Shown here piece after piece: positions 1-35,644 of a DNA stretch of 35,644 bases. How positions within the stretch are numbered: the first letter of the stretch is position 1; the number at the start of each line of letters is the position of its first letter. The translations under genes and the position numbers were made by a program. This DNA is from a virus, in the IMG/VR virus record IMGVR_UViG_3300031772_000136, positions 1-35,644 of that record; one strand, written 5' to 3'. The notes beneath the pieces are model-generated. The model had not been told where the DNA came from. It did no database searches and saw only the letters and a list, made by a program, of their open reading frames with translations.

Positions 1-93
1 CTGGATGCCCATGCAAAAAAAATAGGACTCACGCCCAGCGCCATCATAAAAGGGGCACTGAGCGTCTATAAAATCAGAGAGGATACCCGGTGA
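1..93 (+). CDS. Ribbon-helix-helix-like protein, 3' part (duplicate of the right-end copy)
   Basis: The frame is open from base 1 and ends at TGA 91-93. It is the C-terminal half of the 57-aa protein encoded whole at the right end of the window. It is present here only because of the 127-base terminal overlap; see the complete copy for annotation. Its TGA shares a base with the ATG of the next gene (TGATG), so the two are translationally coupled. Confidence 0.75.
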   Translation: MDAHAKKIGLTPSAIIKGALSVYKIREDTR

Positions 94-127
94 TGCCAGA
101 CGCCGTAACTACAGAAAAAACACCCAG
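1..127. repeat. Terminal direct repeat, left copy
   Basis: Bases 1-127 are identical to bases 35518-35644. An overlap of exactly 127 bases is what a short-read assembler with k=127 leaves on a circular contig, and it could also reflect true terminal redundancy. The molecule can therefore be read as a circle of about 35,517 bp. The repeat holds the end of the ribbon-helix-helix-like gene and the first codons of the RusA-like gene, so it is ordinary coding sequence and not a special end structure. Confidence 0.95.
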
Positions 128-497
128 CCTGATCTATAGATTGGAGTTGGCACTGCCATCACCGAGCCTCAACAAGTACACCGCAGCCATGAGTCCCTAT
201 ATTCAGGCCAGAGATAAAAAAACGTGGTATTGGATCATCCGAGCGGCCCCCGGTTTTATCGATGTTCCCCGGGCCGAAGGAAAAAGGCATTTGCGCATTG
301 AGCGCTACGGGCGCGGCAAACCTCTGGATATTGATAACCTATTTGGGGGTGCTAAGTGCGTAATCATCGACAATCTCAAAGACATGGGTTTGCTGGTCGA
401 TGATTCTTGTAAATGGCTACACATCGAAGTGGAAAACATGAAACTGCCCAAGGGCAAAATACCGCACACCGTGATTATTCTCAAGGATTTGCCTTGA
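93..497 (+). CDS. rusA: RusA-like Holliday junction resolvase
   Basis: Predicted 134-aa endodeoxyribonuclease of the RusA family, which cuts Holliday junctions and other branched DNA during phage recombination and before packaging. The family signature is visible: acidic pair D79/D81 in a DIDN block, then GGAK, D93 in IIDNLK, and a downstream DD pair at 103-104. These match the metal-binding aspartates of RusA. Length is typical for the family (about 120-140 aa). ATG 93 is chosen over GTG 90 because it overlaps the stop of the preceding gene and lies about 9 bases after GAGAGGA. It sits in the rightward early block, with recombination genes elsewhere in the genome, which suits a role in resolving replication intermediates. 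Confidence 0.85.
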   Translation: MPDAVTTEKTPSLIYRLELALPSPSLNKYTAAMSPYIQARDKKTWYWIIRAAPGFIDVPRAEGKRHLRIERYGRGKPLDIDNLFGGAKCVIIDNLKDMGLLVDDSCKWLHIEVENMKLPKGKIPHTVIILKDLP

Positions 498-602
498 CTA
501 AAATCCTTTGGTGGCTTCCAGGTGATGAAAAGTGGTAGCATTTCCGATATTGTTTATATTGTTACTGTTACTCTTGATGCGATACCTGCCAGAGGGGGGC
601 GA

Positions 603-728
603 ATGACCGAACCAAACGATAAAGGATCAAAAGAATGGATTAAATGGGCATACCAGGAAATCTACATTCGTGGTAAAGACAGCGAGTATGTAAAGAGAAA
701 AATACTGCCGTATATGAAATATATATAA
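603..728 (+). CDS. Small hypothetical protein
   Basis: A 41-aa ORF beginning MTEPNDKG, with a strong purine-rich Shine-Dalgarno (GAGGGGGG) a few bases before ATG 603. An in-frame start at 522 exists but lacks such a site. The protein is charged, rich in Lys and Tyr, with no membrane segment. Its TAA directly abuts the next ATG at 729, so the two are probably co-translated. No family recognised. Confidence 0.55.
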   Translation: MTEPNDKGSKEWIKWAYQEIYIRGKDSEYVKRKILPYMKYI

Positions 729-1841
729 ATGAATCGATTAAATTTATTCATATTGCTTTTAATTATAATATGTTTATCATTCGCCATCTTCGGAGTTTAT
801 ATCCTTTATCAAGCCAAGCCTATTGAAACGTCCGGGGTTGACCAAGTCCAGGAGATGTCTCGCCGAGCAATCGCTACAAGAGATATTGACCATCCTTTTC
901 CAGGCTATGAAACCGATCTTGGCACGTACTACCAGACCAAAATCGAACAGTTCTTAGCAAGCCCCCAAGGGAAAGGGCTACAAGGGAAAGTGAACTTGCT
1001 TATCACTTCACCTCCCTTTCCTCTAAACAACAAAAAAAGCTACGGCAACCTAAGTGGTGATAAATACTTGTCGTGGCTTGAAGATTTGGCGCCAATGCTA
1101 ACAGCCCTGCTAAGCCACGACGGTTCCATCGTTATTGAGATCGGAAATGCATGGAACCCCAACCAACCGACCATGAGTTTATTGCCGATGGAGGCGCTCC
1201 TTGCCTTTAAAAAGGCGGCCAACCTGTATCTTTGCCAAGAATTCATCTGCCAAAACCCCGCGCGGTTGCCCAGCCCAGTTCAATACGTAAATGTTGAAAG
1301 ATGCCGGATGAAGGATAGCTGGACGAGGCTTTGGTGGCTGTCCAAAACGCCAAGGCCCAAGGCGGATAACCGCCGAGCTCTGTTGCCTTACAGCAAGGCC
1401 ATGCTTAAGCTGCTGAAATCCCAAAAATACAACTCAGGCAAGCGTCCGAGCGAACACAAGATCGGAGCCACCTCCTTCCTGAAGGACAACGGGGGAGCCA
1501 TTTCGTCGTCCTGTCTGTCAGAAGAAAACCTGGAAGCTTATCTAGGTTCCCTTTTATCCATATCGAATACGGCATCCTTTGGCGATCCGTATCTCGATTA
1601 CTGCCGTGCTAATGGCGTTCTGGTTCACCCAGCAAGAATGCAAAAAAACCTCGTCGCCTTCTTCGTTTCCTTCCTAACGGAAGAGGTGGACATGGTATTC
1701 GATCCCTTTGGAGGATCGAATACCTCTGGAGCCATTGCGCAGTTTATGAAACGACGATGGCTTGTTACCGAGGCTTCAGATACATACATGGAATCTTCCA
1801 AAGCCCGCTTCTTAAACCAGCGCCTTTTTACGCACAGGTGA
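729..1841 (+). CDS. Beta-class DNA methyltransferase fused to an N-terminal membrane segment
   Basis: A 370-aa SAM-dependent DNA amino-methyltransferase (N4-cytosine or N6-adenine). Catalytic motif IV is TSPPF at residues 93-97, and the SAM-binding motif I (DPFGGSNTSG) lies near the C-terminus at 325-334. The order motif IV then motif I is that of the beta class. Residues 6-28 are a strongly hydrophobic segment, which such cytoplasmic enzymes do not have. The DNA coding the first ~30 residues is much more AT-rich than the rest. I infer that the methylase was spliced into a resident small membrane-protein gene. An internal ATG at 855 (residue 43) would give an ordinary soluble enzyme, but its AGGAG has no spacing. 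The next ORF is a truncated defence-type protein. Substrate sequence cannot be predicted. Confidence 0.8.
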   Translation: MNRLNLFILLLIIICLSFAIFGVYILYQAKPIETSGVDQVQEMSRRAIATRDIDHPFPGYETDLGTYYQTKIEQFLASPQGKGLQGKVNLLITSPPFPLNNKKSYGNLSGDKYLSWLEDLAPMLTALLSHDGSIVIEIGNAWNPNQPTMSLLPMEALLAFKKAANLYLCQEFICQNPARLPSPVQYVNVERCRMKDSWTRLWWLSKTPRPKADNRRALLPYSKAMLKLLKSQKYNSGKRPSEHKIGATSFLKDNGGAISSSCLSEENLEAYLGSLLSISNTASFGDPYLDYCRANGVLVHPARMQKNLVAFFVSFLTEEVDMVFDPFGGSNTSGAIAQFMKRRWLVTEASDTYMESSKARFLNQRLFTHR

Positions 1842-1847
1842 CATGCC

Positions 1848-2303
1848 ATGCCAAATATCGGATTGGCAGCCCTGCCCATCAGCACGGAATATCGCACTGG
1901 TGACTCTGATCCAGTAGAAGACTTCTATCGGCCCTGCCTTTATCAGGCCGTGCATTACCGTCGGGCTGTCGGGTTCTTCCGATCCTCCATCTATAACCTG
2001 ATCGGGACGCCCATCATCGAATTCGCTAGGCGCGGCGGGAAAATCCAAATGGTCTGCTCCCCGGACCTGACCGAGGAGGATGTCCACTCAATCGATGGCA
2101 GCTTCCATAGCGTTCGCAGCTATGTTCAACCGATCGCGGGTACGCTCGGCGTCGTCCTTCCAGTAGACTGGGAATCCGACCCGCGCCCCGGCTGCCGTGT
2201 CCCAAACCTGGAACAGCGGAGCGCCGCCCATCTGGACCTGTTTCTTGATGATGTAACACATGGTGTTCCCTCCAACGTGCATTATTTGGACCAACAATCG
2301 TAA
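1848..2303 (+). pseudogene. N-terminal stump of a PLD-like/helicase defence protein
   Basis: Starts 6 bases after the methyltransferase stop. The first ~82 residues (YRTG...DFY.PCL, RAVGFF.SS, RGGKI..VCSP.LTEEDV) look like the N-terminal phospholipase D-like region of large helicase proteins that often sit beside DNA methyltransferases in restriction or defence loci. Those proteins are usually many hundreds of residues long. Here similarity stops near base 2095, and the rest of the frame is simply the antisense of a good leftward gene (2088-2261). The helicase motor is absent, so I read this as a broken fragment carried in with the methylase. A short expressed protein of 151 aa is possible but probably not functional as a nuclease/helicase. 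Confidence 0.65.
2088..2261 (-). CDS. Small hypothetical protein, end of leftward accessory operon
   Basis: A 57-aa protein beginning MCYIIKKQ, with motif QVWDT and VGFPVYWKDDAERTRDRLN, which reads like a compact conserved phage protein. ATG 2261 follows a strong GGAGGG with good spacing, which decides the start. Its stop lies at the breakpoint with the truncated PLD-like ORF on the other strand. The two overlap antisense over the whole gene, and this strand is the more credible one there. It is the last gene of the leftward group that starts at 3473. Function unknown. Confidence 0.65.
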   Translation of the reverse strand: MCYIIKKQVQMGGAPLFQVWDTAAGARVGFPVYWKDDAERTRDRLNIAANAMEAAID

Positions 2304-2338
2304 CACCTCAATAACCCCGGGAACAAAGAGAGATGGCG

Positions 2339-2533
2339 TCAGAAAAAAGTATGGTGTAGACCCCCAGATAACGATTCCAGTATTTTTTTGGCAGGGCCGC
2401 TCATGCGCATCTCACCGTTGGCCCAGCGGTTGATTGTGCGGCGTGTGACACCAAAATGGTCGGCAAGTGCCCCCACGCTACCAAAGCGTTCAGCAAGTGT
2501 GTGCCAGGGCTGAGGCAATGCGTTATTCCGCAT
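2339..2533 (-). CDS. Small HTH protein (Cro/repressor-like)
   Basis: A 64-aa protein with a helix-turn-helix: LADHFGVTRRTINRWANG at about residues 22-39, the pattern of Cro/CI-type or plasmid repressor DNA-binding domains. ATG 2533 is preceded by GGAAAG at suitable distance and overlaps the end of the upstream gene. A TTG start at 2560 is possible but less likely. Residues LP.PW..L.E..G..G.L near the N-terminus recur in the small leftward protein at 6379-6576, suggesting the two are distant paralogues. It probably regulates this accessory cassette or another phage promoter. Confidence 0.7.
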   Translation of the reverse strand: MRNNALPQPWHTLAERFGSVGALADHFGVTRRTINRWANGEMRMSGPAKKILESLSGGLHHTFF

Positions 2534-2870
2534 CGTCAAAAACTTTCCATGTTGATCCAAACATACATGCTAATCCATTCTGACATTTTTCTATGTTTTC
2601 ACACTCCCTATATAGATTTTCATTGTATGTTTTTCCATTTCTAGTAAAAGGTTCCAATATTGCAAAATAAAAACCTTTATTGCTACGCATAATCTCAACT
2701 GTTTCATTAGCATCTTTAAGATGATATACGACTTTAAGATGATATACGACATTGTTTTCTTTGAAAAATTGAATTGCTAGGGATTCTTCGATAATTATAT
2801 TGGCGTCTCCCATATAATCAGGGGTTAAACGATATGTTTTCCCGGTGGTGGTGAGTTCCGAACGTTTCAT
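2523..2870 (-). CDS. Hypothetical protein with internal 6-residue duplication
   Basis: A 115-aa protein when started at ATG 2870 (MKRSELTT); an ATG at 2882 is also in frame. The start overlaps the end of the preceding gene, as is usual in this leftward operon. The sequence is mixed alpha/beta in appearance and has no recognised domain. A perfect 18-bp tandem duplication doubles the peptide VVYHLK in the middle. The duplication keeps the frame, so it is a recent in-frame event. Function unknown. Confidence 0.65.
   Translation of the reverse strand: MKRSELTTTGKTYRLTPDYMGDANIIIEESLAIQFFKENNVVYHLKVVYHLKDANETVEIMRSNKGFYFAILEPFTRNGKTYNENLYRECENIEKCQNGLACMFGSTWKVFDDAE
2715..2750. repeat. 18-bp perfect tandem duplication
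   Basis: Two adjacent identical 18-base units (2715-2732 and 2733-2750, each beginning TTTAAGATGA) lie inside a leftward gene. They add six codons without disturbing the frame, as expected of replication slippage. Confidence 0.9.
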
Positions 2871-3178
2871 TTCTGCTCCCATTTCTTAGTAAATTCTGGT
2901 TCTGCTTCACATAAGGCATCCCATCCATTCTTTGTTATCTCCATGCAATGATCTGGAGTCCCAACGTCTTGGAAATGTGCATACCCCTTTTTCGTTAATG
3001 AACTGCATACACCCGTGGCCGTTGCTGGATTTTTGAATGGATTTTCAAACCATTGAGGGTCGCCAAGCGGATGCCTTCCGTCGTGATAATCACTTTCGCA
3101 AATGCATTTAAGCATGATTATTTCGTTTGGTGTCACCTTGCGATAAGCGGTCATTGCTGGTGTTAGTTTGATTTTCAT
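2867..3178 (-). CDS. Hypothetical protein, possible winged-helix fold
   Basis: A 103-aa protein from ATG 3178, chosen because AAGGGAGA lies just before it. An upstream ATG at 3241 would overlap the preceding gene far more and lacks such a site. The C-terminal half (GVCSSLTKKGYAHF...ITKNGWDAL) has the rhythm of a MarR-like winged-helix protein, with a recognition-helix-like stretch followed by a beta wing. That is only a pattern impression. It belongs to the leftward accessory operon, whose genes are small and overlapping. Confidence 0.6.
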   Translation of the reverse strand: MKIKLTPAMTAYRKVTPNEIIMLKCICESDYHDGRHPLGDPQWFENPFKNPATATGVCSSLTKKGYAHFQDVGTPDHCMEITKNGWDALCEAEPEFTKKWEQK

Positions 3179-3212
3179 TTCGTCTCCCTTTGGTTGGTCG
3201 GGTTTATGTAGG

Positions 3213-3473
3213 TCATACAAGTGGCACACAATCTTTTTCATTAAAAAGTTCGCCTATGCCAATCGAACCAGTCTTTATGCATAAATCCCGGTAGTAGCGA
3301 TGCATTTGAATAACTTCTGGTGTGTCACATTCAAACGGTCCTTGTTCTGCAGCAATTCGCTGTAAGGTTTCGTTGATTTCTGCCCAAGGGAGGTCGTACC
3401 CATTTTCCTTTAACAGACCAAGTGCTCCAGCTAGTTGGTTATAGTAGTAGTTGCCGCGACTGTCAGAACTCAT
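3213..3473 (-). CDS. Hypothetical protein, first gene of leftward accessory operon
   Basis: An 86-aa protein beginning MSSDSRGN, with a strong GAGGAG site before ATG 3473. It is acidic to neutral, mostly helical in appearance, with no signal or membrane segment and no family I recognise. It is the first gene of the leftward cluster 3473-2088. Its 5' leader shares the 11-mer GGTTGGTCGGG (plus-strand reading) with the leader of the next gene, and a 17-bp palindrome lies about 50 bases upstream. Confidence 0.65.
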   Translation of the reverse strand: MSSDSRGNYYYNQLAGALGLLKENGYDLPWAEINETLQRIAAEQGPFECDTPEVIQMHRYYRDLCIKTGSIGIGELFNEKDCVPLV

Positions 3474-3522
3474 TGTGTGCTCCTCTAGGTTGGTCGGGGT
3501 TCGCTTCCCGATACCTAAATGA

Positions 3523-3539
3523 TGAGACGTAACGTCTCA
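3523..3539. promoter_or_regulatory. 17-bp palindrome, likely operator of leftward accessory operon
   Basis: TGAGACGT and ACGTCTCA flank a single central A, giving perfect 8-base arms. It lies 50 bases upstream of the first leftward gene, where a repressor site would be expected. No strong -10/-35 pair is clear around it, so the operator role is inferred from shape and position. Confidence 0.45.
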
Positions 3540-3550
3540 CATGTCCATAC

Positions 3551-3579
3551 AAAAAAAGGTAAAGAAATCTTTACCTTTT
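3551..3579 (-). terminator. Rho-independent terminator for the DUF1353-like gene
   Basis: A hairpin with GGTAAAG/CTTTACC core arms, extended by flanking A and T runs, is followed on the leftward strand by seven T. It lies just after the leftward gene ending at 3591 and separates it from the leftward operon starting at 3473. The T run on the plus strand is shorter, so it could also work weakly in the other direction. Confidence 0.75.
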
Positions 3580-3590
3580 CGGGATAGCAC

Positions 3591-4025
3591 TCACTCTACT
3601 GTAGGTGGTTGTTTGGGTGCCCAGATTGCCGGCCGTTTGTGGCGGGGATCCGCCGAGGGATCGCCAAACCAGGACACCCCTTTGAGCACAACCCACGCTC
3701 GGAGACTCCACATGCCATCCTCAACGCAGATATCGTGGAGCAATTGATCCGCCATGGGTCGGTAGTAATCGTGATCCAGCAGGCCCTCGCGCATGATTTG
3801 ATAAAGGGCATCGTGTACCAGGCTTCCACGCATAAAGGTAAGAGTATCAATAGTTGGACCGCTGGGGCCATCCCAGGCATAGCCATCCCGTATCAAAAGC
3901 GCTCCATCCGTGTAAAGCTCTATAAATTCAAGCATAATTGGTTTTGCAGGCTTGATAGGCGTCGCTATGCAGTAATCCCGCTGCAATTGATATTTATAAC
4001 CGTCCTGGTAGTTGATGCATTCCAT
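3591..4025 (-). CDS. DUF1353-like phage protein
   Basis: A 144-aa protein with the pattern of the DUF1353 phage family: GYAWDGPSGPTID, then a short stretch and GSLVHDALYQ, then YRPMADQLLHDICVEDG and a C-terminal Trp-rich part. The family is widespread in phages and its function is not settled. The gene stands alone leftward, ending at its own terminator, and is divergent from the holin-like gene and terminase operon. No clear Shine-Dalgarno precedes ATG 4025. In some phages related genes lie near lysis functions, so a link with the neighbouring membrane protein is possible but unproven. Confidence 0.65.
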   Translation of the reverse strand: MECINYQDGYKYQLQRDYCIATPIKPAKPIMLEFIELYTDGALLIRDGYAWDGPSGPTIDTLTFMRGSLVHDALYQIMREGLLDHDYYRPMADQLLHDICVEDGMWSLRAWVVLKGVSWFGDPSADPRHKRPAIWAPKQPPTVE

Positions 4026-4048
4026 AAAAAAAGTATGTTTGTTTTGTG

Positions 4049-4054
4049 TATAAT
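4049..4054 (+). promoter_or_regulatory. Candidate -10 box for the terminase operon
   Basis: A perfect TATAAT lies 17 bases before ATG 4071, in the short divergent gap between the DUF1353-like gene and the membrane protein gene. No good -35 hexamer is visible upstream, so an activator may be needed or the match may be chance. Confidence 0.4.
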
Positions 4055-4070
4055 TGCAAGGGGGTTGAGC

Positions 4071-4364
4071 ATGGCAGAGATTAAAATAAAACTCTGGGTA
4101 TTGCTTGGATGTATTGGCTTATTGATCCCTGTCGTTGGTTATATTGTCAATTTTGCGGTTACACGCATCATTAATTCAATCGATAAATTAGATTTATCAC
4201 TGATAAATATAGGTAATAGGCTTAACAGTTTACAAGTATGGTCGCAAAATAGATTCATTTCCAGGGAAGAGCATAAAGATTCACTGGAATTACTTAAGGA
4301 ATACATCATATTGAAAACAACGAGGCTTGAAAAAGAGATGGACAGAGTCGCGGAAAGGAAATAA
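4071..4364 (+). CDS. Small membrane protein, holin-like
   Basis: A 97-aa protein starting MAEIKIKL with GGGGG shortly before ATG 4071. An in-frame ATG at 4035 would add 12 residues. Residues 8-30 are a single strong membrane segment, followed by about 60 residues of heptad-like charged helix (coiled coil). This architecture fits class III holins or i-spanin-like lysis proteins, and also other phage membrane proteins. It opens the terminase operon; its stop is two bases before the GTG of the small terminase. No endolysin is adjacent, so the lysis assignment is tentative. Confidence 0.6.
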   Translation: MAEIKIKLWVLLGCIGLLIPVVGYIVNFAVTRIINSIDKLDLSLINIGNRLNSLQVWSQNRFISREEHKDSLELLKEYIILKTTRLEKEMDRVAERK

Positions 4365-4366
4365 CT

Positions 4367-4855
4367 GTGGCCAAAAAAGATGATGGGCTAACACCTCTAC
4401 AAATTAAATTTGTTGAACAATATTTAATAGATTTAAAGGCTGGTCCTGCTTATAAGAGAGCTGGTTTTAAGGTTACTAGTGCGGGTTCGGCGGAAGTTGG
4501 CGGATGTCGCATGCTAAGGAATATTAATGTAAAAGCAGCAATAGATAGAGCTATAATAAAAAGGAGCGAAAGAACCGCCATAACTCAGGATAACATCCTG
4601 AAAGATCTCAATGAAATAAAAGAAAGATGCATGCAACGGTCCCCAGTTATGGAGTATGATCCTGAATTGAAAATGATGGTTCAGGCAAAGGATGAAAACG
4701 GGAAAAACATATGGCAATTTGATGCAAATCCAGCCATAAGATCATTAGAATTGCTTGGTAAGCACCTAAAAATGTGGATAGATAAAACAGAATTAACAGG
4801 TAAAGACGACAGCCAAATAATAATCAATATTTTATTACAGAAGCCGAATCAATGA
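4367..4855 (+). CDS. Terminase small subunit
   Basis: A 162-aa protein of the Terminase_2 (XtmA-like) family, which recognises the packaging site on phage DNA and directs the large subunit. The N-terminal pattern LTPLQIKFVEQYLIDL..GPAYKRAGF, followed by a helix that ends in a run of A/I/V and Arg/Lys (VKAAIDRAI), is the typical HTH-like region. The C-terminal half has ITQDN.L.DL.EIKER, the usual oligomerisation helix. GTG 4367 is used as start, preceded by AAGGAAAT. It overlaps the large subunit gene by four bases (ATGA), as expected for a terminase pair. Confidence 0.85.
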   Translation: MAKKDDGLTPLQIKFVEQYLIDLKAGPAYKRAGFKVTSAGSAEVGGCRMLRNINVKAAIDRAIIKRSERTAITQDNILKDLNEIKERCMQRSPVMEYDPELKMMVQAKDENGKNIWQFDANPAIRSLELLGKHLKMWIDKTELTGKDDSQIIINILLQKPNQ

Positions 4856-6132
4856 CAGAGAAACAATTTTTAGTGGAATTGCCCGAAAAGCTAGGGTTTT
4901 TGATTTCGGATAAATCCAGGTATAAAGTATTGCATGGCGGACGCGGTAGCTCCAAAAGCTGGTCCATTGCTCGGGCATTGCTGGTGAAGGGATTGCATTC
5001 AAAATTGCGTATTTTATGCACCCGTGAGGTTCAAAAATCAATCAAAGACTCTGTTCATAGATTGCTGACTGATCAGATAGATACTATGAAATTTTCTGAT
5101 TATTACGAGGTAACACGCGAGGAAATACGCGGGCGGAGAAACGGAACCTGTTTTTTATTTGCTGGTTTATCCGATAATACCGCTGAAACGATAAAATCTT
5201 TTGAGGGTGTGGATATCTGTTGGGTAGAAGAGGCGCAAACCGTGTCGGAGCGGTCGTGGTCTATCCTGATACCTACCATTCGAGGGTCAGGATCGGAAAT
5301 ATGGGTATCGTTTAACCCCAATGAGCATGATGATCCTACCTATCAGAGATTTGTTTTAAAACCCCCTCCAGATGCTATTGTATGCCAGATAAATTGGGAG
5401 GATAACCCCTGGTTTCCCGAGGAATTACGCAAGGAAAAGGACTATTTATACTCCGTGGATCCCGAGCTGGCAGCGCATGTTTGGGGCGGCGGTGTGCGCC
5501 GTGTATCAGATGCCCAAATTCTGCGAGGGCGCTATCGTGTGCAGGATTTTGAGGCTAAACCTGGTCTATGGGATGGCCCCTACCATGGTATCGATTTTGG
5601 ATTTGCACAGGACCCAGGCGTGATGATCCGTTGTTGGATCTGGGAGCAGGATTTATACATCGATTTTGAAGCGTGGGGCCTGGAAATCGAAACGGATCTA
5701 TTACCTAGTCTCTGGGATGGGATCCCTGGTGCCCGTAATTATTTGGCCAGGGCGGATTGCAGTCGGCCCGAAACGATCAGTCAGGTGCGGCGTCTGGGTT
5801 ACAGTCGTGTCATCGCCTGCCAAAAATGGGCCGGGTGTGAAAAAGATGGTATCGAATTTTTGAGGAGTTTTCGACATATTATTGTGCATCCCCGCTGCCC
5901 AGAAACGGCCAGGGAATTCCGATTGTGGAGCTGGAGACGGGACAGACTGTCAGGGGATATACTACCCCTGACAACCGGCAAATATGATAATGCTGCGGCG
6001 GCCCTGCGTTATGCCCTCGAGCCGCTCATTATGGGGCATACAAAAAAAGAGGCTGAAAAACCTCCCACAACAGAGGAGGAATTCCCCGGTATGCACCCAC
6101 CTAGACCCCGTGCTCATGGATGGATGGCATGA
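4852..6132 (+). CDS. Terminase large subunit (PBSX/P22 type)
   Basis: A 426-aa packaging motor. Walker A is HGGRGSSKSW at residues 28-37 and Walker B with catalytic glutamate is ICWVEEA at 122-128. The C-terminal RNase H-like nuclease shows GIDFGF at 246-251 and ADCSRP at 301-306, giving the metal-binding aspartates. Length is normal for the family (about 420-480 aa). The enzyme cuts concatemeric DNA and pumps it into the prohead using ATP. It overlaps both neighbours by four bases. The portal does not follow immediately as is usual: a leftward cassette intervenes. Confidence 0.95.
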   Translation: MTEKQFLVELPEKLGFLISDKSRYKVLHGGRGSSKSWSIARALLVKGLHSKLRILCTREVQKSIKDSVHRLLTDQIDTMKFSDYYEVTREEIRGRRNGTCFLFAGLSDNTAETIKSFEGVDICWVEEAQTVSERSWSILIPTIRGSGSEIWVSFNPNEHDDPTYQRFVLKPPPDAIVCQINWEDNPWFPEELRKEKDYLYSVDPELAAHVWGGGVRRVSDAQILRGRYRVQDFEAKPGLWDGPYHGIDFGFAQDPGVMIRCWIWEQDLYIDFEAWGLEIETDLLPSLWDGIPGARNYLARADCSRPETISQVRRLGYSRVIACQKWAGCEKDGIEFLRSFRHIIVHPRCPETAREFRLWSWRRDRLSGDILPLTTGKYDNAAAALRYALEPLIMGHTKKEAEKPPTTEEEFPGMHPPRPRAHGWMA

Positions 6133-6404
6133 AACGATTGACAACTGATCTGGCTCAAAGTACCGGTATTTTACCTGTGAAAATAGATGAAATGTTGAAA
6201 CTGTTGGATTTATTCGGGATTCTGCGGTATAATGCCATCGATTTTTATGAGCGCGCGAGTCTCATAGAGGAGCTGCGTTGCAAGGGCATGCCCGCCACAG
6301 CGATTGCCGAACGTTTGCAGTTGGACCGCACCTCTATTTTTAGAGATATTAAAAAGCACAAAAAACGCCGTAAAATCGTTATAACGATATCCCATGAACT
6401 TTAA
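6129..6404 (+). CDS. Small HTH protein after terminase
   Basis: A 91-aa protein starting MKRLTTDL at ATG 6129, which overlaps the terminase stop (ATGA). The C-terminal half has a homeodomain-like HTH: RCKGMPATAIAERLQLDRTSIFRDIKKHKKRRK. It resembles the DNA-binding part of resolvases or phage small regulators, with a basic tail. It may regulate late genes or assist packaging-site recognition. Its last 26 bases overlap the 3' end of the convergent leftward gene. Confidence 0.65.
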   Translation: MKRLTTDLAQSTGILPVKIDEMLKLLDLFGILRYNAIDFYERASLIEELRCKGMPATAIAERLQLDRTSIFRDIKKHKKRRKIVITISHEL

Positions 6405-6576
6405 ACAGGTTTAAAATAATCATCCATTGATTAAAATTGAGTAATCCCGTGCCACGGCAAACCCGTTTAGCGGTTGTCAGCGGGATAGGTGCCATAGCCT
6501 CGTAGAGATGACCAGCACCGCCGAGTTTTTCAGAGAGAGACAGCCAGGGATCAGGTAAATTGGTAGGGCGGCCCAT
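6379..6576 (-). CDS. Small HTH-like protein, last gene of leftward cassette
   Basis: A 65-aa protein from ATG 6576 (MGRPTNLP). It starts two bases after the stop of the preceding leftward gene, with AAGGA upstream, so it is coupled. The N-terminal LPDPW.SL.EKLGGAGHL matches the spacing of LPQPW.TL.ERFGSVGAL in the HTH protein at 2339-2533, suggesting common ancestry, though the recognition helix here is divergent. Convergent with the small HTH gene after terminase, overlapping it by 26 bases. Confidence 0.55.
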   Translation of the reverse strand: MGRPTNLPDPWLSLSEKLGGAGHLYEAMAPIPLTTAKRVCRGTGLLNFNQWMIILNLFKVHGISL

Positions 6577-6577
6577 T

Positions 6578-6829
6578 TCAGTCCTTATTGAAGACTTTAA
6601 AATAGTTGGCTTCTGTCTGAATATCAATGGAAAGATTTTCCTTGAGATCCACGAGACCTGCGTGAAATGCATTCGCAAACCAATAACCATGGCGTTGGTT
6701 AGAAAACATCGGTATTTGTATTTTGCAAACACTTTTAAGCGCATCTAGGGGATTGTACGCTTCGAGGGTTTTGATTTCCTCGGTTGTTTTCCCATTCACT
6801 TTGGTTAATAGGGTTGCAACGTATTTCAT
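6578..6829 (-). CDS. Hypothetical protein in leftward cassette
   Basis: An 83-aa protein starting MKYVATLL with a strong AAGGAG before ATG 6829; that Shine-Dalgarno overlaps the end of the upstream membrane peptide. Pattern: beta-strand start, then EEIKTLEAYNPLDALKSV, which resembles small phage proteins with an alpha/beta fold acting on or mimicking host factors. No family named. Third gene of the cassette between terminase and portal. Confidence 0.65.
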   Translation of the reverse strand: MKYVATLLTKVNGKTTEEIKTLEAYNPLDALKSVCKIQIPMFSNQRHGYWFANAFHAGLVDLKENLSIDIQTEANYFKVFNKD

Positions 6830-6840
6830 TTTATTGCTCC

Positions 6841-6963
6841 TTAAAAAATTTTACCGATGAAATTATGCCATATTGTTATTATTAAGGAGTGAAAACAATC
6901 ATGTATAAATATGCCAACTACTAGGCACAAAATCGTATGGATATTATCCGATTCGTTATTCAT
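6841..6963 (-). CDS. 40-aa membrane peptide in leftward cassette
   Basis: A 40-aa ORF from ATG 6963 preceded by CAGGAGG at 7 bases. The middle is hydrophobic (TILCLVVGIFIHDCF and SLIITIW), probably one membrane segment or a re-entrant pair. Its ATG overlaps the stop of a 12-codon leader (ATGA), and its stop lies inside the Shine-Dalgarno region of the next gene. Tiny membrane proteins of phages often block superinfection or depolarise membranes; here that is only a suggestion. Confidence 0.5.
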   Translation of the reverse strand: MNNESDNIHTILCLVVGIFIHDCFHSLIITIWHNFIGKIF

Positions 6964-6998
6964 TTCCAAACCTCCTGGAAAGTGATATTTTTGGTCAT
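6960..6998 (-). CDS. 12-codon leader peptide
   Basis: A very short ORF (MTKNITFQEVWK) beginning at ATG 6998 after AAAGGAG with good spacing. Its own coding sequence contains the CAGGAGG site for the next gene, and its TGA overlaps that gene's ATG. The arrangement suggests a coupling or leader function, not a working protein. Confidence 0.4.
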   Translation of the reverse strand: MTKNITFQEVWK

Positions 6999-7044
6999 TT
7001 CAGCTCCTTTAGCCTTTCGGGTTTGTCCGTGTCCCGATACCATT

Positions 7045-7050
7045 AGTATA
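7045..7050 (-). promoter_or_regulatory. Candidate -10 box for leftward cassette
   Basis: On the leftward strand TATACT lies about 45 bases upstream of the leader peptide ATG. The expected -35 position is weak. Just downstream is GGTATCGGGA, which also occurs in the leader of the leftward operon starting at 3473 (plus-strand 3508-3517), so the two cassettes may share a promoter type. Confidence 0.4.
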
Positions 7051-7151
7051 GTCCACCACTGACCTAATGCAGGGCTCTTTTTAAAAGTATTTTTATGCCC
7101 TCAAAAAATAGTGGCATCACGCTACAACGCCAATGTAATCAATATTGAACA

Positions 7152-9323
7152 ATGGCAAAAGAGACAACCGACGAATTTTTAGCGAAGGTCAAGGACCGCT
7201 GGAAATTGGCGGTCACGGCCAATACGGATCAGTATGAGCGGTCAAAAAGAGACCTGGAATTCTGCGACCCAGAAAACCAATGGCCTAACGATATCAAAAA
7301 TTTACGACAGGATAAACCCTGTTTGGTGGTCGATGTTTTGACGCCAATCATCAAACAAATCGTCAACGAGCAACGGCAGAACCGGCCCGCGATCCGAGTG
7401 TCGCCCGTGGACGATCAATCAGACAAAGAGACCGCTGAAATATTACAGGGTATTGTTAGACACATCGAGTATAACTCTGACGCTGACGTGGCTTATGATC
7501 GAGCTTGTGAGGCACAGGTGCGGGGCGGTATCGGGTATATCCGTGTGACAACGGAATATTCCGACCCTATGAGTTTCGACCAGGAAATAAAAATATTATC
7601 GGTCCCCAATCCGTTTATGGTCTATTTGGATCCCTCCAGTATGGATCCCGATGGGCATGATGCCCAATGGGGATTTATCGCAGAGGATATGTCACGCTCC
7701 GATTACGAGGCGGCCTATCCAGATTCGGATCTATCTCAAAAATCCACCAGTGAATGGCAGGGGATTGCAGATCAGGCCCCCGATTGGATGTCCGGGGAAA
7801 AAGCCCAGGCGTGCAGAGTCATGGAATATTTTGAGAAAGCTCATGAGCCCGCCACGCTCTATAAGCTGGAAACGGGTGAGGTTGTCACCGAAGTACCAGA
7901 GGGCGGGAAAGTTATCGACAGTCGCAAAACCACATTGCCAAAGGTGAGGTGGTATAAACTCAACGCCGTTGAGATTTTGGATCAAACAGTCTGGGAGTGT
8001 GAATTCATCCCACTTATTCCGGTCTACGGCGATGAACTAATAATCGATGGCCAAAAAAACTATTTTGGGATCATTCATCGGGCCAAAGATGTCCAAAAAA
8101 TGATCAACGTTTGGAAATCTGTACAGACAGAAACCATAGGATTGAGTAGTAAAGCGCCCTGGCTCACCTCGGTGGAATCCATCAAGGGGTATGAGGACGT
8201 CTGGCGTACCGCAAATACGCGTGATTGGAATACCCTGCCGTGGAACGCTTTTGATGAGCAACAACGCCAATTGCCTCCACCATCACGCAACATACAAGAG
8301 CCACCTATCCAGGCCATAACCATGGCGCTGCAGGGTTCGATGGCTGACATCAAAGCGGTCACGGGCATGTACGACCCTAATCTGGGTGCGCGTGACAGCG
8401 CATCTCAGTCAGGCGTCGCTATTCGTAATCTGCAGCACCAAGGGCAGGTCGGCAATTTCCATTTCCAGGACAACATGTCTCGGTCCATAAAACACCTGGG
8501 CAGGATTTTGGTGCAATTGATCCGTAAATATTACGATTCTACGAGAATTGTCAGAACGATTGGTGTTGATGACTCTCAAAAATTGGTGCTGGTGAATGGA
8601 GCATTGGGGGAACCGCTCCCAGAGGGCCAAGAGCGGCACTATGATCTAAAAACTGGACGATATGACGTAACTATTAGCGTTGGTCCTAGTTATACCAGCA
8701 AAAGACAAGAAAATTTAACCACTCTTTTGGATTTGCAGAGCAAACTACCACCCAATCAGGTGGGATTGATTTCTGATTTAATTGCCAGTCAAATTGATGC
8801 GCCGATTGCCGAGGAAATCGCTCGGCGGCTCAAAGCCACCCTGCCCCCCGAGTTGCAGGATAAAAAGCCAGGGCAGCCGCAAATACCTCCCCAATTACAG
8901 CAGCAATTACAGGCAATGGCACAGCAACACGAGGCGCTGACTGCTCGAGTACATGAGTTGACAGATGCCCTCACTGATCAGGACAAAAGGGCAGAACAGG
9001 AAATGCGCCGGGCGGAGCTGGACAGCAATACAAAACTGGAAATTGCCCGTATTTCCCAGGAAACAGACCTTTTGAAAATCAAGGCTCAAATTGCGGCTCA
9101 GTCAGGCGGTGACGTGGTATCTGCCCGCATCGCGGAAATCCAGGATCAACAAGAGCAACTGGCAGCAATCATTTTACAGCTAGGGGCAAACCCAGCTCCA
9201 GCTATGGTTCCATCACCAAACCAATCCCCTGTGACGGTGCAAACCGCTGGTCAAGGGGCGCAATCACTACCACCACAACCAAGCGTCGGCCTAGAGGCTG
9301 GCACGGAGGCCATGAATGGGTAA
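7152..9323 (+). CDS. Portal protein, P22 gp1-like
   Basis: A 723-aa portal of the P22 type, close to the 725 aa of P22 gp1. It forms the dodecameric ring at one capsid vertex through which DNA enters and leaves. The N-terminus (FCDPENQWP, then RPCLVVD-like PCLVVDVLTPIIKQIVNEQRQNRPAIRV.P) is characteristic of the P22-like portal family, as are VRGGIGYIRV and the long central domain. The last ~170 residues are Gln/Ala-rich coiled coil, corresponding to the portal barrel. No clear Shine-Dalgarno precedes ATG 7152. Its stop overlaps the start of the scaffold gene. Confidence 0.92.
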   Translation: MAKETTDEFLAKVKDRWKLAVTANTDQYERSKRDLEFCDPENQWPNDIKNLRQDKPCLVVDVLTPIIKQIVNEQRQNRPAIRVSPVDDQSDKETAEILQGIVRHIEYNSDADVAYDRACEAQVRGGIGYIRVTTEYSDPMSFDQEIKILSVPNPFMVYLDPSSMDPDGHDAQWGFIAEDMSRSDYEAAYPDSDLSQKSTSEWQGIADQAPDWMSGEKAQACRVMEYFEKAHEPATLYKLETGEVVTEVPEGGKVIDSRKTTLPKVRWYKLNAVEILDQTVWECEFIPLIPVYGDELIIDGQKNYFGIIHRAKDVQKMINVWKSVQTETIGLSSKAPWLTSVESIKGYEDVWRTANTRDWNTLPWNAFDEQQRQLPPPSRNIQEPPIQAITMALQGSMADIKAVTGMYDPNLGARDSASQSGVAIRNLQHQGQVGNFHFQDNMSRSIKHLGRILVQLIRKYYDSTRIVRTIGVDDSQKLVLVNGALGEPLPEGQERHYDLKTGRYDVTISVGPSYTSKRQENLTTLLDLQSKLPPNQVGLISDLIASQIDAPIAEEIARRLKATLPPELQDKKPGQPQIPPQLQQQLQAMAQQHEALTARVHELTDALTDQDKRAEQEMRRAELDSNTKLEIARISQETDLLKIKAQIAAQSGGDVVSARIAEIQDQQEQLAAIILQLGANPAPAMVPSPNQSPVTVQTAGQGAQSLPPQPSVGLEAGTEAMNG

Positions 9324-10125
9324 TCTCGACGATTTTGAAAATCCAGACGCCAGCATTTCAAATGATGGCAATACTGCCGTTATTGATCCGCCTGACCCTG
9401 CGATAACGCAAATAATCGAACCATCTGCCCTACCCCCTGATCCCACCACTGACAGCCCAGCCATCGAAACGCCCCCCGTCGAAACACCAGAGGATGAAAC
9501 CTCCGAGGAGGAAGCGCGGCGCAAACAAAAGACCGGCAGCCAGCGGGCACGTGAAAAAGCGGCCCGGCTTGAGCTGGAAAATGACGCGCTGAGAAAACTT
9601 CTGCTTAGTCCAAGGCCAGAATTGCCATCGATCCAAGCGTCGGCATCTGCGGAGGCTGGCAAACCAGTGCTTGATGCGTATGACTCGCACGAGGCATGGA
9701 TTGAGGCGCTTACGGATTGGAAACTGGAGCAACGGCAGAAAACCCAACAGACGGAAAACGCGCAAAAAGCGGCACAAGCCGCCTGGGAAGCCAAGGTGGC
9801 AGAAGGGCGCGCAAAATTCCCCGATTTTGAGGATGTTTTAACGGACGCTCCGCCGCCATCCCCCGAAGTCGCCAAGCGCATGATTAAGCCCGGCACCACG
9901 CCGGAGGTAATCCATTATCTGGCCACGCATCCGGATGAGTACGATAAAATCAACCGCCTGCGTGACTCTGATGACGTAAGTGATGCTTTCGCAGAGATTA
10001 AGCAGAAATTGAAGGCAAACCCCAAAACTGTTACCCGATCAAACGCCCCCCCTCCTATCACCCCGGTTACACCCCGCGTTGCGGTGGTGGTTTCTGATCG
10101 GCACAAAGGGATAGAGGATTTTTGA
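9316..10125 (+). CDS. Scaffolding protein (P22 gp8-like position)
   Basis: A 269-aa acidic, Pro/Glu/Thr-rich protein with a long helical middle (EEEARRKQKTGSQRAREKAARLELENDALRKL) and a basic, Pro-rich C-terminus. Size, composition and position between portal and coat match phage scaffolding proteins (P22 gp8 is 303 aa). These copolymerise with coat protein and leave the prohead before packaging. Start ATG 9316 overlaps the portal end by eight bases. The family assignment rests on context and composition more than on motifs. Confidence 0.75.
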   Translation: MGNLDDFENPDASISNDGNTAVIDPPDPAITQIIEPSALPPDPTTDSPAIETPPVETPEDETSEEEARRKQKTGSQRAREKAARLELENDALRKLLLSPRPELPSIQASASAEAGKPVLDAYDSHEAWIEALTDWKLEQRQKTQQTENAQKAAQAAWEAKVAEGRAKFPDFEDVLTDAPPPSPEVAKRMIKPGTTPEVIHYLATHPDEYDKINRLRDSDDVSDAFAEIKQKLKANPKTVTRSNAPPPITPVTPRVAVVVSDRHKGIEDF

Positions 10126-10167
10126 TCAGTTATCCTTTGCCGGATAAATACCGGCCCGGAGTCCTAA

Positions 10168-11403
10168 ATGCCTACCAATAATTTCAACAATATTGCAATG
10201 ATTACCCGCAGGGCAATGAACGTTCTGCGGAATAATCTGGTATTGGTGCCGCGTGTGAACCGCACGTATGAAAAAGAGTTTTCCCAGGGAATGGGCAAAA
10301 TCGGCGATACGGTGAATGTGCGTGTTCCTGGGTACGGAACTGTTACCTCTGGCAAAGTCGCGGCCCCTGCTGGATTCGCAGATACGTACAAACCGATTGT
10401 CGTAACACAGCAAAATTCATCCTTAAAATTCAGTTCTAAGGAACTGGCGTTGAATGTCGAAAATGGGGATGAATTTGAACGTTCTGTGCTCGGACCACAG
10501 ATGGCAGCCCTGTGCAACAAGGTCGATGCTGATGGATTTGGGCTCTATTATCTCTTCAATGGATCCACTGGAACCCCTGCCACGGCACCAACTGACCTGG
10601 ATTATTTCCTACAGGCCCAGGCGCAACTTGCTGAAAATTCGGCCCCTGTTGATGATCAGATTTTTGGATTTTTGGCACCCCGTACGCAAGCAGGCATGGT
10701 CCAGGGTTTAAAGGGATTGTTTCAGGACTCGACTGAAATTTCCAAGCAATACAAAAAAGGCGTGATGGGTACGGCGGCAGGAATGAATTTTCTCATGTCT
10801 CAGAATGTGAAACAGCACACCACTGGCACATGGACAGGCACCCCCGTGATCAATGACCCCGGTGCTGCCCTGGTCAGTGGTGCCACCACGATTCCCGTTG
10901 ATGGATTCGGCGGCGCGACTGACAGTTTCAAAAAGGGCGATGTGATCACTGTCGCGGGTGTATTTGCAGTCAATCCAGTGTCCAAGGAAAACACCGGGCA
11001 GTTGCTACAATTGGTGGTAACTGCCGACTATGCCGCATCTGGTAGTGCCATGGCAGCATTACCTATCAGCCCCGCTATCGTCACGAGTGGTGCAACGCAA
11101 AACGCTACTGCACTACCGCTTGATGGTGCGGTTGTGAAAATTTTCGGGCATGCAACGACCTACACGCAAAAAGTTTCTCCCGCCAATCTGATTTTGCACC
11201 GTGACGCGCTGGGTTTTGCCGCCGTGGATCTCCCTCTCCTGGATCCCTCTCGGCAACATCGTGTCAGGGATAACGATCTGGGTATATCGATTCGCGTGAC
11301 GGAATGGTTGGATGGTATTAATGATGACCTGCTGATCCGTTTAGACATCATGTACGGGTGGGGAATGTTACGTCAGGGATTCGGCGTACGGGTTCAAGGT
11401 TAA
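10168..11403 (+). CDS. Major capsid protein, P22 coat-like
   Basis: A 411-aa coat protein of the P22 gp5 family (430 aa in P22). Typical pieces are MITRRAMNVLRNNLVLVPRVNR.Y, IGDTVNVRVPGYGTV, SLKFSSKELAL, and a C-terminal GLSFRV-like DLGISIRVTEWLDG. The HK97 fold is expected, with an added Ig/I-domain-like insertion around residues 220-330, as in P22. GGAG precedes ATG 10168. It lies after scaffold, which is the standard order. Confidence 0.9.
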   Translation: MPTNNFNNIAMITRRAMNVLRNNLVLVPRVNRTYEKEFSQGMGKIGDTVNVRVPGYGTVTSGKVAAPAGFADTYKPIVVTQQNSSLKFSSKELALNVENGDEFERSVLGPQMAALCNKVDADGFGLYYLFNGSTGTPATAPTDLDYFLQAQAQLAENSAPVDDQIFGFLAPRTQAGMVQGLKGLFQDSTEISKQYKKGVMGTAAGMNFLMSQNVKQHTTGTWTGTPVINDPGAALVSGATTIPVDGFGGATDSFKKGDVITVAGVFAVNPVSKENTGQLLQLVVTADYAASGSAMAALPISPAIVTSGATQNATALPLDGAVVKIFGHATTYTQKVSPANLILHRDALGFAAVDLPLLDPSRQHRVRDNDLGISIRVTEWLDGINDDLLIRLDIMYGWGMLRQGFGVRVQG

Positions 11404-11443
11404 CGCGTAATCATCCATTCATTAATTTTGAGGAGATCCAAAA

Positions 11444-11752
11444 ATGACCAGTACTCCCTATGCAACCAGTAATACCCTGGACCAATACAAGGGTTTTTAC
11501 GGCACTACACCGATCGTGCAGCCATCCGGCGCGGCTCAGGCTGCAACGACTGCCACCATGGTTACAGCTCTGGCTACCACGGTTTTTTCAGAGGCAAAAA
11601 CAGGTATGTGGGCTTTTAGCTCGTCAACTGTAGCCAAATTGTACCGCACACGCATTAACCAAGCCGTGGTTGATGTCGTTGCATTGGCCACGGAATGCAA
11701 CGCTATCAGGACAGCACTTGTAAACCTTGGTTTGATTAAAGGTAGTGCATAG
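11444..11752 (+). CDS. Small virion protein, possible capsid decoration or head fibre
   Basis: A 102-aa Ala/Thr-rich protein with a good GAGGAG site. It ends in a helix of the kind often seen at the C-terminus of small trimeric phage proteins (VVDVVALATECNAIRTALVNLGLIKG). Placement directly after the coat gene favours a head decoration or head-fibre role. No catalytic motif. Family not recognised with certainty. Confidence 0.6.
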   Translation: MTSTPYATSNTLDQYKGFYGTTPIVQPSGAAQAATTATMVTALATTVFSEAKTGMWAFSSSTVAKLYRTRINQAVVDVVALATECNAIRTALVNLGLIKGSA

Positions 11753-11753
11753 T

Positions 11754-13055
11754 ATGGCTCAGATTATCAATGTGACAGTGTGCCAGGGTGAGCAGCACGT
11801 TTTTTTGGCCACCCCTAGCCTGGATGGCAAGGTATGCCAAGCGTATGCCGCATCCCTTGCTGCAAGCATCGCGGCGTTAAAAGGTGCGGGCATAGGAGTG
11901 ACATACTGCTCGCAGGGTGGTAACTGTCACGTTGATGATTCCAGAAATGGCCTAATAAGAGAATTTATGATGTCAGATTGCACTGATCTTATATTCCTAG
12001 ACGCAGATATTGGCTGGAAGGCGGAGGATTTATTGATCCTCTGTCGGCATGACGTTGCACTTGTCGGGGGCGTTTATCCCAAAAAAACAGATGATATTGA
12101 ATACCCTGTGCATGTAATCCCTGGCACGGTATTGCAGGCGGATGAAGCGGGATTGGTTGAGGTCTATGCTCTCCCAACGGGTTTTTTGCGTATCAGGCGA
12201 GATGTGATTGATACGCTCTATCAGACGCACGGCCAGAGGCGTTACCGTGGCCAAGGGCAGGCGGAGGGTGAGCCGCCGTATGTGATTTTATTCGAGAGAA
12301 CGTATGAAAATGGGCATCGCTGGTCAGGGGATTACGCATTCTGCCGAAAATGGGCGGAAACAGGAGGGAAACTGTATTGTGACCCCCGATTCTATTTTTT
12401 GCATGAGGGCACCAAAGAATGGTCTGGATCTCTAGGAGAGCACTGGAGAAATAAACATGGAATAACGCGAGAAATAAAACAGGGTAAATTTGACGAGGCT
12501 GTAAAGGCGATAAGAAACAAAACGGAAACAATAGAAAATTTAATAGATTTGGTAGATGGTTGGAAAAACGAATGGAGTATCCAGCCAGAAATGATTGATG
12601 CAATTATCCAATTATCCCGAGAGGCCAAAGGGCCAATTTTGGAATGCGGATCTGGATTATCTACCCTGATTCTTGGTTTGACCACGAAACAGAATGTTAT
12701 CACCCTGGAAAGTTCCCCTATTTGGGCTACTCACACCAAAGCCATGTTGGATAAATATTTCGCCTATGACGTGGATTTTCGGTGCCTACCCTTGCAAGAT
12801 TATGGTGATTTTGAATGGTATTCCATCTGTAATAATTTACCTGATTTTTCGCTCGTTATTTGCGACGGTCCCCCAAGATCCTCAAAAGGTGCAAGATCTG
12901 GATTGAAAAAAGTCTATCCTTTTATAAAGAATGCAATCATTGTATTAGATGACCCCACGGTAGAAATGATTGATGATTTATACAAATCATTAAATATGGA
13001 ATTTACCATATTCGGTAAAACAAAACCTTATGCGATAGGGAGAAAAATGCAATGA
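11754..13055 (+). CDS. Glycosyltransferase-methyltransferase fusion protein
   Basis: A 433-aa two-domain protein. Residues ~1-245 resemble phage GT-A glycosyltransferases: DDSRNGLIREFM, then the metal/nucleotide-sugar DXD motif in FLDADI (81-86), GGVYPKK, and GDYAFCRKW followed by a late His. Residues ~270-433 look like a class I SAM methyltransferase: LECGSGLSTL (296-305), VICDGPPRSSKGARSG, and IVLDD. The fused enzyme could add and methylate a sugar on a virion protein, on host surface sugar or on DNA; the target is not shown. It sits among coat and tail genes, one base after the previous stop, so virion glycosylation is the simplest guess. Confidence 0.75.
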   Translation: MAQIINVTVCQGEQHVFLATPSLDGKVCQAYAASLAASIAALKGAGIGVTYCSQGGNCHVDDSRNGLIREFMMSDCTDLIFLDADIGWKAEDLLILCRHDVALVGGVYPKKTDDIEYPVHVIPGTVLQADEAGLVEVYALPTGFLRIRRDVIDTLYQTHGQRRYRGQGQAEGEPPYVILFERTYENGHRWSGDYAFCRKWAETGGKLYCDPRFYFLHEGTKEWSGSLGEHWRNKHGITREIKQGKFDEAVKAIRNKTETIENLIDLVDGWKNEWSIQPEMIDAIIQLSREAKGPILECGSGLSTLILGLTTKQNVITLESSPIWATHTKAMLDKYFAYDVDFRCLPLQDYGDFEWYSICNNLPDFSLVICDGPPRSSKGARSGLKKVYPFIKNAIIVLDDPTVEMIDDLYKSLNMEFTIFGKTKPYAIGRKMQ

Positions 13056-13333
13056 CTTTTAACCGTTGCTGGCTACACAATGGATTTTCGGATTCCAAAA
13101 TCATGGAATCCCAGAAAGAATTTGAGATTCATTGGGCTTGCGGTTGGCGTCATTCCCCTGCCGACATCGAAATCAAACCCGACAATTTTGAGGATGTTGA
13201 TACGCTTGCCTCGGAAAATTGCGGCTTGGAAACAAACGAAGGAACCGAAGGTTTGGACCCTTGCCCTTGGTCAGAAATACAGGCACATGACACGGTAAAA
13301 AGACCGCGCGGGCGGCCAAGGAAGGTAATGTAA
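13052..13333 (+). CDS. Small protein with C-terminal AT-hook
   Basis: A 93-aa protein that overlaps the glycosyltransferase fusion by four bases (ATGA). Most of it is acidic with scattered Cys and Trp, but it ends in KRPRGRPRK, a textbook AT-hook that binds the minor groove of AT-rich DNA. Proteins of this shape occur between head and tail genes in some phages, with unknown role. DNA-binding is inferred from the motif only. The next gene starts at its last base (TAATG). Confidence 0.6.
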   Translation: MTFNRCWLHNGFSDSKIMESQKEFEIHWACGWRHSPADIEIKPDNFEDVDTLASENCGLETNEGTEGLDPCPWSEIQAHDTVKRPRGRPRKVM

Positions 13334-14061
13334 TGGCTACCGTAAGAGATATTATTTCGGCCAGTTTGCGTATGATAGGAGTATTGGATCCAGTAGAAGC
13401 CCTGAGCCCCGAACAAGGCGCTGTGGGGCTATTGGCGTTCAATTCTCTGGTGGATTCCTGGAATACCGACAGTTTGGCTATTTTTACGATAAATCGTTCT
13501 GTTTTCCCGTTAACGATAGGGCAGCAGGTTTACACGCTCGGCATCGGCGGTAATTTCAATATGGTCCGGCCCACCTGGATTGAAAATGCAAGTGTATTGC
13601 TCACCGCTGTCACTCCCCAGGTCGAATTGCCTATCAAAATCGATCAGGATGAAGATTGGCAACGCATCAACGTCAAGGCCGTAACAAGTTCATTCCCAAC
13701 AGAAGTTTATCCTGATGGGAGCTTCCCTTTGAGCAACCTGTATTTCTGGCCCGTCCCTATGGCCGTTTGCAGTTTTGTGCTGTATAGCCCCGATACCATT
13801 TCGGCATTTTCAGATTTGAATGCCCAAGTGGCATTTCCCCCTGGATATGAGCGGGCATTTAAATTCAATTTGGCTGTGGAGATCGCTCCAGAATTTGGGA
13901 TAAGTTCCCCGCCGGACGTGAAAATGATTGCCGCATCAAGCCTGGATGCTATCCAGAAATTAAACTGGACGCCTAGAGAAATGGATATGGATCCAATGTT
14001 CAGGAATAAAAACGGCTCTTCTGTTGGTGTGCGCTCTCGCGGCGCTGTGGTCGATCCATAA
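13333..14061 (+). CDS. Head-tail adaptor, P22 gp4-like
   Basis: A 242-aa protein of the P22 tail accessory factor gp4 type, which binds under the portal ring to start tail assembly. Diagnostic pattern: the N-terminal helix DIISASLRMIGVLDPVEALSPEQ..GL.AFNSLVDSW, followed by FPLT.GQQVYTLG. and a late cluster with PPGYERAFKFNLAVEIAPEFG. Longer than P22 gp4 (166 aa) but within range for podoviruses with this module. It is followed by a small ORF and then gp10, close to the P22 order. Confidence 0.85.
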   Translation: MATVRDIISASLRMIGVLDPVEALSPEQGAVGLLAFNSLVDSWNTDSLAIFTINRSVFPLTIGQQVYTLGIGGNFNMVRPTWIENASVLLTAVTPQVELPIKIDQDEDWQRINVKAVTSSFPTEVYPDGSFPLSNLYFWPVPMAVCSFVLYSPDTISAFSDLNAQVAFPPGYERAFKFNLAVEIAPEFGISSPPDVKMIAASSLDAIQKLNWTPREMDMDPMFRNKNGSSVGVRSRGAVVDP

Positions 14062-14073
14062 TAAGGAGAAAAA

Positions 14074-14232
14074 ATGGCCAAAGAAATAGGCATCCCCAAA
14101 AAAGCATCCAAAAAGGCAAAGGCTATGGATGAAAAAATGGATAAAGCCAAGGGAATTAAAGAAGGATCGCCTGCTGATCTTAAATCAGATAAGGCAGTTA
14201 TGGCTAAATATCCAATCAAGAAAAAAAAGTAG
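14074..14232 (+). CDS. Small Lys-rich protein
   Basis: A 52-aa ORF beginning MAKEIGIPKKASKK and ending in four Lys. An ideal AAGGAG lies 7 bases before ATG 14074. About a third of the residues are Lys, so it is highly basic and probably binds DNA or an acidic virion surface. It lies between gp4- and gp10-like genes, and similar tiny basic proteins are found there in other podoviruses. Function unknown. Confidence 0.6.
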   Translation: MAKEIGIPKKASKKAKAMDEKMDKAKGIKEGSPADLKSDKAVMAKYPIKKKK

Positions 14233-14238
14233 ATCCAA

Positions 14239-15654
14239 ATGCCACGTATCCCATTCATTGGCAGCGCTTACACACTCCGCACGATACGCGCGGATTGCCA
14301 GAACTGCATCAATTATTTCCCCGAAATAATAGAGAGCGGCGCGGGTGCCAACAACGAAGGGGGTGTACTCCTGCAGGTGCCGGGCCTGCGTCGGTTAGCC
14401 ACAATTGGCACGGGACCGATACGCGGGGTCTATTTCACATCCTCGGGGCATTTAGCGGTTGTGTCCGGCGCAAAATTATATGCAGTGTCCGCCGCCTGGG
14501 TGGCGACGGAAGTGGGTACGCTCCGTTCAACCTATGGGCGTGTTGAGATGGCTGATAATGGGGTTCAGATAATTCTTGTTGATGGGGATTTCGGCTATAT
14601 TTCCAGCATGGTTACAGGCGGTCTTGTCCAGATTAATCAATCAGATCTACCAGCTTGCAATAGGGTTACATTCCAAGATGGGTATTTTATTGTGGAATCA
14701 AAAAATACTAATCAATTTGCAATATCGGCTCTTTACGACGGCATGAGCTGGAACGCGTTGGATTTTGGGGTAGCGGAGGGGTTGCCTGATAATGTGGTCG
14801 CGGTGGTTTCCAATCAAAGACAATTATGGGTAGCGGGCTCAAAATCCATGGAAGTCTATTGGAATAGCGGGGATGAATTCCCGTTTTCCAGGATTGACGG
14901 CTCTTTTCAGGAATTTGGCTGCGCCGCGCCACACAGCATGCAAAAAGTGGCAGGTAGCGTGATGTGGTTGACAGACAGTTTACACGTGGTGTTTGCGGAC
15001 GGATACAAGCCTGTCAGGGTATCCAATCACGCGGTAGAGCTGGCCATTCGTGCTGCAGGGGATGTCTCAGGTGCAACGGCCTATAGTTACAAGCAAGATG
15101 GGCACATTTTTTATTGCCTGAAATTGCCAGGCGCTAATTCAACTTGGGTATATGATTTTTTCACCAAAAATTGGCACGAGCGGGCCGAATGGATTGCGGG
15201 CGCATGGGCCAAGAGCCGGGTAGATTGCTGCTGTGATGCCTACGGCGAAATCGTAGTGGGAGATTCTACCGATGGACGCATCTATGCCTACGATTTTGAA
15301 ATGTGCTCCAATGATGGCGATGTGCTGGCCAGAGAGCGCACAGCGTCGCATGTCGCAAATGATTTAAAACGCATGATCGTGCAAAAATTCCAACTGGATA
15401 TTGATGGCGGCCACGGGCTCATCACTGGCCAGGGGTCAATACCGCAGGTGATGTTGCAGTGTTCCAAGGATGGAGGGTACACGTTTGGCAATGAGCATTG
15501 GCAGCCAATAGGCGCTATCGGAAATTACCGTGCTCGGGCAATATTTCGGCAATTGGGACAGGCGCGGGATTGGGTGTTTCGCATCCGGGTGACGGATCCG
15601 GTAAAAGCCAATCTGTTGGGCGCGGACATCGACGCAATCCCTGGTGTGAACTGA
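14239..15654 (+). CDS. Tail hub / packaged DNA stabilisation protein, P22 gp10-like
   Basis: A 471-aa protein of almost exactly P22 gp10 length (472 aa). Its opening MPRIPFIGSAYTLRT...DCQNCINYFPE and early NEGG..L..PGL are the pattern of the Phage_stabilise family. gp10 hexamers close the portal channel after packaging and hold the tail needle and spikes. The body shows repeated WVAGS, YWNSGDEFPF and WV-rich blades of a propeller-like fold. Coupled by TGATG to the long fibre gene. Confidence 0.9.
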   Translation: MPRIPFIGSAYTLRTIRADCQNCINYFPEIIESGAGANNEGGVLLQVPGLRRLATIGTGPIRGVYFTSSGHLAVVSGAKLYAVSAAWVATEVGTLRSTYGRVEMADNGVQIILVDGDFGYISSMVTGGLVQINQSDLPACNRVTFQDGYFIVESKNTNQFAISALYDGMSWNALDFGVAEGLPDNVVAVVSNQRQLWVAGSKSMEVYWNSGDEFPFSRIDGSFQEFGCAAPHSMQKVAGSVMWLTDSLHVVFADGYKPVRVSNHAVELAIRAAGDVSGATAYSYKQDGHIFYCLKLPGANSTWVYDFFTKNWHERAEWIAGAWAKSRVDCCCDAYGEIVVGDSTDGRIYAYDFEMCSNDGDVLARERTASHVANDLKRMIVQKFQLDIDGGHGLITGQGSIPQVMLQCSKDGGYTFGNEHWQPIGAIGNYRARAIFRQLGQARDWVFRIRVTDPVKANLLGADIDAIPGVN

Positions 15655-18600
15655 TGGAAAAAATGGTTCCCACCACCGGCCCGTGGGGCGTTATTTCAAC
15701 GGATGGCGGGCTATCCGAAGCCAGCACGCAGATAAAGAAAGAGCAGCAGGCAGTTGAAATCAGTGCGCAAAATGTGAACCAATTGCAACCACCCCCATTG
15801 ATCAGTCCGCCGTTGGAGGGGACAGAATCAAGATTTTCCAAAGCTTGGGAGCTGTGGTTTCAGCAGTTATGGAAAAACCGATTGGGGGGTGCCATCGCCC
15901 CCACCCCTGAAGATACTCAAGTTTACGATTTAATGAATACTACCGCAACTTTTAGCAAATATAATGAATTAATCGAATCTTTGGAAACGCTATTGCAGTT
16001 TAGAATTGATAATCCAATTATATTTAATGAATTTGCTGAAATTATACTACAGTTTAAAAATTGTGATAAATCGGTTATCGATGACAACTTTCAGACTTTG
16101 GATGCATTCCGGGCCTTGGCAACGCATGCACACCCGGTAAACCAAATTTCAGATTCAACAACGGTGGGGCAAAACCTTGTTACTGCGCCCAATCCAAGCG
16201 CAATCCGGTTTTTCAGAATCAACGCGGACAATACAATATCTGAGTTGTCTGATGTAGATTTCCGCACTGCGATCGGTGCCGGGGTTTCCAACCTGGTTAT
16301 CGGGATAACAGCAGGAACGGCATGCGAAGGGAACGACGCGCGGCTCTCCGATGCCCGGACACCGACGGCGCATCCCCTGGATGGGGCACTGCACACGATC
16401 ACCGGGAAAACGGCCGGCCATTTCCTGAAAGCGTTGAGTGCTACAACATTCGGTTTTGCGGCACACGGGCTGACGGCTGGGGATGTAGGATCCCAACCTT
16501 CTGATGCAACTCTGACCGCTCTGGCGGCGCTGAATGCAACGCCTGGAATCCTGGCGCAAACGGCGGCGGATACCTTCGATAAGATCGCCCTCAATTATTC
16601 GGCTGGTGTGGTATCCATGCCAACCATTACAGATAACCATGATGGGACTATAACAGTATCCAATGACGGTATTTTCAATCTTTATGATTCATCTACGCTG
16701 CCATCTTTTTTGAGAACGTATGCAATTAATGGCGGTTTGTTTACACTGACAGATGGAACAATTACATTTTTATACGCTAGTTACAATTCAGGAACACCTG
16801 TTATTGGAGTAACAACAGCTAGAGATTTTATTGTCAATAATCATTTAATGACAATAATACCTATAGCAACATATTTAAGAATAGGTAATGATATAAGTTT
16901 TTTAGATTGGGATCATCTGGGAATTGGATTAGCAGAAAAGCGCTTAAACAAAGGATTTGATACAGAAGGAAGGTTTCAAAAATCTCTTTCTGTCGGAGGA
17001 TTTGCAACAACCGATACTGGATCCAACCATTTTTCGGTTGGTAGTGGAAGGTTATGGACAGTAAGCAAGTATCTTGATCTAGATGCGGTTGTATCTCAAA
17101 CAGATACCGTTATGTTACATTATAAAGATAGCGGTGGTGTATGGCAAAAAACAGCAGTGACAGGGTTTAATGTAACGCAGTATCAAACACCAACAGGATT
17201 GGCCACGCTGACGGCAAATAGGTATGCCGTTAATTGGATATGGAGAAAGGTCGCAACGGATAGAATAGCATGCATTTTATTGGGTGAAGGTGATTACAAA
17301 TTAATCGATGCACAGAGCAGTAAAAAGCCTAATATACCTACAGAAATAAGCGCCTTGGGATATTTGGTTTCTAGAATTATCGTTGAAAAAAACGCTGCTA
17401 ATGCGACACAAATTGATGATTATACGTTTACGCAGCCTACACCATCAGGAACAATTATTCATAACGATACATCGTCAAGAAACGCTGTCGATACTCATCC
17501 AGCTTCATCTATCACTAATACGCCCTATGGAACGGTCGCAGGCGTGACTGTTCAGGCAGCCCTCAACGAGCATGAGGATGATTTGGCGGCCATCCGCCAA
17601 GCTTTCACGGATACCCATTTTACCAGTGGTTTCTTGAGTCGGACAGACAACACGCTATCTTTGTCCACTCGTACGTTGACTATTGCGCCCACGGGGGCCA
17701 ATTTTGTCATCTATTTGGATGGTGTCAAAATTATTAAAACCGGCGGGGCGAGCTGTTCCACCACGATTCCCGCCACGGTTGGCCTTCACTACATCTATTT
17801 TGATGCGACTGGCACACTCAAGAATTCCATGAGCGCCTGGGAAATCATCGCAGGTTTGGCACCCGTGGCAACGATCTACTGGAATGGCGCGGCAGGTGCT
17901 GTAGCGGACGAACGGCATGGAGCACAACGTAATCTGTCTTGGCATCAATGGGCACACGATACCATCTCTACTAGATACGAAAGTGGGCTGATCCAAACAT
18001 TTCCGACTGGCGCACAGTCCAAAATTCAGATTGAATCTGGATATATCCACGATGAAGACATCGATTTTCTGATCGCACAACAGAAGCTATGTCGAAATTG
18101 GTACGAAACGGCAGCATCAACCTATACCTGGGCAAATGGCGTGGATAACGCCGGGAATGACCGTCCTTACCTTTGGAACGCAGGAACAAGCCGTGTGCAG
18201 TATCCAAAGTCGGACGCGGCCTATGCGCTGACCGATGCCGGGGCAAATGAATATGTGGTGGTTTGGGCCTATGCTTCGACCGACGTCGACCGGCCTATCT
18301 ATATTTTGACTGCTTCAAAGACGTCTGCTTTTAATAACATCGCGGCGGCGCGGGCGGCGGCGGCACCGTCTACGATAGGGTTTCTGACGCCTGAGATGAA
18401 ATTGATCTACCGTTGGATTTTCAAGGGGGATGGCACTTTCCAGGAGTCAACCGACTATCGAACCTCTTCGTCTTTACCGGGCGGTGGCACCACGGCAGTC
18501 AACGCGCTGAACGTGAGCTATACACCCACGGGGAATATTGCCGCAACCAATACCCAGAATGCCATTGATGAGCTGGACACCGAAAAAGCGGCGGTGAATG

Positions 18601-19766
18601 CCGCGACGACTGGCAGTGCGGGGAGTTTAAAATCCACCGCCACCACCGGCCTGATGACGATTACCGGGCCAGGGACGGGCGCTACGCGAGTGAAAACTGT
18701 CCGAGATGCGGATGATACGGTTTTGGAACTGGGCGGATCCTACACGCCAACAGGAACCTGGGTCTGGACTTCTGCCACTGCGACGTGGCCAACGTTTAAC
18801 CAAAATACAACAGGGAGCGCCGCGCTTGTCGTGGTTGCTGATACCGCTGCCAGTGCTTGTTACGTCGCGTTATTTGAAAGTGCTACCGGTAGTATTGCGC
18901 CGAAAACTGATGCAAATATAAAATATGATGCTTCGTCGGGATTGATGACGGTTGCTTACCTGCAGGTAAATGCTAATGCAAAGGTATCAAACGCTTTACT
19001 ATCTGCTGTTAATAGTGGTAACGATTTTGAATTTGGTCATTCAAATGCATCTGGATATCGTAGCGTTTTGGGCGCTGAGGCCGGATCTGGAAAGACATTT
19101 ATAGGATTGCATTGTGAAGCTGGAACTACCAGCAATACGTATAGAACTAGGGGTATAATAGGTAACGTAATCAGACCTGATTTAGCAGGCGGTATATCTT
19201 TTGATAAAGCTGCGACTGCAAGCGCTGATAATCAGGCATTAACCAATTTATTCTTTATTGACACAAATGGTGATCTGTATTTAAGAGGGAGTAAGATAAA
19301 TACTTCTTCCTATTCATTAATGTTTTTCGCTTCAAAAGCAGGGATAGCAGACAATACTGATACAGCATTATTCACAATCACGACGACAAATGAAACCGGG
19401 GACGTTGATGGTGGGGCTTACACCTGTAAAATAAAGCTTTTAATTGCTCATGCTGCAACGGCTGGTGCATCTGCCGAAGCGGTAGTTTACGGAGAATATG
19501 TGTTTTCAAGAGTTATGGTTGGGGCTGGAACGGGGCAAAATAGCGCTGTTGCAGTGCTTTACCAGAGCGCTTCTAATGCTAGCTCGGCAGGTACTAGAGA
19601 TATTGGGACAATAACGGTATCTGTATCTGAAACCAGTGAATACGTTCAATCTGTGAATATTCAGGTGGATTTAACTGGATCTTCAGTTTATCAAGCCGAA
19701 GTAGTATCAACAGTAGAGTTAAACTGGTATGGATTTACACACGCGCCAACAATTGCATCAGCATAG
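15654..19766 (+). CDS. Long tail fibre protein
   Basis: A 1370-aa fibre. ATG 15654 shares a base with the gp10 stop; the open frame extends upstream but only as antisense-free overlap with gp10. Sequence is typical of trimeric fibres: a helical N-terminal region (to ~170), collagen-free beta-rich modules with NEHEDDL and AATNTQNAIDELD connectors, and many Thr/Ala/Gly repeats. AT-rich stretches (for example about 16.63-17.5 and 18.9-19.76 kb) alternate with GC-richer ones, which suggests a mosaic built by module exchange. The C-terminus is beta-rich and probably host-binding. It occupies the place where P22 has its short needle gene. Confidence 0.8.
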   Translation: MEKMVPTTGPWGVISTDGGLSEASTQIKKEQQAVEISAQNVNQLQPPPLISPPLEGTESRFSKAWELWFQQLWKNRLGGAIAPTPEDTQVYDLMNTTATFSKYNELIESLETLLQFRIDNPIIFNEFAEIILQFKNCDKSVIDDNFQTLDAFRALATHAHPVNQISDSTTVGQNLVTAPNPSAIRFFRINADNTISELSDVDFRTAIGAGVSNLVIGITAGTACEGNDARLSDARTPTAHPLDGALHTITGKTAGHFLKALSATTFGFAAHGLTAGDVGSQPSDATLTALAALNATPGILAQTAADTFDKIALNYSAGVVSMPTITDNHDGTITVSNDGIFNLYDSSTLPSFLRTYAINGGLFTLTDGTITFLYASYNSGTPVIGVTTARDFIVNNHLMTIIPIATYLRIGNDISFLDWDHLGIGLAEKRLNKGFDTEGRFQKSLSVGGFATTDTGSNHFSVGSGRLWTVSKYLDLDAVVSQTDTVMLHYKDSGGVWQKTAVTGFNVTQYQTPTGLATLTANRYAVNWIWRKVATDRIACILLGEGDYKLIDAQSSKKPNIPTEISALGYLVSRIIVEKNAANATQIDDYTFTQPTPSGTIIHNDTSSRNAVDTHPASSITNTPYGTVAGVTVQAALNEHEDDLAAIRQAFTDTHFTSGFLSRTDNTLSLSTRTLTIAPTGANFVIYLDGVKIIKTGGASCSTTIPATVGLHYIYFDATGTLKNSMSAWEIIAGLAPVATIYWNGAAGAVADERHGAQRNLSWHQWAHDTISTRYESGLIQTFPTGAQSKIQIESGYIHDEDIDFLIAQQKLCRNWYETAASTYTWANGVDNAGNDRPYLWNAGTSRVQYPKSDAAYALTDAGANEYVVVWAYASTDVDRPIYILTASKTSAFNNIAAARAAAAPSTIGFLTPEMKLIYRWIFKGDGTFQESTDYRTSSSLPGGGTTAVNALNVSYTPTGNIAATNTQNAIDELDTEKAAVNAATTGSAGSLKSTATTGLMTITGPGTGATRVKTVRDADDTVLELGGSYTPTGTWVWTSATATWPTFNQNTTGSAALVVVADTAASACYVALFESATGSIAPKTDANIKYDASSGLMTVAYLQVNANAKVSNALLSAVNSGNDFEFGHSNASGYRSVLGAEAGSGKTFIGLHCEAGTTSNTYRTRGIIGNVIRPDLAGGISFDKAATASADNQALTNLFFIDTNGDLYLRGSKINTSSYSLMFFASKAGIADNTDTALFTITTTNETGDVDGGAYTCKIKLLIAHAATAGASAEAVVYGEYVFSRVMVGAGTGQNSAVAVLYQSASNASSAGTRDIGTITVSVSETSEYVQSVNIQVDLTGSSVYQAEVVSTVELNWYGFTHAPTIASA

Positions 19767-19774
19767 GTGATAAA

Positions 19775-20113
19775 ATGACTGTAAGGGCAAAAAATCTAGT
19801 GCCGAGCGCTCAATTAACCGGCAGTGCTGCTACTTATTACACTACCCCTGCCGTCACCCGTGCATTGATTCAAAAGGCGACTGTTACCAATGTGGATACC
19901 GTTGCCAGGACCGTAACGGTACATCTGGTGCCCTCCGCTGGGTCAGCCAGTGATACCAATGCTATCGTAAAAGCGCTGCCAGTCGCGGCGGGCACTACCT
20001 TGGAATTGTTTGACCTTTGCGGGCATGTATTAGAGCCGGGTGGATTCATCCAAGCACTGGCATCTGCGGCAGCCGTATTGGGGTTGAGGATTTCGGGGGT
20101 AGAAATTGTATGA
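19775..20113 (+). CDS. Small beta-rich virion-associated protein
   Basis: A 112-aa protein with regular beta pattern (TVTNVDTVARTVTVHLVPSAG, then TLELFDLCGHVLEPGGFIQA and LGLRISGVEIV). Similar short proteins follow fibre genes in many podo- and siphoviruses and are thought to be structural or fibre-associated. No catalytic motif. Starts 8 bases after the fibre stop; overlaps the next gene by four bases. Confidence 0.6.
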   Translation: MTVRAKNLVPSAQLTGSAATYYTTPAVTRALIQKATVTNVDTVARTVTVHLVPSAGSASDTNAIVKALPVAAGTTLELFDLCGHVLEPGGFIQALASAAAVLGLRISGVEIV

Positions 20114-20574
20114 TCACCAACAAAATCAGTGAATCGGGATTCGGCGTGAAAGATCGCTCTAAGGAAGAAATCCAAGCAGCAATTTTGCAGGCCGAAATAT
20201 TTTTTGCTTCACAGCCAATTGAAAATCATATCCAAATAGAGGCAAAACATTATTTTGTAAACGGCCTTTACATAAGGGAAATTTTTTTACCAAAGGATAG
20301 CTTTAATACTGGTAAATACCACATACAGGAAGATATTTTGATCATCGCCAGGGGTAAAGTGACTTTTTTTACAGAACACGGCCAAAGAACGTTGGAAGGG
20401 CCTTGTGTCACCAAAGTGCATGCCAATACAAAACCGTGTGTTTTCGCCCATGAGGACACCGTCATGATCTCTGCGCATGCAAATCCTGATAATACACAGG
20501 ATATTGATTTGATCGAATCGAGAATTATTGTGCCAAACGAATTAGCGGATAGATCTTCGGAGGTGATCAGATGA
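20110..20574 (+). CDS. Cupin-like small protein
   Basis: A 154-aa protein from ATG 20110 (ATGA overlap). Residues ~50-140 show a single beta-barrel pattern like a cupin: YIREIFLPKDSF.TGKYH, GKVTFF, LEGPCVTKVHANTKPCVFAHEDTVMI. The metal-binding His set of enzymatic cupins is not complete by eye, so a structural role is likely. Proteins like this lie between fibre and ejection genes in several podoviruses. Coupled by ATGA to the next gene. Confidence 0.6.
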   Translation: MITNKISESGFGVKDRSKEEIQAAILQAEIFFASQPIENHIQIEAKHYFVNGLYIREIFLPKDSFNTGKYHIQEDILIIARGKVTFFTEHGQRTLEGPCVTKVHANTKPCVFAHEDTVMISAHANPDNTQDIDLIESRIIVPNELADRSSEVIR

Positions 20575-21290
20575 CATGGGTTGCTGTAGCGGTCGTTGGT
20601 GGATCAATTATCGGAGGTTTGATCAATAAATCCGCTTCGGATAGAGCATCCGATGCCCAATCCGAAGCAGCACGACGAGCCAATGAAACACAATTGGCCA
20701 TGTACAATCAAAATCGTGCAGATACGGAACCCTGGCGAAAGGCCGGGGGCGGGGCTGTTGGCCAAATGTCCATGCTGACTGGTCCAGGCGGTGAATTTAA
20801 TCGTAGTTTCAGCATGGCTGATTATCAGCAGGATCCAGGCTATGCATTCCGCCTGTCGGAGGGTCAAAAAGCCCTGGAACGCTCGGCGTCTGCACGGGGT
20901 AATTTGCTGGGTGGTGCTGGATTGCGGGCAATTGATCGCTATGGGCAGGATTACGCATCCAATGAATACCAAAATGCCTACAACCGATGGCAGCAGCAAC
21001 GGACACAGCAATTCAACCAGTTGGCTTCTCTTGCCGGGCTAGGACAGACGTCGACAGGGCAATTAGGGCAGGCAGGCAGCAATACCGCCAATCAGATCGG
21101 CGGGAACATGATGAACCTGGGAGCGGGGGAGAGTGCCAGGGCGTTAGCTCAGGGAAATAATTGGTCAGGTGCGATCAATAACGGTGTAAACAATTGGCTT
21201 AACTATAAATATATGAACAATAATAATAACGATAATTGGGGCGGGGGCGGCGGTGGTGCTGGAGACAACTATCAGGATTGGGGAGAATAA
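20571..21290 (+). CDS. DNA ejection protein, P22 gp7-like
   Basis: A 239-aa protein (P22 gp7 is 229 aa) with an N-terminal hydrophobic Gly-rich segment (residues 3-18, VAVAVVGGSIIGGLI). Then follow Asn/Gln/Ala-rich helices with QDPGYAFRLSEGQKALERSASARG, a phrase common in phage DNA transfer proteins. The tail is Gly/Asn-rich. Such proteins travel inside the head and are ejected before the DNA to build a channel across the cell envelope. First of three adjacent ejection genes. Confidence 0.8.
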   Translation: MTWVAVAVVGGSIIGGLINKSASDRASDAQSEAARRANETQLAMYNQNRADTEPWRKAGGGAVGQMSMLTGPGGEFNRSFSMADYQQDPGYAFRLSEGQKALERSASARGNLLGGAGLRAIDRYGQDYASNEYQNAYNRWQQQRTQQFNQLASLAGLGQTSTGQLGQAGSNTANQIGGNMMNLGAGESARALAQGNNWSGAINNGVNNWLNYKYMNNNNNDNWGGGGGGAGDNYQDWGE

Positions 21291-21292
21291 TC

Positions 21293-22969
21293 ATGGTGGA
21301 TTTTGCCAGCGTTTACAATTTGGCCAATAAACCAACGACTGAACTGCAAAATCCTATGGATATTGCAATAAAAGGTCAGCATTTACAACAAATGAGCCTT
21401 GCAAATGCCATGGCACAACAGCAGCAGAACGACGATCAGACGGCGCGGGGATTGGCTGCCAGCGGGCAATATCAAAGCCCAGAAGACCTGGCTAAAGCCA
21501 TGGAAGGCCAGGGGCTCATTAAGCAATCCCAGGCGATCCGGCAACAGCAGATTGACCAGCAGAAAAAGATCGCCGATATCCGGGAGACTCTATCCAAGGC
21601 AGACGAACACACCCGAAAGCTGATTGATTGGGGATCAGGGAAAATGTATGCCTTTGCCTCGGATGAGACAATCAAACCAGACACCTGGAATAAGGGGTTG
21701 GACATCCTGCAGGGTCAGATGTCCCAGATCAATCCGCGTTTTGCGGGGCAATTCGAGAAATACAAAGTCAGCGGGTCTGATCCTACAGAATTGACTGCCA
21801 AACGCCAATTGGCCATTTCCAACGCCTTGCCTGTCCAGGAAGCGATCAAGAGCCTAGGCACCAATGTGATGCAAGTAAATGGCAATCTGGTGCCGGTGCG
21901 CAAGGATGCGCTGGGCAATGCCAAGGCCGGGGAACCAATATATGAATCACCACAAGGGCAAACCGGGGCGCTATACAATTTTGCGGCCAGTGTGCCGGGC
22001 GGCCTGAATGAAGATCAGACTGTAAATCTGCAGAATCCCCATGTGGCCGCGCATTTGCGAAAAATGAATTACATCGCGCCACAGATAGGCGGAAATCTCC
22101 AGGGATTGGGTAGTGTGGCAGGAATAGCACAAACGGGGGATTCTAAAGCGGCGCTTGAAGGTGTGCCAGAAAATATCCGGCCATTGGTTCAGGCAATCGG
22201 CACGTACCGGATGAAATCAACACAATTGTCGCCACGTCAAAAAAACGAGGTGATGGGTTATGTTGCTGCAGTTTTTCCGAACTATAGCCATGATGACGCA
22301 GAATCTAATACCAAATTTATTAAGGATTTAGCATCTACAAGCGCTTCTTCTGCTGGCGGTACGGTCGCCGCGTCCGAACGGTTGCTTGGCCATGTGGGCG
22401 AATTGGCGGATTTGACGGACAAACTCCCTAATAGCTCGTTGGGAAAATTGGGAAATATCGCCGCCGGGACGGCCGCAACGACATTTGGAACAGAAAGCTC
22501 TGGCACGATCAAAGCTTTTGAGCTGACCAAAGGCAAGGTAATTGCCGAGCTGAATAAACTGGCCAATGGTGGTGTTCCTCACGCAGAGGAGATGGTTAGG
22601 GATGTGAAGCAATTGGAATATTCTGACCCACCTGCTACCAAATATGAGGTGATGAAAGCGGCTGTAAATTTGGGGCTGGAACAAACGCACGCCGTGGAAG
22701 CGCGGCGAAACAACATACTCGGTCAATATGCACCAAAGACATCGCTACTTTCAACTCGTGCCCAAAATACCGTCAATCGAATTTATGACAAATTGGGTGA
22801 AAAAGCCAATCTTGAACCCGCCACAACCGGCGGTTATACCACCACGGCCATAACCAATCAGAACAAGGCGACCCTGGACGCCGCCACAGCGGCAAAAGTG
22901 CAGGCGTTGCGGTCCAAGGGCGTATCAGAGGCGGATATTCAAGCGGCCTTGCAGGCCAGGGGGCAATGA
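21293..22969 (+). CDS. DNA ejection protein, P22 gp20-like position
   Basis: A 558-aa protein from ATG 21293, two bases after the preceding stop; an upstream start would be inside that gene. Gln- and Ala-rich helices dominate, with a coiled-coil start (QQQQNDDQTARGLAASGQ) and a C-terminal helix rich in Lys/Ala. Assigned as the second internal ejection protein from composition, size and order (P22 gp20 is 471 aa). It ends with ADIQAALQARGQ, an acidic amphipathic tail. Confidence 0.7.
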   Translation: MVDFASVYNLANKPTTELQNPMDIAIKGQHLQQMSLANAMAQQQQNDDQTARGLAASGQYQSPEDLAKAMEGQGLIKQSQAIRQQQIDQQKKIADIRETLSKADEHTRKLIDWGSGKMYAFASDETIKPDTWNKGLDILQGQMSQINPRFAGQFEKYKVSGSDPTELTAKRQLAISNALPVQEAIKSLGTNVMQVNGNLVPVRKDALGNAKAGEPIYESPQGQTGALYNFAASVPGGLNEDQTVNLQNPHVAAHLRKMNYIAPQIGGNLQGLGSVAGIAQTGDSKAALEGVPENIRPLVQAIGTYRMKSTQLSPRQKNEVMGYVAAVFPNYSHDDAESNTKFIKDLASTSASSAGGTVAASERLLGHVGELADLTDKLPNSSLGKLGNIAAGTAATTFGTESSGTIKAFELTKGKVIAELNKLANGGVPHAEEMVRDVKQLEYSDPPATKYEVMKAAVNLGLEQTHAVEARRNNILGQYAPKTSLLSTRAQNTVNRIYDKLGEKANLEPATTGGYTTTAITNQNKATLDAATAAKVQALRSKGVSEADIQAALQARGQ

Positions 22970-25209
22970 TGGCCGAAACCGACCCCTTAGATGCCTTGAT
23001 GGCCAAGCATGGGCTACAACAATCCCCTGGTGGAGTCGATCAGTCGCCTAGCCCCCCACCTGACCCCTTGGATGCGCTGATGGCCAAACATGGGTTATCG
23101 GCACCATCACAGAGCACGCCACAAACTACCGCGTGGCAGGATACCCCCCACGGGTTTAAGGTTCGGCCTATCGATCTTGGAAACGGGGTACAGACAGTGC
23201 AGCGCGAAGATGGGGCCGCGTATTTCGGCCCGGAACAAGGCAACAAAGGAATCCCTGGTTGGTTTGACGCCAAAGGCACGCGCTTAGGGTCTGTGCCGGG
23301 TGCCAAACCGGACGAATTGCCGGCGCAATCTGCCTTAAAAACTTTGCTATTCAATCCAATCACGCAGGGTGCTACGGATATACTGGGCAAAGGCATGCAA
23401 TATGCCGCTAATGCCATCCCTGGAGTGCCAGAAACCGCCCGGCAATGGGTGAACAATTCGATTCGAGGTAGAGAACAGGAATACGAAGAATTGCCGATGA
23501 ACCAAACGCCTGTGGCGGGTCTGACGCGTGGCTTGGTGATGGCTGCCACGGTACCTGGAAGTGCGGGCACATCTTTGGCAGCTCGAACGATACCCCAAGC
23601 TATCGGTGCCGGTGCGAAAGTCGGAGCTGGCTATGGTCTGGCCACTCCTACGGTAATGCCTGAAGGTGCCACAGTGGAAGATTTCGCCAAGGCTCAGGCT
23701 AAACAGGCGGGCCTTGGCGCTGCGACGGGCGCGATCATGCAGCCCGCCCTGGAAAAAGTACTGGTGCCACTGGGTGGGGCCATTGGGCGCGGTGCGGGCT
23801 GGATTAAGAGCAAACTGCCACCAGCCATGCAAGAGCTGCAGGACATCTCGGAAAAGTGGAAAATCAATCCAACGGCAGCAACATTTAACCGCAATTTGGC
23901 CAAAAAAGAAGATGCTCTCGCCAATATCCCCTATTCCGGCATGACGGAGGCACAAATCTCAGCCAGGGCCGAAGCCGACGCTGCGGCACAACGCCTTGTA
24001 GACCAGTTGAAAGCCGAGGTTAAAGGTGCTGGCACACCCAGTGAAATAGCCATGAAATCAGGCCGGGAAAACCAGGCGGCAAACAACGCCATTGGTCACC
24101 AAATCTATGACGCCGAGGCTAAACAGGCGGGCAATGCCGAAGTACCGAAAAACAATATCATTAATGCGATAAACGAGGAACTGAAAGCCAATAAATTGAC
24201 ATCCAAACCGGATAAAGGCTTGGAATCTGATTTTGGAACCCGTTTACGGCGATTACAACAGACGCCGCAAGAAGCCCTGAACGCGGGAGAACAGCCAATG
24301 GATGCCTCTTGGCAAGGCATGACTCAGCTCAAATCTGAATTTTGGAAAGAAGCCCACAAATATGAAAAAGGCACGCCGGAATATGCCAGGTATATGAAGC
24401 TATCCGATGCCGTGATTAAGGATCAAGACGCTTTCGCTGCAAATTCTGGCGATCCTGCCTTACAGGGAGTGCATGATGTCGCGCGTCAGTGGTGGCGGAC
24501 CAAGGTCAAGAATTATTCTCCTGACTCTTTTGAATACAGCAATTGGGCAAAAAACCTTAGCGGTAAAGACTTAGATCCTGAGAAAGTGCAGGATTTTTTC
24601 GTTAAGGCTGGACAAGACGGAAAAGCCAAGTATTTTTACAACGGCCTCGATGAAAACGGGCGGGCTGCTGTGCGGGCCGGGATCGTCGATGATGCCTATC
24701 AATATGCCACGGGCGGCGAAAACAAGACGTTCAGCCCCGCCATGTTTGCCACCTATTTGGAAAAAAGACAGGAATCCACGAAGGTTTTTTTCCGGGGCGC
24801 AGACAAGTTGGAAATCGAAGGCTTTAAAAATTTAATGCGGGCGATGGAGGATGTTGGTGGCGCAGGGAAAAAAGTTTTCACGGGGAAAGCCAACGCGCCG
24901 ATTTTATGGGCGGGGGCTCAGGGCGCTGGGCTGTTGGCGGCAGGTCACAGCGTTTTGACGGGGAATATTCCCGGCGCGGCGCTTGGTCTGGCGGAGGTAA
25001 CAGCCCCTACGATTATTGGTAAGGCTGGAACGGCGCTTCTTACCACGCCCGCCGGAAAAAGGATGTTATTGGCGGCGTCTGATCTGGATCCGGGGGGCGA
25101 AGCCATGAAAACATTACTGCAGAATCAACTGCCAAAGGTCCTTGCTGCCAGTGCCGCACGTGAAAATACCCAAAAAGAAAAGAAGCCTTCCACCCCTAAA
25201 CCTGAATAA
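22966..25209 (+). CDS. DNA ejection protein, P22 gp16-like position
   Basis: A 747-aa protein (P22 gp16 is 609 aa) that overlaps the previous gene by four bases. The N-terminus carries the 12-residue motif DPLDALMAKHGL twice (residues 6-17 and 33-44), joined by a Pro/Ser linker. The middle is Ala-rich helix, and near residues 645-690 there is a hydrophobic Gly/Ala-rich segment (WAGAQGAGLLAAG) that may insert in membrane. Size and order identify it as the third ejected internal protein. No lytic transglycosylase motif is evident. Confidence 0.75.
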   Translation: MMAETDPLDALMAKHGLQQSPGGVDQSPSPPPDPLDALMAKHGLSAPSQSTPQTTAWQDTPHGFKVRPIDLGNGVQTVQREDGAAYFGPEQGNKGIPGWFDAKGTRLGSVPGAKPDELPAQSALKTLLFNPITQGATDILGKGMQYAANAIPGVPETARQWVNNSIRGREQEYEELPMNQTPVAGLTRGLVMAATVPGSAGTSLAARTIPQAIGAGAKVGAGYGLATPTVMPEGATVEDFAKAQAKQAGLGAATGAIMQPALEKVLVPLGGAIGRGAGWIKSKLPPAMQELQDISEKWKINPTAATFNRNLAKKEDALANIPYSGMTEAQISARAEADAAAQRLVDQLKAEVKGAGTPSEIAMKSGRENQAANNAIGHQIYDAEAKQAGNAEVPKNNIINAINEELKANKLTSKPDKGLESDFGTRLRRLQQTPQEALNAGEQPMDASWQGMTQLKSEFWKEAHKYEKGTPEYARYMKLSDAVIKDQDAFAANSGDPALQGVHDVARQWWRTKVKNYSPDSFEYSNWAKNLSGKDLDPEKVQDFFVKAGQDGKAKYFYNGLDENGRAAVRAGIVDDAYQYATGGENKTFSPAMFATYLEKRQESTKVFFRGADKLEIEGFKNLMRAMEDVGGAGKKVFTGKANAPILWAGAQGAGLLAAGHSVLTGNIPGAALGLAEVTAPTIIGKAGTALLTTPAGKRMLLAASDLDPGGEAMKTLLQNQLPKVLAASAARENTQKEKKPSTPKPE

Positions 25210-25225
25210 TTACAGAGGTTAAAAC

Positions 25226-26902
25226 ATGGCCGCGACATTACCACAAATGATCAGGTTTCAGCCTCTATTCGGCGGGGTTTGTATTCCAGGTGGGAAGGTT
25301 TATTTTTACGTTGCTGGAACCTCAACTCCTTTACCTGTATATGCTTCCGATGGCACAACTCCACTTACCAGCCCCGTGATTTTGGATGCAAATGGTTCAG
25401 CAGATTTTAGATTAGGATCAGGTCTATCATATAAAATTAACGTGCTGAATTCATCTGATGTACAGATGTCAGGATGGCCAGTTGATAACGTCCAAGCTCT
25501 AGATTTTTATTCAATTACTGTTCAGACTACAGTGTTTACTGATTTGGCGTCATATTCTAATGTCGCAAAAGGTGATGCCTTGGTTGGGGTATTGGCCCCC
25601 TATACCGGGGCGATTCCCAGAACTCAGCATCAAATCAATGCAGAATTTTTGAGTCTTAAATCATTTGGAGCTGTTGGTAATGGCATTGCTGACGATTATG
25701 CAGCTATTCAGTCTGCTATAGATGCTTATGGTTTCATATATATGCCTCCAGGCACTTATTATATAAGCCATGGGTTGATTGCGCATAGATCAATCAGAAT
25801 ATTGGCAGGTGGGCAATCTGCCGAAGCGGCGATAGTGAGAAACTACAGCGGTTCAGGGCCTACAGATGGAATGTTAGTTTTACCTCCTGACAGTGTTGGA
25901 TCCTATATAGATGGGGTTAATTTTTACACCTTATCAGGTCAGACAGGAGGGTCAATAATTTACGGTTACGCAACCGTATCAGCAAGTAATGGTTTAACCA
26001 CATTTAATAACTGTAGATTTGGTACTACAGGGACGGATACCCATGATTACACAATTTTTATTGATGGAACAGCTAAAAATACAGGTGCTATAGGTTTTAG
26101 GCTTATTTCCTTTACTAATTGTTCAATTTTTGGCGCTCGTGTGGCTACGATAGAATTTCGTGGAGTTGTCCATTTTAATGTGTCTGGTGGTCAGGTTCCG
26201 GCGGCGGGTGGGACTGGATCTATTATTCGATTCACTGGTGTTTCTGGGGTTGAAACCCAAAACGGAATTTTTAACCCAGGTGATACAAATTGTGATATTT
26301 ATTTTGATTATGCTCAATATATAATTTGTGATAGCAGCATTATGGGACAAATATATAATACTGTAAATTCTTTATATAATATAGTAAGAGGTCATTCAGC
26401 TTTTGGGTGTCAAAATAACTGGATTAATTCAAGGTTTGACTGCACAAACCCATGTGGAGCACACGCATTCCCTGGTGGTAATTTGGAAAATGTCACGGGT
26501 GATGGAACGGAATATTTCCCAGTTTTTAATGGTCAATTGTTTGATTTAGATATATCTTATAATACTACAACAGGTAGACTTACTTCCAAACAACCTGGTA
26601 TTTATTTAATTCATTTCTGCTGTATGTGCAACGGAATTCTTTCAACGCATACAAAATACGATTTATTTATTTATAGGTATTCATCGGCTAACGTTTTATT
26701 ACAGACCTACAAAAAGACAGGCAATGCCTATATGTTGGGAAACAGCGATACTCAAGCCTCTATAGAGTTTGAGACTACACTGCAAATGGATGCAGGTGAT
26801 TATCTTAGACCTTCAATTACTGTTTATAACGGCACTTTAGTGATTGATATATATGCCACTTCATTACGACAGTCGTTTTTCCAGGCGACGAAAATCAGAT
26901 AG
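25226..26902 (+). CDS. Tailspike with right-handed beta-helix and C1q-like tip
   Basis: A 558-aa receptor-binding protein. Residues ~1-110 look like a P22-type head-binding domain (PLFGGVCIPGGKVYFYVAGTS, VILDANGSADF). A pectate-lyase-like beta-helix starts at KSFGAVGNGIADDYAAIQSAI (about 147-167), the usual entry of phage tailspikes that bind or cut surface polysaccharide. The last ~140 residues (FDLDISYNTTTG.L...PGIYLIHF...) resemble a C1q/TNF-like jelly roll, a trimerising, sugar-binding tip. The gene is AT-richer than the virion genes before it, suggesting recent exchange. It ends the late operon. Confidence 0.85.
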   Translation: MAATLPQMIRFQPLFGGVCIPGGKVYFYVAGTSTPLPVYASDGTTPLTSPVILDANGSADFRLGSGLSYKINVLNSSDVQMSGWPVDNVQALDFYSITVQTTVFTDLASYSNVAKGDALVGVLAPYTGAIPRTQHQINAEFLSLKSFGAVGNGIADDYAAIQSAIDAYGFIYMPPGTYYISHGLIAHRSIRILAGGQSAEAAIVRNYSGSGPTDGMLVLPPDSVGSYIDGVNFYTLSGQTGGSIIYGYATVSASNGLTTFNNCRFGTTGTDTHDYTIFIDGTAKNTGAIGFRLISFTNCSIFGARVATIEFRGVVHFNVSGGQVPAAGGTGSIIRFTGVSGVETQNGIFNPGDTNCDIYFDYAQYIICDSSIMGQIYNTVNSLYNIVRGHSAFGCQNNWINSRFDCTNPCGAHAFPGGNLENVTGDGTEYFPVFNGQLFDLDISYNTTTGRLTSKQPGIYLIHFCCMCNGILSTHTKYDLFIYRYSSANVLLQTYKKTGNAYMLGNSDTQASIEFETTLQMDAGDYLRPSITVYNGTLVIDIYATSLRQSFFQATKIR

Positions 26903-27025
26903 ATAGGAGACCTGCACATTTTTTAGTGCAGTGATCGATGCGCTTTTTTCTGTAGCGAAACGGCGTGGAACATTGCAAAAATGCATGTAAATTGTGGAAA
27001 ACTCAGCGGATACTGTTTACTTGAC

Positions 27026-27050
27026 TCAGGAGGCACTTGCAGCCTCCTGA
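27026..27050 (+). other. 9-bp-stem hairpin
   Basis: Perfect arms TCAGGAGGC and GCCTCCTGA around a 7-base loop. No T run follows, so it is not a plain terminator. Confidence 0.7.
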
Positions 27051-27141
27051 CAGTTGCGAGCTTGTCCAGAATCCGACACACTGAAAAAGCCGGTTCGGCA
27101 TCGTGCCGGATCTGGCAACCAAATGCCACACAAGACGCGAG

Positions 27142-27161
27142 GGGCATCCTTTTGGATGCCC
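27142..27161 (+). terminator. Hairpin GGGCATCC-TTTT-GGATGCCC
   Basis: An 8-bp stem with tetraloop TTTT followed by TTTGTGT. Flanking ACACAA (27128-27133) can pair with TTGTGT (27163-27168) to extend the structure. Likely one of the late-operon terminators or part of a structured RNA. Confidence 0.6.
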
Positions 27162-27230
27162 TTTGTGTAAAATGGAATTGCCGATCCTGCATCGTGTGGG
27201 TTCGGTGACTTTTTATTCTGGTAAAAGTTT

Positions 27231-27258
27231 GCAAAGGGCCTCTTTCGAGGCCCTTTGC
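27231..27258 (+). terminator. Strong 12-bp hairpin terminator
   Basis: GCAAAGGGCCTC and GAGGCCCTTTGC pair perfectly around TTTC, then GTTTGC. The stem is the strongest in the region. The weak U run means termination may be partial or the structure may have another use. Confidence 0.65.
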
Positions 27259-27370
27259 GTTTGCTCATGCTTGTCGATGCATTGCCATGGATCGAGGCAA
27301 TCTTGCAGATTTTAGAATACCAAAAAACAACCGCGCTGCGAATCTCCCGAAGGGGTCAAATGGGGATTCA

Positions 27371-27393
27371 AGTGACGCGCTGCGTCACTTTTT
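27371..27393 (+). terminator. GTGACGC hairpin with T run
   Basis: Arms AGTGACGC and GCGTCACT around GCT, followed by five T: a good intrinsic terminator. Its arms recur in the hairpin at 27404-27420. Confidence 0.65.
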
Positions 27394-27403
27394 GGTGCAC
27401 CAT

Positions 27404-27420
27404 GTGACGCTGTGCGTCAC
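27404..27420. promoter_or_regulatory. Second GTGACGC inverted repeat
   Basis: GTGACGC-TGT-GCGTCAC repeats the arms of the hairpin 33 bases upstream but has no T run after it. A palindrome GGTGCACC (27394-27401) lies between. Shared arms suggest a binding site used twice, possibly for the replication initiator or a repressor. Confidence 0.45.
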
Positions 27421-27494
27421 TTATGCATTTTACTAATGGTGGTTGGATCATCATAAATTTTACTTATGGGTGAGTTTCCCTTATTTCTCTAGGC

Positions 27495-27518
27495 AAAAAA
27501 AAACTGCCCGAGGGCAGT
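27495..27518 (-). terminator. Leftward intrinsic terminator
   Basis: ACTGCCC and GGGCAGT pair, and on the leftward strand the stem is followed by eight or nine T. It would stop leftward transcription entering the late operon from the early side. Confidence 0.65.
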
Positions 27519-27591
27519 GGATTTGTGGTTGCACTTTCGGGGCAGGCGATCAGACTCGAGAGATGTTTCTTTGTCCTTCGCCAAAAACTTC

Positions 27592-27623
27592 GGAAGCTTC
27601 GACGTTCTACCATCGAAGCTTCC
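27592..27623 (+). terminator. 11-bp hairpin just before replication gene
   Basis: GGAAGCTTCGA and TCGAAGCTTCC pair around a 10-base loop, followed by ATTTCTTT. It ends 22 bases before the replication initiator ATG. It may be an attenuator for the early operon or fold over its ribosome site. Confidence 0.5.
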
Positions 27624-27645
27624 ATTTCTTTAAGGCATACCATAC

Positions 27646-28770
27646 ATGCCCCAACAAATAGCTTCCCTCAATCTTCCTTTTGTTACAACAGTAAATTTTA
27701 ACCCATATGACAAAAATAGTCATAGACCTGCGCAATACAGCAAGAAAAAGAAAGATTACAATTTAAAAATAAGTGAAATATTAAAATATAGTGGATTATC
27801 TCCTTCTCTGTGTAATGCCATTCGTAAATGGGCAGATCGGCGCGATGCCTGCGGAATCAATCTATGGATGGGTGTTCACCAAATTGCAGAACTCGGTGAA
27901 TGCACTGTCGGGACGATATACCGACAATTAGCCAACGCCGTCTGTCTGGGTATTCTCGTGCTCGTCCGAAAAGGGTCTAGAGGACGTCGGAGGGAATCAG
28001 AATATGCGCTCGGATCGGTCATACCCTGCTGGGAAGAATTCCTTGATATCAAAGGGCGTAAAGGTGCAAGATTGCACAACTCCTTAGTTCTTTCAGAACT
28101 AAAAGAAAGGGAACCCTACCCTTCCTTGGCTGACCCCCTAGACCAACCTGAACCACCCACCACCCCGCAACCAACCCCACCGGCAGAGCCGAGGGCTGAT
28201 GAAAATGTAAAAATTGAAAACAAAGAAGAAAAGAAAAAAGAGCCGGCAATAAAGCCAGCAGCAAAACCGAAGCAGCAGCCACTCAGCCAGGAAGCCAGAG
28301 ATCTTTCGCGGCTGATCATGGAAAACGGCACATCTCGCCCTGGGGCCTTCGGAGCGGTGAAGCTGGCAGAAACCCAAGGGCGAATCAAGGAAGTGATCAA
28401 GGCGGTCCACCTAGCAATCACGTGGCTACCAAAATCAAAAATCAAGAATCACGGTGCCTACCTTCAAAAGCTCGTGGCGAATCCAGAAAACATCAAGCTT
28501 TTCTACCGCTATCTCGACAAGCCAAAAAAGAAAATTCTTTTGGTAGACAAGGCTTCTGAGGCATTGGCTAAACGTGAAGCGGAAGAAAGAATCAGACTAC
28601 AAGATCCTCTCGAATGGTATGCTCAACTTATGGGCGTTAAACTTACCTGGGAGAATAGAGACGAAATAGAGCTAGATCACAAAAAATCACTAGAGCGTTT
28701 TCTACAAATGGAACAAGAACTTCTCCGCAAAACCGAAGCAAAAAAGATACAATTGGATAGAGGTGAATAA
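27646..28770 (+). CDS. Replication initiator-like protein (phage O-like)
   Basis: A 374-aa protein. Residues ~45-130 form a winged-helix pattern (GLSPSLCNAIRKWADRR..., MGVHQIAELGECTVGTIYRQLANAVCLGILVLVRKGSRGRRRESEYAL) like phage replication proteins. A Pro/Lys/Glu-rich linker (about 155-215) leads to a C-terminal helical domain that could contact the helicase loader. The gene directly precedes a DnaC-like ATPase, the same pairing as O/P or DnaD/DnaC pairs, which supports origin binding. TAAGG lies upstream of ATG 27646 at long spacing. Origin position unknown; the hairpin region upstream or the gene itself are candidates. Confidence 0.75.
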   Translation: MPQQIASLNLPFVTTVNFNPYDKNSHRPAQYSKKKKDYNLKISEILKYSGLSPSLCNAIRKWADRRDACGINLWMGVHQIAELGECTVGTIYRQLANAVCLGILVLVRKGSRGRRRESEYALGSVIPCWEEFLDIKGRKGARLHNSLVLSELKEREPYPSLADPLDQPEPPTTPQPTPPAEPRADENVKIENKEEKKKEPAIKPAAKPKQQPLSQEARDLSRLIMENGTSRPGAFGAVKLAETQGRIKEVIKAVHLAITWLPKSKIKNHGAYLQKLVANPENIKLFYRYLDKPKKKILLVDKASEALAKREAEERIRLQDPLEWYAQLMGVKLTWENRDEIELDHKKSLERFLQMEQELLRKTEAKKIQLDRGE

Positions 28771-29666
28771 TGGAACCTATCCGAGGTATACCGGGATGCC
28801 CGAAGTGTTACGGAAAAGGTGTAATCCTTCCAGATTGGAATGTTAGAGCTGTAGCTATTGTCTGCTCGTGTGCTGGCGGTACCATGCCAGAGCTAAAATT
28901 TAAAATTGACATAGATGATAATTTTAAATATTTAAGTATGGATAAGTTTATAAATTATTGGAATAACGTAGCAATAAAGGATGTATCAAAGAAAGATCTA
29001 TTAATAGAATTAGAAACAATACAAGATACTATACCGGCTTTAGATCCCGTCAGAGATCTTGACAAAAAATTACAATATTTTAGGTTTTTAGAACGATGCC
29101 AAAATAAAAATGGTGCATGGGACTTAGACCTTCTGATTGAACCGGATGGTTTTAAGAATGCAAAACTTTGGGGCCAGGGAAAGATAAATAATCAAGATAT
29201 TTTTGTTGTAATAGGTGATGTGGGAAAAGGAAAGACTAGTTTGTTGGCGGGTATGTTGAACGACAGATGTAAAGCTAAGGAGGTGAGTGGTAAATTTATT
29301 CGGTGTCGGGCGCTGAGCAATTTCATAAAATCGTCTATGTATTCCGGGGCCAAGTCTTATCAGAAATACACTGATACCATGGCAGAAATTATAAGTGTCC
29401 CTATTCTAGCTCTTGATGATATCGACTGTATCGACAATGATGAAAGGGTGGCCAAAGATATGATGATGATCCTTTCAGAACGTAAAAGCTTGCAAAGGCC
29501 AACCTTGTTATCAAGTTCTAAAATAATATTTTTTAGTTTGGATATTGATTCCCCATTGGCTAAGTCTAATGATAGAAGCATGTTTGATGCGATCAAAAAC
29601 TCTCATAAAGTTGTTCTTGAAACATGGTTTTCAAGAAATAAAATTATATTGGGGTTGAAACCATGA
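28770..29666 (+). CDS. DnaC/IstB-like helicase loader ATPase
   Basis: A 298-aa AAA+ protein. It opens with a zinc-binding module (C10PKC13...C32SC34). Walker A is GDVGKGKTS at 149-157 and Walker B LALDDID at 213-219, with a polar sensor stretch (SSSK) after. It loads the replicative helicase at the phage origin. The start shares a base with the previous stop (TAATG), so initiator and loader are made together. From about residue 40 the coding DNA is AT-rich compared with the initiator gene. Confidence 0.85.
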   Translation: MEPIRGIPGCPKCYGKGVILPDWNVRAVAIVCSCAGGTMPELKFKIDIDDNFKYLSMDKFINYWNNVAIKDVSKKDLLIELETIQDTIPALDPVRDLDKKLQYFRFLERCQNKNGAWDLDLLIEPDGFKNAKLWGQGKINNQDIFVVIGDVGKGKTSLLAGMLNDRCKAKEVSGKFIRCRALSNFIKSSMYSGAKSYQKYTDTMAEIISVPILALDDIDCIDNDERVAKDMMMILSERKSLQRPTLLSSSKIIFFSLDIDSPLAKSNDRSMFDAIKNSHKVVLETWFSRNKIILGLKP

Positions 29667-29884
29667 ACCAAGACTCAAAGAATCAACTGTGCAACATGGA
29701 CAGGGACAATTTTGACCCTGAATTAGTCCTTAAAAATCTGGAAATAGGCATCTACCTTGAGAATGAAAACAATCTAAGACTCCTGGAAGAAGCCTGTTAT
29801 GCACTGCTAAAAACTCGGCAGTGCATCCAATTGATAAAGGAGAAGATAGCCATTCTCCGCCAAGAATGCGAGCGTGATAAATGA
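29663..29884 (+). CDS. Small hypothetical early protein
   Basis: A 73-aa acidic helical protein (LVLKNLEIGIYLENENNLRLLEEACYALLKTRQCIQLIKEKIAIL), overlapping its neighbours by four bases each side (ATGA). Probably an all-helical small early protein. No family recognised. Confidence 0.6.
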   Translation: MNQDSKNQLCNMDRDNFDPELVLKNLEIGIYLENENNLRLLEEACYALLKTRQCIQLIKEKIAILRQECERDK

Positions 29885-30069
29885 AAAAACCAACTGATTT
29901 ACAGCCCGGAGACTTTGCATTGTCTACCTTCGGCGGGCAGGTTAAAAAGGTGCGTATCGTGGCCAGGAAAGAAGCAGATGCCTTCAACGGTGTGAGATTC
30001 AGTGTAGAGCCCCAAATCGGGCGCGGCCCTCAATGGTTCGCTGCTGCTTGGTTCCGGCCTGTGGAGTAA
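29881..30069 (+). CDS. Small hypothetical protein, SH3-like barrel pattern
   Basis: A 62-aa protein (LQPGDFALSTFGGQVKKVRIVARKE) with the turn-and-strand rhythm of a small SH3-like or KOW-type barrel and a Trp-rich end. ATGA coupling to the previous gene. Role unknown. Confidence 0.6.
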   Translation: MKKPTDLQPGDFALSTFGGQVKKVRIVARKEADAFNGVRFSVEPQIGRGPQWFAAAWFRPVE

Positions 30070-30071
30070 CG

Positions 30072-30311
30072 ATGAACGATAATGAATATGCCGATTCATT
30101 GGATATAATAGAAGAAAACTATTTAAATGCTATTAAAAACATAACAGAAATAAACAGGATTAAAGTATCAAAATTAACTAATAGAATAACGGAACTTGAA
30201 AAGATTAATTATAGATTAATTGATGCATTAACCTTTATAGGGCATGACTTGACGTGTTATTCGTTGGAAGTTGCCACAAAAGCGGCAAGAAAAGTCTTGG
30301 AGGAAAAATGA
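30072..30311 (+). CDS. Small coiled-coil early protein
   Basis: A 79-aa protein from ATG 30072, two bases after the previous stop. It is almost wholly helical and rich in Ile, Asn and Lys (IKNITEINRIKVSKLTNRITELEKIN), a likely coiled coil. The AT content is higher than in flanking genes, suggesting separate origin. Function unknown. Confidence 0.55.
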   Translation: MNDNEYADSLDIIEENYLNAIKNITEINRIKVSKLTNRITELEKINYRLIDALTFIGHDLTCYSLEVATKAARKVLEEK

Positions 30312-30589
30312 ATCTTGAAAGACTTCAAGACCTCGAAGGAAAAGCCACCACAACGCCATGGGAATCCTCCAATGTCAATATTCACGGCGGCAAGAATGGA
30401 GAATTCTATGTTGCTTCAACCGCGTGGGATTACGACCAGAATTTCATTGTAGGCATGCGCAATGCGGCACCTTTGCTTCTTGTCCTCTGGGATGCCTGCT
30501 TGCTGGCCAAGGCGTGTCACGGCAAGCTGCCAAATGAAATACAGGACGCGCTGGATAACCTGGATAACCTGGATAACCTCAAACCGTAA
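30308..30589 (+). CDS. Ead/Ea22-like early protein
   Basis: A 93-aa protein from ATG 30308 with AGGAGG upstream and ATGA coupling. The pattern L..LEGKAT..PWESSNV...., then NAAPLLLVLWDACLLAKAC, resembles the common phage Ead/Ea22-like family, whose function is unclear. The C-terminus holds a 9-bp unit repeated three times, giving LDNLDNLDN. Confidence 0.65.
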   Translation: MNLERLQDLEGKATTTPWESSNVNIHGGKNGEFYVASTAWDYDQNFIVGMRNAAPLLLVLWDACLLAKACHGKLPNEIQDALDNLDNLDNLKP

Positions 30590-30678
30590 TCGAAAGGATA
30601 ACCGTGCCGGATGTCAACCGTGTACGATGTTCTTAATGTCTTTCTTCCAACCTTTCGATAACTAATTCATCATGGTCG

Positions 30679-30687
30679 TGCTATGAT
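30679..30687 (+). promoter_or_regulatory. Extended -10 promoter candidate
   Basis: TGCTATGAT is a good extended -10 in the 165-base gap before the last rightward early gene. The -35 position is poor, as is tolerated with an extended -10. Downstream is a four-codon ORF (MNIL, 30718-30732) with an AAGGGAG site. Confidence 0.45.
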
Positions 30688-30754
30688 ATTCAACCTCTTT
30701 AGCAAGGGAGCAAAAGATGAATATCCTTTAGAAATACCTACTAATGGAGGGCTT

Positions 30755-30994
30755 ATGAACCAAAACAAGTTCTTCCCACCTTACGAATGGAAGCCCTCCG
30801 AAGAGAAAGACGTTTTAGACGGTGATGTAAAATTCATAATTGGTGGTATGTTTACCCGTGAAATCCATTTAAACTGCATTGATGACTGTATGTATATTGC
30901 AGACTTGATTGAAAACGCTTATAAAATGGGCTATATGAATGGGAAAGACAAGATACGCCATCAGATTGCTAATATACTCAGTCAAAAGGACTGA
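30755..30994 (+). CDS. Small hypothetical protein, last rightward early gene
   Basis: A 79-aa protein starting MNQNKFFPP, with GGAGGG just before ATG 30755; the in-frame ATG at 30683 lacks such a site. Middle part DVKFIIGGMFTREIHLNCIDDCMYIADLIENAYKMGY looks like a compact alpha/beta protein. It ends four bases before the A run of the terminator shared with the leftward operon. No family recognised. Confidence 0.6.
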   Translation: MNQNKFFPPYEWKPSEEKDVLDGDVKFIIGGMFTREIHLNCIDDCMYIADLIENAYKMGYMNGKDKIRHQIANILSQKD

Positions 30995-30997
30995 CAA

Positions 30998-31024
30998 CAA
31001 AAAACCTCACGGATTCGTGAGGTT
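30998..31024 (-). terminator. Intrinsic terminator of leftward recombination operon
   Basis: AACCTCACG and CGTGAGGTT pair around GATT, and on the leftward strand six T follow. It lies between convergent operons and ends the leftward one. The rightward side has only TT, so it is mainly one-directional. Confidence 0.85.
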
Positions 31025-31048
31025 CCCGTTGCACCCATGGGAAAAGGT

Positions 31049-31240
31049 TTACTTTAATTCGATTTGTCCGTTATCAATCCATTGATGCAACGCTGTTTTC
31101 TCGTATCGCCATGTCCCGCCGATTTTCAGGCATGGCGGGCCGGTCCCTTCCCTTCGCCAATTTGATACGGTATATTTACTGACACCGCACAACTTACCAA
31201 CATCCGCCACGCTTAAGTATTCTCGTTCGTGACCCTCCAT
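31049..31240 (-). CDS. Excisionase/AlpA-like HTH protein
   Basis: A 63-aa MerR-type small HTH protein (YLSVADVGKLCGVSKYTVSNWRREGTGPPCLKIGGTWRY), the pattern of the HTH_17 excisionase family. Such proteins bend DNA for phage integrase or act as activators. No integrase is visible in this genome, so a regulatory role is more likely. ATG 31240 is coupled to the annealing protein stop (TAATG), with GGAGGG in the end of that gene. Confidence 0.8.
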   Translation of the reverse strand: MEGHEREYLSVADVGKLCGVSKYTVSNWRREGTGPPCLKIGGTWRYEKTALHQWIDNGQIELK

Positions 31241-32223
31241 TAACCCTCCTTTTTGTCGTCTTTTGGTAGGAAGGTCTGAACCTCAGCTCCGAGATCTCGC
31301 AGGGTTCCCTTGTCGTCACCGTTTCCCCGCGTGGGTTTCCATTTCTTCTCAAATACCGGCCAGTGGTCAACTTGTCCGGCATCCTTGAACGCTACATAGG
31401 CTTGATCCATCAGGGTGTCAAACTCCTCCAGGGATTCGATGGGCCAGGAAACCCCGGAAACCTGAGATTCTTTTTTCTTTCTGATAGTGGGTAACGGCGC
31501 TTCTTCAATGATTTCTGATTCTATAATATCTTGAGTTTCTTCAGCGCTTTGTAATCCCATTAAAAGTTCTGGAGCATATATTTTTCCAAAAAACGACGCG
31601 GCACGGTATCTCAGCATGATTTCCGGCATCGTTTTCCATTTACTGCCTTTTTTTTGAATCCACCCTTCATCAACTGCCATCTGAATAGACACTTCGGGGC
31701 TTTCCAGGCGTTCACCCGTGGCTTTTTCGATTACCCAGGCGATGCAGGACCGATGCCGAATTTTCATACTGCCGGTTTTCTCAACGGGCATCTTCTTTCC
31801 TGCGTTGCGGGGGTTATCTATCCATTCCGTGTAGGTGTAAGGCGCTTCTTCCTCGGGACCCACTTCGGAAAAACTGAATCGGAGCGGGCTGAATTTCCCG
31901 CACTGATTGATAGACGCTATGATGTAAACACTTGACCAGCTTGGCCTCCCTTCGATGATATGGAGGTTTTGCATGATCATTAGTGGATCTGCATTCATCC
32001 GGCTAGCCATATTCAACGCAACAGCACAGTTTGCCAAACCGTTTGGGTTTTCGGTGACAGTGCCTTCCTTGTCTGCCGTAAATCTCCGGTAGGAGACAGG
32101 TACGAGGGTAGAACTGCTGAGAACATTGGACGCTCTTAAAAGTGCATCCATTCCTTCTTTAGTGTCAAATCCTAATCGGATTTCCTGATTTTCTCGCGTG
32201 TTAAGGGCGGTTTCGTCGGCCAT
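31240..32223 (-). CDS. RecT-like single-strand annealing protein
   Basis: A 327-aa protein with the core pattern of phage annealing recombinases related to RecT: NCAVALNMASRMNADPLMIMQNLHIIEGRPSWSSVYIIASINQCGKFSPLRF, then a WAV-type strand and MPEIMLRYRAASFFGKIYAPELLMG. These proteins coat ssDNA and anneal complementary strands in replication-linked recombination. The C-terminal third is charged and variable. It is coupled by TAATG to both neighbours. No exonuclease partner of the RecE/lambda Exo type was recognised beside it. Confidence 0.75.
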   Translation of the reverse strand: MADETALNTRENQEIRLGFDTKEGMDALLRASNVLSSSTLVPVSYRRFTADKEGTVTENPNGLANCAVALNMASRMNADPLMIMQNLHIIEGRPSWSSVYIIASINQCGKFSPLRFSFSEVGPEEEAPYTYTEWIDNPRNAGKKMPVEKTGSMKIRHRSCIAWVIEKATGERLESPEVSIQMAVDEGWIQKKGSKWKTMPEIMLRYRAASFFGKIYAPELLMGLQSAEETQDIIESEIIEEAPLPTIRKKKESQVSGVSWPIESLEEFDTLMDQAYVAFKDAGQVDHWPVFEKKWKPTRGNGDDKGTLRDLGAEVQTFLPKDDKKEG

Positions 32224-33044
32224 TATCTGCCTCCAATGGATTGTTCTGCGTAGAATTCAACGCCTGGGATTGTCTGGGCACCCTTCGTTGTCCGGGCGGT
32301 GGAACCAAGAAGCTGTTCGTTGGGGAGCAGGTATTCCCTGGGCACCAGATTCAGGTCAACTATTCGGAATTTCCAGGTAGTTCGATAGCTCGTACCCGCT
32401 GCGGTGATTTTGGGCGCGGCGGCAGTCATCACGGCACGGGGCGCAAGCGCGGCTTCCCTCAATGCATCCTCGGCTGCCAGCTTGGCGGCTTCAGCGTCGG
32501 CTTCAGCCTGGGCGGCCTGCTGTTTCGCCACGAAGGCCGCAACGGGGTTTGCTTCGGCTTCCGCTTGGGCTATTCTCTGCGCAGCGGCTTCTTGCTCTTT
32601 TCGAGCGGCTTCCAGGCGGTCCATTTCCTCTTGGGCTTTGGCGCGGGCTTCCGCTTCAATCCTTTCGCGTTCTTTCCTTGCGGTGTCCTCCGCTTCCTTG
32701 CGTTGCCTGGCTTCCTCCTGCTTGTAGGCGAGCATGCCCTGCTCGTAAGGCTTCAAGGCTTCCTCTAAGGTATCTTTGATGCGTTTAAAATCAGCATTGA
32801 TGAGTCTCAAAGTCTCATTTATCGGACCGGTGCGTTTGACCCGCTCGGCTTCGGTAATTTTGATCATGTTTTTTATCTGTGAGAAGTCAGCACTGGCTTT
32901 CACATAGTCTTCTGTTGTCCTGACTATTACCATTTTGGCCTTGGTTAATATGGTTTTGGCTTCAAGGTCCAAGTTCTTTATTTCCTGTTTTTCTGGTGTT
33001 TCTTCCTGAAGTAATTCAGGGATGCAATTCTGGATGGATTCCAT
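32223..33044 (-). CDS. Coiled-coil partner of annealing protein
   Basis: A 273-aa protein. Residues ~30-110 are a conserved-looking helical N-domain; ~105-215 is a long Ala/Glu/Arg coiled coil; the last ~60 residues (SYRTTWKFRIVDLNLVPREYLLPN, and AQTIPGVEFY) form a compact domain that recurs in phage proteins encoded beside annealing proteins. Its function is unknown, possibly structural support for recombination. TAATG coupling with GGAGG before ATG 33044. Confidence 0.65.
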   Translation of the reverse strand: MESIQNCIPELLQEETPEKQEIKNLDLEAKTILTKAKMVIVRTTEDYVKASADFSQIKNMIKITEAERVKRTGPINETLRLINADFKRIKDTLEEALKPYEQGMLAYKQEEARQRKEAEDTARKERERIEAEARAKAQEEMDRLEAARKEQEAAAQRIAQAEAEANPVAAFVAKQQAAQAEADAEAAKLAAEDALREAALAPRAVMTAAAPKITAAGTSYRTTWKFRIVDLNLVPREYLLPNEQLLGSTARTTKGAQTIPGVEFYAEQSIGGR

Positions 33045-33274
33045 TATTTTACCTCCGGAAATGGCAGTTTTCTGAAGCCCTGCAATTGCTTTTCGTGCTC
33101 TTCAAAATCTTCCAGTGCGGCGGCGTCTGCTTCACTCCAGAAGGAGTCGAATGGAATCGTAATTAAACCGTGTCCCTGTTGGTGTAAGGAATCCCAGGCT
33201 ATGATTCTTTTCAGTTTCATCTGCGTGGCCAGACGCGCGGCCAGTTGAAAACTTTTAGTGGTTTGCTCTGACAT
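33044..33274 (-). CDS. Small hypothetical protein in recombination operon
   Basis: A 76-aa protein from ATG 33274, preceded by GAGGAAAT. A longer frame to 33331 exists but would run inside the zinc-ribbon gene. It contains a stretch IIAWDSLHQQGHGLITIPFDSFWSE. Overlaps the end of the zinc-ribbon gene by about 20 bases. No family recognised. Confidence 0.6.
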   Translation of the reverse strand: MSEQTTKSFQLAARLATQMKLKRIIAWDSLHQQGHGLITIPFDSFWSEADAAALEDFEEHEKQLQGFRKLPFPEVK

Positions 33275-33419
33275 CGTTAATTTCCTCTTTGGTGGGTGTT
33301 TTTTCGTGCATGCACTCGACGCATGTTTCAACGTCTCTTTCCATTTCCAGGGTAAGATCGACCCCGCATTCTATGCATTTCCAGCGTTTCCGTGCTAAAT
33401 TGATCACAGTGACCCCCAT
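33255..33419 (-). CDS. Small zinc-ribbon protein
   Basis: A 54-aa ORF (MGVTVINLARKR...) with two CxxC pairs, KCIEC and TCVEC, about 15 residues apart, as in a zinc ribbon. No clear Shine-Dalgarno precedes ATG 33419, so the start could be elsewhere. It overlaps the next gene by 20 bases. It is the first gene downstream of the hexamer repeat region in the leftward operon. Role unknown; such small ribbons often bind nucleic acid or RNA polymerase. Confidence 0.55.
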   Translation of the reverse strand: MGVTVINLARKRWKCIECGVDLTLEMERDVETCVECMHEKTPTKEEINDVRANH

Positions 33420-33479
33420 GTGATGATGTTGTGGTTGCTAAGCGTTCAATTCCTAAATATGGGGGAGTTGGGCGCTTTT

Positions 33480-33659
33480 TTACCCGTCCCCGTCCCCGAA
33501 CTCGTCCCCGAACCCGAACCCGGACCCTGACCCGTCCCCGTCCCCGAACCCGAACCCGGACCCTGACCCGTCCCCGAACCCGTACCCTGCCCCGTCCCCG
33601 AACCCGAACCCGGACCCGGACCCTGACCCGTCCCCGGATAAAACTTTTACATCCGCCAT
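33480..33659 (-). CDS. Gly-X repeat protein, copy 1
   Basis: A 59-aa ORF, again MADVKVLS then Gly-X with Phe common (GFGFGDG), ending at TAA 33480-33482. Same ribosome site as the other copies. It is the shortest array. Its stop lies about 60 bases before the zinc-ribbon gene. Confidence 0.45.
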   Translation of the reverse strand: MADVKVLSGDGSGSGSGFGFGDGAGYGFGDGSGSGFGFGDGDGSGSGFGFGDEFGDGDG

Positions 33660-33712
33660 GTGGGTACTCCCTCAAGACTTTTACGCGCAATTTCGGGGAG
33701 TTGGGCGCTTTT

Positions 33713-33940
33713 TTACCCGTCCCCTGACCCGTCCCCGAACCCGTCCCCGGACCCTGACCCGTCCCCGTCCTCGTCCCCGGACCCTGACCCGTCCCCGTCC
33801 CCGGACCCTGACCCGTCCCCGAACCCGGACCCTGACCCGTCCCCGAACCCGAACCCGTACCCTGACCCGTCCCCGGACCCGTCCACGGACCCGTACCCTG
33901 ACCCGGACCCGGACCCGGATAAAACTTTTACATCCGCCAT
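33713..33940 (-). CDS. Gly-X repeat protein, copy 2
   Basis: A 75-aa ORF with the same start context (GAGGGAG, 7 bases, ATG) and the same first eight residues MADVKVLS. It then runs as Gly-X to a TAA in the shared boundary block. A GTG for GGG substitution gives one Val and a GAG gives one Glu; the frame is otherwise unbroken. It probably arose by tandem duplication of copy 3 with its ribosome site. Confidence 0.45.
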   Translation of the reverse strand: MADVKVLSGSGSGSGYGSVDGSGDGSGYGFGFGDGSGSGFGDGSGSGDGDGSGSGDEDGDGSGSGDGFGDGSGDG

Positions 33941-33993
33941 GTGGGTACTCCCTCAAGACTTTTACGCGCAATTTCGGGGAGTTGGGCGCTTTT

Positions 33994-34230
33994 TTACCCG
34001 TCCCCTGACCCGGACCCTGACCCGTACCCGTCCTCGTCCCCGGACCCTGACCCGTCCTCGTCGTCCCCGTCCCCGTACCCTGACCCGTCCCCGAACCCGG
34101 ACCCTGACCCGAACCCGTACCCTGACCCGTACCCTGACCCGTCCCCTGACCCGTACCCTGACCCGTCCCCGGACCCGGACCCTGACCCGTCCCCGGACCC
34201 GGACCCGGATAAAACTTTTACATCCGCCAT
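33994..34230 (-). CDS. Gly-X repeat protein, copy 3 (first in operon)
   Basis: A 78-aa ORF reading MADVKVLS then (Gly-X)n, X being mostly Ser, Asp, Tyr or Phe, ending GDG-stop. GAGGGAG lies 7 bases before ATG 34230. The start overlaps the end of the upstream gene by 13 bases. One internal 3-base insertion gives a DDED stretch without shifting the frame. All regular Gly codons are GGG, which points to DNA or RNA structure as a possible driver in place of the protein. Translation is not proven. Confidence 0.45.
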   Translation of the reverse strand: MADVKVLSGSGSGDGSGSGSGDGSGYGSGDGSGYGSGYGFGSGSGFGDGSGYGDGDDEDGSGSGDEDGYGSGSGSGDG

Positions 34231-34634
34231 GTGGGTACTCCCTCAAGACTTTTACGCGCAATTTCTTTGCAAGGAGTTTTTTCGATCACATTAAAAATGT
34301 CCTTTTCGATTTCTGGCATAGCAAACCTACAATTTGAAGGGTCGGGTGTGCCTTCTTGTGATAATTGTGATAGGGATGCACCAAACCATTTATGCATTCT
34401 GATCGAATTTAAAAGGGTTACTTTCCGGGCAATATCATCTTGAAATTTAAGATACCCGCAAAAACATCCAGCATCGTAAGAGCGTATAATAACAAAGGGA
34501 TAGCCTTCTGGCGAATATGCAAATACACTTTCACTATTGTATTTTTTAATATATAGTTTTTCTATTGCTGATTTTTTGATATATTCTTCTCCATTTATTA
34601 CAAAAACTTCAGTTAAAAAAATTTCGTTATCCAT
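34218..34634 (-). CDS. Hypothetical protein, first gene of leftward recombination operon
   Basis: A 138-aa protein (MDNEIFLTEV...) with GAGGAGA before ATG 34634; the open frame continues upstream but without a site. Beta-rich first half (EVFVINGEEYIKKSAIEKLY..., YPFVIIRSYDAG), then a helical C-terminus ending GVPTWRM. Its last ~50 bases are the block copied into the repeat region twice more. AT-rich compared with downstream genes. No family recognised. Confidence 0.65.
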   Translation of the reverse strand: MDNEIFLTEVFVINGEEYIKKSAIEKLYIKKYNSESVFAYSPEGYPFVIIRSYDAGCFCGYLKFQDDIARKVTLLNSIRMHKWFGASLSQLSQEGTPDPSNCRFAMPEIEKDIFNVIEKTPCKEIARKSLEGVPTWRM

Positions 34635-34702
34635 TGCGGTCTCCTCGTCTGGCCGATCCTTCGGCGGTAGATTGAGATCCCAGCCTATCAGGAACCAACC
34701 AA

Positions 34703-34740
34703 CAAAAATACACAAAAATATACAAAGATGTGCAAAGATG
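34703..34740. promoter_or_regulatory. Four 10-bp-phased direct repeats (operator candidate)
   Basis: CAAAAATA at 34703 and 34713, then CAAAGATG at 34723 and 34733: four related 8-mers spaced exactly 10 bases, one helical turn. They lie in the gap between the divergent genes at 34634 and 34766 and overlap the leftward promoter candidate. This is the pattern expected of a cooperative repressor or iteron-like binding site. Confidence 0.55.
34707..34735 (-). promoter_or_regulatory. Leftward sigma70-like promoter candidate
   Basis: On the leftward strand TTGCAC (34735-34730) and TGTATT (34712-34707) are separated by 17 bases, each matching 4 of 6 consensus positions. It would drive the recombination operon and is overlapped by the phased repeats. 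Confidence 0.5.
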
Positions 34741-34765
34741 GATAAAGAACGACAAGGGAGCCTCA

Positions 34766-34934
34766 ATGCGCACTTTCGACGAGTGGAACGAAGAGCAGCG
34801 ATGACACCCTAGAGGCGGCCTATGCCGAGGAAGAAATCGAAGTTATGCATGAAGAATTGTTAGAATGCGGTGACTTGGGTGCTATTTTGGAGGAATCTAT
34901 TGCAGAAGGAATTCCATGCCAGAAGTCGAATTAG
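34766..34934 (+). CDS. Small acidic protein, apparent +1 frameshift
   Basis: ATG 34766 after GGGAG opens MRTFDEWNEEQR and meets TGA after 12 codons. In the +1 frame the sequence continues smoothly as DDTLEAAYAEEEIEVMHEELLECGDLGAILEESIAEG to a TAG at 34932-34934, with the same acidic helical style. The pieces together look like one small phage protein of ~55 aa. The junction CAG CGA TGA C could be a programmed +1 slip, a sequencing error or a dead gene. Confidence 0.5.
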
Positions 34935-35434
34935 AGCCTGAAAATAAAGAAACCACCGTCAAATACTCCAAAAAAATACAACAGATAGAAAAGGAACTGG
35001 AGCGCCATATTGCGCTATATCCAGGAGAATATCGGATTTATGAATCATGTAACTCAAAACATAATAATGATTACAGGGCATGGATACGAAAAAAACTAGA
35101 AATGTCGGAATTTATCAGCATTCACCGTCTGATAAACTCTAATAAAAATCCAATTTGCGACGTTGAAACGGAACCAGAATTACCTGAACGATTGAAAACA
35201 AAACTTGAAAATCCTATAGATAGTTATTACAAATCCTATTTGGAAAGCCTGGAATTTCTGGGAATAGAAGAGCCGAATACTAGAGTATGGAAAAACGAGC
35301 GTGGTAGAGCCTCCAACCTGCGGAACAAAATTATTGGGAAGTGCCGACAGGACGGAGTACCATTGCCTAAACCTCTCCCCAAATTACCCAAGGCCCCCCG
35401 TTTCCCCTGTCCAATGTCAAGCAAAAAGGATTGA
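34916..35434 (+). CDS. Hypothetical protein, 172 aa
   Basis: Starts MPEVELEP at ATG 34916 after AAGGA, overlapping the frameshifted ORF by 19 bases. Charged, mostly helical (KIQQIEKELERHI, LESLEFLGIEE), with a Pro/Lys-rich C-terminal tail (PLPKPLPKLPKAP). It lies between the operator region and the RHH-like gene, so a regulatory or early function is likely. No family recognised. Confidence 0.65.
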   Translation: MPEVELEPENKETTVKYSKKIQQIEKELERHIALYPGEYRIYESCNSKHNNDYRAWIRKKLEMSEFISIHRLINSNKNPICDVETEPELPERLKTKLENPIDSYYKSYLESLEFLGIEEPNTRVWKNERGRASNLRNKIIGKCRQDGVPLPKPLPKLPKAPRFPCPMSSKKD

Positions 35435-35436
35435 AT

Positions 35437-35610
35437 ATGCCTGATCGAACTCGTAAGATTTCAGACCAACAAATAGAGCCCTTGGTGATCGTTTTGCCAG
35501 TCGCCACTATCCGGTTCCTGGATGCCCATGCAAAAAAAATAGGACTCACGCCCAGCGCCATCATAAAAGGGGCACTGAGCGTCTATAAAATCAGAGAGGA
35601 TACCCGGTGA
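35437..35610 (+). CDS. Ribbon-helix-helix-like DNA-binding protein
   Basis: A 57-aa protein starting at ATG 35437, two bases after the preceding stop, and crossing the point where the circle was opened. The pattern VIVLPVATIRFLDAHAKKIGLTPSAIIKGAL matches a CopG/Arc-type ribbon-helix-helix: a short strand, then two helices with conserved hydrophobics. These dimers bind operator DNA, and Arc/Mnt regulate P22. It is coupled by TGATG to the RusA-like gene. Confidence 0.7.
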   Translation: MPDRTRKISDQQIEPLVIVLPVATIRFLDAHAKKIGLTPSAIIKGALSVYKIREDTR

Positions 35611-35644
35611 TGCCAGACGCCGTAACTACAGAAAAAACACCCAG
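35518..35644. repeat. Terminal direct repeat, right copy
   Basis: Right copy of the 127-base terminal overlap described at the left end. Joining the two copies restores an uninterrupted small gene and its TGATG coupling to the RusA-like gene. This supports circular closure or circular permutation (headful packaging would give permuted ends in a P22-type phage). Confidence 0.95.
35610..35644 (+). CDS. RusA-like resolvase, 5' part (duplicate of left-end copy)
   Basis: The first codons of the RusA-like gene, present again because of the 127-base terminal overlap. The complete gene is at 93-497. Confidence 0.85.
   Translation, partial: MPDAVTTEKTP

Follow-up and report, generated by a model that had tools for sequence, protein, structure and literature searches.

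The DNA considered here raises a plain question: are three tandem arrays of a six-base repeat, found in a viral genome, genes, and what could their products do for the phage? The window (the whole stretch of DNA that was analysed, 35,644 bases, which is also the whole virus record) carries a 127-bp direct terminal repeat at 1-127 and 35518-35644, which marks it as a complete assembly, circular or circularly permuted. Its genes for terminase, portal, major head protein and head closure are of the P22 podovirus type. No direct DNA similarity to phage records was found, and the exact start-block pattern of the arrays was absent from the viral contigs searched.

Three Gly-X reading frames behind a DUF6948 gene

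The arrays and their surroundings are organised as follows.

34218..34634, minus strand: upstream partner, DUF6948 (PF22253), 138 aa, Pfam score of 51.4 bits against a cut-off of 27, predicted Sm/LSm-like barrel
33994..34230, minus strand: Gly-X ORF copy 1, 78 aa, MADVKVLS and about 35 units, start codon within the DUF6948 stop region
33713..33940, minus strand: Gly-X ORF copy 2, 75 aa, about 33.5 hexamers, from ORF calling and repeat comparison
33480..33659, minus strand: Gly-X ORF copy 3, 59 aa, about 25.5 hexamers, from ORF calling
33976..34265, minus strand: higher-order repeat unit 1, 290 bp, made of 35 nt before the ATG, the Gly-X ORF and an 18-nt tail after the stop
33695..33975, minus strand: higher-order repeat unit 2, 281 bp, from copy comparison
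33462..33694, minus strand: higher-order repeat unit 3, 233 bp, from copy comparison
32223..33044, minus strand: exonuclease-type PHROG match (phrog_10477), downstream of the arrays, at the same position in the relative L004
31240..32223, minus strand: RecT-like ssDNA-annealing protein (phrog_561, 6e-69), downstream and on the same strand as the arrays

The three arrays, noticed in a preliminary description of this DNA, are real, lie on the minus strand with lengths of about 35, 33.5 and 25.5 hexamers, and are recovered independently by Tandem Repeats Finder. As that description had it, every copy shows the same GAGGGAG-N7-ATG, the same start (ATGGCGGATGTAAAAGTTTTATCC, MADVKVLS) and a common end block (GGGTAAAAAAGCGCCCAACTCCCC), the only odd insertion is of 3 bases (one extra GAC, in copy 1), and the higher-order unit duplicates the 3' end of the upstream gene together with the ribosome site. 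These last elements make up the 35 nt before the ATG. The three copies have the same sequence over these 35 nt, over the 27 nt that begin with the ATG and over the 18 nt that follow the stop, and depart from one another in the arrays, in length as well as in order. The glycine codon is GGG throughout and X is GAC, TCA, TCC, TTC or TAC, with rare GAG, GTG and GCA. The encoded proteins, in which glycine takes every second position, are acidic, with a net charge of -9 to -13, and from their composition are almost certainly disordered. The last 13 nt of the DUF6948 gene overlap the first Gly-X ORF. A hexamer array of this kind is open in every frame, as is the case here ('RVRV' ORFs in the other frames), so that the open Gly-X frame alone is no coding evidence, and the indication that the arrays of the window would be translated comes from the sequences of their relatives.

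Pairing of the two genes across phages

In one such relative (L004) the DUF6948 protein is 84% identical, the downstream genes are the same, and one Gly-X ORF (MEDLEYDGSGSGWGLGSKYGYSF...) stands in place of three. Its hexamers are GGC-TCC/TTC/TAC, against GGG-TCA/TCC/GAC in the window, and the Gly-X frame is unchanged; relatives of this kind, with another unit sequence and a kept frame, are those that the preliminary description had proposed to look for. A scan of viral contigs with the pattern (GGNKHN)12 returned many short stand-alone ORFs in which X is almost exclusively Ser, Tyr or Asp; (GV)n, (GA)n and (GS)n matches were other repeat kinds or antisense frames and were set aside. With a DUF6948 profile seeded with the window and L004 proteins and iterated over the retrieved loci, a DUF6948-like ORF was detected directly upstream of, or overlapping, the array in about 45 of the 62 scanned loci, those without a detected partner being mostly at a contig edge or having a more divergent partner by eye. 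In the reverse test, the DUF6948 alignment alone gave 548 viral relatives, and among the best 80 of these 548 a Gly-X ORF lies directly downstream in all 80 loci, 2 of these being truncated where the contig ends. A second upstream family, of divergent sequence (RGWIFAGDV type), tied to DUF6948 by profile comparison (86.6%, E 4.5e-6) and with no Pfam match, is followed by Gly-X in 77 of 80 loci; in the other 3 the contig runs out within the opening codons of Gly-X. As a control, none of the 209 other genes of the first sample precedes a Gly-X ORF.

The commonest layout is the 13-nt overlap seen in the window. The relative frame from DUF6948 to Gly-X is +2 in 35, +1 in 12 and 0 in 2 of the measured cases, and in L061 both are fused in frame into one ORF. 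Programmed frameshifting as the general mode is rejected because of the mixed frames and the good start codons; such varying frames make separate initiation, with translational coupling, the likelier route. There is very little doubt that the arrays are copies of the second gene in a two-gene unit conserved among phages, the first being DUF6948; the window has an extra-copy version of this second gene, which is normally single. The coding reading of the preliminary description is strongly supported by these relatives; that the gene is normally single, and that it is tied to the DUF6948 gene upstream, had both been overlooked.

Several loci depart from the common form. In some pairs (MT835900, MT836871) the Gly-X stretch is merely short and is attached to another domain. 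Gly-X carries a conserved C-terminal domain 'IDD..T.I..FAHGETL..A...WHH.LTGSC..GR' in L038, L097, L100, L234, L249 and L257; this domain has no Pfam or NCBIfam match and a homologue of it also occurs in Tetrasphaera phage TJE1. Another C-terminal domain, 'LHAT..P.KW..ER.W.VA..GEV..D..K.GAL.R.I.GE', follows Gly-X in L051 and L096 and has no Pfam match either. In MW202478 (L256) the array comes before, not after, the DUF6948-like gene, and upstream of 2977 in L124 several in-frame stops interrupt the DUF6948-like sequence, possibly in a phage with a reassigned stop codon. The Pfam matches of Gly-X proteins to TrAA12 (16 bits in the window and 32 bits in one Gly-X protein, against a cut-off of 30.9) were rejected as low-complexity matches.

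The pair is also carried by cultured phages: Pectobacterium phages Ymer, Sabo, Koroua, Pappous, Taid, Abuela and Amona, Dickeya phage Setonix, Vibrio IKEMa6-1, Chlorobiaceae CV-1-33, Eggerthella PMBT5, Rheinheimera Barba, whose upstream gene was found in 115 genomes, and Iodobacter phiPLPE, where Gly-X is unannotated and recE and RecT genes come next. Since such phages carry the pair, the Gly-X gene, the exact copy number of the window aside, is no assembly artefact, and the pure artefact that the preliminary description had kept in mind is excluded. The hosts belong to Pseudomonadota, Bacteroidota, Bacillota, Chlorobiota, Actinomycetota and Acidobacteriota. In bacterial genomes the family was found in 1 of 369 and 2 of 398 (samples that include the seed genome); the PF22253 cut-off was passed in all 6 bacterial genomes with the pair and in none of the 14 control genomes. 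The pair is a phage gene family, rare in bacterial genomes. The Bacteroidota matches of the genome scan were set aside, being mostly (GY)n C-terminal tails of bacterial tyrosine kinases (Wzc type, by sequence), whose Gly-Tyr repeats are matched by the same DNA pattern; unlike the stand-alone ORFs of 59-78 aa in the window, these tails belong to a large kinase, have Tyr only and come without DUF6948. Kept in 157 of the 160 sampled loci (3 are cut off) across hosts of six phyla, the pair must be useful.

The genes around the pair often encode an exonuclease, RecT/Erf, SSB, helicase loaders or methyltransferases, and their company suggests that the pair acts during phage DNA metabolism; the association with recombination genes is suggestive and not invariant. 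Two temporal expression clusters are described in the main text of the Barba paper.

Being of low complexity, the Gly-X half is invisible to homology searches, and the gene goes unannotated, is called in a wrong frame or is misnamed. Public records hold arrays read in the wrong frame ('MAMAMAL...') or labelled 'lamprin' or 'adsorption protein' (L250:4349-4594; L256:1505-2077; L436:1749-2063; L437:2291-2617). In the mainly open-access literature that was searched, neither the term DUF6948 nor a matching phage Gly-rich repeat gene was found, and the genome papers of Ymer and Barba make no mention of glycine. In the parts consulted of a survey of prokaryotic and phage low-complexity regions (PMC6821194), the gene pair was not met; aromatic residues are given there as under-represented in such regions, which are Gly-rich like the Gly-X proteins, whereas in the latter Tyr makes up 24-48% of X. 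The two-gene unit is apparently undescribed, an earlier description being possible.

Predicted fold of the partner and possible roles of the pair

For DUF6948 (PF22253), of which the upstream gene of the window is a member, Pfam gives the domain only, with no function, and neither an obligate Gly-X partner nor an Sm-like fold was met in any description found. The AlphaFold2 model of the window protein, built with 57 relatives, reached a pLDDT of 88 and a pTM of 0.75. When this model was compared with VIA-align, the top 50 rows were all Sm/LSm proteins with Z of 6.2-7.1, a range (Z below 8) that can mean a common small-barrel arrangement only, and with Foldseek Sm/LSm proteins took nearly all top ranks (best E 4e-3). 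The structural neighbours include an archaeal Sm protein with poly-U and the phage protein 3BY7, and Sm-like and Hfq-like phage proteins were returned from a viral structure library. The known phage Sm-like proteins (PDB 3BY7; Synechococcus phage S-CAM3; the Hfq-like protein of Tonenili) are neighbours in structure but have little sequence similarity to DUF6948. At the sequence level, the Ymer homologue has a weak match to Ataxin-2 SM (0.034), the window protein matches no Pfam Sm/LSm family at E 0.1, no Arg-Gly motif of the Sm2 type is evident by eye, and a profile search of solved structures gave no credible match. The model of the divergent upstream family is of low confidence (pLDDT 60) and has the same strand order. 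Because the E (4e-3) and Z (about 7) are moderate, we regard the Sm-like barrel as the most likely predicted fold of DUF6948, not as proof of membership.

An Sm-like barrel with a low-complexity tail has well-known counterparts, such as SmD1 and SmB with their Gly-Arg tails. The phage pair, with its predicted Sm-like barrel and disordered partner, fused in frame in L061, resembles Sm, LSm and Hfq proteins with tails of this kind; it differs from them in that the phage tail is normally a separate gene, has Gly-Ser/Tyr/Asp and not Gly-Arg, and is hypervariable.

We tentatively propose, as somewhat short of probable, that a co-translated, acidic, Tyr-bearing disordered partner clusters or regulates a nucleic-acid-binding Sm-like protein; the interaction, the binding and the assembly are what we infer here. 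Both proteins would be made together, because the second gene starts within the end of the first. The Sm-like protein would assemble, probably as a ring, and would bind RNA or single-stranded DNA in the DNA-metabolism phase of the phage. The Gly-X protein would act as its detached low-complexity tail, in which the evenly spaced tyrosines could serve as stickers and Gly, Ser and Asp as spacers and charge, and it may draw the complexes together into a dynamic assembly, or else adjust how they bind nucleic acid. Hexamer slippage or recombination would change the array rapidly while function is kept, since only composition and length would need keeping, and extra gene copies, 3 in the window and 5 in L092, would raise the dose. 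A simple charge-driven co-assembly is not obvious because DUF6948 proteins are not markedly basic (they are near neutral, with a median net charge of +1), and charge-driven pairing was set aside as unsupported. Condensate formation by Gly-X is plausible. We hold doubtful the further speculation that the pair is a widespread organising system of phages, in which an Sm-like ring protein and its co-translated, hypervariable Gly-[Ser/Tyr/Asp] partner would condense on RNA or single-stranded DNA soon after infection begins, and in which evolution could adjust the material properties of the condensate through the length and order of the array. With the pair recognised, the function of DUF6948 becomes testable for the first time.

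The main rival to such an assembly is a regulator like a detached Hfq tail, in which the Gly-X protein would be a soluble, acidic, disordered competitor on the nucleic-acid surface of the Sm-like ring, speeding release or raising selectivity with no condensates. The C-terminal tail of Hfq is disordered, has an acidic tip, is a competitor of RNA at the rim and changes more rapidly in evolution than the core does (PMC6561178), and both the predicted fold of DUF6948 and the acidic, disordered composition of Gly-X would fit. We nevertheless consider this role unlikely: a phosphate mimic needs no Tyr, which in Gly-X is as frequent as Asp and makes up 48% of X in the second family, and the acidic residues that sit at the tip in Hfq are spread along Gly-X.

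Turnover of the arrays between phages with identical neighbours, and a distribution limited to phages, would also suit a host-facing decoy or counter-defence, in which Gly-X binds or saturates a host factor, an arms race drives the change of the arrays, and DUF6948 is a delivery or folding partner. There is a precedent in TifA, a small RNA-binding phage protein that sequesters a toxin within a ribonucleoprotein complex (PMC10853763); for the assembly that we favour, too, TifA is instructive, in that a small phage protein can act through large RNA-protein assemblies. Yet the composition of X is constant across very different hosts, as an arms-race interface would not be, and the pair has no match of credible score among the PADLOC profiles, which model defence and not counter-defence; a decoy thus appears rather improbable.

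Copy number and turnover of the arrays

Returning to the clustering or regulating partner that we favour, the presence of three copies in the window is to be considered together with the way the arrays change. Short-read metagenome assembly can err on near-repeats of 230-290 bp and the closest relative is single-copy, so that the number of copies in the window, not the gene itself, could be an artefact of assembly. This is improbable, for tandem Gly-X copies occur elsewhere, from two (in 4 of 59 loci) to five (in L092), and the three arrays of the window differ in length and order. The five copies (L092:1660-2968) are complete tandem ORFs with identical ends (MGLKAFLKFG ... EPNLTSAGATVVEE) and different arrays, a parallel to the window.

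The turnover was followed in 47 pairs whose DUF6948 is at least 94% identical. The arrays differ in length in 31 of them, by multiples of 3 in all 31 and by multiples of 6 in 30, and the frame-breaking variants that the preliminary description had named as telling against its reading were found in none of these 31 pairs. Because hexamer slippage by itself yields steps of 6, these are weak evidence of selection when taken alone. Among cultured phages, the DUF6948 genes of Ymer and Amona are identical and that of Taid is one base off (99.7-100% identity), and their Gly-X proteins are of 73 (Ymer), 67 (Amona) and 85 aa (Taid) with a different residue order. In six Barba genomes the upstream gene is identical, and the arrays differ by one hexamer or by single X residues.

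Over 57 arrays (1908 units), X is Ser in 43, Tyr in 24, Asp in 23, Phe in 4 and Asn in 3 percent. Within arrays, entropy averages 0.89 bits at the first base of X and 1.08 bits at the second, against 0.14 at the third base of Gly and 0.19 at that of X; the invariance of Gly itself is no evidence, because the units were defined by flanking glycines. Silent sites are thus homogenised within arrays but differ between phages, the glycine codon being GGC, GGT or GGG, and replacement sites keep the Ser/Tyr/Asp mixture. This placing of the variation, with X variable and silent positions nearly fixed within arrays, is stronger evidence than the length steps and points to selection acting at the protein level; from a neutral array the mixture should disappear. 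In the second family, a short basic C-terminus is kept in many Gly-X proteins and is a further signal at the protein level.

An element acting as DNA (a recombination hot spot, a G-quadruplex tract or a regulatory repeat with incidental translation) is very improbable. The GGGN3 repeat of the window could in principle form G-quadruplexes and recombination genes lie near the arrays, but GGC or GGT takes the place of GGG in most relatives, so that neither the unit nor its G-runs are conserved. Conservation lies instead in the Gly-[SYD] pattern, kept in a single frame after a coupled start codon, and in the basic tail of many second-family proteins. The G-quadruplex reading was dropped on the ground that GGC is used in most relatives, as was the comparison with non-coding G-rich repeats (e.g. 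the GGGNATC quadruplex), the third bases of Gly and X varying while the protein pattern is kept. A selfish or neutral microsatellite, that is slippage-prone hexamers persisting without function after DUF6948, would explain why nearly all indels are of one or more hexamers but is scarcely credible, since the array is present at 157 of 160 loci with the remaining 3 cut by the contig end, and since drift should have reduced a neutral array to a single hexamer or let it decay, whereas a three-letter mixture at X is kept over homogenised silent sites.

With composition under selection and order and length free, the arrays offer a clean natural system for the cellular role of a minimal sticker-spacer protein, and natural array variants on an identical background exist in culture. 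In the second family, where Tyr makes up 48% of X, two members (L363, L387) are followed by Gly-Thr arrays (GTGTGT...), in which the frame or the choice of X may differ.
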